In this document: positions 1 through 64,000 of the stretch, in pieces
Layout of the letters: the number at the start of each line of letters is the position of its first letter
Numbering within the stretch: the stretch's first letter is position 1
From: Rhodoplanes sp. Z2-YC6860
Lineage (GTDB): Bacteria; Pseudomonadota; Alphaproteobacteria; Rhizobiales; Xanthobacteraceae
Length of the DNA stretch: 64,000 bases
Direction of reading: 5' to 3'
Assembly (NCBI RefSeq): GCF_001579845.1
Contig: NZ_CP007440.1
Location: 2,174,001 to 2,238,000 of the forward strand
Position numbers and translations under genes: made by a program
The notes under the pieces: model-generated
Told to the model about the DNA's origin: nothing
Seen by the model: the letters and a program-made list of their open reading frames with translations, nothing else
Databases searched by the model: none

Positions 1-307
1 GCTGCGACCAGCCCCAGTCGGCGGTCGGATGCGTGCCGGCCGCAAGAATCGCCAGCCCATGGTCGGCTGCGATCTTCGCCACCGTCTGGCGCAGGTGGCG
101 CAGTTCCGCATGTGCGGTGCGGATGTCGCGATGCGGGAGCGTCGCGACCTCGATCTGCGACTGCAAGAATTCGCCTTCGACTTGGTCGTTGGTCGCGGCC
201 TTGGCGGCGCGCAGAAACGCCTCCGGCATGGCGCGCGTCGGCATCTTGGTCTCGGCGTTGACCAGGAAGTATTCTTCCTCGATGCCAAATGAAAAATTAT
301 CCCTCAT
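1..307 (-). CDS. Carboxylate-amine ligase (YbdK/GCS2 family), N-terminal part
   Basis: The first 102 codons are present; the rest lies beyond the left edge. The translation starts MRDNFSFGIEEEYFLV, the typical opening of the YbdK-type ATP-dependent carboxylate-amine (weak glutamate-cysteine) ligases, where the GIEEE segment contributes to ATP/metal binding. It continues through the EGEFLQSQIEVAT and LAAGTHP segments expected in the family. The ATG at 305-307 is preceded by GGAG at a short distance. The physiological substrate of this family is not settled. Family assignment is confident from the N-terminus alone, but integrity of the gene cannot be judged. Confidence 0.85.
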   Translation of the reverse strand, partial: MRDNFSFGIEEEYFLVNAETKMPTRAMPEAFLRAAKAATNDQVEGEFLQSQIEVATLPHRDIRTAHAELRHLRQTVAKIAADHGLAILAAGTHPTADWGWSQ

Positions 308-462
308 GCCCACTCCGGCGGTTCTCCGACGTGAAGCTTGCAGTGGCTCGGTCGCTGTTTTCGGACTGCGGCTTCTCAACTGCACAAAAGGTTCCAACGA
401 TTCGATGAGGCGCCCGGTGTTAACGCACCCGGCTCGCTAGAACTGCCGAGGCTCAAAAACGT

Positions 463-488
463 TCCGCGCGCCCCAAGGGACGCGCGGA
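463..488 (-). terminator. Rho-independent terminator of the cytochrome c gene
   Basis: An 8-bp stem (TCCGCGCG at 463-470 with CGCGCGGA at 481-488) closes a 10-nt loop. Read on the minus strand it is followed by ACGTTTTTG. It lies 39 bases past the stop of the minus-strand cytochrome c gene. Confidence 0.7.
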
Positions 489-526
489 CATTGCGAAAAA
501 TCGTCGATTCGAACGGTTTGCAGCCG

Positions 527-907
527 TTATTTGCTGCCGTCGGCCTTGAATTGCTTCAGATAGGCCCAGAGGTTGGCAATTTCCGCGTCGTTCTTGATGC
601 CGGCAAAGGCCATCTTGGTGCCGGGCACGCGGGTCATTGGATTCTGGATGTATTCCTTGAACGTCTGCTCGTTCCAGGTGATCTCGGCCTTCTTGTTGGC
701 TTCGCTGTAATTGTAGTCGGGCGCGGTGCCGGACTTGCGGCCGTCGATGCCGTTCAGCACCGGGCCGATCTTGTTGCGGGCGTCTTCGCCGACCGAATGG
801 CATGGTCCGCATTTGCGGAATGACTGCTCGCCCGCGGCAAGATCCTGCGCGTGCGCAATTCCCACGGTGGCAGCGAGAATCGCGCCGCCCAATACCAGCA
901 ATCTCAT
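527..907 (-). CDS. Periplasmic class I cytochrome c (cytochrome c2-like)
   Basis: A 126-residue protein with a cleavable signal peptide (MRLLVLGGAILAATVGIAHA) and one haem attachment site, CGPCH, at about residues 33-37. A methionine in the PGTKMAFAG segment is the expected second axial haem ligand. Size and layout match soluble cytochromes c2/c-550 that carry electrons between membrane complexes in the periplasm. The ATG at 905-907 has GGAG about 9 bases upstream. It is a single-gene unit with its own terminator and is divergent from the GlcD-like gene. Which oxidase or dehydrogenase it serves cannot be told from the context. Confidence 0.92.
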   Translation of the reverse strand: MRLLVLGGAILAATVGIAHAQDLAAGEQSFRKCGPCHSVGEDARNKIGPVLNGIDGRKSGTAPDYNYSEANKKAEITWNEQTFKEYIQNPMTRVPGTKMAFAGIKNDAEIANLWAYLKQFKADGSK

Positions 908-1019
908 AACGGGTTTCTCCTTGTGGCCCCGGGCACCATTTCGGTCCGGACAATGCGGTTGTACAATTACACAGATAGGGACTTCAACGCTTTAGAACCG
1001 TTTTAGATCGAGCCCACCC

Positions 1020-2513
1020 ATGTCCGTGATCATGCCAGACCTCGACCAGGCCGTGCTCGCCCGCCGGGCCGAGATCGTCGAGGCGCTGTCGGCCATCGTG
1101 CCGGGCGAGGGGGTGATCTCCGCCGAGCGGGCCATGCGGCCCTTCGAATCCGACGGGCTCACCGCCTACAAGCAACTGCCCATGGTCGTGGTGCTGCCCG
1201 AGACAACGGACCAGGTCGCCAAGGTGCTGCGCTATTGCCACGACCACGGCATCCGCGTGGTGCCGCGCGGGGCCGGCACCTCGCTGTCCGGCGGCGCGCT
1301 GCCGCTCGCCGACGGCGTGCTGCTCGGCATGGGCAAGTTCAACCGGATCCGCGAGCTCGATTTCTCGAACCGCGTGGCGGTGGTCGAGCCCGGCGTCACC
1401 AACCTCGCCATCAGCAAGGCGGTGGAGCACGAGGCATTCTATTACGCGCCCGATCCGTCGTCGCAGATCGCCTGCACCATCGGCGGCAACGTCGCTGAGA
1501 ATTCCGGCGGCGTGCACTGCCTGAAATACGGCATGACCACCAACAACCTTCTCGGCGTCGAGATGGTGCTGATGACCGGCGAGGTGCTGCGCCTCGGCGG
1601 CAAGCATCTCGACGCCGGCGGCTACGACCTGATCGGTGTCATCACCGGCTCGGAGGGGCTGCTCGGCGTTGTCACCGAGGTGACGGTGCGCATCCTCAAG
1701 AAGCCCGAGACCGCGCGCGCCGTGCTGGTCGGTTTTCCGAGCGCCGAGGATTCCGGCGAATGCGTGTCGCGCATCATCGGCGCAGGCATTATCCCCGGCG
1801 GCATGGAGATGATGGACAAGCCCGCGATCCACGCCACGGAAGAATTCGTGCATGCCGGCTATCCGCTGGACGTCGAAGCACTGCTGATCGTCGAGCTCGA
1901 TGGCCCCGCGGCCGAGGTCGACCATCTGATCGAGCGCGTCGAAACCATCGCGCGCGGCTGCAACGCGGTGAGCTGCAAGGTCTCGACCTCGGAAGAGGAG
2001 CGGCTTCTGTTCTGGGCCGGCCGCAAGGCCGCGTTCCCGGCGGTCGGCCGCATCTCGCCCGACTACTACTGCATGGACGGCACCATCCCGCGCGCCAAGC
2101 TGCCGCTGGTGTTGCGGAGGATCCGCGAACTATCGGAACACTACGGGCTGCGCGTCGCCAACGTGTTCCACGCCGGCGACGGAAACCTGCATCCGCTGAT
2201 TCTCTATGACGCCAACAAGCCCGGCGAATTGGAGAAGACCGAGGAGTTCGGCGGCGAGATTCTCAAGCTCTGCGTCGAGGTCGGCGGCGTGCTCACCGGC
2301 GAGCATGGCGTCGGTGTCGAGAAGCGCGACCTGATGCCCGCGATGTTCTCGGAAGAGGATTTGAACCAGCAGCAGCGGCTCAAATGCGCGTTCGACGCGC
2401 GGGGCCTGCTCAATCCCGGCAAGGTGTTTCCGAAGCTGCACCGCTGCGCCGAGCTCGGCCACCTCCACATTCACGCCGGCAAGCTGCCGTTTCCGGACAT
2501 CCCGCGGTTTTGA
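1020..2513 (+). CDS. FAD-linked oxidase, GlcD-type (glycolate/D-lactate dehydrogenase)
   Basis: A 497-residue flavoprotein of the VAO/PCMH family. The N-terminal half holds the FAD-binding motif PRGAGTSLSGGALP (about residues 82-95) and the segment IGGNVAENSGG; the C-terminal half has the FAD-oxidase C domain with HAGDGNLHP and GEHGVGVEKR. This is the layout of the GlcD subunit of glycolate oxidase and of D-lactate dehydrogenases, which oxidise 2-hydroxy acids to 2-oxo acids. No GlcE or GlcF partner lies nearby, so it probably acts alone. The stop is only 2 bases before the start of the next gene, so the two are very likely one operon. Confidence 0.9.
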   Translation: MSVIMPDLDQAVLARRAEIVEALSAIVPGEGVISAERAMRPFESDGLTAYKQLPMVVVLPETTDQVAKVLRYCHDHGIRVVPRGAGTSLSGGALPLADGVLLGMGKFNRIRELDFSNRVAVVEPGVTNLAISKAVEHEAFYYAPDPSSQIACTIGGNVAENSGGVHCLKYGMTTNNLLGVEMVLMTGEVLRLGGKHLDAGGYDLIGVITGSEGLLGVVTEVTVRILKKPETARAVLVGFPSAEDSGECVSRIIGAGIIPGGMEMMDKPAIHATEEFVHAGYPLDVEALLIVELDGPAAEVDHLIERVETIARGCNAVSCKVSTSEEERLLFWAGRKAAFPAVGRISPDYYCMDGTIPRAKLPLVLRRIRELSEHYGLRVANVFHAGDGNLHPLILYDANKPGELEKTEEFGGEILKLCVEVGGVLTGEHGVGVEKRDLMPAMFSEEDLNQQQRLKCAFDARGLLNPGKVFPKLHRCAELGHLHIHAGKLPFPDIPRF

Positions 2514-2515
2514 CC

Positions 2516-3553
2516 ATGCAATTCGGAATTTTCGGCTCGGCCCAGGCCAGCACCGCCGATCTCGGCCCGGACACCGGGCAAGGCTTCCGCGATTATCTCG
2601 ATATGGCGGTCGAGGCCGAGCGGCTTGGCTATCGCTCGAGCTTCCTGGTCGAGCACCATTTCACCGGCTGGAATCAGGTTTCGGCGACATTGATGCTGCA
2701 GACCGCGCTCGCCATGCGCACCCCGAAGCTCCGGCTCGGCACCGCGGTGATCGTGCTGCCCTGGCACAATCCGGTGCTGCTCGCCGAGCAGGCCGCAACG
2801 CTTGATCTGATCTCGAATGGCCGTTTCGATTTCGGCATCGGCAAGGGCTATCGGCACAACGAGTTCGCAGGCTTTCACATTCCCATCGACGAAGCCGAGG
2901 TGCGCTTCGAGGAATGCGTCGAGGTGATGACGAAGGCGTTCGTGTCGCGCGAGCGGTTCTCTCATCGCGGCCGGTTCTGGCAGTTCGACGACATCGTGGT
3001 CGAGCCGCCGCCGTCGCAGAAGCCGCATCCGCCGTTCTGGGTGGCGGCGGCGAGCGAGGCCTCGATCAAGCGCGCCGCGCGGCGCGGCTTCAATCTGATC
3101 CTCGATCAGTATGCCTCGCCCGAACAGCTCGGCCAGCGCATCGCGCTCTATCGTGCCGAGCGGCAGGCGGCGGGTTTGCCATACGAACCGATGCAGGTTG
3201 CGGTGGCGCGGCAGATGCACGTGGCCGACAGCAAGGCCGACGCGGCAAACGCGCTGAAGCGCGCCGCGGGCCACACCCAGCGCACCGTGGATGTTTCACG
3301 TCTGCCGGGCGGAAAAACCGGTTCTCACGTGCTGTCTTACGCCGACACGCCTGGCGCGACCGAGGCGCACGCGCTTTACGATACGCCGGAAGGCATTTGT
3401 GAGAAGCTTGAAGCGCTGCAGAAGGCCGGTGTTGCCTATGTATTGCTCACCACGCTTGGCGGGCCACAGCAATTGCGCCGTTTTGCGCGTGAAATCATGC
3501 CTGGTTTTTTAAGCGAGCACTCCGAGACGTCAGGCGTGCCAAGCTTCGTTTAA
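2516..3553 (+). CDS. LLM-class flavin-dependent oxidoreductase
   Basis: A 345-residue luciferase-like monooxygenase. It starts MQFGIFGSAQ and carries the family's EHHFTGW segment, GIGKGYRHNEF and the PHPPFWVAA stretch near the middle. Members use reduced flavin to oxidise diverse small molecules; the substrate is not predictable. The ATG at 2516 directly follows the stop of the GlcD-like gene, so translational coupling is likely and the two may act in the same breakdown route. A longer in-frame reading upstream would overlap GlcD and has no support. Confidence 0.85.
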   Translation: MQFGIFGSAQASTADLGPDTGQGFRDYLDMAVEAERLGYRSSFLVEHHFTGWNQVSATLMLQTALAMRTPKLRLGTAVIVLPWHNPVLLAEQAATLDLISNGRFDFGIGKGYRHNEFAGFHIPIDEAEVRFEECVEVMTKAFVSRERFSHRGRFWQFDDIVVEPPPSQKPHPPFWVAAASEASIKRAARRGFNLILDQYASPEQLGQRIALYRAERQAAGLPYEPMQVAVARQMHVADSKADAANALKRAAGHTQRTVDVSRLPGGKTGSHVLSYADTPGATEAHALYDTPEGICEKLEALQKAGVAYVLLTTLGGPQQLRRFAREIMPGFLSEHSETSGVPSFV

Positions 3554-3670
3554 TGCATCGGGGCGAACCTCGCCCCTTGCCATCGCCACAATCCCCTGAG
3601 ACGATGACATACCGGCGTCACACAGAGCGGCCGGACAAAACCGGCCGTGCGGCGCCAAAGGGAGGCGTCG

Positions 3671-5728
3671 ATGGCAGCTGCAAATGGCAATGGCGGCACA
3701 AGAGCGCAGGGTCCCCGGTGCATCGCGCTGGTGGGCCCCTTCCAGGCTGGAAAAACCACTCTTCTCGAAGCAATTCTGACGCGCACTGACGCGATCCAGC
3801 GCCAGGGCACGATCGAGGCCGGCACCACGGTCGGCGATTCATCGCACGAGGCGCGCCATCACAAGATGAGCGTCGAGCTCACCGTCGCCACCACGAGCTT
3901 CATGGGCGACAGTTACACCTTCATCGATTGTCCAGGATCGATCGAATTCGTTCACGACATGCGCGCGGCGCTGCCCGCGGTCGACGCAGCAGTCGTGGTC
4001 TGCGAGGCCGACGAAAAGAAGATTCCGCAGCTTCAGCTCATCCTGCGCGAGCTCGAAGAGCAGAACATCCCGCGCTTTCTGTTCCTCAACAAGATCGACA
4101 AGGCCGAAGCCAACCTGATGGAGGCGCTGCAGCTGCTGCAGCCGGCCTCGCGCAAGCCGCTGGTGCTGCGCCAGATCCCGATCTGGAACGGCGACATCAT
4201 CTCGGGCTTCGTCGATCTCGCGCTGGAGCGCGCCCATGTCTACAAGGAGCACACTGCGTCCGAAGTCGTGCCGCTCGAAGGCGACAGCCTCGAGCGCGGC
4301 AAGACGGCGCGGTTCTCGATGCTGGAGAAGCTCGCCGACCATGACGACGAGTTGATGGAACAGCTCCTCGAAGACATCCCGCCCCCACGCGACAAGGTGT
4401 TCGACGATCTTGCCAAGGAGCTGCGCGACGGGCTCGTCGTGCCTGTGCTGATGGGGGCCGCGACCCGCACCAACGGCGTGCTGCGATTGCTGAAGGCGTT
4501 GCGTCACGAGGCGCCGAATGTCGAGACGACCGCGAAGCGGCTCGGCATCGGCGGCAACGATCCCGTGGCCTATGTGCTCAAGACCTTCAACTCCAGCCAC
4601 GTCGGCAAGATGTCGGTGGCGCGCGTCCTCTGCGGCCAGATCGGCGACGGCACGACATTGCTGTCGCCCGAGCGCGAGGCCGGCAGGGTGTCCGGCACTT
4701 TCAAGCTCCTGGGAGCGTCGAGCGAAAAGCGCGGTCAGGCCCAGGCCGGCGAGACCGTCGCGTTCGGCAAGCTCGATCAGGCCAAGACCGGCGATACGCT
4801 GAGTGCCGGCAAGCAGGCCCACGCCGCAGTGGCCGAGGTGCAGCCTTACGCGCCGGTGCTGGCGATCTCGGTGTCGGCGAAAGAGCGCAAGGACGACGTC
4901 AAGCTCGGCCAGGCGCTGCACAAGCTGGTCGAGGAGGATCCCTCGATCTGCGTCGTGCACAATGCCGACACCCACGAGGTGGTGCTGTGGGGGCAGGGCG
5001 AGATGCACCTGCGCGTCGCATCCGAACGTCTCGCGGACCGTTTCGGCGTCGGCATCATCACCGGCCGGCCGAGCGTCGGCTACAACGAGACCATCCGGAA
5101 AAGCATCGTCCAGCGCGGCCGTCATAAGAAGCAGTCCGGCGGCCACGGCCAGTTCGGCGACGTGGTGCTCGACATCAAGCCGTTGCCGCGCGGCACGGGC
5201 TTCAAGTTCGAGGACAAGATCACCGGCGGCGTCGTGCCGCGCAATTACATTCCGTCGGTGGAGGAGGGCGCGATCAACGCGCTCAAGCACGGGCCTCTCG
5301 GCTTCCCGGTGGTCGACGTGCAGGTGGCGCTGGTCGACGGCTCGTATCACACCGTCGATTCATCGGACATGGCGTTCCAGACCGCGGCTCGCATCGGCAT
5401 CAACGAAGGCCTGCCGCAGTGCCAGCCTGTGTTGCTCGAGCCCATTTACCTCGTGGAGATCGTGTGCCCGACCGACGCCTCCGCCAGGATGAATGCGATT
5501 CTCGCGGGCCGCCGCGGCCAGATTCTCGGCTTCGACACCCGTGACGGGTGGGACGGCTGGGACGTGGTGCGGGCCAAGATGCCGGAGTCCGAGATCACCG
5601 ACCTCATCATCGAGGTCCGCTCGGCCACGGCCGGGGCCGGTTCCTTCACCTTCAAGTTCGACCATATGGCCGAATTGACCGGGAAAACCGCCGATCAGAT
5701 CGTCGCGGCGCGCCGTGCTGCGGAATAG
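3671..5728 (+). CDS. Elongation factor G-like translational GTPase
   Basis: A 685-residue paralogue of EF-G. GTPase motifs are visible: P-loop GPFQAGKT (residues 22-29), DCPG for G3 and NKID for G4. A domain-IV-like region (VGYNETIRKS, then HKKQSGGHGQFGDV) and the C-terminal domain V are present. The P-loop departs from the AHIDAGKT of canonical EF-G, the G3 motif is DCPG rather than DTPG, and no ribosomal protein or tuf genes are nearby, so this is the EF-G-like type (often annotated EF-G2), not the main translocase. ATG 3671 is preceded by GGAGG at 3661-3665. Its role is inferred only. Confidence 0.85.
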   Translation: MAAANGNGGTRAQGPRCIALVGPFQAGKTTLLEAILTRTDAIQRQGTIEAGTTVGDSSHEARHHKMSVELTVATTSFMGDSYTFIDCPGSIEFVHDMRAALPAVDAAVVVCEADEKKIPQLQLILRELEEQNIPRFLFLNKIDKAEANLMEALQLLQPASRKPLVLRQIPIWNGDIISGFVDLALERAHVYKEHTASEVVPLEGDSLERGKTARFSMLEKLADHDDELMEQLLEDIPPPRDKVFDDLAKELRDGLVVPVLMGAATRTNGVLRLLKALRHEAPNVETTAKRLGIGGNDPVAYVLKTFNSSHVGKMSVARVLCGQIGDGTTLLSPEREAGRVSGTFKLLGASSEKRGQAQAGETVAFGKLDQAKTGDTLSAGKQAHAAVAEVQPYAPVLAISVSAKERKDDVKLGQALHKLVEEDPSICVVHNADTHEVVLWGQGEMHLRVASERLADRFGVGIITGRPSVGYNETIRKSIVQRGRHKKQSGGHGQFGDVVLDIKPLPRGTGFKFEDKITGGVVPRNYIPSVEEGAINALKHGPLGFPVVDVQVALVDGSYHTVDSSDMAFQTAARIGINEGLPQCQPVLLEPIYLVEIVCPTDASARMNAILAGRRGQILGFDTRDGWDGWDVVRAKMPESEITDLIIEVRSATAGAGSFTFKFDHMAELTGKTADQIVAARRAAE

Positions 5729-5883
5729 CGGAGTACCATCAAAGGCATAAAAGCCACACCTCGGGGATCAATTGTCTTGTGGGTCATGATTCTCGTTCAT
5801 GGCCCACAATCCTGCATTGTGGAGCGTTCTCTCGGATGGAATAGTGCGCCATTGGGCTGTGGCTTTTGCAGGGGGCTGCTTCG

Positions 5884-6873
5884 GTGGGCGCACGCAAATC
5901 CTTTTGGCGTTCCGGCACGATGCTGGGTGGTTCGATCGGAGCGGTGTTCCTGTCGATCTGGAGCGCCCAGGCCGCAGACTTGCCGATGTTCACCAAGGCG
6001 CCGGCCTGGACGACGCCGAGCTATCCCGGCCAGGCCGTTGATGGCCTGAACGGCAAGATCGAAGCCCTGGGCGGACGGCTGGGCCACAACACCATCGCCG
6101 CTTCGCAAGGTTCGATTTCGATCCCGCTGGCTTCTTCCTACGGCGCGCAGATCGATCTGAGCGGAGGCTCGTTTGGTGGCCGGGGTTTCGGTCATGTGGG
6201 CGGACACTTGTTCTGGCGCGATCCAGGCAAGGGTCTGCTCGGCATCTACACCAGTTATACGCGCTGGAATGAATTCGGCGGCGTCTACGTCGGCAACGTC
6301 GCGGCGGAAGGTGAATATTATTTCGGACGCTTCACTCTCCAGGGAATTGCCGGTGTGGAGTTCGGCAATTCGGTGTCCAACACGACCTTCGCATCGAGCA
6401 CGATTGCTCCAGGTGGGCCCGGTGGCGCCGCCGGCCTTGCGACCACCTCCAGCTTTTTCGAAGGCTACGACGTCAAGACGCGGTTCTTCGATCAGATCAA
6501 CCTGAAATATTACATCGGCGACAATTGGGACGTTTTCGCGGGCCATCGTTATCAAGGCGGAAAACACGCGCTGGCGCTGGGCACCGAAGTCGGTATGCCG
6601 GTCGGCCGCGGTGGAATGGCGACGGCGTTTGCCGAGGCCCGAATCGGAGAGGGCGACTTCCAGGGAGTCTGGGGCGGTCTGCGCTTCTACTTCGGCAACA
6701 AGGATAAGACCTTGATGAAGCGGCACCGCGAGGACGATCCAGTGAACTGGGGTGCCAGCAATCTGTTCAGCATCATCAACAACCACACGACCTCGTCTGG
6801 CGCGACGACGACGCAGTTCTGCAACCCCGGTGACACGCTGTTCAGAGATGGGACCTGCGGTGAGCCAGGCTGA
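5884..6873 (+). CDS. Secreted, probably outer-membrane protein of unknown function
   Basis: About 329 residues. A signal peptide with a basic start and a cleavage site at SAQA/ADLP is followed by a mature protein rich in Gly, Phe and Tyr with alternating hydrophobic segments (for example GLLGIYTSYTRW, EGEYYFGRFTLQG, VWGGLRFYFG), suggesting a beta-barrel. The mature start ADLPMFTKAPA resembles that of rhizobial outer-membrane proteins. The C-terminal tail has two cysteines (FCNPG and GTCGEPG) that could form a disulfide. I chose GTG 5884, which has a GGGGG run about 8 bases upstream and gives a good signal peptide; ATG 5920 is an alternative. I do not recognise the family firmly. Confidence 0.6.
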   Translation: MGARKSFWRSGTMLGGSIGAVFLSIWSAQAADLPMFTKAPAWTTPSYPGQAVDGLNGKIEALGGRLGHNTIAASQGSISIPLASSYGAQIDLSGGSFGGRGFGHVGGHLFWRDPGKGLLGIYTSYTRWNEFGGVYVGNVAAEGEYYFGRFTLQGIAGVEFGNSVSNTTFASSTIAPGGPGGAAGLATTSSFFEGYDVKTRFFDQINLKYYIGDNWDVFAGHRYQGGKHALALGTEVGMPVGRGGMATAFAEARIGEGDFQGVWGGLRFYFGNKDKTLMKRHREDDPVNWGASNLFSIINNHTTSSGATTTQFCNPGDTLFRDGTCGEPG

Positions 6874-6887
6874 CGTCTGACCTATAT

Positions 6888-8222
6888 TTAGTCCGGTCCG
6901 GCCGTCATCTCTCGCACGAATATTGGAATTTTGACGCGCGTGCGCGCCCCCGGCAATTCGTCCATCGGCCGGTAATCGACTTTCAAGTCTTGCCACCATT
7001 GCTGCCGCAGCAGCGCCGTCATCGCGGTGAAATCCATCTGCTCGCGCGGCATGGTGCCGGGGACGAAGCGGAATTCGCATCGATCTTCGCCCGTTTGAGC
7101 CACCTGGAAGGCGAGCGCGCCGAGATAGTCGATGACGCGGGATGCGGGCAGCACCGGCCGCATCCTGAAGCCGCCGGAAAATTCGAAGATGACTGGTTCC
7201 TTGCCGACGACCGTGCTCAACGCGGGCAGCGCTCGTTCGCAGCCATGCCAATGCGGCGACATCGCCTGGTCTGCATGGTCGTAGCGGATCAACGGCATGG
7301 CGTAGTTATACAGCGGCGTCGCGACAACCCAGCCAAGTTGCCCCGGCGACGCCGGGCGATCGTCGTCGCTCAGCAGTTCGATCAGCGTCGTCTCGGAGTG
7401 AACGTGGAATTGGCCGCATTGCGGACAGCACGTCGCCATCAGGCCGCATTCGTTGCTCGCGTAGATATTCAGGCTTCGCCAGCCGTATTCGTGAACGATG
7501 ACGTCCCTCGTCGAGTCCATGAGCCGGTCCGCGCTCGTCATGATGACGATCGGCCCCAAGGATCGCAGGCGACGGTCCTTGTCCCAGCCCGTGAGCAATT
7601 CAAGCTCGACAGGATTGATGCTGAGGCAGTTCGGACGGAATTCGATCAGATGCTCCAGAATGGTGGGAAGTCCGAGTGACTCCGGCAGATCGAGGCGCGG
7701 GCCGAATATCTCCATCAATTCGAATTGGACCACCCAACCCTTCCGGTGTCTGGGCGTCGAGAGAGGCGGCTTTTCCCGGGGAAAGGTTCCGACCCGGGCA
7801 AAGCGCGACGTGGGATCCAGGCCGTACCAGTTGAGCGCGCGCAACATAAGCGCCGGCCATACGAGGTCGCCGGCGAGCTGGCTGTGGGCCACCTGAACCG
7901 GCTCGCCGGTCGATCCGGATGTCGAAAGTACCTGTGTTCCGCCGTGATGTGAGGGCAGTTCGGGGGAGCGCAGCGCATTGCCAGCGGCGCGGACCTCGCT
8001 TCGCGTCAGCAGCGGAATCCTGGGCCATGCATCCCAGTCGATGCTGCCGTCATTCCGAAACAGCGGCGCGAGCCGCCCGCTGTCGCGATAGAACGGCACA
8101 TTCGCATGCGCATGCCGGACGAGCGGCTCCAGCAATTCGCGCTGATGCGCTTGCATCGCCGCGGGCGGCATGAACTGGGTTTTGTTCAGGGTCTCCAGAA
8201 ACGCGAAGACGGTTTCTTTCAT
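6888..8222 (-). CDS. Phenylacetate-CoA ligase/CapK-like adenylate-forming enzyme
   Basis: A 444-residue protein of the ANL (acyl-adenylate) superfamily. The phosphate-binding loop STSGSTGEPVQV lies at about residues 99-110, followed by an ASNECGLMA segment and a cysteine pair (CCPQCG) typical of PaaK/CapK relatives. It begins with the PFYRD-type N-terminus found in CapK-like proteins. Substrates in this group range from aryl acids to surface-polysaccharide precursors, so a specific reaction is not claimed. It stands alone on the minus strand, convergent with the preceding secreted protein gene. No strong ribosome binding site is seen before the ATG. Confidence 0.75.
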   Translation of the reverse strand: MKETVFAFLETLNKTQFMPPAAMQAHQRELLEPLVRHAHANVPFYRDSGRLAPLFRNDGSIDWDAWPRIPLLTRSEVRAAGNALRSPELPSHHGGTQVLSTSGSTGEPVQVAHSQLAGDLVWPALMLRALNWYGLDPTSRFARVGTFPREKPPLSTPRHRKGWVVQFELMEIFGPRLDLPESLGLPTILEHLIEFRPNCLSINPVELELLTGWDKDRRLRSLGPIVIMTSADRLMDSTRDVIVHEYGWRSLNIYASNECGLMATCCPQCGQFHVHSETTLIELLSDDDRPASPGQLGWVVATPLYNYAMPLIRYDHADQAMSPHWHGCERALPALSTVVGKEPVIFEFSGGFRMRPVLPASRVIDYLGALAFQVAQTGEDRCEFRFVPGTMPREQMDFTAMTALLRQQWWQDLKVDYRPMDELPGARTRVKIPIFVREMTAGPD

Positions 8223-8287
8223 GATCTGAACCGGAGCGGCCTGGGACAGGGAAAGCCCTCCATATCAGCGATGATAGGCGAGGCCAC

Positions 8288-8348
8288 AAGCCTTGACCAT
8301 CGAAGCCCTGACCATCGAAGCCTTGGCTATCGAAAGCCCTGGCCATCG
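8288..8348. repeat. Four imperfect 15-bp tandem repeats
   Basis: Four consecutive copies of a unit reading AAGCCYTGRCYATCG, at 8288-8302, 8303-8317, 8318-8332 and 8334-8348 (one extra A before the last copy). They occupy the intergenic space between the divergent CapK-like and msrP genes. Their role is unknown. Confidence 0.8.
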
Positions 8349-8481
8349 ACGGACCGGCCGGTGAAGTGGCCCGGACCGGACGAGGCCCGAAAGCGATCGA
8401 ATCCTCTCCGATCCGTGACTTGCGCGTGACCGGCCGGAAACGTACTGCTGGAACGAGCCCCATATCCGGAGGGATAAGGCC

Positions 8482-9450
8482 ATGAACATCATCCGACGGC
8501 GCGGCTGGGAAATGCCCGAGAGCCTCGCCACTCCAGAGCATCTGTTTTTCAACCGGCGTGCCCTGCTCGGCGCTGCGGCCGGCGCTGCGGCTGCGGGCCT
8601 CGTCCCCGGCCATGCGTTCGCGCAGCGCCTCACCGATCAGCCCGATCCGTCGATGGATCTCTATCCCGGCAAGCGCAACGAGAAGTATACGCTCGACCGG
8701 CCGGTCACCGACGAGAAGATCAACGGCAACTACAACAACTTCTACGAATTCAATTCGTCGAAGCAGGTGGCCAAGCAGGCGCAGGCGCTGAAGATCAGAC
8801 CGTGGACGATCAAGATCGACGGCATGGTCGAGAAGCCGTTCGAGATCGGCATCGACGATCTGGTGCGGAAATTTCCAATTGAAGAGCGGCTCTATCGCCA
8901 CCGCTGCGTCGAGGCCTGGAGCATGGCGGTGCCGTGGTCGGGCTTCCCGATGGCGAAGCTCGTCGAGCTGGCGAAGCCGCTGTCGTCGGCGACTTACGTC
9001 AGGATGGAAACCTTCCTCGACAAGTCGATCGCGCCCGGCCAGAAGCAGTCGTGGTTTCCGTGGCCCTACGTCGAAGGGCTCACCGTCAAGGAAGCGACCA
9101 ACGAGCTCACGTTCCTCGCCACCGGCGCCTATGGCAAGCCGATCGCCAAGCAGCACGGCGCGCCCATTCGCCTGGCGGTGCCGTGGAAGTACGGCTTCAA
9201 GCACATCAAGTCGATCGTGCGCGTGTCGTTCACCGACAAACAGCCGCGCAGCTATTGGCAGGACCTGCAGGATTCCGAGTACGGCTTCTGGGCCAACGTC
9301 AATCCGGAGGTCCCGCATCCGCGCTGGAGCCAGGCGAACGAGGAGCTGATCGGGCTCGGCGAGCGAAGGCCAACGCTGCTGTTCAACGGCTACGGCGAGT
9401 TCGTCGCCGATCTCTACAAGGGAATGGAGAAAGAGCGGCTGTGGGCGTAG
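8482..9450 (+). CDS. msrP: Protein-methionine-sulfoxide reductase catalytic subunit MsrP
   Basis: A 322-residue periplasmic molybdopterin enzyme of the sulfite-oxidase fold (YedY). A Tat signal (FNRRALLGAAAGAAAAG, about residues 29-45) precedes the mature protein; the cysteine in RHRCVEAWSM is the molybdenum ligand, and the KPIAKQHGAPIRLAVPWKYG stretch is typical. MsrP reduces oxidised methionines in periplasmic proteins, normally with electrons from the membrane haem protein MsrQ. No msrQ gene adjoins it here, so the partner must be elsewhere. GGAGGG at 8469-8474 fits the ATG at 8482. Confidence 0.93.
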   Translation: MNIIRRRGWEMPESLATPEHLFFNRRALLGAAAGAAAAGLVPGHAFAQRLTDQPDPSMDLYPGKRNEKYTLDRPVTDEKINGNYNNFYEFNSSKQVAKQAQALKIRPWTIKIDGMVEKPFEIGIDDLVRKFPIEERLYRHRCVEAWSMAVPWSGFPMAKLVELAKPLSSATYVRMETFLDKSIAPGQKQSWFPWPYVEGLTVKEATNELTFLATGAYGKPIAKQHGAPIRLAVPWKYGFKHIKSIVRVSFTDKQPRSYWQDLQDSEYGFWANVNPEVPHPRWSQANEELIGLGERRPTLLFNGYGEFVADLYKGMEKERLWA

Positions 9451-9491
9451 CGGTTTCCCGCTCGCGTTTAAGCACACGCTTTCAACACGCG

Positions 9492-9608
9492 CACTGTCAC
9501 CCGCGGGCTTGACCCGCGGGTCCATGAAGCGGCGCAGCAAAGAACATTCTTACGACTGTCGTTGTCGCGCGTGCTCATGGATCGCCGGGTCAAGCCCGGC
9601 GATGACAC
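9492..9608. repeat. Paired REP-like palindromic element
   Basis: Two related palindromes face each other: CCCGCGGG-CTTGA-CCCGCGGG at 9500-9520 and CGCCGGG-TCAAG-CCCGGCG at 9583-9601. The flanks also pair (TCCATGA after the first, TCATGGA before the second, both next to a TGTCA/TGACA end), so the whole unit is an inverted repeat of about 117 bases. Confidence 0.7.
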
Positions 9609-9656
9609 CGCCGTTGTTCGGCGGCCGAGGAATTTTTCCAGCGCAAAAAGAGAAGA

Positions 9657-9680
9657 AGCCGGGCCCTTGCGGACCCGGCT
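9657..9680 (-). terminator. Terminator-like hairpin on the minus strand
   Basis: A 7-bp stem, AGCCGGG (9657-9663) with CCCGGCT (9674-9680), is followed on the minus strand by a pyrimidine tract ending CTCTTTTT. The only minus-strand gene upstream is the LysR gene, whose stop is about 410 bases away, so it would end a long 3' leader or a separate small RNA. Confidence 0.5.
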
Positions 9681-9992
9681 GAGTTTGTCGGCGCGGGATG
9701 GCCGACAATCACCTTCCAGAGGGGAACAGCTGCTGTGACAGGGTTGGCTTAATCTGGGGGGATGCGACAACCCCGACGCCAGCAGCGCAAAAACATAATG
9801 CGAGTTGTCGCGTGCGCGCACAACGCGGAGCGCCACATGCCAGCCATGCGACCCTCGCAAAAACCGCGAGCAGCATGTCAGCCATGCGATGCAGCCGCGC
9901 TGAAATCTCGAATCGACAATCCCGATGAGACGATCGGATGAATTCAGCGTCGCTCGTTTGTGAATATTTTTATCTGTCGGCGAAAGAGCTTA

Positions 9993-10091
9993 GGGCATGA
10001 TCCCGAAAAGTGTGAAGCGGCTTTCGGAAAGGATCATGCCCTCACGGCACAAGGAACGACTGATCTGATTCAACGAAAGTTGAATCAGATC
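9993..10091. repeat. Two adjacent perfect palindromes (Hyphomicrobiales intergenic repeat type)
   Basis: The first has 11-bp arms GGGCATGATCC (9993-10003) and GGATCATGCCC (10031-10041), with inner CGAAAAG/CTTTCGG pairing. The second has 13-bp arms GATCTGATTCAAC (10062-10074) and GTTGAATCAGATC (10079-10091) around a GAAA loop and abuts the LysR stop codon. The GCATGATCC-type element is a familiar dispersed repeat of this order. Confidence 0.8.
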
Positions 10092-10985
10092 CTAGAAGCT
10101 CCAGCGCTGCGCGTTGCTGACGAGGAAGTCGCGGAATGCCTGCACGCGCGCGACCGACTTCAGCTCTTCCGGATAGACGAAGAACGCGTCGAGCGCCGGG
10201 CTTTCCTCTTCACCGAACAACTGCACCAGGCCGACGTTCTCCTCGATCAGATAATCCGGCAACAGCGCGATGCCGATGCCGCGCTGGCAGGCGCGCAGAA
10301 GGCCGAGGATGTTGTTGATCAGAAACGCCGGCTGGCGCGTGCCCTTGCCGTTGCGGCCCACTTCCGTGAGCCAGGTCCGGTTCGCGAGATACGATGGCAC
10401 GGTCGTGCCGCCGAGCAGGATGATGCGGTGATTGTCGAGCTCTTCCAGCGTGCGCGGCGTGCCGACGCGCTTCAGATAATCGGCTGACGCATAGGCGTGG
10501 AAGTGCACCGAGAACAGCTTGCGCTGGATGAGGTCGGGCTGCGTCGGCTGGCGGAGCCGGATCGCCACATCGGCCTCGCGCATCGCGAGATCGAGCTCTT
10601 CGTCGGTGGTGATCAACGTGACGCGGATGTCCGGGAACAGGTCCATGAACTCGCCGAGCCGCGGCGTCAGCCAGTGGATGCCGATGCCGGGCGTCGTGGT
10701 CACTTTCAGTTCGCCGTGCGGCTTCTCGCGGCTGTCGGTCAGCTTGGCGCGCGCCGCCTCGAGCTTCATGAACACTTCGTGGGCGGTGCGGTAGAGAAGC
10801 TCGCCCTGCTCGGTGAGAATGAGCCCGCGGGCATGGCGGTGGAACAGCGACACCGCGAGCTCCTGCTCCAGCGCGCTCACCTGCCGCGACACCGCCGACT
10901 GTGACAGTCCCAGTTGCTCGCCCGCATGGGTGAAGCTGCCGGCCTCCGCGGCCGCGTGAAACACCTTCAGCTTGTCCCAATCCAT
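10092..10985 (-). CDS. LysR-family transcriptional regulator
   Basis: A 297-residue regulator: an N-terminal winged helix-turn-helix (MDWDKLKVFHAAAEAGSF, then LGLSQSAVSRQVSALEQEL) and a C-terminal effector-binding domain. The start at 10983-10985 is chosen because GGGAATGGA precedes it and the helix-turn-helix begins there; an ATG six codons upstream is possible. It follows trxB on the same strand about 30 bases downstream, so the two may be co-transcribed. The effector and targets cannot be read from the sequence. Confidence 0.9.
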   Translation of the reverse strand: MDWDKLKVFHAAAEAGSFTHAGEQLGLSQSAVSRQVSALEQELAVSLFHRHARGLILTEQGELLYRTAHEVFMKLEAARAKLTDSREKPHGELKVTTTPGIGIHWLTPRLGEFMDLFPDIRVTLITTDEELDLAMREADVAIRLRQPTQPDLIQRKLFSVHFHAYASADYLKRVGTPRTLEELDNHRIILLGGTTVPSYLANRTWLTEVGRNGKGTRQPAFLINNILGLLRACQRGIGIALLPDYLIEENVGLVQLFGEEESPALDAFFVYPEELKSVARVQAFRDFLVSNAQRWSF

Positions 10986-11015
10986 TCCATTCCCGCCTGG
11001 CATCGTCGTCCGTTT

Positions 11016-11984
11016 CTATTCTGCTGCTTGTTGTTGTTGGGTGCCGTGATGCGCAAGGAAGCGCTCGGCCTCGAGCGCGGCCATGCAGCCGAGACCTGCC
11101 GCCGTCACCGCCTGGCGGTAGACGTCGTCGGTGACGTCGCCGGCCGCGAACAGGCCCGGCACCGAGGTCGCGGTCGAATACGGCTCGGTCCAGACATAGC
11201 CGGACGGCTTCATCTTGATCTTGCCGGCGACGAGATCGGTCGAGGGCTGATGGCCGATGGCGATGAACACGCCGTCGGCGGTCATTTCCTGCGTGGCGCC
11301 GGTCTTCACGTTACGCAGCACGACGCCGCGCACCTTCAGCGGATTTTCGTTGCCGAGCACGTCGTGCAACTCGCTGTCCCAGACCACGCGAATTTTCGGA
11401 TTCTTGTAGAGCCGCTCCTGCAGGATCTTCTCGGCGCGGAACGTGTCGCGCCGATGCACGATCGTGACCTTGGAGGCGAAGTTGGTGAGGAACAGCGCTT
11501 CCTCGACCGCGGTGTTGCCGCCGCCGATCACCAGCACTTCCTTGTTCTTGTAGAAGAAGCCGTCGCAGGTCGCGCAGGCCGACACGCCATAGCCCTTGAA
11601 CTTCTGTTCGGACGGCAGATCGAGCCAGCGCGCCTGTGCGCCGGTCGCGAGCACGACGGTGTCGGCGATATAGACGTCGCCGGAATCGCAGGTGAGCCGG
11701 AACGGCCGCCCGCTCAGATCGAGATCGTTGACGTGGTCGGTGATGATCTTGGTGCCGACATGCTCGGCCTGCTTCTGCATCTGCTCCATGAGCCAGGGGC
11801 CCTGGATGACGTCGGCGAAGCCTGGATAGTTCTCGACGTCGGTGGTGATGGTGAGCTGGCCGCCCGGCTGGATGCCCTGGATCAGGATCGGCTCGAGCAT
11901 CGCGCGCGCCGCGTAGATCGCTGCCGTATAGCCCGCCGGTCCCGAGCCGATAATCACAAGCTTGGCATGGGTTTTCTTGCTCAT
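11016..11984 (-). CDS. trxB: Thioredoxin-disulfide reductase
   Basis: A 322-residue flavoprotein that passes electrons from NADPH to thioredoxin in the cytoplasm. Visible motifs are the FAD-binding GSGPAG near the start, the redox-active CATC in SACATCDGFF (about residues 142-151), the NADPH-binding GGGNTAVEEAL and the C-terminal FAAGDVTDD. ATG 11984 has GAGGGA upstream. It is divergent from the Lrp-family gene across 296 bases, and the LysR gene follows it. An AT-rich near-palindrome (CTTAATTTAAG, 12079-12089) in that gap lies about 95 bases before the ATG. Confidence 0.97.
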   Translation of the reverse strand: MSKKTHAKLVIIGSGPAGYTAAIYAARAMLEPILIQGIQPGGQLTITTDVENYPGFADVIQGPWLMEQMQKQAEHVGTKIITDHVNDLDLSGRPFRLTCDSGDVYIADTVVLATGAQARWLDLPSEQKFKGYGVSACATCDGFFYKNKEVLVIGGGNTAVEEALFLTNFASKVTIVHRRDTFRAEKILQERLYKNPKIRVVWDSELHDVLGNENPLKVRGVVLRNVKTGATQEMTADGVFIAIGHQPSTDLVAGKIKMKPSGYVWTEPYSTATSVPGLFAAGDVTDDVYRQAVTAAGLGCMAALEAERFLAHHGTQQQQAAE

Positions 11985-12280
11985 ACGTCCCTCGGTCGGG
12001 GCACAACATTCCGGCATGCTGCGCGATGAAGGGGGAGGCTTGCCGGCACATTGGGCACGGCGGGTCATTCCCCCGGCACTTAATTTAAGCCTTCGCCGCA
12101 GCTATGCAAGTTTCGCAACCCTCTGGGTCCACAGTCGAGGCCAGGATTTCCCGATTTTGTCCTTAATCGCGGGTTCCGCAGAGGGGTTGTGGGGAATTCG
12201 GCGCAATATTCTTTCGCGGCGAGCGCCGCTCGGGGATAATGGGTCGATTTGACGCGCAATTCTGAAGTGCCGGAGACGCT

Positions 12281-12757
12281 GTGTCCGAACGCCTGGATGC
12301 CATCGACCTCAAGATCCTGAAGGAGCTTCAGGACGACGGCCGTATCACCAATGTGGAGCTGGCTCGCCGGGTCGGCATCTCGGCGCCGCCCTGCCTGCGC
12401 CGGGTGCGGGCGCTGGAGGAGGCGGGCTTCATCAAAGGCTATCGCGCGCTGCTCGACGAGAAGATGCTGGGCTACGAGGTCACCGTGTTCGCCATGGTAC
12501 ACCTGACCAGCCAGGCCGAGCCCGACCTGAAGGCGTTCGAGGATTTCGTGCGCACCGCGCAGCTCGTGCGCGAATGCTGGATGCTCTCGGGCGAGATCGA
12601 CTTCGTGCTCAAATGCGTGGCGCCGGACTTGAAGACGTTCCAGGCCTTCGTCGCCGAGCTCACCGGCGCGCCCAACGTGCGCAACGTCAAGACGTCGCTC
12701 GTGCTGCGCAACGCCAAGGACGCCGCGATGGTGCCGATGGAGTTGAAGAAATTGTAG
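12281..12757 (+). CDS. Lrp/AsnC-family transcriptional regulator
   Basis: A 158-residue protein with an N-terminal helix-turn-helix (LDAIDLKILKELQDDGRITNVELARRVGIS region) and the RAM/AsnC ligand-binding domain behind it. Lrp-type proteins form octamer-like rings and usually sense amino acids. The GTG start at 12281 follows GGAG at 12272-12275. It is divergent from trxB. A palindromic repeat starts directly after its stop codon. The amino acid sensed is not predictable. Confidence 0.93.
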   Translation: MSERLDAIDLKILKELQDDGRITNVELARRVGISAPPCLRRVRALEEAGFIKGYRALLDEKMLGYEVTVFAMVHLTSQAEPDLKAFEDFVRTAQLVRECWMLSGEIDFVLKCVAPDLKTFQAFVAELTGAPNVRNVKTSLVLRNAKDAAMVPMELKKL

Positions 12758-12758
12758 G

Positions 12759-12788
12759 GTGGGCGAAGGCGCGAAGCGCCGCGCCCAC
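12759..12788. repeat. Palindromic intergenic repeat after the lrp-type gene
   Basis: Outer arms GTGGGCG (12759-12765) and CGCCCAC (12782-12788) enclose the hairpin GGCGC-GAA-GCGCC (12768-12780). It starts 2 bases after the stop codon. No T-run follows, so it is classed as a repeat and not as a terminator. Confidence 0.7.
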
Positions 12789-12886
12789 GCGACATTTGCT
12801 CGATTGACGCAACACCGAATGGCTCTGTTGAGCCACATTCCGCCGCGATTATTCCTCAGTGGCGTTTTGCGGATGGAAGATTTTCA

Positions 12887-13366
12887 GTGTTGCGATGGCT
12901 TCTTCGGTTGCTCGTTGGACTTGTCGCGATCGTGTTGCTTGCTGTCGTGGCCGGCCCGTGGTTGCTGTACGAATTTGGCCTCTCGAAGATCGACGGGCGT
13001 CCCGGCCACGCCGTCAGCACCGCCGTCGCTCCCGAAGACGTCGAGGCGTTGATCCGAACGCTCCGAATATCGCGGCCGATCACGATCGATCGCTTGTCAC
13101 CGTATTCCTACATCTGGACGCTGGCGCGTAGTGATGGGCGAATGCGTGATCATGGAGTGCGCATTGCTTGGCGGATCGCCAGGTCGCACAACGCGGATCA
13201 TCTCGCCAACCATTCGTTCTGGCATCTGTCGGGAGCGGCGTTGACAATCTGGCTAACCCGCAACTGGACGACGGACGAACTCGTTGCGAAGGCCGTCGAA
13301 TTGGAAAAGGCGACGGCCAAAGCGAGGGCAGCTGCGGCTTTTGAACGTAAGCAGTCCGGCCGTTGA
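12887..13366 (+). CDS. Small membrane-anchored protein of unknown function
   Basis: A 159-residue protein starting at GTG 12887. Residues 2-28 (LRWLLRLLVGLVAIVLLAVV) form one membrane helix or an uncleaved signal anchor. The rest is soluble, with the segments ISRPITIDRLSPYSYIW, SFWHLSGAALTIWL and a charged C-terminal helix rich in Ala, Glu and Lys (ELEKATAKARAAAAFERK). I do not recognise the family. Codon use fits the neighbours. Confidence 0.6.
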   Translation: MLRWLLRLLVGLVAIVLLAVVAGPWLLYEFGLSKIDGRPGHAVSTAVAPEDVEALIRTLRISRPITIDRLSPYSYIWTLARSDGRMRDHGVRIAWRIARSHNADHLANHSFWHLSGAALTIWLTRNWTTDELVAKAVELEKATAKARAAAAFERKQSGR

Positions 13367-13385
13367 AGTCATACATGATGTGCTA

Positions 13386-13414
13386 TTGACGATCATATTC
13401 GTTCCTGATAGGTT
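13386..13414 (+). promoter_or_regulatory. Candidate sigma-70 promoter before the hairpin-rich block
   Basis: TTGACG at 13386-13391 and TAGGTT at 13409-13414 are 17 bases apart. The -35 is good, the -10 is weak. It would place transcription start near 13421, at the edge of the structured block. Confidence 0.35.
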
Positions 13415-13420
13415 CTAATT

Positions 13421-13975
13421 TGTCCCTGCTCACTGAGGGCGTCTTCCGGAGACGTTCGGCTGACGGAGCTGGGTGCGGCGTCCTGCGGACGGGCCTCGTA
13501 AGCTCGGCTCCGGGAGGCGTCTGGGTTCCGTTCGCTCTACTACGAGGGCCGCCCGTCAGGGCTCGTCCGGGATGGAATGAACGGCGGTGAAAACCGCCGG
13601 AATTGCAGGAGGGATACTCCTGGTCCACCCGGTGATACGGACCACACGCCCATAATCGCTGCGGTGGAGCGCCGGAAGGCGCGCCTGCCCTCGCAAGGGC
13701 GGGCGGGGTGCCTTCGCAAAGGTGCCCCAGTGATACCTGCGCCGTTTCGGCGCTCCGCCTCCCTCAGGGAGGCATGAAAGAACCCGGGCGCGGCCCGGAA
13801 AACCGACAGGGAAATCTGGTGGCCGCCGGCATGCGCTGCGCGGAGGAAAAATCTATGCACTCGTTCGTTATTCGGAACGATGGAGAAGAACAAGTGAGCC
13901 TTGTTCAGTCCCAGCGCATTCGATCGCGTATCATCGCGACCGGCGCAGCCCCGACAAGGCGGCACAAGTTTTTTT
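13421..13975 (+). ncRNA. Candidate large structured noncoding RNA
   Basis: No credible gene fits this 690-base gap, but it holds a dense run of stable hairpins: CGTCT/AGACG (13440-13454), CGGAGC/GCTCCG (13464-13512) enclosing CGTCC/GGACG, CGGCGGT-GAAA-ACCGCCG region (13582-13599), CAGGAG/CTCCTG (13606-13622), GGTCC/GGACC (13622-13643), GCGCC-GGAA-GGCGC (13669-13682), an 8-bp stem with CGCA loop (13684-13703), a 10-bp stem with CGCA loop and two wobbles (13705-13728), GCGCCG/CGGCGC (13739-13753), GCCTCCC/GGGAGGC (13757-13773), CCGGGC/GCCCGG (13784-13798), TCGTTC/GAACGA (13861-13880), GAACAAG/CTTGTTC (13888-13906). A run of seven T ends at 13975. The two GNRA-type loops exist only on the plus strand, which sets the strand. 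Confidence 0.55.
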
Positions 13976-13982
13976 CGACGGC

Positions 13983-14009
13983 TGTCGATTGGCGGCAGCC
14001 TCGCGCGTC
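13983..14009 (+). promoter_or_regulatory. Candidate ECF42-type promoter
   Basis: TGTCGA at 13983-13988 and CGTC at 14006-14009 are 17 bases apart, about 50 bases before the YciI-family start codon. TGTCGA in the -35 and CGA/TC-like -10 elements have been reported for ECF42 sigma factors, so this would let the sigma factor drive its own operon. Confidence 0.55.
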
Positions 14010-14058
14010 ATGGTGTCGACGGAGCACAAGCTTCGGTCACAACCAAGGGACCATCACC

Positions 14059-14406
14059 ATGCAATATCTCCTTCTGATCTACCGCGATGAAGCCAAGTTC
14101 CTGTCGGCCAGCAAGGCCGAGGCCGAGCAGATGACCGCGAGCTACATGGCCTATGCCGAGGCCATGAAGAAGGCCGGGGTGATCCGCGGCGGCGAGCGGC
14201 TGCGGCCGGTGACGGACGCGACCACGGTGCGGGTCGCCGGTGGCAAGACCAGCGTGCTCAACGGGCCCTATGCCGACACCAAGGAGCAGCTGGCCGGCTA
14301 CTTCATGATCGACGTGCCCGATCTCGATGCGGCGTTGAGCTGGGCCGCGCGTTGTCCCGGCGCGAGCCAGGGCGCGATGGAAGTCCGTCCGCTGTGGCCG
14401 ATGTAG
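14059..14406 (+). CDS. YciI-family (DGPF) protein
   Basis: A 115-residue single-domain protein of the YCII/DGPF fold: it starts MQYLLLIYRDEAKF and has the NGPYADTKEQLAGYFMIDV segment that corresponds to the family's DGPF region. AGGGA at 14046-14050 precedes ATG 14059. Its stop overlaps the start region of the ECF sigma factor gene. YciI/DGPF genes next to ECF42-group sigma factors are a known conserved pairing, often as targets of the sigma factor. Its biochemical function is not established. Confidence 0.88.
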   Translation: MQYLLLIYRDEAKFLSASKAEAEQMTASYMAYAEAMKKAGVIRGGERLRPVTDATTVRVAGGKTSVLNGPYADTKEQLAGYFMIDVPDLDAALSWAARCPGASQGAMEVRPLWPM

Positions 14407-15665
14407 CGCCAACGCCGAAAGGCGAACAGCCTGCCCGGGCCGCCGCCGAAATGGTGGCCCGGCAGAGCTACGGCAAGCTCGTGGCGTTTCTCGCGGCCCG
14501 CACCGGCGATGTCGCCGGCGCCGAAGACGCGCTGTCGGAGGCGTTTGCGTCAGCATTGGACGATTGGTCGGTCAACGGCGTGCCGCGGACGCCCGAAGCA
14601 TGGCTCCTGACCGCTGCACGCCGCAAGCTGATCGACGCCGGCCGGCGGCGACGGAGCGGCGATGATGCAGCGGATCATCTGCGGCTGATGGCCGACGAAA
14701 TGGAGGCCGTGGCGAACGAGACCGACATCCCGGACCGGCGCCTCGCTCTGATGTTCGCCTGTGCGCATCCGGCCATTGATCAAGGCATCCGCGCGCCGCT
14801 CATCCTTCAGACCATTCTCGGCTTCGACGCCGCGACCATCGCGTCGGCGTTCCTGGTCGCGCCGCAAACTATGGCGCAGCGCCTGGTTCGTGCCAAAAGC
14901 AAAATCAGGGAGGCCCGCATTCCGCTGCGGATTCCCGAACACGGGGAATTGCGCGAGCGCCTCGACACCGTGCTGGAGGCGATCTATGCGGCCTTCGCCG
15001 AGGGCTGGACCGATCCCGGCGGCACCGAAAGCCGCCGCCGCAATCTCGCCAGCGAAGGCATCTGGCTCGGCCGCCTCGTTGCGTCGCTGCTGCCAGACGA
15101 GCCCGAGGCGCTGGGCCTGCTCGCGCTGATGCTCTATGCGGAATCGCGCCGCGCGGCGCGGCGGGGCGCCGAGGGCGACTACGTGCCGCTCGGGCAGCAG
15201 GACACGGCGCTGTGGGACGTGCCGATGATCGAAGAGGCCGAGGCGCTGCTGCGCCGCGCGAGTGTTGGCGGCGACACCGGGCGCTATCAGCTCGAAGCCG
15301 CGGTGCAGTCGGCGCATCTGGTGCGGCGCTTGAGCGGCCGCGCCGATTGGGCGGCGATCGAAAGACTCTACGAGCTTCTGTTCGAGATCACGCATTCGCC
15401 GGTGGTGATGATCAACCGCGCGGTCGCGGCGGCCGAGTCGCGCGGCGCAGAGGCGGGCCTTGCCCTGCTCGACGGCCTCGACGGCGAGAAGGCGCTCGCC
15501 GAATACCAGCCGTATTGGGCGGCGCGTGCCGATCTTCTCTCGCGGCTCAACCGGCGCGCCGAAGCCAGTGAGGCCTATCAGCGCGCCATCGGGCTGGAAA
15601 CCGATCCCGCGGTCCGCCGCTTTCTGCAGGAGCGCCGCGGCGCCCGCTGCGGCAAGGCCAATTGA
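14394..15665 (+). CDS. ECF42-group RNA polymerase sigma factor with C-terminal extension
   Basis: About 423 residues, roughly twice the size of a simple ECF sigma factor. The N-terminal part holds sigma region 2 (AEDALSEAFASALDDW, then AWLLTAARRKLID) and region 4 (FLVAPQTMAQRLVRAKSKIRE). The long C-terminal part, ending in helical repeat-like sequence (RAEASEAYQRAIG), matches the extension that defines the ECF42 group and takes the place of an anti-sigma factor as a control element. I chose GTG 14394, which overlaps the YciI stop by 13 bases and has GGAAG upstream; the exact start is uncertain. The gene ends 2 bases from the stop of the convergent Bug gene. Confidence 0.88.
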   Translation: MADVAPTPKGEQPARAAAEMVARQSYGKLVAFLAARTGDVAGAEDALSEAFASALDDWSVNGVPRTPEAWLLTAARRKLIDAGRRRRSGDDAADHLRLMADEMEAVANETDIPDRRLALMFACAHPAIDQGIRAPLILQTILGFDAATIASAFLVAPQTMAQRLVRAKSKIREARIPLRIPEHGELRERLDTVLEAIYAAFAEGWTDPGGTESRRRNLASEGIWLGRLVASLLPDEPEALGLLALMLYAESRRAARRGAEGDYVPLGQQDTALWDVPMIEEAEALLRRASVGGDTGRYQLEAAVQSAHLVRRLSGRADWAAIERLYELLFEITHSPVVMINRAVAAAESRGAEAGLALLDGLDGEKALAEYQPYWAARADLLSRLNRRAEASEAYQRAIGLETDPAVRRFLQERRGARCGKAN

Positions 15666-15667
15666 TG

Positions 15668-16636
15668 TCAGTCGCCTCTCACGCCGGAGGTCTTCGCCAC
15701 CGCGAGCCACTTGGGCGATTCCGCCGCGACGAAATCCGCCATCGCCTTCACATCCATCGGCATCGGCTCGAAGCCGGCCTTGGCCATGTTGGCTTCGAGC
15801 TCCGGCGATTTGAGGCCTGCGATGACGTCGGCATTGAGCTTCTCGACGATCGCGGCCGGCGTGTGCGGCGGCGCCCAGAGCGCCATCCAGTAGCGCAGCG
15901 TCAGATTGGGAAATCCGCTTTCCGCCATGGTCGGCACGTCGGGAATTTCGGCGAGCCGCCTGTCGTTGGTGACCGCGAGCGCGCGAAGCTTGCCCTGCTT
16001 GATCAGCGACAGCAGCGTCGCTGTGGTGCCGAAGTTCATCTGGATGTGGCCGCCGAGCATGTCGGCCACCGCCTGCGCGCCGCCTTTGTACGGCACGCTG
16101 GTGATGTCGATCTTGGCGGTGTGCTTCAGCGTCTCGCCGAGCATGTGCGGCAGCGTGCCCTGACCGAAGCCGAAGTTGATCTTGCCGGGATGCGCGCGGG
16201 CATAGTCGGCAAGCTCCTGCACCGATTTCACCGGCAGGTCCGAGGACACCACCAGCACGAACGAGCCGCCGCCCGCGGTCGCCACCGGCGTGATGTCGAC
16301 GGCGGGATCGAAGCCGACGCTGTCGTAGAGCGCCGGCGTCATCAGATGCTTGGCGCCTTCGGTGAAGAGCAGCGTGTAGCCGTCAGGCTCGGCCGCGATC
16401 ACGGTCTTGGTACCGATGATGCCGCCACCGCCGGGCCGCGGCTCGACGAACACATTCTGGCCGAGGGTCGTGGTGAGGCTCTGCGCCACCAGCCGCGCCA
16501 TCACATCGGTCGGCGAGCCGGGTGTCGACGGGACGACCACGCGGATCGGCCGGTTCGGATAGGTCTGGGCGGTGGCTTGTGCCGCGCCAAACACCACGGT
16601 GAACAGGGCGAGGGCGGCCAGCAGTCGTCTTGTCAT
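15668..16636 (-). CDS. Bug/TctC-family periplasmic binding protein
   Basis: A 322-residue tripartite-tricarboxylate-transporter-type binding protein. A signal peptide ending in AATAQ-like sequence is followed by YPNRPIRVVVPSTPGSPTDV and the typical VEPRPGGGG and PYKGGAQAVAD segments. These proteins capture carboxylates or related small molecules in the periplasm. It lies 12 bases behind the LLM oxidoreductase gene on the same strand, so both are probably one operon. No TctA/TctB membrane gene is near. The ligand is unknown. Confidence 0.9.
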   Translation of the reverse strand: MTRRLLAALALFTVVFGAAQATAQTYPNRPIRVVVPSTPGSPTDVMARLVAQSLTTTLGQNVFVEPRPGGGGIIGTKTVIAAEPDGYTLLFTEGAKHLMTPALYDSVGFDPAVDITPVATAGGGSFVLVVSSDLPVKSVQELADYARAHPGKINFGFGQGTLPHMLGETLKHTAKIDITSVPYKGGAQAVADMLGGHIQMNFGTTATLLSLIKQGKLRALAVTNDRRLAEIPDVPTMAESGFPNLTLRYWMALWAPPHTPAAIVEKLNADVIAGLKSPELEANMAKAGFEPMPMDVKAMADFVAAESPKWLAVAKTSGVRGD

Positions 16637-16648
16637 TGTTGTCGTCCG

Positions 16649-17659
16649 TTACTTCGCAAACGCCGGCATCACCTCTTTGCCGAACAGCTCGATCGAGCGC
16701 AGCGATTCCGTCAGCGTCATGTCGCCGAACACCATCTGCGGCACGAAATAATTGCAATTGTTGGCAGCCGCCTCGGCCTCGACGAATCGCCGCACGGTCG
16801 CGGGCGAGCCCGCGATGCCATTGTTGAGCGCAACCAGCGCGTCGAAGCTTTCCGGATAGATGCCGATCACGCGCGGCTCCGCGCCGTGGCGGGCGAACAG
16901 CCAGCGGAAGCTCTGCCGCCAGCGCGGGTAGGCGCGCCGCGCGATCGCGAGCGCCGCCTCGTCGGTGTCGGCCACGACAACGTGCCGGCTCACGCCCATC
17001 AGCGTGCCGTCGAGGTCAAATCCCTGGGCCGCGCGCGCCTCGCGATAGGTCTTGATGGTGGCCTGCGTGGTGTCGCGAAGTCCCAGCGCGACGATGTTGA
17101 CGTGATTCTCGGCCGGCCAGGCGGCATTGTTCGGCAAGCCCACGCCATACCACAGCGGCGGATGCGGCTTCTGCACCGGCTTCAGGATCATCGGCAGCTT
17201 GTCGAACTTGTAGAACTCGCCGGCAAACGTCAGCTCGTCGGCGCTGAGGCCTTTCATCAGCACCTGAAAGGCCTCGTGATACATCGCCTGGGTCTTGCCG
17301 AAGTCGAGGCCGTAGGCCTGCGTCTCGTACATCGACACGCCGCGTCCGACGCCGAGCTGGAAGCGGCCGCCGCTCATCTGATCGAGCATGCAGACCTCTT
17401 CGATCAGCCGCAGCGGATGATAGAACGGCAGCAGGTAGACCAGCGGACCGAAGCGCAGTGTCTTGGTGCGCTGGGCCAGCGCCGCGAAGATCAGCGCCGG
17501 CGAGGCTGCGGCGCCAAGCGGCGTCGTGTGGTGCTCGGCGACGTGATAGCCGTAGAACCCGGCGCGCTCGTAGGCCTCGGCGATGGTGAGCCGGTTGGCG
17601 TAGAGCTCGGCGAGCGGCACGCCGGCGTCGTCGATGTGATCGAAAATCCCGAACTTCAT
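16649..17659 (-). CDS. LLM-class flavin-dependent oxidoreductase
   Basis: A 336-residue luciferase-like monooxygenase beginning MKFGIFDHIDDAG. The AEHHTTPLG segment, GVGRGVSMYE and the PHPPLWYGVG stretch match the family. ATG 17659 follows GAGGAG closely; an ATG eight codons upstream is possible. It is only distantly similar to the other LLM protein at 2516. It forms a probable two-gene operon with the Bug binding protein downstream, suggesting uptake and oxidation of the same small compound; this is inference from gene order. Confidence 0.85.
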   Translation of the reverse strand: MKFGIFDHIDDAGVPLAELYANRLTIAEAYERAGFYGYHVAEHHTTPLGAAASPALIFAALAQRTKTLRFGPLVYLLPFYHPLRLIEEVCMLDQMSGGRFQLGVGRGVSMYETQAYGLDFGKTQAMYHEAFQVLMKGLSADELTFAGEFYKFDKLPMILKPVQKPHPPLWYGVGLPNNAAWPAENHVNIVALGLRDTTQATIKTYREARAAQGFDLDGTLMGVSRHVVVADTDEAALAIARRAYPRWRQSFRWLFARHGAEPRVIGIYPESFDALVALNNGIAGSPATVRRFVEAEAAANNCNYFVPQMVFGDMTLTESLRSIELFGKEVMPAFAK

Positions 17660-17715
17660 GAACTCCTCGGCGTGCTTCCGCATGCAGGCTGGTTTTTTGC
17701 CGAGGTTAAAGACAT

Positions 17716-17742
17716 CGACGGCCGGGACAAGCCCGGCCGTCG
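17716..17742 (-). terminator. Strong hairpin after greA
   Basis: An 11-bp perfect stem, CGACGGCCGGG (17716-17726) and CCCGGCCGTCG (17732-17742), with a 5-nt loop, lies 35 bases beyond the greA stop. The minus-strand tail has only a weak T-stretch (ATGTCTTTAA). Confidence 0.5.
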
Positions 17743-17776
17743 CAGAACGCTCAGAGGCGAAAGTTGCGCGGGCGCG

Positions 17777-18253
17777 CTACTTCCACTCGACCTTGGTGAT
17801 CTCGTAGGCCTTCGCACCGCCGGGTGCATTCACCTCGACGGACTCGCCCTTCTTCTTGTTGATCAACGCGCGCGCGATCGGCGAGGTGATCGAGATGCGG
17901 CCATGCTTGGCATCAGCCTCGGGCTCGCCGACGATCTGCCAGACGTGCTTCTTGTCGGTGTCCTCGTCGACCAGCGTGACGGTCGCGCCGAACTTGATGG
18001 TGTCGCCGCTGAGCTTCGAAACATCGATGATCTCGGCGCGAGCGAGCTTGTCCTCGAGCTCGGCGATCGCGCCCTCGTTGAGCGACTGCTGTTCTTTCGC
18101 GGCGTGATACTCCGCGTTCTCGGACAGGTCGCCGTGAGTCCGCGCCTCCGTGATCTGTTGAATGATTCGCGGCCGTTCGACCTGCTGGCGGTGCTTGAGA
18201 TCGTTCTCCAGCACCAGATGTCCCGCCGCGGTCATCGGAATCTTCTCAACCAC
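17777..18253 (-). CDS. greA: Transcription elongation factor GreA
   Basis: A 158-residue protein that rescues backtracked RNA polymerase by stimulating transcript cleavage. The N-terminal coiled coil carries the acidic tip around [16 protein letters not shown] (about residues 40-55), and the C-terminal domain ends with [13 protein letters not shown]. The GTG start at 18253 has GAGGAGG about 9 bases upstream. It follows carB on the same strand by 93 bases, a gene order I associate with this order of bacteria. Confidence 0.96.
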
Positions 18254-18346
18254 TTCTCAGTCCTCCTCAGAGCGATGGACAGAAATCCAAACGCGGGCCG
18301 AAGGTTTCCTTCTGCCCGCATGTTTGAACGTAAACCCAACGCGCCT

Positions 18347-21667
<3,321 letters not shown>

Positions 21668-21689
21668 CTCGCTTCGAACTCTCTCCATC

Positions 21690-21790
21690 GTCATTCCGGG
21701 GCGCTGCGAGGCAGCGAACGCGGAATCCAGAGGCAGTCACCGAACCCGGGTCTGGATTCCGGGTCCGGCCTGCAGCCGTCCCGGAATGAC
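21690..21790. repeat. Nested palindromic intergenic repeat upstream of carB
   Basis: Outer 11-bp arms GTCATTCCGGG (21690-21700) and CCCGGAATGAC (21780-21790) enclose inner 11-bp arms CGGAATCCAGA (21721-21731) and TCTGGATTCCG (21751-21761). The element fills much of the 303-base gap between carB and the next Bug gene; with the terminator beside it, it accounts for that gap. Confidence 0.8.
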
Positions 21791-21800
21791 AGCCGGGCAC

Positions 21801-21824
21801 AAAAAAAAGGCGCGCTTTTGCGCG
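21801..21824 (-). terminator. Rho-independent terminator of the TPP-enzyme/binding-protein unit
   Basis: On the minus strand CGCGC-AAAA-GCGCG (21811-21824) is followed by CC and a run of eight T (21801-21808). It lies about 150 bases past the last gene of the five-gene minus-strand unit and separates it from carB. Confidence 0.8.
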
Positions 21825-21970
21825 ACCTTCGCCCCCGCGACGGGGAGCGGCCCCGCGCGGGATGGTGCTTAGACCAGAATCAGGCCTCCGCCAACCCCGG
21901 AAAGCCCCTAAAACCTAGTTGTCACCGGGCGTTTTGCAAGGTTTTGGCCCTCGCATGGCTCCGGCCGGGC

Positions 21971-22948
21971 TCACTCGACCTTCATATGGGTGGCCTGTAC
22001 CACTTTGGCCCATTTGTCGGCCTCCTCGGCGATGAATTTGCCGAAGTCCGCCGGCGTGCCCGGCATCACGGTGCCGCCGAGGTCGGCAAGCCTGGCCTTG
22101 ATCTTGGGGTCGGCCAGCGCCCCGTTGATCTCCCGATTGAGCCTGTTGACCACCTCCGGGGGCGTGTTCTTGGGCGCGGCGATGCCGTACCAGGAAATCG
22201 CCTCGTAGCCCGGCACGAAATCGTTGACGGTCGGCACGTCCGGCAGCGCCTCGGCGCGGGTCTTCGTGGTCACCGCGAGAGCGCGGAACCGGCCCTCCCG
22301 GATGTGCCCGAGCGAAGCCGGTGTGGTCTCGATCATCATCTGCACCTGCCCGCCCAGCAGATCGTTCAGCGCCGGGGCCGAGCCGCGATACGGAACGTGC
22401 TCGATGGAGAGGCCGGTCATCATCTTGAACAGTTCGCCCGCGACATGCTGCGGCGTGCCGACGCCGGCCGACGCGTAGTTGACCTTGCCGGGATTGGCTT
22501 TGATGTAGGCGATCAGCTCCGGCAGCGTTTTCGCAGGCACCCCCGGATAGATCTCGACCACCAGCGGCACCATGCTGATGGCCGCAACCGGCTCCATGTC
22601 GTGTGCGAAATTCCATTTGAGCTTGTCGCGGTAGAGCGAGACCGCGATGGTGTTTGGCGGACCGCAGAGCAGCAGCGTGTAGCCATCCGGCGGCGAGTTG
22701 ACGACGTAGTCGGCGCCGAGCGTGCCGCCGGCGCCCGCCTTGCTCTCGACCAGGAACTGCTGACCGAGCCGTTCGGAGAGCCACTGCGCGATGATCCGTG
22801 CGGTGATGTCCTGCGGACCGCCGGGCGGGAACCCCACGATAATCCGCGCCGGATGCGACGGATAAGTCTCCGCTTGCGCGACCAGCGGCATCATGGCGAG
22901 CAAGGCAACGGCTGCGATCTGCAGCAGGCTTCGGCACAGGCATTTCAT
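21971..22948 (-). CDS. Bug/TctC-family periplasmic binding protein
   Basis: A 325-residue binding protein. The start at 22948 is set by GGGAGGTCGCA directly before ATG and gives a clean signal peptide (LLAMMPLVAQA). The mature part starts ETYPSHPARIIVGFPPGG and has the SKAGAGG and VPYRGSAPALND segments of the family. It is the last gene of a minus-strand unit headed by a TPP enzyme, 84 bases behind another Bug gene. The ligand is unknown. Confidence 0.9.
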   Translation of the reverse strand: MKCLCRSLLQIAAVALLAMMPLVAQAETYPSHPARIIVGFPPGGPQDITARIIAQWLSERLGQQFLVESKAGAGGTLGADYVVNSPPDGYTLLLCGPPNTIAVSLYRDKLKWNFAHDMEPVAAISMVPLVVEIYPGVPAKTLPELIAYIKANPGKVNYASAGVGTPQHVAGELFKMMTGLSIEHVPYRGSAPALNDLLGGQVQMMIETTPASLGHIREGRFRALAVTTKTRAEALPDVPTVNDFVPGYEAISWYGIAAPKNTPPEVVNRLNREINGALADPKIKARLADLGGTVMPGTPADFGKFIAEEADKWAKVVQATHMKVE

Positions 22949-23032
22949 TGCGACCTCCCACTCTGCGATCGGTATCGAAACTCCCCATTCCAATGCGACG
23001 TTGCAGGCCTGCTTCACGCGAAGCGAGCGGCT

Positions 23033-24022
23033 CTATTCGACCTTGAATCCGCTGGCCTTGATGAGCGGCCACCATTTTTCGATCTCGGCTTTTTGCAGGC
23101 TCCGCAGCGCATCGGGATTCTGCCGTTCGCGCGGGAAGACCTCCTGGCCGGCCTGGGCGAGCTTGGCGCGCGTCGCGGGATCGGCGAGCGCGTCGAGCAC
23201 CGCCTCATGGAGCTTTGCGATGATCGGTTGCGGCGTGCCTTTCGGCACCCAGAGGCCGTGCCACAGCGAGATGTGATAGTTGGGCAGGCCGCCTTCGTCG
23301 ACGGTCGGGACTTCAGGCGCGGAGGGAAGCCGGGTGTCGGAGGCGACGCCGTAAATCTTGAGCATGCCCGCGCGCACCTGCGGCATGCCGGTGATGGGAT
23401 CGCCGATCATCATGTCGATCTGCCCGGCGACGAGATCCTGCATCGCGGGTCCGGTGCCGCGATAAGGCACGAACTGAAGCTTGGTCTGGGTGACGCTCTG
23501 GAACACCAGGCCGGCCACATGGGTGATGCTGCCCATGCCGGCATTGCCGACGGTGCGGCCCGGATTGGCCTTCAGATACGCGATCAGTCCTTTGAGATCG
23601 GTAGCCGGCACGTCCTTCTTCGACGTGATGACGAACGGCGAGATGACCAGCAGCGACACCGGCTCGAAATCGTTCAGCAGGTCGTAGGACAGATTGCCGT
23701 AGGTCGCCCCCGTGATGACGTGCGAGCCGTTCTGGCCGAGGCTGATGGTGTAGCCGTCGGGCGCCGCGCGCACCGCACGGGTGACGCCGATCGTGCCCCC
23801 CGCTCCGGTGACGTTCTCCACGATCACCGGCTGGCCAAGCGTGACCTTCATCCGCTCGGCCAGGATGCGGCCGATCACATCGGTCGAGCCGCCAGGCGCG
23901 AACGGCACGTTCATGGTGATGGGTTTGGCGGGATAGGTTTGCGCCGATGCAACGCGCGACACCGCAGGCATGGCGACAATGCCTGCGGCGAGCCGCAGAA
24001 ATCCGCGGCGCGGAAGCTTCAT
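23033..24022 (-). CDS. Bug/TctC-family periplasmic binding protein with Tat-like signal
   Basis: A 329-residue binding protein. The N-terminus MKLPRRGFLRLAAGIVAMPA carries a twin-arginine motif, unusual for this mostly Sec-exported family. The mature protein begins QTYPAKPITMNVPFAPGGST and shows the VPYRGTGPAMQDLVAGQIDMM stretch. GGGAGGAAACGCC precedes the ATG. It ends with the same LIKASGFKVE-type C-terminus as the product of 46059-47051, so the two are close paralogues. It sits in the five-gene unit of the TPP enzyme. Confidence 0.9.
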   Translation of the reverse strand: MKLPRRGFLRLAAGIVAMPAVSRVASAQTYPAKPITMNVPFAPGGSTDVIGRILAERMKVTLGQPVIVENVTGAGGTIGVTRAVRAAPDGYTISLGQNGSHVITGATYGNLSYDLLNDFEPVSLLVISPFVITSKKDVPATDLKGLIAYLKANPGRTVGNAGMGSITHVAGLVFQSVTQTKLQFVPYRGTGPAMQDLVAGQIDMMIGDPITGMPQVRAGMLKIYGVASDTRLPSAPEVPTVDEGGLPNYHISLWHGLWVPKGTPQPIIAKLHEAVLDALADPATRAKLAQAGQEVFPRERQNPDALRSLQKAEIEKWWPLIKASGFKVE

Positions 24023-24077
24023 GGCGTTTCCTCCCAGTGAAACGCGTGCGCCCGCGGTAGACCCGCGTGGCGTTGCC

Positions 24078-25061
24078 TTATTCGATCACATCGTCGGCGG
24101 TCGCGAGCAGCGACGTCGGGATGGTGACGCCAAGAGTTTTCGCGGTCTTGAGGTTGATGACAAGCTCGAATTTGGCGGGCTGCAGCACCGGCAGGTCGGC
24201 CGGTCTCTCGCCCTTGAGCACGCGTGCGGTGTAGACGCCGACAAGACGATAGGCGTCGACGATGTTGGGGCCGTAGCTCATCAGACCGCCCGCATCGGCG
24301 AAATCGCGCGAAAAATACACCGCGGGCATGCGATGCCGCGCGGCGAGGCCGACGATCTGGTCGCGCCGGCTTTGCAGGAACGGATCGTCGGCGACGATCA
24401 GTCCTGCGACCTTTTGGCCAGCGAGTCCGGCAAAGGCCGGTTCGAAATCGCGCTCGGCAGTGGCATCGGCGGTTGCGATCGTCAGGCCGAGATCTCGGGC
24501 GCCGGCGACGACGTCGCGGACCTCCGTCGCGGCACTCGGATAGTCCGGGTTGCTCAGGATGCCGAGCGTTGTCGCGGTCGGCACCAGGCTCCGCAGATAT
24601 TCAAGCCGCTTGGCGCCCAGTGCGCCGAAGATCAGGTTGATGCCGGTCACGTTCCCGCCGGGCTTGTTGAGGCTCTGCACCAAGCCGATCTTCACGGCGT
24701 CGCCACCGCTGGAAAACACGATCGGGATCGTCGAGGTGACAGTTTTTGCGGCAAGACCGGAAACGCCGCCGCCCACCGCGGCAATTGCCGCAACCCGGTT
24801 TTTCACCAGTTCGGCGGCGAGCGCCGCAAGCCTGTCGTAATGTCCATCGGCCCAGCGAAATTCGATCGTGACGTTGCTGCCTTCGGTGAAGCCGGTCTCG
24901 GCCAATCCGCGGCGAAACGCTTTGACAAGTTCGGCGGACTCGTCAGGTGATCGGCCGCTGAGAAATCCGACGATAGGCTTGGTCTGTTGCTGGGCCAACG
25001 CCATGCGCGGCCACGCCGCGATGACGCCGCCCAAGCCGACCACAACATCGCGTCGTCTCAT
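24078..25061 (-). CDS. ABC transporter substrate-binding protein (TrpX/DUF534 type)
   Basis: A 327-residue protein of the periplasmic binding fold found with ABC uptake systems. It starts with MRRRDVVVGLGGVIAAWP (twin-arginine-like signal) and has the GFLSGRSPDES, VTIEFRWADGHYDRL and DPFLQSRRDQIV segments. No permease or ATPase gene is nearby. It lies between a paralogue upstream and a Bug gene downstream, all on the minus strand and closely spaced. The C-termini of the two paralogues are similar (KTAKTLGVTIPTSLL against KTAKALGVTISPMML). Confidence 0.87.
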   Translation of the reverse strand: MRRRDVVVGLGGVIAAWPRMALAQQQTKPIVGFLSGRSPDESAELVKAFRRGLAETGFTEGSNVTIEFRWADGHYDRLAALAAELVKNRVAAIAAVGGGVSGLAAKTVTSTIPIVFSSGGDAVKIGLVQSLNKPGGNVTGINLIFGALGAKRLEYLRSLVPTATTLGILSNPDYPSAATEVRDVVAGARDLGLTIATADATAERDFEPAFAGLAGQKVAGLIVADDPFLQSRRDQIVGLAARHRMPAVYFSRDFADAGGLMSYGPNIVDAYRLVGVYTARVLKGERPADLPVLQPAKFELVINLKTAKTLGVTIPTSLLATADDVIE

Positions 25062-25103
25062 CGCTTCGCCCCCGTCGAGGACAGGATTGTGCGCGTGATG
25101 CCG

Positions 25104-26108
25104 TTACTCTATCACCTCGTCGGCGCGCGTCAGCATCATCGGAGATATTGTCACACCCAGCGCCTTGGCGGTCTTGAGATTGACGACCATTTCGAACTTG
25201 GTGGGCTCTTCCACTGGAATGTCGGCAGGGCGGGCGCCCTTGAGCACCTTGTCCGCGTAGATGGCCGCGCGCCGGAACAGGTCGATATAGTTCGGCCCAT
25301 AGGACAAGAGGCCGCCAGCCTTGATGTATTCCTTTTCGGCGTAGACGGCTGGGATGCCCTGCTGGGCGATGCTGGCGGTGACGCTCGTGAAATCGCCGCC
25401 GAACTGCGCTGCTCCGGCGGGGATCGCAACGATCAGCCCTTGCGGCTGGCTTTTTCTCACGGCGTCGAGCAGATCGCCGATGCCGCCGCCGGATTGCACC
25501 CCGAACACCTGCAGGGCGATGCCCAGGGTGCGAGCAGCATCCTCGGTGTGACGCGCGGAGAGTGCGAAGGCGGGGTTGGTGGCGTCCCACAGGATCGCGG
25601 CGCGCGACAGGCCGGGCACGATCTCGCGGAGCAGTTCGAGCCGCTTGGAGCTCAGATCGGCCGAGATGGTCGACAGGCCGGTGATGTTGCCGCCCGGTCG
25701 CGCCAGGCTGTCGACAAGGCCGATGCCGACCGGGTCGGCCATCAGCGGGACGATGATCGGGACTTCTTTCGTGACGGATCGCGCGGCCAGCGCCACCGGC
25801 GTGCTTCGCGCCATGATGAGCCGCACACGCTCACGGACCAGTTGGCTCGCCAGCTCAGGCAGACGCGAGAGATCGCCGGCGGCCCAGCGGAAATCATAGC
25901 GTACGGTCTTTTCGGACACATAGCCGAGCGCAGTCATCTGCGCCTGGAAGGCGCTCCAGTAGACGGTGTCGCTGTAGGTGCCGGGCGCGCTGGCATCGAG
26001 AACACCGACACGGGGCATGCCGGATGACTGAGCGGCCACGCGGCGCGTCAGGAGCGTCGCCGACGCGCCAAGTCCGAGGGAAAGGATGTCGCGTCGTCTC
26101 ATTGTCAT
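25104..26108 (-). CDS. ABC transporter substrate-binding protein (TrpX/DUF534 type)
   Basis: A 334-residue paralogue of the neighbouring binding protein, starting MTMRRRDILSLGLGASATLL with a twin-arginine-like signal. It has the RVGVLDASAPG, VRYDFRWAAGDLSRLPELA and EKEYIKAGGLLSYGPN segments of the group. The start is placed at 26108, 26 bases behind the stop of the TPP enzyme gene, so co-transcription is very likely. A much longer in-frame reading upstream overlaps that gene and is rejected. Confidence 0.87.
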   Translation of the reverse strand: MTMRRRDILSLGLGASATLLTRRVAAQSSGMPRVGVLDASAPGTYSDTVYWSAFQAQMTALGYVSEKTVRYDFRWAAGDLSRLPELASQLVRERVRLIMARSTPVALAARSVTKEVPIIVPLMADPVGIGLVDSLARPGGNITGLSTISADLSSKRLELLREIVPGLSRAAILWDATNPAFALSARHTEDAARTLGIALQVFGVQSGGGIGDLLDAVRKSQPQGLIVAIPAGAAQFGGDFTSVTASIAQQGIPAVYAEKEYIKAGGLLSYGPNYIDLFRRAAIYADKVLKGARPADIPVEEPTKFEMVVNLKTAKALGVTISPMMLTRADEVIE

Positions 26109-26134
26109 TCGACCTGGACCGCGATCTTCATGCT

Positions 26135-27910
26135 TCAGTCTTTCTGCAGCAGCCGCGCGAGCCATACCGAGATCACGGCGGGCCGACCTTCCTCGCGGAT
26201 CGCCTTCAGCCCGCGCCGCAGCGCCGACTCCACATAAGCGGGATCGGTGACATTCTCGCCATAGGCGCCGGCGGCCTCGGCTTCCTTGGCGAAATCGATC
26301 GGCGGATCGAAATAGCCGCCGTCGTAATCCGCCTTCGATGTGTAGCTGTCCTTGCCGTAGACGCTGTTGATGCGGAGCGTCCCGGTCGAGTAGCTGCGGT
26401 TCTGGTAGACCACGACCATGAACGGTGCCTTGTAGTGCCGCGCCGCCCAGAGCGCATGCACCGGCGTGCCGAACATGTAGAAGCCATCGCCGGTGACCGC
26501 GATCACGTCCTTGTCGGGCGCAGCAAGCTTCGCGCCGAGAGCCGCGCCCGGCGACCAGCCGCCGCTCGAGGCTGGATTGTGAAAGTAGGCGCCGGGCTTC
26601 GAGATGTTGAGGTAATCGTGCAGTTGGTTCTGTGCGATGGTCTCGTCGAACACGATGCAGTTGTCGTCGAGCACCTTTGCGATGCGGTAGGCGAGCCATT
26701 TCGGATCGATCGGCAATTTGTTGGCGCGGGACTTGGCCTCCTCGGCGATATCGGTGCGGCGCTTCGCCGAAACCTCCGCGGAACGCGCCGCGCGCGCGGC
26801 GAAGCGCTCGCGATCCGATGGCGTGATGAGCTTGATGACCTCGGCCTCAAGCGCCTCGATCACCGACATGGCGTCGGCAGTGAGCCGCAGGTCCGCGGTG
26901 AACTCCATGGTCGGAATGCGTCGCTTCGACGGCTCGACGTCGGTGATCGCGACCCAGGCATTGTCCGGCGGCGGATTGCTGTCGGCGAGCCAGGGAATGT
27001 CCACGTCGAGCGCGAGGATCACGTCGGCATCTTTCAGGCTCGCGCCGCTCAGATAAAGCGGATGGTTGAGCGGGAAGCACTGATAGGCGCGCAAGCCGGA
27101 TTGCGCGACCGGCAGCGCCAGCAATTCGCAGAGCCGCACGAGGGCAGGGACGGTCGCGGGATTTCGTCCCGACTTCGCCACCAACACGAAGGGATTATCG
27201 GCTTTCACCAGCCGCTGCGCGATCTCGCGGATGCCGCCCGCGTCGGGCGCGGCGGGCCGCGCCACACCGAGCTGGTCCATGGTGGGAAACTTCGCGCCGT
27301 TGATCTTGTGCAGCGAGACTTCCCTCGGAAGCGTGAGATAGACCGGACCGCAGGGCTCGGTGCGCGCCACCTGCAGGGCGCGCGAGATCATCAGCCCCGC
27401 ATTGTCCTGCATCTGCATGCGGTGGTCCCACTTGGTGTACTGCCGCACGATCGAGTTCTGATCGAAACTCTGCTGCAGCCAGATGTGCCCGCCGCCATCG
27501 CGCGCACCGAGGATGCTGCCGGGATAGCTGGTCGGCGAGCCGCCGCCGGTGATGACCACGGGAAGGCCCGAGTGAAACGCGGTGTGCACCGCGCCGCCGT
27601 AATGCTGCGTGCCGCAATCGACATGCGCGGCGGTCACCGCGGGCTTGCCGCTCACGGCCGCATAGCCGAGCGCCGCGTTCAGGCTGGCGTGCTCATGGGT
27701 GACGGTGATGAGCTTCGGCGCCTTGCGGCCCTGCGCATGGGCCTTGGCGACGGCCTCCTGGTAGAAACCGATCTCCGATCCCGACGTAAAGAAGATGTAG
27801 TCGACGCCGGCCTCGGCCATCGCGGCGATCATGGCGTCGCCGTTGTCGTCGGCCGGCACTTCGATCCAGGCGCGGCTGTCGTTGCGCAGATTTCCCGCGT
27901 GCTTGTTCAT
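26135..27910 (-). CDS. Thiamine-diphosphate-dependent enzyme (acetolactate synthase-like)
   Basis: A 591-residue TPP enzyme with the three-domain layout of acetolactate synthase, benzoylformate decarboxylase and relatives. The PYR domain has the activating glutamate in THEHASLNAALGYA (about residue 74); the PP domain has the cofactor motif GDGFYMFG followed about 25 residues later by NRSYS (about residues 472-505). The N-terminus (GDAMIAAMAEAGVDYIFF) is typical of decarboxylases of 2-oxo acids. It heads a unit with four binding-protein genes, which suggests that it works on a compound they capture. The exact reaction is not predictable. Confidence 0.87.
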   Translation of the reverse strand: MNKHAGNLRNDSRAWIEVPADDNGDAMIAAMAEAGVDYIFFTSGSEIGFYQEAVAKAHAQGRKAPKLITVTHEHASLNAALGYAAVSGKPAVTAAHVDCGTQHYGGAVHTAFHSGLPVVITGGGSPTSYPGSILGARDGGGHIWLQQSFDQNSIVRQYTKWDHRMQMQDNAGLMISRALQVARTEPCGPVYLTLPREVSLHKINGAKFPTMDQLGVARPAAPDAGGIREIAQRLVKADNPFVLVAKSGRNPATVPALVRLCELLALPVAQSGLRAYQCFPLNHPLYLSGASLKDADVILALDVDIPWLADSNPPPDNAWVAITDVEPSKRRIPTMEFTADLRLTADAMSVIEALEAEVIKLITPSDRERFAARAARSAEVSAKRRTDIAEEAKSRANKLPIDPKWLAYRIAKVLDDNCIVFDETIAQNQLHDYLNISKPGAYFHNPASSGGWSPGAALGAKLAAPDKDVIAVTGDGFYMFGTPVHALWAARHYKAPFMVVVYQNRSYSTGTLRINSVYGKDSYTSKADYDGGYFDPPIDFAKEAEAAGAYGENVTDPAYVESALRRGLKAIREEGRPAVISVWLARLLQKD

Positions 27911-28028
27911 GTCATTTCACTCCCAGAACCGGAGTGTGCAGCTTTGGTGCCGGGGCGGACAAGCGGCATGTTTGCCCCGGACCGGGCAGGCCGCTACCAT
28001 CGCATCAAAATAAATCTGGGAGGGAATG

Positions 28029-28994
28029 ATGCGCTTCACGCTCGGACTCTGCGTCGCGGGTCTCATCGGGGTGCTGGCACAGCCGGCGCAAGCGCAATGG
28101 AGTCCGCAGCGCCAGATCACCATCGTGGTGCCGATCGGCGCGGGCGGCGGCGTCGACGCCACGGGACGGCTGCTCGCCGAAAAACTCACCGAACGGCTCA
28201 AGCAGCCGGTTGTGGTCGAGAACCGCACCGGCGCGGGCGGTCTTACTGGCACCGATACTGTCGCCAAGGCCGCGCCCGACGGTCACACCATCCTGCTGAT
28301 GGAGACTTCGTCGGTGCTGCACAAGTGGCTGCACAAGGACGTGCCGTTCGACGTGGTCTCGGATTTCACGCCGATCGCCCGCGTCGCGGTCTCGCCGTTG
28401 GTGCTATTCGCGCAGCCTTCGTTCGGCCCGAGCAACGTGCGTGAATTGATTGCGCTGGCGAAGTCCGAGCCGGGGAAGCTGTCCACCGGGACGCCCGGCG
28501 TCGGCACGCCGCATCATCTCGCGCTGATGATGCTGAACGCGATGGCCAAGATCGACATTCTCAACGTGCCGTATCGCGCGGCCGCCGCCTCGCTCAACGA
28601 TCTGCTCGCGGGGCAGATCCCGATGATCTGGGCGGCACCGACGGCGGCGATGCCGCATGTTGCGGCCGGCAAGCTCAAGGCATTGGGTGTCGCGTCGGGC
28701 CAGCGCGAGGCTTCGCTGCCGGATATTCCAACCGTCGCGGAAAACGGCGTGCCGGGCTTCGATCTGACGATCTGGTTCGGCGTCGCCGTGCCCTCGAAGA
28801 CGCCGCCCGATGTGGTGGCGCGGCTGTCCAAGGAAATCGCCGAGATCGCAGCGCAGCCCGACGTGAAAGAGCGCATCCAGAAATTCGGGCTGACGCCGTC
28901 CTATGCGGACAGCGACGCGTTCCGCGCCCAGGTGCGCGACGATCACCTGCGCTTCGGCAAGATTATCCGCGAGGCCGGCATCAAGCCGAATTGA
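28029..28994 (+). CDS. Bug/TctC-family periplasmic binding protein
   Basis: A 321-residue binding protein with signal MRFTLGLCVAGLIGVLAQPAQA and mature start QWSPQRQITIVVPIGAGGGV. VVENRTGAGG and VPYRAAAASLNDLLAGQIPM match the family. GGGAGGGA at 28018-28025 fits the second of two adjacent ATG codons (28029). It is divergent from the TPP-enzyme unit across about 118 bases, so it may share its control. Its last 14 bases overlap the end of the convergent glycosyltransferase gene. Confidence 0.9.
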   Translation: MRFTLGLCVAGLIGVLAQPAQAQWSPQRQITIVVPIGAGGGVDATGRLLAEKLTERLKQPVVVENRTGAGGLTGTDTVAKAAPDGHTILLMETSSVLHKWLHKDVPFDVVSDFTPIARVAVSPLVLFAQPSFGPSNVRELIALAKSEPGKLSTGTPGVGTPHHLALMMLNAMAKIDILNVPYRAAAASLNDLLAGQIPMIWAAPTAAMPHVAAGKLKALGVASGQREASLPDIPTVAENGVPGFDLTIWFGVAVPSKTPPDVVARLSKEIAEIAAQPDVKERIQKFGLTPSYADSDAFRAQVRDDHLRFGKIIREAGIKPN

Positions 28995-30072
28995 CGAGAA
29001 ACTTATGCACGAGTTTCGCAGATCGCTCGACAGCGAGATAATTCTCGCGCGCGTGCTCTGCCATCAGGCGCTCCTGCGGAATCATCTTCTCGCGCTTTAG
29101 CGCGCTCCGCTTCTCGTCGTTTGATCTTGCAGGAAGAGTCGCGGCGGCCTCAAGGTAGGGCTCAAGCCGAAAGGTTTGCAGCCATCGATCCGTGCTCGCG
29201 CGGGCGAACGCAACGCCCTTACCATATTGATCCAAAATCTCTTGCGCCAATCGTTCGGCCGACAGGGGGCGTTCGCAACATCGGCCGGTGAAACTGAAGC
29301 GATGCGCACGTTCGATATTCTCTGGATCGAGATATCCCGGTCCGCCGAAGTGGCCGTAAACATACACTGGCGTCCGCGACGCCAGCGCGTATTGCACGGT
29401 TTTGCCGATAGAAATGACCAGGTCGGTAGCGGCGATAATTTCAGGGCACACCAGGGTGCTTGTCGTTGCTGTTCCACCGAAAACCTGGACCTGGGCTGAC
29501 CGCTTGAGTATCTCCAGCGCACCCAAAACATCAGGATCGAGATGGTTGCTGACCACGGTGATGCGCCGCGGCGTCGCTGGCTTGTCGAAATGGCTGCGGA
29601 AGAACGCGTTGGGGGCGGCGTTGTGAAACACCGTGATCGGCGTCGTGACCCCGACCGAGAGCAAGTGCTCGGCCGTCAGCGCCGAGTTGGCAAACACCGC
29701 ATCCGCCAGTGCTCTTTCGTAGGCCCAGCCGCCGCTTTCCATGAACGACCGTCGTGAAAGTCGCCCAATGATGATGCGCGTGGTCTGAAGGTCTTCGGCT
29801 GTCTCGTCGTAGCCGAAGAGCGGAAGGACCTGATGTTGCGCGTAGACCAAATCGTACGTGAACGGTCGAATTTGCGACGAGTCATCCGTTGGCGTGATGC
29901 CCAGACGCTCGGCTGCAAGCTTAGCCATGGTGCGGCCCGCCGAGTTTGCAAAAAGGCAAATCTCATAGCCCAGCGCATGGAAGTGGGTCGCCCACTCCAA
30001 GGCGACCACTTCTGATCCCGCGATATCACGGAAATGGTTTGTTGCAATCAGCAGTCGCGGACGCCGGGACAT
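28981..30072 (-). CDS. Glycosyltransferase-like protein (GT4/GT-B type)
   Basis: About 363 residues, starting at ATG 30072 (MSRRPRLLIATNHFRDI). The N-terminal half has the pattern of GT-B enzymes (GSEVVALEWATHFHALGYEICLF), and the C-terminal half has DLVISIGKTVQYALASRTPVYVYGHFGG, where a nucleotide-sugar site is expected. The usual GT4 E-x7-E motif is not clear, so activity is uncertain. A TTG start 22 codons upstream is less likely. It is divergent from the YihY gene and overlaps the convergent Bug gene by 14 bases. Confidence 0.65.
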   Translation of the reverse strand: MSRRPRLLIATNHFRDIAGSEVVALEWATHFHALGYEICLFANSAGRTMAKLAAERLGITPTDDSSQIRPFTYDLVYAQHQVLPLFGYDETAEDLQTTRIIIGRLSRRSFMESGGWAYERALADAVFANSALTAEHLLSVGVTTPITVFHNAAPNAFFRSHFDKPATPRRITVVSNHLDPDVLGALEILKRSAQVQVFGGTATTSTLVCPEIIAATDLVISIGKTVQYALASRTPVYVYGHFGGPGYLDPENIERAHRFSFTGRCCERPLSAERLAQEILDQYGKGVAFARASTDRWLQTFRLEPYLEAAATLPARSNDEKRSALKREKMIPQERLMAEHARENYLAVERSAKLVHKFLVNSA

Positions 30073-30182
30073 GCCGAGTGCGTTATTGGAAGGTCGAGAC
30101 AAGCGCAAGAGCGGACTGCGCTGGTATGCGCGAACCAATTTCCAGTTCCGATCGTTATGCGTGATGGTCGTGGATCGGCATC

Positions 30183-31184
30183 ATGAGTCTGGTCAGAAAG
30201 CTTGGTGCGCGAGTGCTCGACGGCGCGGTCGTGGTCGCCGCGGTGGCGATCGCATGGAAGCTGCAGAAGCAGCCTGAGCCTGCTGTTGAAATCTATACCT
30301 CTGCCGGCACGGCAGGTCCTTCGGTGCCGACATTTGGCGCCGGTGGCTGGCCGAGGCAGGCTTCGTGGCATTGGTGGTGGGGCACGCTTGTCGACATCTA
30401 CGAGGCCATGAGCAAGGATCGGCTGCTGGCCGTCGCGGCCGGCGTGGTGTTTTACGCGCTGCTGGCCATCGTGCCTGCGATCACGGCTTTTGTGTCGTTC
30501 TACGGCCTGTTCGCCCATCCTCGGACCGTGGAGGATCATCTCTCGCTGCTGGCGAACGTGATGCCCGCTGGCAGCATCGAGCTCCTGCAGGGACAGATCG
30601 CCCGGCTGTCCGCAGAGCCCAGCGGGCTGAGCGTTGGCTTCATCATCGGTACGCTCATCGCGCTGTGGAGCGCTAATGCCGGCGTCAAAGCGATGATCGA
30701 TGCGCTCAACGTCATCGAAGGCCGCGAGGAGCAGCGCGGCATCGTGCGGTTCAATCTCACCTCGCTGGCGCTGACGCTGGGCATGCTCGCGTTTCTGCTG
30801 ATTGCGATCGGCGCCGTGGTGGCATTTCCGCTGGTGATCTCGACGCTCGGTCTCAAGCCACTCACCGGCGTGGTGCCATGGCTCATTCGCTGGCCGGTCT
30901 TGTTTGTCGCGATGGCCATCATCCTGATGGTGTTCTATCGCTTCGGCCCGAACCGCACCGGGCCACGTCGAGCCTGGCTGACGGTCGCAGCGCTCGCCTG
31001 GCTCGCGGGCTCGGCGGTGCTGTCGTTCTATCTTTCGAATTTCGCCGATTACAACGCGGCCTATGGCTCACTGGGCGCCGCCATTGGCCTGATGATGTGG
31101 ATGTGGCTCTCGACCATCTCTGTGCTGATCGGCGCGCAACTCGACACCGTGATCGAGCGGCGCCTCATGCTGCCGCGTCATTGA
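30183..31184 (+). CDS. YihY/BrkB-family inner-membrane protein
   Basis: A 333-residue membrane protein. After a first hydrophobic stretch (residues 13-24) it has the family segment AAGVVFYALLAIVPAITAFVSFYGLF and further helices up to GSLGAAIGLMMWMWLSTISVLIGAQLDTVIE, which is the YihY signature. Once called ribonuclease BN, the family is now seen as transporter-like or of unknown function. The C-terminus overlaps the end of the next, convergent gene by 7 bases. No strong ribosome binding site is seen before ATG 30183. Confidence 0.88.
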   Translation: MSLVRKLGARVLDGAVVVAAVAIAWKLQKQPEPAVEIYTSAGTAGPSVPTFGAGGWPRQASWHWWWGTLVDIYEAMSKDRLLAVAAGVVFYALLAIVPAITAFVSFYGLFAHPRTVEDHLSLLANVMPAGSIELLQGQIARLSAEPSGLSVGFIIGTLIALWSANAGVKAMIDALNVIEGREEQRGIVRFNLTSLALTLGMLAFLLIAIGAVVAFPLVISTLGLKPLTGVVPWLIRWPVLFVAMAIILMVFYRFGPNRTGPRRAWLTVAALAWLAGSAVLSFYLSNFADYNAAYGSLGAAIGLMMWMWLSTISVLIGAQLDTVIERRLMLPRH

Positions 31185-31582
31185 ACGGCGTGCCGGTCCA
31201 GGTAACTGCGTGATGCCGCACGTCCGCTCTGCCGCTCCGAGATCGGGCGATCCCAGTCGTCGGCAGTCCGTTGTCCATTGGTTTCGGCCTGCGCTCGCGC
31301 CTTGGCTGAAGCCGCGTAGTCGATCTGTGCACCACCGTCGATGGCGGGCGTCGAGCTGCGGTAGGGCGACGGATCAGGCCGCGAGATCATCTCGTTGTAT
31401 GACATCGGAACCCATCGCGCGACCGGGTCGGACGCGAGCTTCGTTCCATCGCCGGTCAGCGCCGGGCCACCGATCCAGATTCCCCCCAGAATGCCGATGC
31501 CGACCAAGGCGAGGCCAAGCATCGCGAGCTCGGCATATGGCTTCGGTCGCGTTTCCCGTTTGTAAAAGACTGGAGCGGGCAT
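31178..31582 (-). CDS. Small membrane protein of unknown function, likely stress-induced
   Basis: About 134 residues from ATG 31582, which has GGAG 7-8 bases upstream. Residues 19-38 (LAMLGLALVGIGILGGIWIGG) form one membrane helix; the rest is polar and low in order, with DPSPYRSSTPAIDGGAQIDY and an Arg/Ser-rich tail. No known domain. Upstream lies an EcfG-type promoter (31648-31673), so it is probably part of the general stress response. Several in-frame ATG codons precede the chosen start. Confidence 0.6.
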   Translation of the reverse strand: MPAPVFYKRETRPKPYAELAMLGLALVGIGILGGIWIGGPALTGDGTKLASDPVARWVPMSYNEMISRPDPSPYRSSTPAIDGGAQIDYAASAKARAQAETNGQRTADDWDRPISERQSGRAASRSYLDRHAVQ

Positions 31583-31647
31583 GCAGGCGTCTCCGGTCAT
31601 GGTCATTGCCACCGTTTGTCGGCCTCTCTGTGAGGTTCCAAACCGAC

Positions 31648-31673
31648 AACGTCGTTTGATATTGGGACGTTCC
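31648..31673 (-). promoter_or_regulatory. EcfG (general stress sigma factor) promoter
   Basis: On the minus strand GGAAC (31673-31669) and CGTT (31651-31648) are exactly 17 bases apart, matching the GGAAC-N16/17-CGTT consensus of EcfG-type sigma factors in alphaproteobacteria. It lies about 65 bases before the ATG of the small membrane protein gene. Confidence 0.6.
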
Positions 31674-31720
31674 GTTCTCACACGTGGCGAAATCAGCCAT
31701 TCCACAGCTGCGGGGCCGCG

Positions 31721-31751
31721 AAAAAAAGCCGCCGGGCGTGAAACCCGGCGG
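31721..31751 (-). terminator. Rho-independent terminator
   Basis: On the minus strand an 8-bp stem CCGCCGGG/CCCGGCGG (31729-31751) with a 7-nt loop is followed by C and seven T (31721-31727). It ends the gene at 31781-32539. Confidence 0.85.
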
Positions 31752-31780
31752 CGGATGAAAGAGTTTGGCGACGTTAAGCG

Positions 31781-32539
31781 TCAGATCTGCGAAGCGACCT
31801 GCTCGAGCCCCATGATGCGCGCAAGCTTGCGCACCTCGCTCTTCTGATCGTCCCGCAGCCTCATCAACAGCGGCATAGCCGCCCAGATGAGCTGCTGAAC
31901 TTCCGCACTGTTGACGTCGATGTTCACGCGGCTGCCTTGCATCTGCTTGGTGTGACGAAGCTGCGTGCGTGCGACCTCGCGCAGTGCACTCTCTACCGCG
32001 GGCCAGTACTCGATCTGATCGGTGGTGAGACGGAGCCGCGTCTTGAGGCCGGCGATCGCGCCGTCGTCGAGCATGGTGCTCGGAGCGGGCGGTGTGGCCG
32101 CGGCCTGCCGTTTCGGCTTTTCCGGAGGAACCGGGAGCGCTGCGACCGCCTGCGGTTTCTTGGCCTCAGGCGCGGCCGCGACGGGCTCGGTGGTCGCCGG
32201 GGCGGACGCCGTGGTCTGCGGCTCGGGGATCGCGACCATCGGCTGCGCCGCGGTCACGGTGTTGTAGAGACCTTCGAGGTCGGAGCTCTGCGGCGCGGAC
32301 GCCAGCATGAAGCTCGCCTGCTGATCGCCGGAGGTCAGTGCCACCGGCAGGAGGCTTGCCATGCGGTTGGCCTTGATGGCCCGGTTGGGCATCTGTGGCG
32401 CCGCATCGTCGACGGGGAGGGCGCTGCTGGAGCGCATGGCAAACGTGGTGATGCCGGCCAGGAGAACGGTGGCCGCGCCGAACACGGCGATCCCGGCAGT
32501 CAGGCGAACGGCGAGACGAGTCAACGGTCGTTTGGACAA
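31781..32539 (-). CDS. Envelope-anchored protein with Pro/Ala-rich linker, unknown function
   Basis: About 252 residues. An N-terminal membrane helix (LTAGIAVFGAATVLLAGITTF) is followed by a Pro/Ala/Lys-rich linker (about residues 100-160) and a C-terminal helical domain of about 95 residues (LKTRLRLTTDQIEYWPAVES, then MPLLMRLRDDQKSEVRKLAR). The C-terminal pattern with YWPAVE is reminiscent of LTXXQ/Spy-like domains, which I treat as a hint only. TTG 32539 is chosen because GGGGAG lies 7 bases upstream; GTG 32554 is the alternative. A CtrA-like box lies about 60 bases upstream. Confidence 0.6.
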   Translation of the reverse strand: MSKRPLTRLAVRLTAGIAVFGAATVLLAGITTFAMRSSSALPVDDAAPQMPNRAIKANRMASLLPVALTSGDQQASFMLASAPQSSDLEGLYNTVTAAQPMVAIPEPQTTASAPATTEPVAAAPEAKKPQAVAALPVPPEKPKRQAAATPPAPSTMLDDGAIAGLKTRLRLTTDQIEYWPAVESALREVARTQLRHTKQMQGSRVNIDVNSAEVQQLIWAAMPLLMRLRDDQKSEVRKLARIMGLEQVASQI

Positions 32540-32595
32540 GCGAACACTCCCCACACAACTGCACTAGGTAGAGCCCCTTTAGTCGCAAACTCCGC

Positions 32596-32610
32596 TTAAC
32601 AGGGGCTTAA
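32596..32610. promoter_or_regulatory. CtrA-box-like site
   Basis: TTAA (32596-32599), 7 bases, TTAA (32607-32610): an exact match to the CtrA consensus TTAA-N7-TTAA, with a third TTAA just beside it (32613-32616). It lies between the methyltransferase gene and the start of the envelope protein gene. Confidence 0.45.
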
Positions 32611-32647
32611 CCTTAACGGGCGGCAAATGCTGTCCCCGCCGATCCCG

Positions 32648-33346
32648 TCAACGTGCGTGTGCCAGGAACGTCATTCGCTTGGCATTGTGGCCGATATTTG
32701 AGCGAGCCCGCTGGACCGTAAAACCTGCGGCTTCGAGCTTTGCCGTGATTTCGCCTTCTTCGTATCGCTCGAGCCCCAGCGATTTGCGGAGCTGCCAATA
32801 ATTGGAGAAGCGGGTCCGGACGAGGCCCTTCAGGGCTTGCCAGTAGAAGCCCTCTTCGGAGCCGAAGCGCAGGAGCGCCATCGCGTCGGTCAGCGCCGAG
32901 ACCTTGCGGGGAATCACGTCGCCCAGGACGAACAGCCCGCCGGGCTTGAGCAGCTTCCGAAACAGCCGGAACAGCGAGTCGAGCTCCTGCGGCGAGACAT
33001 ATTGCGCGACCGAGTGCATCACGATGGTGTCGACCGACTCGGCCGCCATGATCTTGATGTCATCGGGCTTGCGCACCACGATCTTGGGATTGCCGGCATA
33101 GCGGCCGGCGAGCATGCCGCGCACATTCGGCGCCGGCTCGCACAGGATCAACCGCCCAACTTTGTCGGCGACGAGGGATGCCGACAGCGCCTCGCCGCAG
33201 CCGTAGTCGAGCATCACGCCGTTGCCGCCCTCGGGCGCATAGCTGCGGATGTCCTCGGCGATGCGCCGGAAATGCGCAGCCTCGTGCCGCTCATCGACGT
33301 ACAGCGGATTCTTGCTGTCCCAGAATTCGACCCAGTCGGACGACAT
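32648..33346 (-). CDS. Class I SAM-dependent methyltransferase
   Basis: A 232-residue methyltransferase. Motif I is VMLDYGCGEALSASLV (about residues 44-59), followed by LILCEPAPNV (motif II acid) and the post-motif LFRKLLKPGGLFVLGDVI. The N-terminus (DWVEFWDSKNPLYVDERHEAAH) is characteristic of a small-molecule or lipid/sugar methyltransferase, but the substrate is unknown. It lies between carA and the envelope protein gene, all on the minus strand with gaps of about 100 bases. Confidence 0.85.
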   Translation of the reverse strand: MSSDWVEFWDSKNPLYVDERHEAAHFRRIAEDIRSYAPEGGNGVMLDYGCGEALSASLVADKVGRLILCEPAPNVRGMLAGRYAGNPKIVVRKPDDIKIMAAESVDTIVMHSVAQYVSPQELDSLFRLFRKLLKPGGLFVLGDVIPRKVSALTDAMALLRFGSEEGFYWQALKGLVRTRFSNYWQLRKSLGLERYEEGEITAKLEAAGFTVQRARSNIGHNAKRMTFLAHAR

Positions 33347-33445
33347 GACTCAAGCCAGCCCGGTTAATTCCCCGAGAGGTGTGGCTAGCTCAGTTACCCC
33401 ACAGCCGCAATAGCGGCCGTCTTTGCACCGAATGGGTTTCTCCGG

Positions 33446-34642
33446 TCAGGCCGCCTGCGCCTTGCGCGCCCGCATCAATTCGACGAAGCGGGTGAAGAGA
33501 TAATGGCTGTCGCGAGGGCCAGGCGAGGCCTCCGGATGGTATTGCACCGAGAACACCGGCCGGTCTTTCAGCGCAATGCCGCAGTTCGAGCCGTCGAACA
33601 GCGACACATGTGTCTGCTCGACGTTCTTGGGCAGGCTATCTTTGTCCACGGCAAATCCGTGGTTCATGGACGTGATCTCGACCTTGCCCGTGGTCATGTC
33701 CTTCACGGGGTGGTTTGCGCCGTGATGGCCCTGATGCATCTTCATGGTGCGGCCGCCGAGCGCGATGCCGAGCATCTGATGGCCGAGGCAAATTCCAAAC
33801 GTCGGCGTGCCGCTGTCGATCAGCTTCTTGATCACCGGGACCGCATACTCGCCGGTTGCCGCCGGATCGCCGGGGCCATTGGAGAGAAACACGCCGTCGG
33901 GCTTCAGCGCGAAAATATCATCGGCACTGGTCTTGGCCGGCACCACCGTCACCTTGCAGCCGGCATCGGCGAGGAGGCGGAGGATATTGCGCTTCACCCC
34001 GTAGTCGACCGCGACCACGTGGAATTCCGGGCTGGTCTGGCGGCCGTAGCCTTTGCCCCATTGCCAGGATGTCTCGTCCCAGGAGAAGCGCTGGGCGGAG
34101 GTCACCTTCGGCACGAGGTCCATGCCGACGAGGCCTGGCCACTCGCGGGCTTCCTTCTTGAGTTTATCGAGATCGAACTTGCCGGACGGCTCGTGGGCGA
34201 TCACCGCGTTGGGCATGCCCTTTTCGCGGATCAGAGCCGTGAGCGCGCGGGTGTCGATGCCGCAGAGTGCGATGACGCCGCGCGCCTTCAGCCACTGGTC
34301 CAGATGTCGCGTGGCGCGGAAGTTCGACGGCTCGGTGATATCGGTGCGCAGGATGGCGCCGCAGGCGCCCGGCGTCGCCGCGAGGTTGACGGTTTCGATG
34401 TCCTCTTCGTTCGTGCCCACATTGCCGATGTGGGGGAACGTGAAGGTGATGATCTGTCCGGCGTAGGAGGGGTCCGTCAGGATCTCCTCGTAGCCGGTCA
34501 TGGCGGTGTTGAAGCAGACCTCGCCGACCGCGTGTCCGGTCGCGCCGAGGCCAAAACCCTCCAGCACGGTGCCGTCGGCCAGCACCAGCAGGGCGGTGGG
34601 TTTCCGCTCGATCCAGCCTGAATCGTCTTGTTTGGGGCTCAT
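33446..34642 (-). CDS. carA: Carbamoyl-phosphate synthase small subunit
   Basis: A 398-residue glutamine amidotransferase subunit. The N-terminal CPSase domain (TALLVLADGTVLEGFGLGATG, then FNTAMTGYEEILTDPSYAGQ) precedes the class I glutaminase domain with the nucleophile in GICLGHQ (about residue 280) and the His/Glu pair in QYHPEASPG. It releases ammonia for CarB, encoded 12 kb away on the same strand. The start lies about 107 bases from the divergent yqeY gene. No strong ribosome binding site adjoins the ATG. Confidence 0.97.
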   Translation of the reverse strand: MSPKQDDSGWIERKPTALLVLADGTVLEGFGLGATGHAVGEVCFNTAMTGYEEILTDPSYAGQIITFTFPHIGNVGTNEEDIETVNLAATPGACGAILRTDITEPSNFRATRHLDQWLKARGVIALCGIDTRALTALIREKGMPNAVIAHEPSGKFDLDKLKKEAREWPGLVGMDLVPKVTSAQRFSWDETSWQWGKGYGRQTSPEFHVVAVDYGVKRNILRLLADAGCKVTVVPAKTSADDIFALKPDGVFLSNGPGDPAATGEYAVPVIKKLIDSGTPTFGICLGHQMLGIALGGRTMKMHQGHHGANHPVKDMTTGKVEITSMNHGFAVDKDSLPKNVEQTHVSLFDGSNCGIALKDRPVFSVQYHPEASPGPRDSHYLFTRFVELMRARKAQAA

Positions 34643-34749
34643 ATGGGGCCTAGATAGGCCTCCGGGCCGTCCCCGTCAAAGGTTCATGGCCCGCTGTGAA
34701 CAGCCCCGGTGGAATGGCCGGTTTCGCTGGAAATTTTTGGGGGTCTGCC

Positions 34750-35208
34750 GTGCTGCGCGAAAGCATCAACAACGCCATGAAGGATGCGATGAAGGCCCGC
34801 GATGAGCGCCGGGTCGGCACGCTCCGGATGATGAACGCGGCGATCAAGAATGCCGATATCGAGGCGCGCGGGCAGGGCAAGGAGCCGCTCAACGAAGCCG
34901 ACTTGATGTCGCTGTTCCAGAAGATGATCAAGCAGCGCCAGGAGTCCGCCGAGCTCTATGAGAAAGGCGGGCGGCCGGAGCTTGCCGCGCAGGAGAGCGG
35001 CGAGATTGAGATCATCTCGTCCTACCTGCCGCAGCAGATGTCTGACATCGAGGCCGGCGCCGCGATCTCGGCGGTGCTGCAGGAGATCAATGCCCAGACC
35101 ATGAAGGACATGGGGCGGGCGATGACGGCGTTGCGCGAGCGCTTCGCGGGCAAAATGGATTTCGGCAAGGCCAGCGGCAAGATCAAGGAATTGCTCAGCA
35201 AGAAATAG
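34750..35208 (+). CDS. GatB/YqeY domain-containing protein
   Basis: A 152-residue helical protein. LRESINNAMKDAMKARDE at the start and the GEIEIISSYLPQQMS segment are the YqeY signature, a domain related to the tail domain of GatB that can bind tRNA. GTG 34750 is chosen because GGGGG precedes it by 6 bases and it gives the usual family length; an in-frame ATG at 34696 lies 18 codons upstream. It is divergent from carA and is followed by a clear terminator. The cellular role is not well defined. Confidence 0.92.
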   Translation: MLRESINNAMKDAMKARDERRVGTLRMMNAAIKNADIEARGQGKEPLNEADLMSLFQKMIKQRQESAELYEKGGRPELAAQESGEIEIISSYLPQQMSDIEAGAAISAVLQEINAQTMKDMGRAMTALRERFAGKMDFGKASGKIKELLSKK

Positions 35209-35249
35209 ATGACAGGGCATACGCGGTCATCACGATCGCGTCTGTGCCC

Positions 35250-35282
35250 GCGCCGTGGCCTTCGCCGCGGCGCTTTGTTTTT
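35250..35282 (+). terminator. Rho-independent terminator of yqeY
   Basis: GCGCCG (35250-35255) pairs with CGGCGC (35268-35273); the TTTGTTTTT tract follows directly. It lies about 40 bases after the yqeY stop. The remaining gap up to 35554 holds the Pho box and otherwise nothing I can name. Confidence 0.8.
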
Positions 35283-35455
35283 GCGCGATTGCATCGACGT
35301 CCTGCCCGACCGCTATGCGATGTCACGTCCGGCATTTTGCGAACTTGATAAAAAAGATCGCGTCGAAGCTGGCGTGATCGTCAAGAAGCGAACGTCGATC
35401 CGCAGTGACATCAGAAGTGAACAGAGCGCTCGGTTTTTGTCATCGTTCCATTCGA

Positions 35456-35473
35456 CTGTCATCAAACTGTCAT
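35456..35473 (+). promoter_or_regulatory. Pho box (PhoB binding site)
   Basis: Two perfect direct repeats CTGTCAT (35456-35462 and 35467-35473) are separated by CAAA, which gives the 11-bp period of the PhoB box and agrees with the CTGTCATAWAWCTGTCAY consensus at all but one position. It lies about 82 bases before the PAS-GGDEF-EAL gene and points towards it. Confidence 0.7.
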
Positions 35474-35554
35474 TTTGTGACAAAGGTCCGCTTAACTTCG
35501 ATTTAGCCGCAACGCTGTAAGACCGCACCAACAGTAGGTTGGGTGCGGAGCATT

Positions 35555-38068
35555 ATGGTCGCTGTTGCGAGTTCAAATCCTGGCACGCCGTCGGGATCTC
35601 CCGAGGCGGCGATCTTCCAGCGCAAGTGGCACACGGCGTCTACGCCGGCCGCACCGCTGCCGCCGTATGAAGATATCGTCCTCGGCGGCCTGGGCCGTCT
35701 CGGCGAGCATCTCGTCCTGGTCGAGCAGCAACGGCCGCAAGAGTCCAAGCCGCAAGAATCCAAACAAGCCTTCAAGGTGCTGCGTTGCGGGCGCGCCTTG
35801 TGGGATTGGATCGGTACGAACGCCGAGCAGAAGCTGGTCGATGAACTGCCGCAGGAGTTCGCGCATCCTCTGCAACTCGTGCTCGATCAAGCGCTGGCGA
35901 GCGGCGAACCGGTGACGCAGCATTCGCGCCGCGTGCGCGGCGGCATGATCGAGACCTTCGAATTCCTGGCGATGCCGATGTCCTGCCGCTGGGGCATCAC
36001 GCTGATCGCCGCCCATGTCATCAAGGTCGGTACGCCGTTCAATCTGGTCGATACGATATTCCGCTCCACCGACGAAGGCATCCTTGCGCTCGCCGCCGTG
36101 CGCGACGCCGCAGGACACCCGTCCGACTTCCAGATCGTCGCCTTCAACGCCGGCGCCGCGCGTCTCGTCGGCCGCTCCGAAGAAGAGCTTCGTTGGTCGT
36201 ATCTGTCGGGGCTCGGCGGCGGTCTCGACACGCCGGCGATGCGCCGGCATCTGACCACAGCGCTTGCCACCGGTCAGCATCAGCAGTTCGAGCTGTCGCT
36301 CAACGACCAAGAGGGGCATCAAGAGATTCACTTAAGCGTCGGCGTTGCTGCTGCCGGCGATCTGATCTCGGCGACCCTGACCGACGTCACCGGCATCAGG
36401 GAGCGCGAAGACTCCTTCCGGCTCCTGTTTGACGGCAATCCGATGCCGATGTGGCTCTACGATCCCGATACGCTTGCGATCAAGAGCGTGAACGACGCCG
36501 CGATCGCTCATTACGGCTACTCGCGCGAGCGTTTCGCGGGCATGACGCTGCTCGACGTCTGGCCGAAGGATGAGCACGATCTGCACCGTGCCGTGGCGCA
36601 AGCGGTCGGCACGGTCTACGCCTCCGATCACGCCTGGCGGCATATCAAGGCCGATGGCAGCGAAATCGAAGTGCTGACCTATGCACGCCGCGTGGTGTTC
36701 GGCGGCAAACCCGCGGTGCTGGTCGCGGTGGTTGACGTCACCGAGCGCAAGCAGGCGGAGGCGCGGATCGCCTACCTCGCCCAGCATGACGCGCTCACGG
36801 GCCTGCCCAACCGCGTTCTGTTTCACGCGCATCTCAAGGAGGCGCTGGACGTCTTGCAGCGCACCGGCCGTCCGCTGGCGGTGCATTGCATCGACCTCGA
36901 TCACTTCAAGAGCGTCAACGATACGCTCGGCCATCCGGTCGGCGATGAGCTTCTGCGCGCGGTCTCCGAGCGGCTCAAGGGTCACCTGAACGAGACCTCG
37001 CTGGTCGCGCGCCTCGGCGGCGACGAGTTTGCCGTGATTCAGACCGACGTGACGCATCCCGACGAGGCGAGCGGTCTTGCCGGCAAGCTCATTTCGGCGG
37101 TCAGCTCGCACTACAACATCCACGGACACGAGGTGGTCATCGGCGCGAGCATCGGCATAGCGCTCGCCCCGGGCGACGGCAACGACTGCGACGCGCTTTT
37201 GCGCAACGCCGACATGGCGCTCTACCGCGCCAAGGCTGACGGCCGCGGCGCCGCGCATTTCTTCGAGCCGGAGATGGACCGCCGCATTCAGGCACGGCGC
37301 GTGCTGGAACTCGACCTGCGCAAGGCCTACGCCAACGGTGAGTTCGAGCTGTTCTATCAACCGCTGATGAATCTGGCCGAGAACCGCATCAGCGGATTCG
37401 AGGCGCTGCTGCGCTGGCGGCATCCCAAGCGCGGCATGGTGTCGCCCGCAGAGTTCATTCCGCTCGCTGAGGAGATCGGGTTGATCGGTCCTCTCGGCGA
37501 ATGGGTGCTGCGTCAGGCCTGCACGGAAGCCGCGCGCTGGCCGGACGGTCTGCATGTCGCGGTCAACCTTTCCCCGGTGCAATTCCGCAGCAAGAGCGTG
37601 GTGCAGGCGGTGATGACTGCGATCGCCTATTCGCGGCTCGAGCCGCAGCGTCTTGAGCTCGAAATCACCGAGTCTGTGCTGCTCGCCGATACCGAAGCCA
37701 ACCTTGCCACGCTGCACAAGCTCCGCGAGATCGGGGTCCGCATTTCGATGGACGACTTCGGCACCGGCTATTCGTCGCTGAGCTATCTGCGAAGCTTTCC
37801 GTTCGACAAGATCAAGATCGACCGTTCGTTCGTGAACGATCTGACGCAGCGGCCGGATTGCATGGCGATCATCCACGCCGTGGTGGGGCTCGGTGAAAGC
37901 CTTGGCATCTCCACCACAGCCGAAGGCGTCGAGACCAGGGAGCAGCTTGAGCGGCTCCGCGCCGAGGGCTGTACCGAGGCGCAGGGCTTCCTGTTCAGCG
38001 CGCCGTGCCCGGCGTCCGAGGTCGGTCGGCTGATCGAAATCAGCAATCCGCGCGCCAAGGTAGCCTGA
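35555..38068 (+). CDS. PAS-GGDEF-EAL cyclic-di-GMP turnover protein
   Basis: An 837-residue cytoplasmic signalling protein without membrane segments. Domains in order: an N-terminal region, a PAS-like domain (about 160-275), a second PAS domain (about 285-400), GGDEF (motif GGDEF at about 487, intact) and EAL (FEALLRWRHP at about 613, with DDFGTGYSSL at about 731). The diguanylate cyclase motif is intact and the EAL motif and DDFG loop are kept, so both making and breaking of c-di-GMP are possible. ATG 35555 has GGAG closely upstream. The near-consensus Pho box ahead of it suggests control by phosphate supply. Confidence 0.93.
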   Translation: MVAVASSNPGTPSGSPEAAIFQRKWHTASTPAAPLPPYEDIVLGGLGRLGEHLVLVEQQRPQESKPQESKQAFKVLRCGRALWDWIGTNAEQKLVDELPQEFAHPLQLVLDQALASGEPVTQHSRRVRGGMIETFEFLAMPMSCRWGITLIAAHVIKVGTPFNLVDTIFRSTDEGILALAAVRDAAGHPSDFQIVAFNAGAARLVGRSEEELRWSYLSGLGGGLDTPAMRRHLTTALATGQHQQFELSLNDQEGHQEIHLSVGVAAAGDLISATLTDVTGIREREDSFRLLFDGNPMPMWLYDPDTLAIKSVNDAAIAHYGYSRERFAGMTLLDVWPKDEHDLHRAVAQAVGTVYASDHAWRHIKADGSEIEVLTYARRVVFGGKPAVLVAVVDVTERKQAEARIAYLAQHDALTGLPNRVLFHAHLKEALDVLQRTGRPLAVHCIDLDHFKSVNDTLGHPVGDELLRAVSERLKGHLNETSLVARLGGDEFAVIQTDVTHPDEASGLAGKLISAVSSHYNIHGHEVVIGASIGIALAPGDGNDCDALLRNADMALYRAKADGRGAAHFFEPEMDRRIQARRVLELDLRKAYANGEFELFYQPLMNLAENRISGFEALLRWRHPKRGMVSPAEFIPLAEEIGLIGPLGEWVLRQACTEAARWPDGLHVAVNLSPVQFRSKSVVQAVMTAIAYSRLEPQRLELEITESVLLADTEANLATLHKLREIGVRISMDDFGTGYSSLSYLRSFPFDKIKIDRSFVNDLTQRPDCMAIIHAVVGLGESLGISTTAEGVETREQLERLRAEGCTEAQGFLFSAPCPASEVGRLIEISNPRAKVA

Positions 38069-38184
38069 CGCGGCCGGCCGGCGCAAATCAGGCCCCTCTC
38101 AAGCGAAACTCAAGGAGCCCTCAAGGTCTCGCGGGCGCAGCTCGCCTATCTGTTCGGTCAATTCCACCGTTAAAGGGAGCGACC

Positions 38185-39033
38185 ATGAACACCGCGACAT
38201 TGACTGCCATTCCGTCCGCCGCTGCTGCGGCACCCGATCTCGTTGCCGTGAAGACGAAACAGCAGGGCGCCTGGTCGTCCGGCGATTACGCCATCGTCGG
38301 CGCCACGCTGCAGATCGTCGGCGAGGACCTCTGCGAAGCACTTGATCTTCGTTCCGGCCAGAGCGTGCTCGACGTTGCGGCCGGCAACGGCAACGCCACG
38401 CTTGCTGCCGCGCGGCGCTGGTGCGACGTCACCTCGACCGACTACGTGCCGGCGCTGCTGGAGCGCGGGCAGGCGCGGGCGCAGGCCGAGGGCTGGAAAA
38501 TCGAGTTCAAGGAGGCCGATGCCGAGGCGCTGCCCTTCGGCAAGTCGAGCTTCGACGCCGTCGTGTCGACCTTCGGCGTGATGTTCACGCCGAACCAGGA
38601 CAAGGCTGCGGCCGAGATGCTTCGCGTTTGCAAGTCCGGCGGCAAGATCGGGCTCGCCAACTGGACGCCCGATGGTTTCATCGGCCATGTGTTCAAGGCC
38701 ATCGGCCGGCAGCTTCCGCCGCCCGCCGGCGTGAAGTCGCCGGCGCTGTGGGGCACGCAAACCCGCATCACCGAGCTGTTCGGTGCACAGGCTGCCTCGA
38801 TCGACGCACGCAAGCGGGAGTTCATGTTCCGTTATCGCTCGCCGCAGCACTGGATGGATGTGTTCAAGACCTATTATGGGCCGCTGTTGAAGACCTTCGC
38901 GGCGCTCAAGCCCGACGCCCAGGAAGAGCTGCACGACGATCTGCTCGATCTGATCGAACGGCTCAACCGCGCCAAGGACGGCACCATGGTGGTGCCGAGC
39001 GAGTATCTTGAGGTCACGGTGGTCAAGCGCTGA
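38185..39033 (+). CDS. Class I SAM-dependent methyltransferase (UbiE-like)
   Basis: A 282-residue methyltransferase. Motif I, VLDVAAGNGNATLAAARR (about residues 63-80), is followed by DVTSTDYVP (motif II), FKEADAEALPFGKSSFDAVVS (motifs III and post-II) and LRVCKSGGKIGLANWTPDG (motif IV). AAAGGGAGCGACC precedes ATG 38185. A longer reading into the preceding gene is not supported. The substrate is unknown. It is convergent with the LNPQPLPPG-repeat gene. Confidence 0.87.
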   Translation: MNTATLTAIPSAAAAAPDLVAVKTKQQGAWSSGDYAIVGATLQIVGEDLCEALDLRSGQSVLDVAAGNGNATLAAARRWCDVTSTDYVPALLERGQARAQAEGWKIEFKEADAEALPFGKSSFDAVVSTFGVMFTPNQDKAAAEMLRVCKSGGKIGLANWTPDGFIGHVFKAIGRQLPPPAGVKSPALWGTQTRITELFGAQAASIDARKREFMFRYRSPQHWMDVFKTYYGPLLKTFAALKPDAQEELHDDLLDLIERLNRAKDGTMVVPSEYLEVTVVKR

Positions 39034-39070
39034 GGCCCGGGGCGCCGCTCACACATACACTCAAAGCAAA

Positions 39071-39099
39071 CCCGGCCGGGTGGTGCGCACCCGGCCGGG
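39071..39099. terminator. Strong palindrome between convergent genes
   Basis: Twelve perfect base pairs, CCCGGCCGGGTG (39071-39082) and CACCCGGCCGGG (39088-39099), around a 5-nt loop. On the minus strand TTTGCTTTGA follows, so it most likely ends the minus-strand repeat-protein gene and may serve both sides. Confidence 0.65.
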
Positions 39100-39123
39100 C
39101 CATGCGATCTGCGAATTGATAGC

Positions 39124-39765
39124 CTACCGGGCGCGATACGTCGTCAGCGGAGCGTTGAACGAGACCGTGGAGATGCGGTTCACCAGCTTCTCCTGCGGCG
39201 GTCCGGGAGGCAGCGGCTGCGGGTTGAGCGCAACGGCACCGCGGTTGACGAAGTTCAGCTTCTCCGAAGGCGGACCGGGAGGCAGGGGTTGCGGGTTCAG
39301 CATGCGATCGCTGCCATTGTTCTTGAACGCGATGGTCTTGAACTTCTCCTGCGGCGGTCCCGGAGGCAGCGGCTGCGGGTTGAGCGCCGCAAGGTTGCCG
39401 CGGTTCGCGAATGACGTGGTCAACGCCCGGTTGGTCTTGTACGCGATGAGCTTCTCTTGCGGAGGCCCGGGAGGCAGGGGCTGCGGATTGAGCGACGCGA
39501 GGTCGCGGCGGTTTGCGATCGCCGAGTTCAACGCGGGACTGGTCTTGTAGGTGGTGAACTTCTCCTGCGGCGGGCCGGGAGGCAGCGGCTGCGGATTGAG
39601 CATGCGGTCGGAGCCGTCATTTCGAAAAGCGACGGTCTTCGTCCAGGCGTTCTGATGTGAGACGCGCAAGCTCTTCGATTTGAGCTCGCTTGCGAACGTC
39701 CCGCTGGACGAGGTCGCCAAAATGGCCAGCGAAGCAATGACAGACAGAGAAGCAATCTTTTTCAT
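39124..39765 (-). CDS. Secreted LNPQPLPPGPP-repeat protein
   Basis: A 213-residue protein. A signal peptide (MKKIASLSVIASLAILATSS) precedes a mature part with five copies of the motif LNPQPLPPGPP, starting at residues 56, 92, 128, 156 and 180; four are followed by QEK and one by SEK. The spacers share blocks (FRNDGSDRM and FKNNGSDRM; SFANRG and FVNRG), so the gene grew by internal duplication. AGGAG lies 8 bases before the ATG. Proteins with LNPQPLPP repeats are known in Hyphomicrobiales, but their function is unknown; the motif looks like a rigid polyproline segment. Confidence 0.8.
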   Translation of the reverse strand: MKKIASLSVIASLAILATSSSGTFASELKSKSLRVSHQNAWTKTVAFRNDGSDRMLNPQPLPPGPPQEKFTTYKTSPALNSAIANRRDLASLNPQPLPPGPPQEKLIAYKTNRALTTSFANRGNLAALNPQPLPPGPPQEKFKTIAFKNNGSDRMLNPQPLPPGPPSEKLNFVNRGAVALNPQPLPPGPPQEKLVNRISTVSFNAPLTTYRAR

Positions 39766-39956
39766 CGTCGTAACTCCTGTCGCCGAGGTGTTATTCGATG
39801 GTTTTGACCATAGGCCCGCTCATGTCCGGCCGATGTGATGCCGAACACAACCGCGTCAGCGGGTGTGACGTTGCGCACACTGCATTGGTGGCGGTCGGCC
39901 GACTAAGGCCGTGGCGGTAAAAGAGCCTTGAGCAAGTCGCTTTCGCCGTGCTGGGC

Positions 39957-40760
39957 CTAGACCGCCTGCAGCAGCAGCTCCGTCAGCTCCTGCGGCTGGA
40001 TCACCATCGCGTCGTGGCCTGACGTCATCTCGTGCGTCTTCCACGACGCATCGGCCTTGGTCTTGGCCAAGGCCGCGTCGAAGGCCGGGCTCGCGTAGCC
40101 CTTGGCGCGGATGTAGGTCTTCTTCGCGACCTTGTCGCGGCCGCCGGTGTAGACCGCCTTTTCGGTGTAGGTCGAGATCGGCTGCGGCGTGCATTTGCCG
40201 TCGACCCAGGCCCGGTCGGCTTCGGCCACTCCAAACGCCGCTGCGGGCGGCGCCTTCAGCGAGACGTCGCCGCGGTTGATGGCGTTCGCAATCGCATCGC
40301 GGAATGCCGGCGCCGCCTTCTCAGCAAGGCTGTCGCCATTCTCCGGCATGAACGCGTCGAGGAACACGATCGAGCTGATCTTGCCGTGAAGCTCTTCGGC
40401 GACGCCGCTGATGATGATGCCGGCGTAGGAATGCCCGACCAGCACAATGTCCGAAAGAATCTCCCACTTGATGAAGTTCTTGATGTCGGTGATGTGCGTG
40501 GTGAGATTGACGTCTTTGCTGATGAGGTGCGAACAGGCGCCGAGCCCGGTCATGGTCGGCGTGAAAACCTTGTGGCCCTTCTTCTCCAGAAGGTCCGAGA
40601 CCCGCCGCCAGCACCAGCCGCCATGCCAGGCGCCATGCACCAGCACGAATGTCTTTCGTGCAGCCTGCGCTGCGACCGGAAGCGCCCCCGTTGCCACAAG
40701 CGCGCCGACCGTCATCGCACCCAATGCGCCGCGTCGCGTGGTTTCCATTCTGTCCGTCAT
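39957..40760 (-). CDS. Exported alpha/beta-fold hydrolase
   Basis: A 267-residue hydrolase. The N-terminus TTRRGALGAMTVGALVATG is a twin-arginine-type signal. The fold starts KTFVLVHGAWHGGWCWRRV; the nucleophile elbow is GHSYAG, the acid lies in FLDAFMPENGD and the histidine in SGHDAM. It resembles plant methylesterase/EstA-like hydrolases, but the substrate is unknown. It follows a paralogue by 31 bases on the same strand. A start four codons later is possible. Confidence 0.87.
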   Translation of the reverse strand: MTDRMETTRRGALGAMTVGALVATGALPVAAQAARKTFVLVHGAWHGGWCWRRVSDLLEKKGHKVFTPTMTGLGACSHLISKDVNLTTHITDIKNFIKWEILSDIVLVGHSYAGIIISGVAEELHGKISSIVFLDAFMPENGDSLAEKAAPAFRDAIANAINRGDVSLKAPPAAAFGVAEADRAWVDGKCTPQPISTYTEKAVYTGGRDKVAKKTYIRAKGYASPAFDAALAKTKADASWKTHEMTSGHDAMVIQPQELTELLLQAV

Positions 40761-40791
40761 CGTTGCTGCCTTCTATTTCACGAAGCGGGTG

Positions 40792-41604
40792 TCACGAGAC
40801 CTGCAGGATGGTGTCCGCGAGCCATTGCGGCTGATCGACCATGATGTCGTGGCCGGTGTTCTCGTTGACGAAGGTCTTCCAGCTCGGGTCGGCCTTGCAC
40901 TCGGCCAGCGCCTTGTCGAACGCGGCCTGCGGATATTTCGGGGCGCGGATGTAGGTCTTCTTCGCGACCTTGTCGCGCGCGCCGGTGAGCTTGATCGGTT
41001 GCGTGGCAACGCCGTTCGGCTGGTCGGTGAGCTTGGATTCGACCCAGGCCTGGTCCTTTTCATTGACGCCGAACGCCTTGGCCGGCGGGGCCTTGCGGCC
41101 CGGCTCGCCCTTGGCGATCGCTTCCTCCAGGGCCGTGCGGCTGAACCCGGAGGCGTAGTCCATGCCCTTCTGACCGTCAGACGGCTTGAAAGCGTCAACC
41201 CAGACGATGGCAGACACGCGGTCGCCGATCTGCTCGAGCGCGCCCGAGCCCGGCCACCCGCCATAGGAATGCACCGCAAGGCAAACGTCCTTGAGGTCTT
41301 CCCATTTGAACAGGTTGACGATGTCGGTGATGTGGGTGTCGAGGACCACATCCTTGCTGAGGAGATGCGAGCGGTCGGCAACACCGGTCAGCGTCGGCGT
41401 GTACACCTTGTGGCCCTTGCTCTCCAGGATGTCGGCGACGCGGCGCCAGCACCAGCCGCCATGCCAGGCGCCGTGCACAAGCACGAAGGTCTTGCGGGCC
41501 CCTGCTTGCGCCAAAGCCTCGCCGCCGCCCAGCGCGGCTGCACCTGCACCAGCTGCCGCCCCTGCGAGCGCCGTGCGCCGCGTGATGTTGTCGTTGTCGG
41601 TCAT
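40792..41604 (-). CDS. Exported alpha/beta-fold hydrolase
   Basis: A 270-residue paralogue of the following gene, with a twin-arginine signal (ITRRTALAGAAAGAGAAALGG), the same KTFVLVHGAWHGGWCWRRV opening, the nucleophile in VHSYGG, the acid in WVDAFKPSDGQ and the histidine in NTGHDIM. GGGAGGACACG precedes ATG 41604. It is the first gene of a two-hydrolase unit and is divergent from the Bug gene at 41709 across about 104 bases, so uptake and hydrolysis may be controlled together. Confidence 0.87.
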   Translation of the reverse strand: MTDNDNITRRTALAGAAAGAGAAALGGGEALAQAGARKTFVLVHGAWHGGWCWRRVADILESKGHKVYTPTLTGVADRSHLLSKDVVLDTHITDIVNLFKWEDLKDVCLAVHSYGGWPGSGALEQIGDRVSAIVWVDAFKPSDGQKGMDYASGFSRTALEEAIAKGEPGRKAPPAKAFGVNEKDQAWVESKLTDQPNGVATQPIKLTGARDKVAKKTYIRAPKYPQAAFDKALAECKADPSWKTFVNENTGHDIMVDQPQWLADTILQVS

Positions 41605-41708
41605 CGTGTCCTCCCATGCAGCCGCCGGCCGACCGCAGTGCTTCAAACACGGTCGCATCAGCAGCTTCGTTCGGTCTATGATGCCACAAAAATCCGGGAG
41701 GATGGAAA

Positions 41709-42668
41709 GTGGTGCTTCGGTTTTGCTTGGCTGTTCTATGTTTTGCGGCCTTGGTGGGCTCCGCGTGGGCAGACGATTATCCGACGCGTCCGGTGCGGAT
41801 CGTGTTTCCGCTGGCGGCCGGCGGCGGGGGGGATGTTTTCAGCCGTGCGTTGGCGGACGAGCTGCAAAAGGCCTGGCATCAACCGGTGATCGTTGAGAAC
41901 CGGCCCGGCGGCGGTCAGAACATCGGCGCGCGCGCCTGCGCCGAGGCCACGCCCGACGGCTACACGATCTGCGTGATGTCGAGCGAGCCCGCCGTCTACA
42001 ACGAATTTCTCTACAAGAGCATTCCCTACAATCCGGAGAAGGACTTCCAGCCGATCGCAAACCTGTTCTTCAACACGCTGGCTGTGGTGGCCTCGCCCGA
42101 GCTCAAAGTAAAATCACTTGGTGAACTGCTCGCACTTGCCAAATCCAAGCCCGGGACCTTGAGCTACGCCACGTTCTCCTATCCGCTGACCTATTTCATG
42201 GAGAAGCTGAAGAAGACCGAAGGCATCGATATCGTGAAGGTGCCGTATCGCGGCGGCGGTGACGTGGTGAATGCTCTTCTTGGCGGCACGACGCAAGTCG
42301 CGCTGCTTGCACTCTCCAACATGGTGCCGCAACTGCAGGCCGGCCGCATCATTCCGCTCGCGGTGGTGGCCAATTCTCGCTCGCCGTTGTTCCCGGATGT
42401 GCCGACGTTGAAAGAAGCGCGCGGCGAGCACTATCCTCCGACCTGGTTTGGCCTGTTCACCCAAACCGGTGTGCCACGACCGATCGTCGATAAGATCGCG
42501 CGCGACGTTGATCGCATCATGGCCGAGCCCGGCTTCCGTCAGCGCATCTATATCGAGCGCGGTGTCGAGCCTGCGCTGGAGCGCACCGACGAATTCACCC
42601 GCTTCATCGCCGAGGAGCGCAAATTTGCCGCGCGGATCGTGAAGGAATCCGGCGAACAGCCGAAATAG
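41709..42668 (+). CDS. Bug/TctC-family periplasmic binding protein
   Basis: A 319-residue binding protein with signal peptide up to GSAWA and mature start DDYPTRPVRIVFPLAAGGGG. VENRPGGGQNIGARACAEATPDGYT matches the family; the GARACA stretch is shared with the products of 48938 and 49955. Two GTG codons (41709, 41712) follow GGGAGG; either may be used. It is the first gene of a plus-strand unit with a second Bug gene and a split TPP enzyme. Confidence 0.9.
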   Translation: MVLRFCLAVLCFAALVGSAWADDYPTRPVRIVFPLAAGGGGDVFSRALADELQKAWHQPVIVENRPGGGQNIGARACAEATPDGYTICVMSSEPAVYNEFLYKSIPYNPEKDFQPIANLFFNTLAVVASPELKVKSLGELLALAKSKPGTLSYATFSYPLTYFMEKLKKTEGIDIVKVPYRGGGDVVNALLGGTTQVALLALSNMVPQLQAGRIIPLAVVANSRSPLFPDVPTLKEARGEHYPPTWFGLFTQTGVPRPIVDKIARDVDRIMAEPGFRQRIYIERGVEPALERTDEFTRFIAEERKFAARIVKESGEQPK

Positions 42669-42689
42669 TGGAAAAAGCGGGAGACAGCC

Positions 42690-43685
42690 ATGAGCATCCG
42701 AAATTTGCGAACCGCGCTGCTGGCGCTTGCTTCATTTGTCTCAGCCACGCTTTTGGCGGCGCTTGCGGCCTCGCCAGCGCAGAGCCAGTCGCAATATCCC
42801 GATCAGGCCATCCGCTTCCTGATTCCCGCCGGCGCCGGAGGGCTTCCTGACACGGTGGCGCGCATCGTGGGCCGACGGCTGCAGGAGAAGGTCGGCCAAT
42901 CGGTTGTGGTCGAGAACAGACCCGGCGGCAACGGCGCGGTCTCAGTCGCGGCGCTCATGAGCGCGCCAGCGGACGGCTACTCTTTCATCGTGCAGGACGG
43001 CTCGATCTACGCCATCAATCCGCACATCTACGCCAAGATGGCCTACAACATCGCGGACCTGACGCCGACCGTCATGATCGCGCGGGCGCCGCTGTTTCTC
43101 GCTGTGCACCGCAAGGTGCCGGTCAAGACGATGCAGGAACTCATCGCCTATGTGAAAGCCAATCCCGGCAAGCTCAACTACGGCTCCTCGGGTGTTGGTA
43201 GCACGCATCATCTGTCCATGGAGGCGCTGAAGGCCGACCTCGGCCTGGACATGACGCACGTGCCGTTCAAAGGCACGAGCGAATCCGTTCCCGCGCTGCT
43301 GGGCGGTCACGTTGATCTGGCGTTCTCGGCATATCCGTCGCTCAGCGGGGCGGTCGGCAGCAAGGACATCACGCTGCTGGCGACCAATGGAGCGAAGCGT
43401 TCGGCGATGGCGCCGGACGTGCCGCCGGTCGCCGACTTCATCCCGGGCTACGTTTTTGCGCCGACCATCGGCATCTTCGCGCGGACCGGCACGCCGTCTG
43501 CGATCCTGAACAGGATCGCAAGCGAGGTCAGCGAAATCGTCAAAGAACCGGAGATCATCAAACAGTTTGCGGCCGCTGGTATCGAGCCTCAAGGCAGTAC
43601 TCCGGAGGAATATGCTGCCGAGCTGAAGAAGGAAGACGAGCGCGTCGCGCGGACCGTGAAGGCCGCGGGAATCAAGCCGCAATAG
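42690..43685 (+). CDS. Bug/TctC-family periplasmic binding protein
   Basis: A 331-residue binding protein. The signal peptide ends near ASPAQS; the mature part starts QYPDQAIRFLIPAGAGGLPDTV, with VVENRPGGNGAVSVAAL and VPFKGTSESVPALLGGHVDL. GGGAGA precedes ATG 42690. It lies 21 bases behind the previous Bug gene and 14 bases before the TPP enzyme alpha gene. Confidence 0.9.
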   Translation: MSIRNLRTALLALASFVSATLLAALAASPAQSQSQYPDQAIRFLIPAGAGGLPDTVARIVGRRLQEKVGQSVVVENRPGGNGAVSVAALMSAPADGYSFIVQDGSIYAINPHIYAKMAYNIADLTPTVMIARAPLFLAVHRKVPVKTMQELIAYVKANPGKLNYGSSGVGSTHHLSMEALKADLGLDMTHVPFKGTSESVPALLGGHVDLAFSAYPSLSGAVGSKDITLLATNGAKRSAMAPDVPPVADFIPGYVFAPTIGIFARTGTPSAILNRIASEVSEIVKEPEIIKQFAAAGIEPQGSTPEEYAAELKKEDERVARTVKAAGIKPQ

Positions 43686-43699
43686 CGAAGGACCTGCAC

Positions 43700-44260
43700 G
43701 TGGCTGAGTGGAACGTCGAGCGGCACATTCATTCGGCGGGTCAGAAAGGCTGGCCCGACCGCATCCACGCGGTGCTGAAGCGTCACGCGGTGAAGCAGGT
43801 CGGCTACGTGCCGGACACCGGCCACGCGCGGCTGATGGAGCTTTGCATCAACGACAACGAAATGACCGACGTGCTCCTGAGCTCCGAGGCCGAGGGGCCG
43901 GGCTTGGTGCTCGGTGCGGCGCTGGGTGGCGAGCGCGCGGCGCTGCTGATGCAGTCGAGCGGGGTCGGAAACTGCATCAACACGTTCTCGATCCTGAAGA
44001 ACTGCGCGATCCCGTTTGTGCTGCTGGTGTGCATGCGCGGCGAGTTCAACGACTTCAATCCGTGGCAGGTGCCGATGGGCTCGATCACCGAGCCGACACT
44101 CAAGCTCTGCGGCTTTCAGGTCTACCGCGTCGACCAGGAGGATGACGTCGAGCCGGTGACCGATGCGGCCTGCCGCATGGCCTTCGGCGGCGGCAACTTC
44201 CAGACCGCGGTGCTGCTCTCGCAGTGCATGACCGATCGCAACAAGCCGAAAGGTCATTGA
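43700..44260 (+). CDS. TPP-dependent decarboxylase, alpha (PYR-domain) subunit, sulfopyruvate decarboxylase-like
   Basis: A 186-residue protein equal to the N-terminal (PYR) domain of TPP enzymes: VLKRHAVKQVGYVPDTGH at the start, the activating glutamate in LSSEAEGPGLVLGAAL (about residue 63) and LMQSSGVGNCINTF. This split layout is known from sulfopyruvate and phosphonopyruvate decarboxylases (ComD-like). The start is GTG 43700. It ends one base before the beta-subunit gene. The substrate is unlikely to be sulfopyruvate for coenzyme M in this organism; a related 2-oxo acid is more plausible. Confidence 0.82.
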   Translation: MAEWNVERHIHSAGQKGWPDRIHAVLKRHAVKQVGYVPDTGHARLMELCINDNEMTDVLLSSEAEGPGLVLGAALGGERAALLMQSSGVGNCINTFSILKNCAIPFVLLVCMRGEFNDFNPWQVPMGSITEPTLKLCGFQVYRVDQEDDVEPVTDAACRMAFGGGNFQTAVLLSQCMTDRNKPKGH

Positions 44261-44261
44261 G

Positions 44262-44825
44262 ATGGATCGCCGCAAGCTCGTCGCGCGCCTTCTCGAAGAT
44301 CGCGGCGACCTGATGGTCGTCACCGGCATCGGCTCCTCCACCTACGACGTCGCCGCCTGCGGCGACCACGCGCTAAATTTCTATATCTGGAGCGGGCTTG
44401 GCTGCACGCCCATGGTCGGGCTGGGCCTGGCGCTCGCGCAACCCACGCGCCGTGTCGCGGTGATCACCGGCGACGGCGATATCCTGATGGCGCTCGGTAG
44501 CCTCGCCACCATCGGTGTCAGGCAGCCGAAGAATCTGTCGATCGTCTGCCTCGACAACGGCCATCACAGCGCGAGCGGCATGCAGCCGAGCGCGACGAGC
44601 TCTGGAATCGACCTCGGCGACGCGGCGAGGGCATGCAGGCTGAAGGTCGTAGCGGTCGATGATCTTTCGCGCGCCGACGAGTTGCGGAAGGTGCTGCACA
44701 CGGGCGAGGGGCCGCTGTTCGTCCACGCCCGCGTCGACGCCGATGACCAGAAGCGCATCATCCCGAGCCGCGACGGGCTCGCGATCAAGCACCGCTTCAT
44801 GCAGGCGGCCGGGACGTTTGTTTAG
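44262..44825 (+). CDS. TPP-dependent decarboxylase, beta (PP-domain) subunit, sulfopyruvate decarboxylase-like
   Basis: A 187-residue protein equal to the cofactor-binding domain: GLGCTPMVGLGLALAQ, then the TPP/magnesium motif GDGDILMALGS (about residues 69-79) closing with LDNGHHSASG about 25 residues later. With the alpha subunit it forms a complete active site across the interface. It is the last gene of the unit Bug-Bug-alpha-beta. A palindromic repeat follows directly. Confidence 0.85.
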   Translation: MDRRKLVARLLEDRGDLMVVTGIGSSTYDVAACGDHALNFYIWSGLGCTPMVGLGLALAQPTRRVAVITGDGDILMALGSLATIGVRQPKNLSIVCLDNGHHSASGMQPSATSSGIDLGDAARACRLKVVAVDDLSRADELRKVLHTGEGPLFVHARVDADDQKRIIPSRDGLAIKHRFMQAAGTFV

Positions 44826-44836
44826 TGCTCAGCTCT

Positions 44837-44989
44837 CGTGTCCCGGGCGCAGCGCAGCACGGAGCGAAGCGGAGTGGTGCGCTGCAGACCCGGGACCCCG
44901 GTTTCTTTCTTTCCGCTGACAGCAACCGGGGTCCCGGATCAGCATTGCATCGCTTCGCTTTGCTCGCGCTGCAATGCATCCGGGACACG
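44837..44989. repeat. Nested palindromic intergenic repeat
   Basis: Outer 10-bp arms CGTGTCCCGG (44837-44846) and CCGGGACACG (44980-44989) enclose 14-bp arms CCGGGACCCCGGTT (44890-44903) and AACCGGGGTCCCGG (44924-44937), and each side has its own small hairpin. It fills the gap between two convergent units. Confidence 0.8.
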
Positions 44990-45025
44990 TGGGGAGAGGG
45001 CGCAGCCTCATTTCGAAGCTAGATG

Positions 45026-46000
45026 CTACTCCGCCTTCGCCCCGGAAAACTCGATCACCTTGGCCCAGCGCGCGATCTCGCCCGCGAGATAGCGCCCGTA
45101 GTCTTCCGGTGTGCCGGTGAACACCTCGGCACCCAATTCAGCGAGCCGCGCCTTCACCTTCGGATCGGCCAGCGCCGCGTTGATCTCGCGATTGAGCTTC
45201 TCGACGATTTCGCGCGGGGTGCCCTTCGGTGCCGAAATCCCGTGGAACGAATCCGCCTCGTAGCCCGGCACGAACTCGTTCATGGCGGGCACATCGGGCA
45301 GCGACTCGGAGCGCTTCTTCGAGCTCACTGCCAGCGCCCGGATTTTGCCGGCACGGATGTTGCCGATCGCGGCCGGCAGCGTGTCGAACAACACCTGGAT
45401 GCGGCCGCCGAGGAGGTCCGCAGTCGCTGGTGCCACGCCGCGATAGGGGATGTGCTCCATCTGCACGCCGGTCATCATCTTGAACAACTCGCCCGCCACA
45501 TGCGGCGACGAGCCGATGCCGCCCGAGCCCATGCTGATCTTGCCGGGATTGGCTTTCGCGTAGGCGATGAACTCCGGTACGGTCTTCGCCGGCACGTCGA
45601 CATTGATATCCATCACGTTCGGCACCACGTCGATGCTCGCGACCGGGACGAGGTCCTTGAGCTGGTCGTAAGTGAGCTTCTTGTAGAGCGTCGGATTGAT
45701 CGCGTTCGACACGCTCTCGGCCATCAGCGTGTAGCCGTCGGGCTCGGCACGCGCGACGGTGTCGGTGCCGAGATTGCTGCCGGCGCCGGGCTTGTTGTCG
45801 ACCACGAAGCTCTGGCCCATGCGCTCGGTCAGCGCCTGGCCGATGATGCGTGCGACGATGTCGGCCGAGCCGCCCGGCGGAAAGCCGACGACGAGGCGCA
45901 CCGGCCGTGTTGGATAGTCGAGCGCGCACGATGGTGAGGCGAGCGCGCAGACGATGGCGACTGCCGCAAACGACAGCGCCAGATATTTTGTGATTTTCAT
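45026..46000 (-). CDS. Bug/TctC-family periplasmic binding protein
   Basis: A 324-residue binding protein with signal peptide and mature start LDYPTRPVRLVVGFPPGGSA. VVDNKPGAGSNLGTDTVARA and IPYRGVAPATADLLGGRIQ match the family. GGGAGGAAACAAAA precedes the ATG. It follows another Bug gene by 58 bases in a unit headed by the CocE-type hydrolase. It resembles the product of 21971-22948 (shared ISMVP/IDVVP and ADSFHGISAPKGTP-like blocks). Confidence 0.9.
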   Translation of the reverse strand: MKITKYLALSFAAVAIVCALASPSCALDYPTRPVRLVVGFPPGGSADIVARIIGQALTERMGQSFVVDNKPGAGSNLGTDTVARAEPDGYTLMAESVSNAINPTLYKKLTYDQLKDLVPVASIDVVPNVMDINVDVPAKTVPEFIAYAKANPGKISMGSGGIGSSPHVAGELFKMMTGVQMEHIPYRGVAPATADLLGGRIQVLFDTLPAAIGNIRAGKIRALAVSSKKRSESLPDVPAMNEFVPGYEADSFHGISAPKGTPREIVEKLNREINAALADPKVKARLAELGAEVFTGTPEDYGRYLAGEIARWAKVIEFSGAKAE

Positions 46001-46058
46001 TTTTGTTTCCTCCCGAGGGAGGAACGCTACACCAGCGCTGCCGCTCCGCGAAATGCGG

Positions 46059-47051
46059 CTATTCGGCTTTGATGTTCGCCGCCTTGACGATCGGCCACCA
46101 TTTCTCGATGTCGGCCTTCAGCAGCGCACCGAGCGCCTCGGGTGTCTGCTGCTCGCGCGGCGGGACCTCCTGACCGGCGGCAGCAAGCCGCGAGCGCACC
46201 GAAGGGTCGGCCAGCGCCGCCACCGCTGCTGCATTGAGCTTGGCGACGATCGCCTTCGGCGTGCCCTTCGGCGCGAACAGCGCATTCCAGGTCGACACTT
46301 GGAAGCCGGGGAGACCCGCTTCCGCCGTGGTCGGCACGTCCGGCAGCGCCGGCAGCCGCGTCGGCGCCGCAACCGCATAGGCCTTGATGGTGCCGGCGCG
46401 CACCTGTGGCGTCGCCGTGGTCGGATCGCTCACCACGATGTCGATCTGGCCTGCGACCAGGTCCTGCACCGCGAGCGAGTTGCCGCGGTAGGAGATGAAC
46501 GGTCCTTTGACGCCAGTCATGCTCTGCAGCAGTACTCCGCCCACATGCGGCGGACTGCCGGCGCCGGCGGTGCCGAAACTCGTCTTGTCGCCGTTGGCCT
46601 TCATCCAGGCGATCAGACCTTTCAGGTCGTCGGCCGGCATGGTCTTGCGCGCCACCACGATCTGCGGCGCGAGCGCGAGCAACGCGATCGGCTCGAAGTC
46701 GGTCTTGAGGTCATACGGCAGCGAATAGATCGCGCCGTTGACCACGTGTGCGCTCCAGTTGCCGACCTCGATGGTGTAGCCGTCGGGCGGCGAGCGGACC
46801 AGCCGGCCAAGCCCGAGGCTGCCGCCCGCGCCGCCGACATTCTCGGCGACAATGGTCTGGTCAAGTTCGGCGCGCATCCGCTCGGTGACGATGCGGCCGA
46901 CCGTGTCGGTCGGCCCGCCGGCCGCGTAGGGCACGATGATGGTGATCGGCTTCGCCGGATAGTCCTGCGCCTGCGCGGCGCCTGCCAGCGCCAACATCGG
47001 TGCCGCGAGACCGGCTACGGTGACGAACGCGAACCGGCGGTAAAACTGCAT
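46059..47051 (-). CDS. Bug/TctC-family periplasmic binding protein
   Basis: A 330-residue binding protein, start ATG 47051 behind GAGGGG. Signal peptide up to GAAQA, mature start QDYPAKPITIIVPYAAGGPT, then VAENVGGAGGSLGLGRLV. The C-terminal part (EVPPREQQTPEALGALLKADIEKWWPIVKA) is nearly a copy of that of the protein at 23033-24022, so the two are close paralogues in separate units. It lies 28 bases behind the CocE-type hydrolase gene. Confidence 0.9.
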   Translation of the reverse strand: MQFYRRFAFVTVAGLAAPMLALAGAAQAQDYPAKPITIIVPYAAGGPTDTVGRIVTERMRAELDQTIVAENVGGAGGSLGLGRLVRSPPDGYTIEVGNWSAHVVNGAIYSLPYDLKTDFEPIALLALAPQIVVARKTMPADDLKGLIAWMKANGDKTSFGTAGAGSPPHVGGVLLQSMTGVKGPFISYRGNSLAVQDLVAGQIDIVVSDPTTATPQVRAGTIKAYAVAAPTRLPALPDVPTTAEAGLPGFQVSTWNALFAPKGTPKAIVAKLNAAAVAALADPSVRSRLAAAGQEVPPREQQTPEALGALLKADIEKWWPIVKAANIKAE

Positions 47052-47079
47052 AGTCGCCCCTCTTTGATGCTTCAAAAGT

Positions 47080-48723
47080 TCATCGGATCACCGGCAGCAG
47101 GATGCAGGAAGCGTGCCCGGCATCATGATGGAACGTGTCGGTGCCCATCTGGGTCGGATGGTAGGGGTGCGAAAACACGCCGTCGGTCGCGGGCGAGTCG
47201 CTCGGCGCGATCTCGAGCCGGATGCGGTGACCCTTCTTGAACACGTAGGACACCGGCAGCACCTCGATGTCGAATTCGTAGATTTCGCCGGGCTTGAGCG
47301 GCTGCGGGTTGGTGTGGGTGTAGAACGGCCGCGTCGGCGTCGAGCGCTGTGTGTCCTTTTCGCGGTGCGAGGCCTTGAGCCAGCCTTTCGACACCGGCAC
47401 ATAGCCCGGCTGCGCGCCGCTCTTTCGCGCGGTGTCGTCCTGCGGCTGCTGATCGGTCAGCTTGACGATGAACTGGGTGTCGATCGCGGTCGATGAGGCA
47501 AAAAGCTTCAGCACGATCGGCCCGGTGACGTCGAGATCGGCATCGAGCGGCGCCGACGTGAACGTCAGCACGCGCCGCACCGGATCGACGCGGCCGTCCG
47601 GTCCCATGATGGCGACGCCGTTGACCCACTCCCAGTCCGGGTAGGTATAGCTCGTGGTGGCCTCGTTCGCCGCAGGCTTGTCGGCGGAAAGCCCGCCGTC
47701 GTTCATTGACGTGACGCTGCCGGACGGTCCCTTGCGCAGATAGTAAGGCACATAGGTCGCCCGCTTCGGCGGCCATTCTTCCTCGGCACGCCAGACATTG
47801 GCGCCGCGCACGAAGATCTTCACAGGCTCGGCTTCCATGAAGCCGTTGTTCTTGCCCTTCAGATGAAGATCGTAGAACGGCAGCAGCTCCTTCTCGTGGA
47901 ATTCGACCTGGTCGAACATCTTGTGGGCTTCGAAGGTATTGCGCGCGCCGGTGACGACGAGCTTCTTCGGCGACTTCAGCTCTTCGTAGCCGAGGATGTT
48001 GCCGCGCAGATGCAGGCCCATCTTGCCCCAGTGGCCGACCGACAGCACGGGGCATTTGATCTTGTCGAGCCGCCAATAGGGCGAGCGCTCGCGCCAGAAA
48101 TCGTCGTCGAGCTCATGGTTGATGATCTCGCCGACCAGATCGAACTTCATCGGCGGGCGGCCGTGCTTGCCGGCAGGCCGGTGTTGATTGTCGGCGCGCA
48201 GCGTCGTGTACCAGACCGAACGATAAGAGCAGTAGATGCCGCCGTGGTAGTTCGAGCCGCGATACTGATCGACCAGGCCGTCATAGGGCACGATGCAGGC
48301 GAGGCCGGGCGGGTTGTAGGTCGCCATCAGCCACTGCGCCATCGCGTAGTAGGACTGGCCGATACCGCCGACGCGGCCGGAACACCACGGCTGCTTGATG
48401 ATCCAGGCGATGAGCTCGAGATAGTCCTTCTGCTCCTCGAGGCCCATGAAGCTGAACTCGCCCTCGGACTGGCCGGAGCCGCGGACGTCGGCATGGACGT
48501 AGGAATAGCCCTGGCTCACGTACCATTCGACCGGACCGGTTTCGCGCCAGAGAAACAGCGGATAGGCCGGCACTTCGTCCATCTCGTATTGATAGGGCGA
48601 AGCGGCGAACAGCGTGGGGAATTGGCCGGGCGCGTCGGGCCGGTAGACGCACAGCGAGATCTTGATGCCGTCTCGCATGGTGACGGTGATGCCCTTCTCA
48701 ACCTTCATCTTGTAGTCCGCCAC
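47080..48723 (-). CDS. CocE/NonD-family hydrolase
   Basis: A 547-residue hydrolase of the Xaa-Pro dipeptidyl-peptidase (S15)/cocaine esterase group. The N-terminal alpha/beta domain begins VTMRDGIKISLCVYRPD, has YVHADVRGSGQSEGEF and the nucleophile elbow GIGQSYYAMAQW (about residues 119-130); the C-terminal jelly-roll domain carries DLDVTGPIVLKLF and the late GHRIRLEIAPSDSP segment. The elbow reads GQSYYA where GxSYxG is usual. The start is GTG 48723 with AAGGAG upstream. It has no signal peptide, so it acts in the cytoplasm, and it heads a unit with two Bug genes. Substrate unknown. Confidence 0.88.
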   Translation of the reverse strand: MADYKMKVEKGITVTMRDGIKISLCVYRPDAPGQFPTLFAASPYQYEMDEVPAYPLFLWRETGPVEWYVSQGYSYVHADVRGSGQSEGEFSFMGLEEQKDYLELIAWIIKQPWCSGRVGGIGQSYYAMAQWLMATYNPPGLACIVPYDGLVDQYRGSNYHGGIYCSYRSVWYTTLRADNQHRPAGKHGRPPMKFDLVGEIINHELDDDFWRERSPYWRLDKIKCPVLSVGHWGKMGLHLRGNILGYEELKSPKKLVVTGARNTFEAHKMFDQVEFHEKELLPFYDLHLKGKNNGFMEAEPVKIFVRGANVWRAEEEWPPKRATYVPYYLRKGPSGSVTSMNDGGLSADKPAANEATTSYTYPDWEWVNGVAIMGPDGRVDPVRRVLTFTSAPLDADLDVTGPIVLKLFASSTAIDTQFIVKLTDQQPQDDTARKSGAQPGYVPVSKGWLKASHREKDTQRSTPTRPFYTHTNPQPLKPGEIYEFDIEVLPVSYVFKKGHRIRLEIAPSDSPATDGVFSHPYHPTQMGTDTFHHDAGHASCILLPVIR

Positions 48724-48937
48724 GCTGTTCTCCTTGGTCGTCGGCCGCCAGATGCGATTGTCGGGAGCTTCCGCCGATTATGATACGGGGCGATTGCAGG
48801 ATGCATCTGCATTCTGCGCAGATGTCGAAATGGCGCCGCCGGCCACAGTGCCGCAGTGCCGGGACGCGGCTTGCCGCCTCTGCAGCGCTGCGGCATTGTG
48901 GCCGCATAACAAGAAGAAGGCCCGGGAGGAGATTGCC

Positions 48938-49918
48938 GTGATGCGTCGCTGGCTCAGCGCTGTTGTTCTGCTTGCGCTTGGTGCGCCACTTTCGCCGGTG
49001 CGTGCGCAGGACGTTCCGAAGGACTATCCGAACAAGCCCGTGCGGGTGATTGCGTCCTCCAGCGCCGGCGGTATCAGCGACATCTTCATCCGCGTGCTCG
49101 GCGACGAGTTGCAGAAGAAATGGGGCCAGCCGCTGGTGGTCGACAACCGCCCGGGCGGCGCGTTCAACATCGGCGCGCGCGCTTGCGCGGATGCGCCACC
49201 CGATGGCTACACAATCTGCATCCTTCCGTCGGACATCCTTCAGTACAACCGCTTCCTGTTCAAGAACCTGTCCTACGACATGTTCAAGGACCTTGAGCCG
49301 GTCACGCTGTTGTTCTTCCTCACCCAGGTCATGGCGGTGTCGGCTGATCTCCACGTCTCGACCTTCGACGAACTTGCGGCACTGTCCAAGGCCAAGCCCG
49401 GCACGCTGAGCTATTCGGCGCCGGCTGTGCCGCATCAGATCTTTCTCGAGGACTGGAAAGCCCGCACCGGGGCCGACATCGTGCGCATACCGTTTCGCGG
49501 CGGAGGCGAAGCGGTCAACGGCATGCTTACCGGAACGACGCCAGTGGCCTTCTTCGGGATTGGCAATCTGATCGCTTATCTGCGGGCTGGCACCATCAAG
49601 GGCATCGCCGTCGATGCCAGCAAGCGTTCGCCGCTGTTCCCGGATATTCCGACGCTGAAGGAGGTCATCGCCGCGGAGGAGGTGACGCAAGCCGACTTCG
49701 CGATCTGGGCGCCGAAGGGTACGCCCAAGGCGCTGATTAAGAAAGTTCGTGACGATATGGCAGCGATCGGAAACGAGCCGTCGTTCCGCGACAAGTACCT
49801 GGTGCAACGCGGTCTCGATCCGCAATTCAGCACGCCGGAATACTTTGCCGATTATCTGCAAAAGTCGCGCGCAATCGCCGAAGTCGCCGCCAAGAAGGGC
49901 AACCTTCAGCCGCAATAA
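48938..49918 (+). CDS. Bug/TctC-family periplasmic binding protein
   Basis: A 326-residue binding protein; GGGAGGA lies 7 bases before GTG 48938 (ATG 48941 is the alternative). Signal peptide ends SPVRA, mature start QDVPKDYPNKPVRVIASSSAGG. VVDNRPGGAFNIGARACADAPPDGYT is nearly shared with the downstream paralogue. It is divergent from the CocE-type hydrolase across about 214 bases and followed by a paralogue after 36 bases. Confidence 0.9.
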   Translation: MMRRWLSAVVLLALGAPLSPVRAQDVPKDYPNKPVRVIASSSAGGISDIFIRVLGDELQKKWGQPLVVDNRPGGAFNIGARACADAPPDGYTICILPSDILQYNRFLFKNLSYDMFKDLEPVTLLFFLTQVMAVSADLHVSTFDELAALSKAKPGTLSYSAPAVPHQIFLEDWKARTGADIVRIPFRGGGEAVNGMLTGTTPVAFFGIGNLIAYLRAGTIKGIAVDASKRSPLFPDIPTLKEVIAAEEVTQADFAIWAPKGTPKALIKKVRDDMAAIGNEPSFRDKYLVQRGLDPQFSTPEYFADYLQKSRAIAEVAAKKGNLQPQ

Positions 49919-49954
49919 GACGACGTTTGAACTTCTGGAATGGGAGATCTGATC

Positions 49955-50920
49955 ATGAGATTGTCCGCTTGGCCGCTCGCCGCATTGCTCGCGTTCGGGG
50001 CTGTTTTGCCGGCTGCTGCCGACGACTGGCCGAACCGCCCCGTGAAGGCGATCACCACCACCAGCGCCGGCGGTTTGAGCGACATCTTCATGCGCGCGCT
50101 CGGCGAGGAGCTGCGCCAGAAGTGGGGCCAGCCGCTGATCATCGAGAACCGGCCCGGTGGCGCGATGAATGTGGGCACGCGCGCCTGTGCGGACGCGACA
50201 CCGGATGGCTATACGATCTGTATCACCAACGCGGACGCCATCCTCTACAACCAGTTCCTCTATAAGAAGCTGCCGTTCGATCCCGAGACCAGCGTCACGC
50301 CGATCACCAACGCGTTCCACCTCATTCACATGCTGGTGGTGAACTCCAGCCTTGGCGTCAAGAACATCGACGAGCTTTGCGCGCTGTCGAAGGCCAAGCC
50401 CGGCACGCTCAACTATCTCGCGCCCGGTGCACCGATGGTGCTCTACATGGAAACGCTAAAGAAGGAGAAGGGCTGCGATTGGGTGCGCGTGCCGTTCCGT
50501 GGCGGCGGCGAAGCGGTCAACGCGATCCTCAGCGGCACCACGCCGATCGGATTGTTCGGCGAGGGCAACGTCGTCGGCAACATCCGTGGCGGCCAGATGA
50601 CGCCGCTGGTCATGCTCAACAATATCAAGTCGCCGAACTTCCCCGACGTGCCCTTGCTCACCGACGTGGGCTACAACGGCCCGCCGTCACGGAGCTGGTA
50701 CGGCATCTTCGCGCCGGCCGGCACGCCGAAGGCGGTGATCGACCGGGTGTCGAAGGACATCGGCGAGGTGATCAATAAGCCCGAGTTCAGCGAGCGGCAT
50801 CTGAAGGCGCGGAGTCTCGTGCCTGCCGCCAACACGCCGGAGCAGTTCGCCGAGGACATCAAGCGCGAGCGCGTGGTGGCCGAGAAGGTGGTGAAGGACG
50901 CGGGGTTTGAGCCGCAGTAG
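49955..50920 (+). CDS. Bug/TctC-family periplasmic binding protein
   Basis: A 321-residue binding protein starting MRLSAWPLAALLAFGAVLPA with GGGAG 8 bases upstream. Mature start DDWPNRPVKAITTTSAGG; IENRPGGAMNVGTRACADATPDGYT and VPFRGGGEAVNAILSGTTPI are close to the upstream protein, so the pair arose by tandem duplication. No transporter membrane gene follows; a palindromic repeat does. Confidence 0.9.
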   Translation: MRLSAWPLAALLAFGAVLPAAADDWPNRPVKAITTTSAGGLSDIFMRALGEELRQKWGQPLIIENRPGGAMNVGTRACADATPDGYTICITNADAILYNQFLYKKLPFDPETSVTPITNAFHLIHMLVVNSSLGVKNIDELCALSKAKPGTLNYLAPGAPMVLYMETLKKEKGCDWVRVPFRGGGEAVNAILSGTTPIGLFGEGNVVGNIRGGQMTPLVMLNNIKSPNFPDVPLLTDVGYNGPPSRSWYGIFAPAGTPKAVIDRVSKDIGEVINKPEFSERHLKARSLVPAANTPEQFAEDIKRERVVAEKVVKDAGFEPQ

Positions 50921-50948
50921 TTGCTGCTTGGCGCGGAGTTCGCTCCGC

Positions 50949-51041
50949 CCTCATCCTGCGGAGGCGCGAAGCGCCGTCTCGAAGGATGGGGCGGCCTCGT
51001 GCTTCGAGACGCGCAGCTTCGCTGCGCTCCTCAGCATGAGG
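50949..51041. repeat. Palindromic intergenic repeat with internal hairpins
   Basis: Arms CCTCAT (50949-50954) and ATGAGG (51036-51041), then GTCTCGAAG (50976-50984) and CTTCGAGAC (51002-51010), with hairpins GGCGC-GAA-GCGCC (50963-50975) and GCGCAG-CTTCG-CTGCGC (51011-51027) in each half. It separates convergent genes. Confidence 0.8.
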
Positions 51042-51083
51042 CCGGGAGAGAGTCGCGGCGCGGCCATGGAAACGCGCGACGCG

Positions 51084-51785
51084 TCACGCCACTTCCAGCA
51101 AAATCTCCGCGAGCCGCTCCGGCATATCGACCATCACGTCATGGCCGCAGGGCACATCGTAGGTGCGCCAGCTCTTGTCCGCTTTCACCCGGTTGAGCGC
51201 CTTGTCGAAGCCCGGATTTGGATAGGCGCCGGCGCGGATGTAGCTCTTCTTGGCAATTTTTTCTCGCGCGCCGCTCAGCTTCAGCTTCTCCGTCATGGTG
51301 CCGATCGGTTGCGGTCCGGTAAGCGAATCCACCCAGGCCTGGTCTTTCTCGTTCACCAGAAACGCCGCGGCGGGACGCCCCGGCACGCTGATGTCGCCGC
51401 GCGCGGTCGCAGCCGTCAATGAATCCCGCACCACCGGGTTGGTGAGCTCGAACATGCTGTCGCCATTCTCCGGCACGAAGGCGTCGAGAAACGCGATCGA
51501 GCCAATTCTGTCGGCCATCTGCTCGGCCACCAGGGAGATCACCATGCCGCCGTACGAGTGGCCGCACAGCACCACGTCCGACAACCGCTCCCACTTCATC
51601 AGGTTCACCACATCGGTCGCATGCGTGCTGACGTCGATGCCTGCGCGCATCAGATGGCTGCGCTCGCCGAGCCCCGTCAGCGTCGGCGTGAACACCTTGT
51701 GACCCTTGGCTTCGAGCAGGTCAGAGACCCGCCGCCAGCACCAGCCGCCATGCCAGGCGCCGTGAACGAGGACGAATGTTGTCAT
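51084..51785 (-). CDS. Cytoplasmic alpha/beta-fold hydrolase
   Basis: A 233-residue hydrolase, the third copy of the family in the window. It starts TTFVLVHGAWHGGWCWRRV right after the initiator methionine, so unlike the two paralogues it has no export signal. Nucleophile GHSYGG, acid in FLDAFVPENGD, histidine in CGHDVM. It starts 4 bases behind the stop of the upstream papain-like gene on the same strand, so the two are probably translated together. Confidence 0.88.
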   Translation of the reverse strand: MTTFVLVHGAWHGGWCWRRVSDLLEAKGHKVFTPTLTGLGERSHLMRAGIDVSTHATDVVNLMKWERLSDVVLCGHSYGGMVISLVAEQMADRIGSIAFLDAFVPENGDSMFELTNPVVRDSLTAATARGDISVPGRPAAAFLVNEKDQAWVDSLTGPQPIGTMTEKLKLSGAREKIAKKSYIRAGAYPNPGFDKALNRVKADKSWRTYDVPCGHDVMVDMPERLAEILLEVA

Positions 51786-51789
51786 GTCG

Positions 51790-52587
51790 TTACAGCCCTT
51801 TCAGATCAGCGTCGAGTTGGGAGAGGTCGAGACCTTCGAGCGTCGTATTCCATGGCGGCACCAGCATCTCTTCGGAAATGTAGGCGATCGCCTCATCGCA
51901 GTAGCGTCTGTAGAACCGCGGCGTCATACGTTGGAGCCTTCCCCAGGTCACGACGACGAAATTGCCTTTGGCGTCGCGTCCCACGCCTGAAACGTAGTGA
52001 CCCCCGGTACGGTGTCGCCCACGCACCACGTCCCAAGGCTTGCCGGCGACGAACTGCTTCATTGCCGACTCCGGCAGGCGGAGCCCAATGCCGACGGCGC
52101 TGAACAGGTAGAGCGCGATCGCGAGCAGGTCGTCATCGCCGGGCTTCAACGCCAGATAAGCGCGGAGCTTGTGCCGTTTGCCCCTGGCATCCAGCACGCC
52201 GGTTTTGCGGCGGTACGACGCCGCGTGCTGGATGTCCGTGCCGCGATCGGTGCCCGGATCCTTGGGATTGAAGCCGGTGACGGCGGCATAGTCCTTCAGC
52301 ACATTCTTATCGCTGAACTTCACCGTGCGGTGCGCCTCTTTGTTCCAGAGCATCGTCTCGTGCGCGGCTCCGGCCCAGACGCAGTCGTGATACCGCTCGT
52401 TGGAAAACAAGCCCCAGTTCTTGCTGCCGATCAGCCCCTGATGGCCGAACTCCTTGGGCGGCATCGGCACCTGGTGCTTCACCAGATAGGTCTTGAGCTT
52501 GAATTTCACCGCGCCGCGACGGGCCGGCTTTTTACCCAGCTTGAAGCGATGATATCCCTGGAAAGCGCCTGGTGGTGGCTTGGCCAT
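51790..52587 (-). CDS. Unrecognised protein, possible papain-like cysteine peptidase fold
   Basis: A 265-residue protein without signal peptide. I do not recognise it firmly. A cysteine in NERYHDCVWAGAAHETML (Cys69) at the start of a helix, then GLRLPESAMKQF, TGGHYVSGVGRD (about residue 195) and VVVTWGRLQRM follow the order Cys...His...aromatic seen in C1/C39-type peptidases, but the match is by pattern only. The N-terminus is basic (FKLGKKPARRGAVKFKLK). It lies alone with the hydrolase gene downstream. Confidence 0.5.
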   Translation of the reverse strand: MAKPPPGAFQGYHRFKLGKKPARRGAVKFKLKTYLVKHQVPMPPKEFGHQGLIGSKNWGLFSNERYHDCVWAGAAHETMLWNKEAHRTVKFSDKNVLKDYAAVTGFNPKDPGTDRGTDIQHAASYRRKTGVLDARGKRHKLRAYLALKPGDDDLLAIALYLFSAVGIGLRLPESAMKQFVAGKPWDVVRGRHRTGGHYVSGVGRDAKGNFVVVTWGRLQRMTPRFYRRYCDEAIAYISEEMLVPPWNTTLEGLDLSQLDADLKGL

Positions 52588-52732
52588 GACGTCGAAATCC
52601 CTAAATCATGCGCAGGCCGACTGTAAAATCGCGGCGCCCCAACAATGCAAATCTAGCGGGTTGCGCGCGTCCTGAAATGTGTCGATCACCACCAAACGGC
52701 GATGGCTTTGCGTTCATCCATGCCAAGGTGGC

Positions 52733-52741
52733 TGTGGATAA
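52733..52741 (-). promoter_or_regulatory. DnaA box upstream of dnaG
   Basis: TGTGGATAA, the exact complement of the consensus DnaA box TTATCCACA, lies 125 bases before the dnaG start in a 279-base gap that otherwise shows nothing recognisable. Confidence 0.5.
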
Positions 52742-52866
52742 CTAGGAAAATCGGGGCATTTCGGCTGCAAGCCTCCGCAGGCCTTCCGTTCCGGAAAGGG
52801 CGGGCCCATTGACGGCGTATGATGATCCAAGCGATTCGGCCCGACCCCAACGCTCAGTCGTAAAAC

Positions 52867-54837
52867 ATGCGCTTTTCGCCCCAGTTCCTCGATGAGCTGC
52901 GCGCCCGCCTTCCGGTATCGGAGGTGGTGGGCCGTCGCGTGAAGCTCATCAAGGCCGGGCGCGAGTGGAAGGGGCTGTCCCCGTTCAACAAGGAGAAGAC
53001 GCCGTCGTTCTTCGTCAACGACCAGAAGCAGGCGTGGTTTGATTTTTCCTCGGGCAAGAACGGCTCGATCTTTGACTTCATCATGATCACCGACGGCGTG
53101 GGTTTCCCCGAAGCGGTCGAGCGGCTTGCTGCCATGGCCGGCGTGCCGTTGCCGATGGTCTCCGAGGAAGAGGAGGCGCGCGAAGAGAAGCGCAAGACCC
53201 TCCACGACGTGATGGAGCTTGCGGCGAAGTTCTTCGAGGCGCAGCTGGCCTCCCGCGTGGGCGCCAAGGCCCGCGGTTATCTAGCGGACCGCGCGCTCGC
53301 CTCGACGACGCAGCTCAAGTTCCGCATGGGCTATGCGCCCGGCGAGCGCTATGCGCTGAAGGAGCATCTCGGCAAGGAAGGCGTACCGGTGCCCGACATG
53401 ATCGAAGCCGGGCTTCTGATCGCGGGCGACGACATCCCGGTTCCCTACGACCGCTTTCGCGACCGGGTGATGTTCCCGATCCAGGACTTCCGCGGCCGCA
53501 TTATCGCCTTCGGCGGCCGGGCGCTCGCGGCCGATGCCCAGGCCAAATATCTGAACTCGCCTGAGACGCCGCTCTTCCACAAAGGCTCGAACCTCTACAA
53601 CGGCTTTGCCGCGCGTAGCGCGGTGCATGACGGTGCGGTGCTGATTGTCGTCGAGGGCTATGTCGACGTCATCGCCATGGTGACGGCGGGCTATCCGGCC
53701 GCAGTGGCACCGCTTGGCACCGCGCTGACCGAGGAGCAACTCGGCATCCTCTGGAAGATGGCCGACGAACCCATCCTCTGTTTCGACGGCGACAAGGCCG
53801 GCCAGCGCGCGGCCTATCGCGCGGCCGATCTCGCGCTTCCCCGGCTGCGACCGGGCAAAAGCCTGCGCTTTGCATTGCTGCCTGAAGGCCAAGACCCCGA
53901 CGATCTGTTCCGCTCCGGCGGCAAAGAGGCGATCGCCGATGTGCTCGACGGCGCGCGGCCGCTTGCCGCGATGCTGTGGGCGCGTGAGGTCGAAGCCTCC
54001 TCGCTCGACACGCCGGAACGGCGTGCAGCGCTTGAAGCGAAGATCAAAACCCTGGTCCAAGGCATCGCCGACGAGTCGGTGCGCAAATATTACGGGCAGG
54101 ATTTCGAAGGGCGGCTGCGCAATCTCATGCAGCCCAATGCAAACCGCGACGGCGCGGGGCCGCGCCGCTCAGGCAACGTCTGGCCCGGCCGCTTCGGCGA
54201 CAACGCGCGCGGCGGCTCTCAAGGCTGGCAGCGGAACCGGGGACCGGGCGGCCGGTTGCCCCCGGGGCGGGAGCCTCTGGCGCAGCCGAGCGCCAAGCTC
54301 TCCAGCAGCTCGATCGTTCGGGGGCACCGAACCGCGCTGCCGCCGCGGGAGGCGCTGATACTCATGGCCGTGATCAATCATCCGTGGCTTCTGGAGCAGA
54401 ATGCCGAGAAGCTTTCCGCCCTCGAATTCCTCAACGCGGACGCCGACCAGCTCCGTCGCGTGATTCTCGATGCCGCAACGGGCGAAGAGCAGCTTGAGTC
54501 GGAGGCCATCCGGGCTGCAGTGGTCGGCCGGGGGCTTTCCGGGGTGTTGGCTCGGGTTGAGGGCGCAATAACGCACCCCTCGGACTGGCCTGCGAGAACC
54601 GGCGCCAGTCCTGAGGATGTGGGCCCATGGTGGACTCATGTTGTCGCCTTGCATCACAAGCAGCGCACGTTAAATAGAGAGCTCCAAGACGCCCGGCGCG
54701 CGCTGGGCGAGGAACTGACCGACGCCAATCTGGCCAGGCTTCGTGATGTGCAAGGCGAGTTGTCCGCCCTCGATGGGAACGAAGCCCAGATCGAGGGTTT
54801 TGGCTTGTTTTCGGGACGGCCCGCACGAAGTGTATGA
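52867..54837 (+). CDS. dnaG: DNA primase
   Basis: A 656-residue primase that lays RNA primers at the replication fork. The N-terminal CHC2-type domain, the RNA polymerase core with Toprim motifs (VVEGYVDVIAM at about 260, CFDGDKAGQRA at about 303) and a C-terminal helicase-interaction region are in order. The zinc ligands are absent: where E. coli has Cys40, His43, Cys61 and Cys64 this protein has Ser38, Asn41, Asp59 and Ser62 (GLSPFNKEKTPSFF ... WFDFSSGKNG). The fold around them is otherwise kept. No clear ribosome binding site precedes ATG 52867. rpoD follows after 217 bases. Confidence 0.96.
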   Translation: MRFSPQFLDELRARLPVSEVVGRRVKLIKAGREWKGLSPFNKEKTPSFFVNDQKQAWFDFSSGKNGSIFDFIMITDGVGFPEAVERLAAMAGVPLPMVSEEEEAREEKRKTLHDVMELAAKFFEAQLASRVGAKARGYLADRALASTTQLKFRMGYAPGERYALKEHLGKEGVPVPDMIEAGLLIAGDDIPVPYDRFRDRVMFPIQDFRGRIIAFGGRALAADAQAKYLNSPETPLFHKGSNLYNGFAARSAVHDGAVLIVVEGYVDVIAMVTAGYPAAVAPLGTALTEEQLGILWKMADEPILCFDGDKAGQRAAYRAADLALPRLRPGKSLRFALLPEGQDPDDLFRSGGKEAIADVLDGARPLAAMLWAREVEASSLDTPERRAALEAKIKTLVQGIADESVRKYYGQDFEGRLRNLMQPNANRDGAGPRRSGNVWPGRFGDNARGGSQGWQRNRGPGGRLPPGREPLAQPSAKLSSSSIVRGHRTALPPREALILMAVINHPWLLEQNAEKLSALEFLNADADQLRRVILDAATGEEQLESEAIRAAVVGRGLSGVLARVEGAITHPSDWPARTGASPEDVGPWWTHVVALHHKQRTLNRELQDARRALGEELTDANLARLRDVQGELSALDGNEAQIEGFGLFSGRPARSV

Positions 54838-54915
54838 GGGTATGCGTTGCGTCTGTGCAACTGATGGATGCAACAACGAGAGGGAATAGAGATCAGGACA
54901 CCGGCGTTTGCAGGG

Positions 54916-54930
54916 TTAAGCCGGGCTTAA
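54916..54930. promoter_or_regulatory. CtrA-box-like site upstream of rpoD
   Basis: TTAA (54916-54919), 7 bases, TTAA (54927-54930), an exact TTAA-N7-TTAA match in the dnaG-rpoD gap. Two GANTC (CcrM-type) sites follow before the rpoD start, at 54957-54961 and 55023-55027. Confidence 0.5.
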
Positions 54931-55054
54931 GGGAGCCCGGCGACATTGGGCATCCCGATTCGGGGCGATTTTGCCGGAAAATCGCTCCCGCCGAACCGCC
55001 CAGCCCGCCCGCACCGGAAACCGACTCTCGTCCCTATAGGTAGGAGGGCCCTCG

Positions 55055-57463
<2,409 letters not shown>

Positions 57464-57496
57464 TCTCAGCCGCAGCCTTCAGGCGCACAAAAAACA

Positions 57497-57530
57497 GAAC
57501 GGCGGGCCGAAAGCCCGCCGTTCTTGTTTG
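57497..57530. terminator. Bidirectional terminator after rpoD
   Basis: An 11-bp perfect stem GAACGGCGGGC/GCCCGCCGTTC (57497-57523) with a CGAAA loop is flanked by an A-run on the left and TTGTTTG on the right, so it can end rpoD and the convergent small gene. Confidence 0.88.
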
Positions 57531-57541
57531 TGACAGGTTTG

Positions 57542-57772
57542 TTACTTCTCGCCGGAGCGCTTGATCGTCTTGATCTTGAGCGGTGGGCGGCCGGACTTCT
57601 CGGCGATGTCGCGGTCCTGCTCCTCGATCACGGCGCGCGCCGGCTCGTCTTCGTCGAGGCCGCCAAGCATGGCCGCGGGAACGCGACGGTTGGAGCGCTG
57701 CGAGCCGTCCTCGTAGATCACATCGAACAGCACGAATTCGCCGCCGGTTCGCGTTCCAGGTTTCCGCGCCAT
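57542..57772 (-). CDS. Small conserved-looking protein of unknown function
   Basis: A 76-residue basic/acidic protein starting MARKPGTRTGGEFVLFDVIYEDGS (ATG 57772, with a GGCGGAAA stretch upstream). The first half looks like a small beta structure; the second half is charged (GGLDEDEPARAVIEEQDRDIAEKSGRPP) and ends in a basic tail. I do not know a function. A longer in-frame reading upstream overlaps the MFS gene and is rejected. Confidence 0.65.
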   Translation of the reverse strand: MARKPGTRTGGEFVLFDVIYEDGSQRSNRRVPAAMLGGLDEDEPARAVIEEQDRDIAEKSGRPPLKIKTIKRSGEK

Positions 57773-57884
57773 GTTGTTTCCGCCTTCTTTTTGGATCGCG
57801 CCGCCCCGTCCGCGCGAGGCTCTTTGCACCAAAAGGCGGAAAAGCGCAATGCGGCCGGATCCCGGCAATCGCTGGGATTTCGGC

Positions 57885-59069
57885 TCAGGCGGCGTCCTCA
57901 CGTGCAACGCGCGGCATGCGTTCGGTCCGACGCTCGAAGAGCAGCACCGTGAGCGCCGCAAGCTCCAGCGCGGCGGCGACCCAGGCGAGCTTGCCGGTGC
58001 CAAATCGCAGCACCAGAGAGCCCACGAAAGAGCCAAGCGCCACGCCAAAGTAGAAGGTCGAAGCGTTGAGCGAGAGTGTCACCATCGCGAGTTCGGGCGC
58101 GATCCGAACGAGATTCGCCATCATCGCCGCATAGACGCACCAGGCGACCAGTCCCCACGCGCCGATGCTGGCGACGATCACTGGCGCGGCTTGCGGCGTC
58201 GGCAGCGCGTTTGCCGCCAGGGCAATCACGACAAACACCGCGACCAGCAAAGACAGGCCGATGCGAGCGGTGCGCAGCGGACCAAAGCGGTCGGAACTCG
58301 TGCCGCCCAGCGCGTTGCCGAGAGCCGCCGCAACGCCGAACAGGAACAGTGTCGCGCTGATGCCGCGCGGATCGAGTCCCGCAGCTTGTCCGAGGAGCAA
58401 CGCGAGATAGGTGAACACCGTAAAGACGCCCGTGGCGAAGAGGAGCGTCACCGAAAGTCCGTGCAAAATCTCCGGCCGCCGTGCTGCGGCGAGCCGCTGG
58501 CCGATCGTGGTCACCGGCCGTGGCAGGTCGCGGGGCAGTCCGATCAGAAGGCCCACGATAGCGATCGCGCCAAGGACGGCCACCAGCGCGAAGGTCATCC
58601 GCCAGTTCGACATGGCCCCGATGAGTGCGCCGATCGGCGCGCCAAGCGCGACCGCCACAGCCATACCGCCGATCACGACGGAGATGGCACGGCCGCGCTG
58701 TTCGGGCTTCACCAAAACGGTTGCAACCGCGCTCGCGGTCGGCACGTAGAGCCCCGACACCAGGGCCATCAGTACGCGGGCGATGAGCAACTGTTTGAAA
58801 CCCTGCGCGTTGGCTGCGCCGATATTGGCGAGCGTGAACACGCCGAGACACGAGATCAGCAGCCATTTGCGGTCGACGGAGCCCGCCACCACCGCCAGCA
58901 CCGGCGAGCCGAACGCATAAGCGAGCGCGAACACGGTGACCAGCGCGCCTGCGGTCGCCACCTGAATCGAAAGGTCTGCGGCGATCGGCGGCAACAACGC
59001 CGCGATCACCCAGGTTTCGGTGCCGATCGCAAAGGTGCCGAGCGCGAGCCAAGCCAAACGGGCAAACAT
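57885..59069 (-). CDS. MFS transporter (DHA1/AraJ-like efflux)
   Basis: A 394-residue inner-membrane transporter with about 12 hydrophobic segments. Helix 1 (TFAIGTETWVIAALLPPIAADL) and the loop DRKWLLISCLGVF/ANIGAANAQGFKQLLIARVLMAL are typical of the DHA1 drug-export group. AGAGAGG precedes ATG 59069. It is divergent from an ArsR-type regulator, and its promoter region overlaps an inverted-repeat operator, so it is probably repressed by that regulator until a compound is sensed. The exported compound is unknown. Confidence 0.9.
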   Translation of the reverse strand: MFARLAWLALGTFAIGTETWVIAALLPPIAADLSIQVATAGALVTVFALAYAFGSPVLAVVAGSVDRKWLLISCLGVFTLANIGAANAQGFKQLLIARVLMALVSGLYVPTASAVATVLVKPEQRGRAISVVIGGMAVAVALGAPIGALIGAMSNWRMTFALVAVLGAIAIVGLLIGLPRDLPRPVTTIGQRLAAARRPEILHGLSVTLLFATGVFTVFTYLALLLGQAAGLDPRGISATLFLFGVAAALGNALGGTSSDRFGPLRTARIGLSLLVAVFVVIALAANALPTPQAAPVIVASIGAWGLVAWCVYAAMMANLVRIAPELAMVTLSLNASTFYFGVALGSFVGSLVLRFGTGKLAWVAAALELAALTVLLFERRTERMPRVAREDAA

Positions 59070-59082
59070 GGAATGCCTCTCT

Positions 59083-59161
59083 GTTCAATGAATGTTGAAC
59101 TAGATAGGCAGGACTTGACCCGTCCGGCCAATTCAATGTTCAAATCTCATTGAACATTGAA
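59083..59161. promoter_or_regulatory. Operator region of the ArsR-type regulator
   Basis: A perfect 12-bp inverted repeat, TTCAATGTTCAA (59132-59143) and TTGAACATTGAA (59150-59161), lies directly before the regulator gene; a second site GTTCAA-N6-TTGAAC (59083-59100) lies just before the MFS gene. Both share the TTCAA/TTGAA half site and flank the divergent promoters. Confidence 0.7.
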
Positions 59162-59169
59162 ATTCATGA

Positions 59170-59538
59170 ATGGTGGTGCTAGGCGAGGGCATGCCCGGGC
59201 TCAGTCATCCCGACAAAGCCAAGATTGCACTGCCTGCGGTGCTCGATGCGCTGAGCGATCCGACACGGCTTGCCATCGTGGCGCAGCTTGCCGAAAGCGC
59301 GGAGCCCGAGGCGCGCTGCCAGTCTTTCCTGGCGCTCGGCAGCAAGACCAACCTGGCCTATCACTTCGCCAAGCTCAGGACCTCGGGCGTCGTCTCCGTG
59401 CGGCAGCAAGGCACCGCGCGTTACCTCTCATTGCGCCGCAAGGACCTCGACACCCGCTTTCCGGGGCTTCTGGACAGCATCCTTGCGGCGGCGCGCCCGC
59501 CCACGCGCGCCGCCGCGCGCCGCAGGGATCGGGCATGA
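59170..59538 (+). CDS. ArsR-family winged-helix regulator
   Basis: About 122 residues with the ArsR-type helix-turn-helix: VLDALSDPTRLAIVAQLAE, then SFLALGSKTNLAYHFAKLRTSGVVSVRQQGTARYLSL region. No cysteine cluster for metal sensing is visible apart from one cysteine in EARCQ, so it probably senses an organic compound. ATG 59170 has no ribosome binding site; ATG 59191 is an alternative. It is divergent from the MFS gene and its stop overlaps the start of the DCC gene by 4 bases (ATGA). Confidence 0.88.
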   Translation: MVVLGEGMPGLSHPDKAKIALPAVLDALSDPTRLAIVAQLAESAEPEARCQSFLALGSKTNLAYHFAKLRTSGVVSVRQQGTARYLSLRRKDLDTRFPGLLDSILAAARPPTRAAARRRDRA

Positions 59539-59915
59539 CCGACCCCCGCCTCGTGGTCTGGTACAACACCCGTTGTCCGGTCTGCGATGCCGGCATTTCC
59601 CGCCAGCGCAACAAGCTCATCGACGCTGTCCGCGCGGGCCGCATCGCCTTTCGCGACATCAACCAGGAGCCCGATGCACTGGCAGGCTTCGGCGCCTCGC
59701 TCGATGACATCCGCCGCCGGCTGCATGCGACCGACGAGAGCGGCCGTCTGATCGTCGGCGCCGACGTTGCGATCGCCATCTGGCGCGTCAAGCCAGGCGA
59801 AGCCTGGCTTGCAAGGTTCTTTGGCAACCGGGCGGTCCTGCCTTTGACGCGTTTCTTCTACGACCGTTTTGCCGACGGGTTGTTTTCCTGGAACAAGCGC
59901 AAGGGCCATTGGTAG
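59535..59915 (+). CDS. DCC/DUF393-family thiol-disulfide protein
   Basis: A 126-residue protein. VVWYNTRCPVCDAGI carries a CxxC redox motif at about residues 14-17 in the place where DUF393 proteins have DxxCxxC; LFSWNKRKGHW closes the domain. The family is thioredoxin-like with unknown partners. It is translationally coupled to the ArsR-type gene (ATGA overlap), so both are in one transcript. Confidence 0.87.
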   Translation: MTDPRLVVWYNTRCPVCDAGISRQRNKLIDAVRAGRIAFRDINQEPDALAGFGASLDDIRRRLHATDESGRLIVGADVAIAIWRVKPGEAWLARFFGNRAVLPLTRFFYDRFADGLFSWNKRKGHW

Positions 59916-59994
59916 CGGCGCGTAGCGCCCGAAAGGCCGCTTCGCATTGCCGCGCTGGCATGCGATCATTGGCAGGGAAAACGAGGAATCCGGC

Positions 59995-60792
59995 ATGATG
60001 CGGCGGCTGCTTGCAGTTCTGTTTCTGATGCTTCTCGCAACTCCCCTGCACGCCGCGCAATGCGGCGGCGACTTCGGCTCGTTCCTCGCCACGATGGCCC
60101 GCGAGGCGCAGGGCAAGGGTGTCTCGCGCGGCGTGGTCGATCAGGCCTTTGCCGGAGTCTCGCAGGATCAAGGCGTGCTGTCCTTCGATCGCCGCCAGCG
60201 CGGCACCTTCCGCAAGAGCTTCGAAGAGTATGCCGCGACCCGCGTCACCGGCGGCCGCATCAGTGGCGGCAAGGCACGTCTGCAGCGCAACGCCGCGCTG
60301 TTGCAACGTGTCGAGCAGCGTTTCGGCGTGCCGGGCAATCTTCTGGTCGCGATCTGGGGGCTCGAAACCGATTTCGGCACCGGCGACATGGGCAAGCTGC
60401 CGGTGATCCGCGTGGTCGCGACTCTCGCGCACGATTGCCGCCGCACCGATCTCTTCCAAGGCGAATTGCTCGCAGCGCTCGCCATCTTGCAGCGCGGCGA
60501 CCTGCCGCTGCGCGATCTGATCGGCGCCTATGCGGGCGAGATCGGCCAGACCCAGTTCTTGCCGTCCTCCTATATCAAGTACGGCGTCGACTTCGACGGC
60601 AACGGCCACGTCGATCTGCGCCACAGCGTACCGGACGTGCTCGCCTCGACAGCGAACCTGCTCAAGACCAACGGCTGGCAGCCCGGCGGCGACTATCACC
60701 AGGGCTCTCGAAATTTCGAAGTGATGCGCGAGTGGAACCGCGCCGAGGTCTATCGCAAGACGATCGGGTTGTTCGCGGACCGGCTGCGCTGA
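59995..60792 (+). CDS. Lytic murein transglycosylase (MltB-type)
   Basis: About 265 residues from ATG 59995. A signal peptide (LLAVLFLMLLATPLHA) precedes a SLT/MltB domain with the catalytic glutamate in IWGLETDFGTG (about residue 122), then GAYAGEIGQTQFLPSSYIKYG and DGNGHVDL. It cuts the glycan strand of peptidoglycan in the periplasm, forming 1,6-anhydro ends. A cysteine follows the signal (AAQCGG) but without a typical lipobox. GAGG precedes the start; a longer reading 16 codons upstream is unlikely. Confidence 0.9.
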   Translation: MMRRLLAVLFLMLLATPLHAAQCGGDFGSFLATMAREAQGKGVSRGVVDQAFAGVSQDQGVLSFDRRQRGTFRKSFEEYAATRVTGGRISGGKARLQRNAALLQRVEQRFGVPGNLLVAIWGLETDFGTGDMGKLPVIRVVATLAHDCRRTDLFQGELLAALAILQRGDLPLRDLIGAYAGEIGQTQFLPSSYIKYGVDFDGNGHVDLRHSVPDVLASTANLLKTNGWQPGGDYHQGSRNFEVMREWNRAEVYRKTIGLFADRLR

Positions 60793-60800
60793 GAGCGCGG

Positions 60801-61265
60801 CTAACCGTCAGCTGCTGATGACGCCGGGCGATCGGGTGCGCGGTTCGTGACGGTGGCCAGATGGTCCCATGTATCCTTGAGGATCATCCCGGCCGCCATC
60901 GCCAACACGAACACGATCACGCTCGGCATCAGTGTTGCGAGATTCACCAATGCCGGACCCGGACAAAGCCCGACAAGGCCCCAGCCAGCTCCGAACAGGA
61001 TGGATCCGACAACCAGGGACCGATCGATCCCGGATCGCGTGGGCCATAGTGATTGAACAGCCAGAAGCGGCCGTTGCTGCCGTCGCGCCAATCCAAATCC
61101 CACAGCCGACACCACGAGCGCCGCGACCATCACGAAGGCCAAGGTCGGGTCCCAGTGGCCGAAGAGGTCGAGAAACCCGAGAACCTTCGCGGGTTGGGTC
61201 ATGCCGGAGACGACCAGGCCGGTGCCGAAGATCAATCCGCAGATGAGGCTTGCAAATGCCGTCAT
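60801..61265 (-). CDS. YeeE/YedE-family sulfur transporter, second half
   Basis: A 154-residue membrane protein with four or so helices and the motif GLVGLCPGPALVN, whose cysteine is conserved in the TsuA (YeeE) family that passes thiosulfate or sulfide across the membrane. GGAGG lies 7 bases before ATG 61265. It starts 2 bases behind the stop of the gene for the partner half, a split arrangement common in proteobacteria. Confidence 0.88.
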   Translation of the reverse strand: MTAFASLICGLIFGTGLVVSGMTQPAKVLGFLDLFGHWDPTLAFVMVAALVVSAVGFGLARRQQRPLLAVQSLWPTRSGIDRSLVVGSILFGAGWGLVGLCPGPALVNLATLMPSVIVFVLAMAAGMILKDTWDHLATVTNRAPDRPASSAADG

Positions 61266-61267
61266 GG

Positions 61268-61693
61268 TCAGCCTCCAAAGCCGTGGCGCATGACCGCGAC
61301 AACCACGACGGCAGTGGACATGAAGATTGCCGTTGCCGCGATTGAGCGCGCCGAGAAGCGCGCGATCCCGCAAACGCCATGGCCCGAGGTGCAGCCGCCA
61401 CCCAGCCTCGCGCCAAAGCCGACCAGCAGTCCGGCGGCGATGACCATGAGGTAGCCGTCCGGCATCTGCGGCTCAGGCATCGGATGGCCCAATAGCCCGC
61501 TGACGGTTGGCGCCAGAACAAGGCCTGCGACGAACGCCAATCGCCAGAGCTTGTCGCCGGGAACCAGTGTGAGGCCACCGCCCAGAATACCGCTGATACC
61601 AGCGATACGGCCGATGAGCATCATGAGCATCGCTGAGGCGAGCCCAACCAGCGCACCGCCCGCAAGGGCTGAGATCGGATCGAAGGATGCCAT
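61268..61693 (-). CDS. YeeE/YedE-family sulfur transporter, first half
   Basis: A 141-residue membrane protein with helices starting GALVGLASAMLMMLIGRIAGISG and the double-cysteine motif GGGCTSGHGVCGI, the hallmark of the family's substrate path. With the downstream half it should form one transporter for thiosulfate-like sulfur. ATG 61693 is chosen over one three codons upstream. No rhodanese or regulator is adjacent. Confidence 0.88.
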   Translation of the reverse strand: MASFDPISALAGGALVGLASAMLMMLIGRIAGISGILGGGLTLVPGDKLWRLAFVAGLVLAPTVSGLLGHPMPEPQMPDGYLMVIAAGLLVGFGARLGGGCTSGHGVCGIARFSARSIAATAIFMSTAVVVVAVMRHGFGG

Positions 61694-61870
61694 GTTCCGC
61701 ACCAGGAAGTTGCGAGACGAATATCAGATGCGCGCGTCTCGGCCAAATTAAGCCCCATCCAGCGAAAAACTTTACAGCAGATGGAGGGCCTCAATACAAT
61801 TCGATCGGAGCGCGGTTGCGAAGCGCTGTCGACCGAGGTCGACGAGGACGTTACCGTTGTCGGGGGGTGA

Positions 61871-63304
61871 ATGAATTTTTCCAAGGCACACTTCATCGGG
61901 ATTGCCGGCAAGGGCATGAGCGCCACCGCGCTGCTCTTGAAGCAGATGGGCGTGGAGATCAGCGGCTCCGACGAGGGTTTCTATCCGCCGGTCAGCGACT
62001 ATCTCGAAAGCGCCAAGGTTCCTTTCGCGAAAGGCTATCGCAAGGAGAACATCCCCGCCGACGCCGACGTCATCGTCATCGGCAAGAACGCCAAGTTGGT
62101 CCCTGAGACCAACGAGGAGGTGCGCGCCGCCTTTGCGAGCGGCAAGCTGGTGCGCTCATTCGCCGATATCGTGCATGAACTGACGGTGGCTTCCGAAAAC
62201 ATCGTGGTTGCGGGCTCGTATGGAAAATCGACATGCACCGCGCTGCTCGCTTGGTGTTTACGGGCAGCTAAGAAAGATCCGAGTTACTTCATCGGTGAGG
62301 TCACCAACGGCTTCGAGAGCTACGCGCAGCGGGGCAAAGGCCCGGTGTTCGTCCTCGAAGGGGACGAATATCCGTCGTCGAACTGGGACAACACGTCGAA
62401 GTTTCTTCGTTACAACGCCAAGAACGTTCTGCTCACGTCGGCGACGCACGACCACATCAACGTGTTTCCCACCCATGCGGATTTTCTGAAGCCGTTCCGC
62501 GCGCTGCTGGATGGTCTGCCGCCCGACGGCGTGCTGGTCGCTTGCAGCAGCGAGCCTCACGCCCGTGCGCTCGTTCAGGCAACCGGCCGGCGCGCCGTGT
62601 ACTACGCGTTGGACGACCGGGCCAATTGGCACGCGGACAAGATCGTGCACGGCGCCCGAACCGATTTCGATCTGATGCAGGGCAACGAAAAGGTGGTACG
62701 TCTTGCGACCCATCACCTCGGCAACCACAACATCGAGAACATCGTCGGCGTCAGCGCCATGCTGCTGGAAAAGGGGCTGTTGTCGCCCGACGAGTTGCGC
62801 GCCGGGATGGCGTCGTTCATGGGCGTCAAGCGCCGCATGGAGTTGCTCTCGATGGCATCGACCGTGCCGGTGTACGAGGGCTTCGGCTCTTCGTACGAGA
62901 AAGCCAGGAGCGCGATCGCAGCGATCAAGCTGCATTTCCCCGACCGGCGTCTGGTGGTGGTTTTCGAGCCCCACACCTTCACCTGGCGCAATCGAGAGGC
63001 GATCGCCGCCTATGACGACGTGTTCGACGGTGCGTCCAAGATCTTCATCTACGAGCCGGCATCGCAGGGTGCGGGCACGCACGCCCAGCTCACCCAGGCG
63101 GAAATCGTCGGCCGGGTGCGAAGCGCCGGGTATGATGCAGAGCCGTTCGTCGAGCCGAAGGAAGCGCTAGAGCGGCTCGACGGCATGCTGAAGCCCGACG
63201 ACGTGGTGCTCCTGCTCACCTCCGGCGAGCTCGGCGGCCTGATCAAGACCATCCCGAGGCTCGTGGACCAGAAGTATCCTGGCAAGCACGCAGTGGCTGT
63301 CTAA
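61871..63304 (+). CDS. Mpl/MurC-like Mur ligase with altered motifs
   Basis: A 477-residue Mur ligase. The N-terminal domain opens KAHFIGIAGKGMSATALLLKQMG and GSDEGFYPPVSDYL, as in Mpl, which recycles murein tripeptide onto UDP-MurNAc. The ATP loop reads AGSYGKSTC where GTHGKTTT is usual, the EGDEYPSSNWD acidic block is kept, and the C-terminal DDFAHHPT motif of Mpl/MurC is replaced by EGFGSSYEK. Length fits the family. It may therefore use another substrate or be a divergent Mpl. It stands alone between the YeeE pair and msrA. Confidence 0.75.
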   Translation: MNFSKAHFIGIAGKGMSATALLLKQMGVEISGSDEGFYPPVSDYLESAKVPFAKGYRKENIPADADVIVIGKNAKLVPETNEEVRAAFASGKLVRSFADIVHELTVASENIVVAGSYGKSTCTALLAWCLRAAKKDPSYFIGEVTNGFESYAQRGKGPVFVLEGDEYPSSNWDNTSKFLRYNAKNVLLTSATHDHINVFPTHADFLKPFRALLDGLPPDGVLVACSSEPHARALVQATGRRAVYYALDDRANWHADKIVHGARTDFDLMQGNEKVVRLATHHLGNHNIENIVGVSAMLLEKGLLSPDELRAGMASFMGVKRRMELLSMASTVPVYEGFGSSYEKARSAIAAIKLHFPDRRLVVVFEPHTFTWRNREAIAAYDDVFDGASKIFIYEPASQGAGTHAQLTQAEIVGRVRSAGYDAEPFVEPKEALERLDGMLKPDDVVLLLTSGELGGLIKTIPRLVDQKYPGKHAVAV

Positions 63305-63319
63305 AAAAGCCCTTCGGCG

Positions 63320-64000
63320 CTACTTCGCGTCTGCGACCAACACCGGCTTGTCGCGATAAAGCGCCGGGAACATGCGCTTGAGGTTCTCCACCTTCGGCGC
63401 GTCGTTGAAGGCGATGTACGGATTGCCGGGATTGTTGAACGCGTAATCCTGATGATAGGCCTCGGCCGGGTAGAATGTGGCCTTCATGGTGCCGGTCTTG
63501 GTTACGATCGGCCGCGGAAACGCCTTGGCGGCGTCAAGTTGCGCCACATAGGCCTTGGCGATTTTCGCCTGCTCTTCGGTCTGCGGGAAAATCTCGGTGC
63601 GGTATTGCGGGCCGCTGTCCGGCCCCTGGCGGTTGAGTTCGGTCGGGTTGTGCGCCACCGAGAAGAACACCTGCAGGATCTGGCCGTAGGAGATCTGCTT
63701 GGGATCGAATGTCACCTGCACGCTCTCGGCGTGGCCGGTGCGGCCGTTCGACACCGTGTGATAGTCGGCGTCCTTCTTGTCGCCGCCCGCATAGCCTGAC
63801 ACGGCTTTCGTCACGCCCTTGGTGTGCTGATAGACCGCCTGGATACCCCAGAAGCAGCCGCCCGCCAGCACTGCGGTCTGCAGGCCTTCGGCGGGTGTCG
63901 CGTCGACCTTCGGAGCGTCGATCTGCACGGCGCTTTCGGAATGGGCGCGAACGAGGGGGAGGGCTGCGATGGCCGCAAGAGCCGCAAAGGCGGTGCCGAC
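63320..64000 (-). CDS. msrA: Periplasmic peptide methionine sulfoxide reductase A, 5' end cut
   Basis: At least 227 residues; the frame stays open to the window edge, where it reads as a signal peptide (FAALAAIAALPLVRA), so the start lies outside. The catalytic motif is AGGCFWGIQ, followed by YAGGDKKDADYHTVSNGRTGHAE and the YHQDY segment near the C-terminus. It repairs methionine-S-sulfoxide. Only one cysteine is present in the visible protein, so the resolving cysteines of typical MsrA are missing. It is convergent with the Mur ligase gene, 15 bases apart. Confidence 0.92.
   Translation of the reverse strand, partial: VGTAFAALAAIAALPLVRAHSESAVQIDAPKVDATPAEGLQTAVLAGGCFWGIQAVYQHTKGVTKAVSGYAGGDKKDADYHTVSNGRTGHAESVQVTFDPKQISYGQILQVFFSVAHNPTELNRQGPDSGPQYRTEIFPQTEEQAKIAKAYVAQLDAAKAFPRPIVTKTGTMKATFYPAEAYHQDYAFNNPGNPYIAFNDAPKVENLKRMFPALYRDKPVLVADAK

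Follow-up and report, generated by a model that had tools for sequence, protein, structure and literature searches.

The window, by which we mean the whole 64,000-nucleotide stretch of Rhodoplanes sp. Z2-YC6860 DNA that was analysed, contains an intergenic block (positions 13386–13975) flanked upstream by a small open reading frame with no Pfam match and downstream (14059–15665) by a YciI-domain gene (PF03795), then a sigma factor gene with Sigma70_r2 and DUF6596 domains that we take to be ECF42-like; these Pfam matches bear out the YciI and sigma factor genes named in the first-pass annotation. That annotation, made from the letters alone, had proposed a candidate undescribed structured RNA with at least twelve hairpins. 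The minimum-energy fold of 13421–13850 (−239.5 kcal/mol) has nine hairpin loops and three further inverted repeats can be made out by eye in 13851–13975, such that a count of at least twelve is plausible. The + strand of 13421–13850 folds well below its dinucleotide shuffles (z −5.38, with none of 100 reaching an equal energy), and the reverse strand also folds better than shuffles (z −3.55). Direct reading confirms the −35/−10-like pair ahead of the block and the local hairpins with GAAA, GGAA and CGCA loops, although in the family fold GGAA falls within the P7 rod (Table 1) and does not close a hairpin. GTGATAC does occur twice (13632–13638 and 13730–13736) but is not conserved, the near-twin copy L019 having GTGAGAC at the second place, and the run of seven T residues given as the end of the block is present (13969–13975) but belongs, with everything past ~13850, to sequence outside the repeated family.

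Table 1. Features of the window copy, with the evidence on which each assignment is based.
Feature	Position	Strand	Basis
−35 element (TTGACG), sigma-70-like putative promoter of the RNA	13386–13391	+	Sequence; same position in LexA-class sister copies
Putative LexA-type box (GTTC-CTGATAG-GTTC), overlapping the −10 (TAGGTT, ~13409–13414)	13401–13415	+	Sequence; also in 12 of 36 other own copies
5′ domain, matched by covariance model R1	13421–13578	+	101.9 bits, E 4.3e-20 in the window; covariation
P1 (CCCTGCTC 13424–13431 / GAGCTGGG 13466–13473), closing the P2 hairpin	13424–13473	+	Covariation; R1 match
Core closed by long-range P3 (GCGGCG 13475–13480 / CGCTGC 13657–13662)	13475–13662	+	40-copy core alignment
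P3a, P4, P5, P6 and a GAAA-capped hairpin, inside P3	within 13475–13662	+	Inner helices read by homology in the window copy
3′ domain: P7 rod (GTGGAGCGCCG / CGGCGCTCCGC) with two inner hairpins	13664–13758	+	Pairing in 27 copies
P8 (CCTCCC-TCA-GGGAGG) and CCGGGC/GCCCGG hairpin	13757–13800	+	Near-twin comparison; minimum-energy fold
Tail without boxA, over which likeness to near-twin L019 fades	13801–13850	+	Comparison with L019

The block is repeated. A search of its own genome, a single contig of 8,193,889 bases, gave at least 50 matches, which were grouped into 40 loci, all 40 of which were retrieved. The repeated part corresponds to query positions 1–434 (up to 460 in one match); with more sensitive alignment some copies remain similar to ~474–480, and the similarity to near-twin L019 fades at ~13850. 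Most of the other own copies are full length, with ~63–93% identity to the window copy. R1, a covariance model built from the 5′ domain of 44 copies, the window copy among them, finds 52 matches in the 8.19-Mb chromosome, 50 of them at E ≤ 6.2e-14. The stretch from 13386 to ~13850 thus belongs to a family of RNA genes dispersed over the chromosome, with about 50 copies in its own genome; the family also has members in many genera. A single 16S rRNA match (L208) was seen in the 8.2-Mb own genome, against 52 matches of the structured RNA.

For comparative work, 197 copies were reduced to 130 full ones, among which are 36 of the 40 own loci (the window copy L018, its near-twin L019, L039 and L041 are left out, and fractions of own copies are given out of 36). 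A first fold used 108 of the 130 as a non-redundant set; alignment A2 has 44 rows (43 of 54 listed copies plus L018), the core set comprises 40 of 86 copies that passed a motif filter, and alignment A1 holds 27 hand-chosen copies. These row choices favour canonical copies, so the pairing figures that follow apply to canonical copies.

Over 44 copies and 38 pairs, 93.0% of 1648 cells of the 5′ domain are paired, compared with 41.9–49.5% in slid controls, and cells in which both partners have changed number 209, against 64.1 ± 8.5 in shuffles (none of 500 as high). Within this domain, helix P1 is paired in 97.2% of cells, with double changes in five of its ten pairs. The core enclosed by the two P3 strands shows 90.4% of 2290 cells paired (40 copies, 58 pairs; 36.7–47.1% when slid), a figure favoured by the core structure having been derived from the same alignment as its pairing test, and P7 is paired in 296 of 297 cells in 27 copies with seven double changes (33–60% when slid). 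The common architecture places P1 with P2 at the 5′ end, followed by P3 (GCGGCG/CGCCGC), which closes a junction of P3a, P4, P5 and P6, and then by the P7 rod and P8; P5 bears P5a and P5b, P6 bears two hairpins, and the junctions are elaborate, with conserved unpaired segments. In the A2 alignment G.U cells outnumber A.C cells by 247 to 36, an excess that identifies the + strand as the RNA strand.

Compensatory change in a common fold thus exceeds both shuffled and slid controls among the homologues collected, and we regard the family as nearly certain to be a genuine structured RNA. A scan of the window copy and 13 other loci against Rfam 15 (cmscan on window 12800–14600 at E ≤ 5, on seven loci at gathering scores and on seven loci, one shared, at E ≤ 2) gave no match at gathering score and only weak ones otherwise, and a known RNA family was rejected for the copies scanned. 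Absence of an Rfam match, compensatory change in a defined structure and promoter-like sequence at a fixed place together support the original proposal of an undescribed structured RNA. A coding gene was rejected, given single-base indels and compensatory changes among the copies and the lack of a Pfam match for the two − strand ORFs that overlap the block; the annotation's statement that no credible gene lies here holds for those two ORFs, to which this outcome is limited.

Beyond the own genome, blastn matches were obtained in 14 of 41 genomes (own plus 40 relatives) and, with own copy L033 as query, in at least 94 of 296 family genomes covering 25 of 47 genera (best two candidates per genome scored). 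R1 gave 7–20 matches in 11 of 14 chosen same-family genomes of 1–4 contigs and none in three of the 14 (G049, G022 and G256); matches in G080 were weak (best E 4.9e-7). In a set of 41 genomes from the order that includes the own one, the model scored in the own genome, G039 and G026. G039, from another family, has eight matches, and in two of its copies (L232 and L234) the core and 3′ domain are recognisable by eye with new stem sequences, the L232 promoter resembling by eye those of other genera; the one weak match in G026 was counted as false, no core, 3′ domain or promoter being visible by eye. A class-wide search (best eight candidates per genome scored, strict filters) returned only the own genome among 337. 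A DNA pattern searched in a named genome collection matched at least 120 stretches; of the 120 listed, the family profile recognises 117 at E ≤ 1e-5, in some cases only over part of their length at contig ends. The listed matches include Afipia, Tardiphaga, Pseudolabrys, Rhodoplanes, Pseudorhodoplanes and many less precisely named MAGs, as well as one MAG each under the names Bdellovibrio, Devosia and Rhizobium, possibly through misbinning. The same single pattern gave no match in IMG/VR, the window copy as query gave none in phages and L033 as query none in plasmids, and a phage, plasmid or viral origin was rejected on these single-query searches. The Rfam scan and these single-query searches gave neither of the matches that the annotation had named as counting against it, one to an Rfam family or one to a mobile element; the block does repeat, apparently as an RNA gene rather than as any mobile element known to us.

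Upstream of its fold the window copy carries GTTCCTGATAGGTTC, and L019 likewise has GTTC-N7-GTTC. This motif lies within 80 bases upstream in 12 of 36 own copies, compared with 15 of 7000 shuffled upstreams, and recA of the same genome has GAACATATTGCGAAC (GAAC-N7-GAAC), the same motif on the other strand. We take GTTC-N7-GTTC/GAAC-N7-GAAC to be the alphaproteobacterial LexA box; the window copy has this motif at its putative promoter (13401–13415), as recA does. A different promoter, class B (TTTGCAT..GCAAATCAC..TAGA), precedes 19 of the 36 own copies; four of the remainder have neither type and one was not anchored. Class B occurs at 30 places in the genome at ≤2 mismatches (a reversed control gave none); at 29 of these an R1 match follows ~35 bp downstream, and the thirtieth precedes L039. 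A class B regulon was rejected on this distribution, since every site belongs to an RNA copy and other genes yield no lead. L039 itself (G000:C1:2569200-2573200) is an own copy whose P2 loop holds an insertion, IS630/DDE-like by eye, that splits the copy.

Among the 94 copies from other genomes the LexA-type box has one probable chance match (L194); confinement of the box to own copies, this match apart, means that SOS control cannot be the general role of the family. The same 94 copies include 26 with a GGAATATA-TCC-like palindrome, 13 with GGGGAT..ATCCCC and ten with TTATCCCC, with one double call (LexA-type plus TTATCCCC) and 44 unclassified. Besides the LexA-type and class B promoters, at least three operator-like types (GGAATATA-TCC palindrome, GGGGATA..ATCCCC and TTATCCCCG) can be seen before the RNA in other genomes.

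At the other end of the gene, 22 of 36 own copies and 51 of 94 others have GCTGT[TC]TGA in their tail; removing duplicates leaves 22 and 48. Of the motif's 26 occurrences on both strands of the 40 own loci, 22 are at the tail position. Tail positions 9–18 are conserved at 1.1–2.0 bits in own copies (consensus CAATTGAATC) and 0.7–1.8 bits elsewhere, and most positions around this block are low in conservation, making it the best conserved part of the tail; positions 0–8 were imposed by the motif search, and tail conservation is to that extent circular. We take the motif to be boxA, the NusB/NusE(S10) site of rRNA leaders. The own 16S leader reads GGGCTGTTTGACAGGTGAATC and GGGCTGTTTGACAGGTGAATCGG, and rRNA leaders elsewhere read GGGCTGTTTGACAAGT (two further genomes) and GGTTGTTTGACAAGT (G089), without TGAATC. 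In these three genomes the rRNA leader and the tails agree only in a GTTTGA core, so the rRNA likeness is strongest in the own genome. The motif is absent from the window copy and from 14 of the 36 own copies examined. Partial circularity of the tail conservation and the lesser match of the three other leaders both weaken a reading in terms of Nus factors.

Comparison of copies with one another suggests how they evolve. L043, L044 and L045 are identical over more than 300 bases of the body but have different tails and slightly different promoters, L018 and L019 have near-identical bodies and diverged promoters, and the window copy is 96% alike to the L022 copy in query 269–434 while 73% alike overall. 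The copies are thus mosaics under concerted evolution, most simply by gene conversion, which near-identical pairs with different promoters and tails fit; L025 and L026, alike over the entire unit from the −35 to ~10 bases past boxA, count against a purely conversion-based view. No gene family recurs systematically beside the 40 own loci when their flanks are compared with each other (ORFs overlapping the RNA or tail set aside), although one flanking-ORF cluster spans nine of them, and a cis-regulatory leader was rejected for want of a widely recurring flanking family. Many Afipia copies have flanks common across species, mostly ~79–93% alike, and so occupy orthologous positions in related species, though at one site the RNA is present in some members of the genus and absent from others. 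One Afipia gap, bounded by reading frames that look to us like folC and trxA, was retrieved from ten of 12 searched genomes (G277 and G289 left out): four (G204, G089, G220, G050) have the RNA, in three (G110, G251, G196) the gap is short, and in three (G212, G186, G264) it holds other sequence without the RNA, by eye apparently a gene. Short sites thus exist in Afipia; exact junctions could not be set in them and no target duplication was definable.

We favour reading the family as a trans-acting structured RNA, possibly one that engages the Nus/antitermination machinery. Transcription would start at ~13421 and yield an RNA of ~430 nt (~500 nt in boxA copies) whose functional part would be the fold, and the copies would act redundantly in trans, kept alike by gene conversion as in rRNA genes. 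Until DNA damage, LexA would repress the window copy along with roughly one in three own copies; boxA would let the RNA bind the antitermination machinery (NusB/NusE(S10)), such that induced copies might titrate Nus factors, redirect them, or remain tethered to the polymerase. LexA-type promoters and boxA-like tails would in this way tie the RNA to DNA damage and transcription antitermination. The Nus step is the weakest, because the window copy and many others are without boxA, and it is countered by the position of boxA at the 3′ end rather than in a leader, where antitermination would act. No protein partner for the RNA was found. A Nus-linked role is one of several guesses, and what carries it is mainly the boxA-like tail seen in sister copies; the whole (autonomous non-coding RNA genes, trans-acting and Nus-linked) is offered as the best explanation only tentatively. 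There is a substantial chance, somewhat short of even, that the same family is instead a structural or catalytic large RNA (ribozyme, oligomer or protein scaffold) independent of Nus, its boxA-like tail serving as a processing or 3′-end signal; the intricacy of the junctions with their conserved unpaired segments, the retention by eye of core and 3′ stem with new stem sequences in L232 and L234 of another family, and the many copies that do without boxA all suit this alternative, whereas the boxA-like block being best conserved in the tail (positions 0–8 imposed by the search) does not, and any such activity is a candidate only.

Two further readings were weighed. The Afipia presence/absence pattern and the L025/L026 pair also fit a mobile unit, such as a non-autonomous SINE- or MITE-like element whose RNA is a mobility intermediate or promoter-bearing cargo; 52 matches in one genome, RNA in four and a short site in three of ten Afipia gaps, a defined left edge near the −35 and the likeness of L025 and L026 over the entire unit speak for such an element. 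We nevertheless think it rather unlikely: Afipia flanks are common across species and mostly ~79–93% alike, no terminal inverted repeats or target duplications were noticed by eye beside copies, single queries of phages, plasmids and viral contigs gave no match, and near-identical pairs elsewhere have unlike promoters and tails, as gene conversion would give. The 50 strong copies of the own genome are also over-dispersed (gap CV 0.59 versus 0.97 for random placement, none of 2000 random sets being as even, with a smallest gap of 40 kb), and in two of seven other genomes P is ~0.035 (for G148 and G187 the copy lists are incomplete, 14/17 and 16/17, and some genome lengths are rounded), which speaks for a chromosome-organising site acting as DNA. 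Spacing is not significant in the remaining five, G.U far exceeds A.C on the + strand and the class B promoter stands at a fixed distance, and we consider a DNA-level site very improbable. We also consider it unlikely that tens of evenly spread RNA genes form a new class that acts as a stress-switchable, genome-wide Nus decoy or tether, or as an organiser of the transcribing chromosome. Leading-strand bias was rejected in the own genome, where 31 of 400 random strand sets were as good on a grid coarser than that of the observed value, a difference favouring the latter, and of seven other genomes only G278 shows it (1/300).

To our knowledge, few bacterial RNA genes other than those for rRNA and tRNA would be as redundant as a conserved structured RNA of ~430–500 nt with about 50 genes. 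A search of the open-access journal literature found no description of this RNA or a similar one. ROOL, GOLLD and OLE are long, intricate, conserved bacterial RNAs whose role is unknown, and the family resembles them in being long, intricate and conserved; it differs in having no Rfam match in the copies scanned, in being shorter, in its tens of chromosomal copies and in giving no match in phages or IMG/VR to the queries tried here. HEARO/omega RNAs, the dispersed structured RNAs of IscB-TnpB-type elements, share dispersal and structure with it, but here Rfam gives no match and no gene family recurs systematically beside the 40 own copies. Many copies have a tail like the own 16S leader boxA, as in rRNA leader antitermination sites, yet the RNA concerned is not ribosomal and has it at its 3′ end, the window copy lacks it, and agreement is weaker in three other genomes. 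The E. coli naRNA4/REP325 nucleoid RNA likewise comes from a repeated chromosomal element; we know of no sequence or structure relation between it and this family.

REP elements are also intergenic and present in many copies, and those printed for Bradyrhizobium (Br-REP1/2) are palindromes of ~20–40 nt (PMC5082802). Our family is by contrast a ~430–500-nt fold with its own putative promoter, and REP-like hairpins only flank some copies. Two kinds of such hairpin (GTCGTCCCCGCG..CGCGGGGAC and GTCATTGCCGGGCTTGACCCGGCAAT) are often the immediate neighbours of the RNA genes, as in the flanks of L138, L141, L183, L092 and L043. The printed Br-REP2 palindrome resembles hairpins beside some copies and was seen in no copy's body. 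The same paper mentions, with data not shown there, that Br-REP2 is part of a larger repetitive element which also occurs in Nitrobacter, Oligotropha and Afipia (PMC5082802), and this element may overlap the RNA family described here. A structured RNA is in itself of a known kind; the newness of this one rests on the absent Rfam match together with its unusual combination of features.
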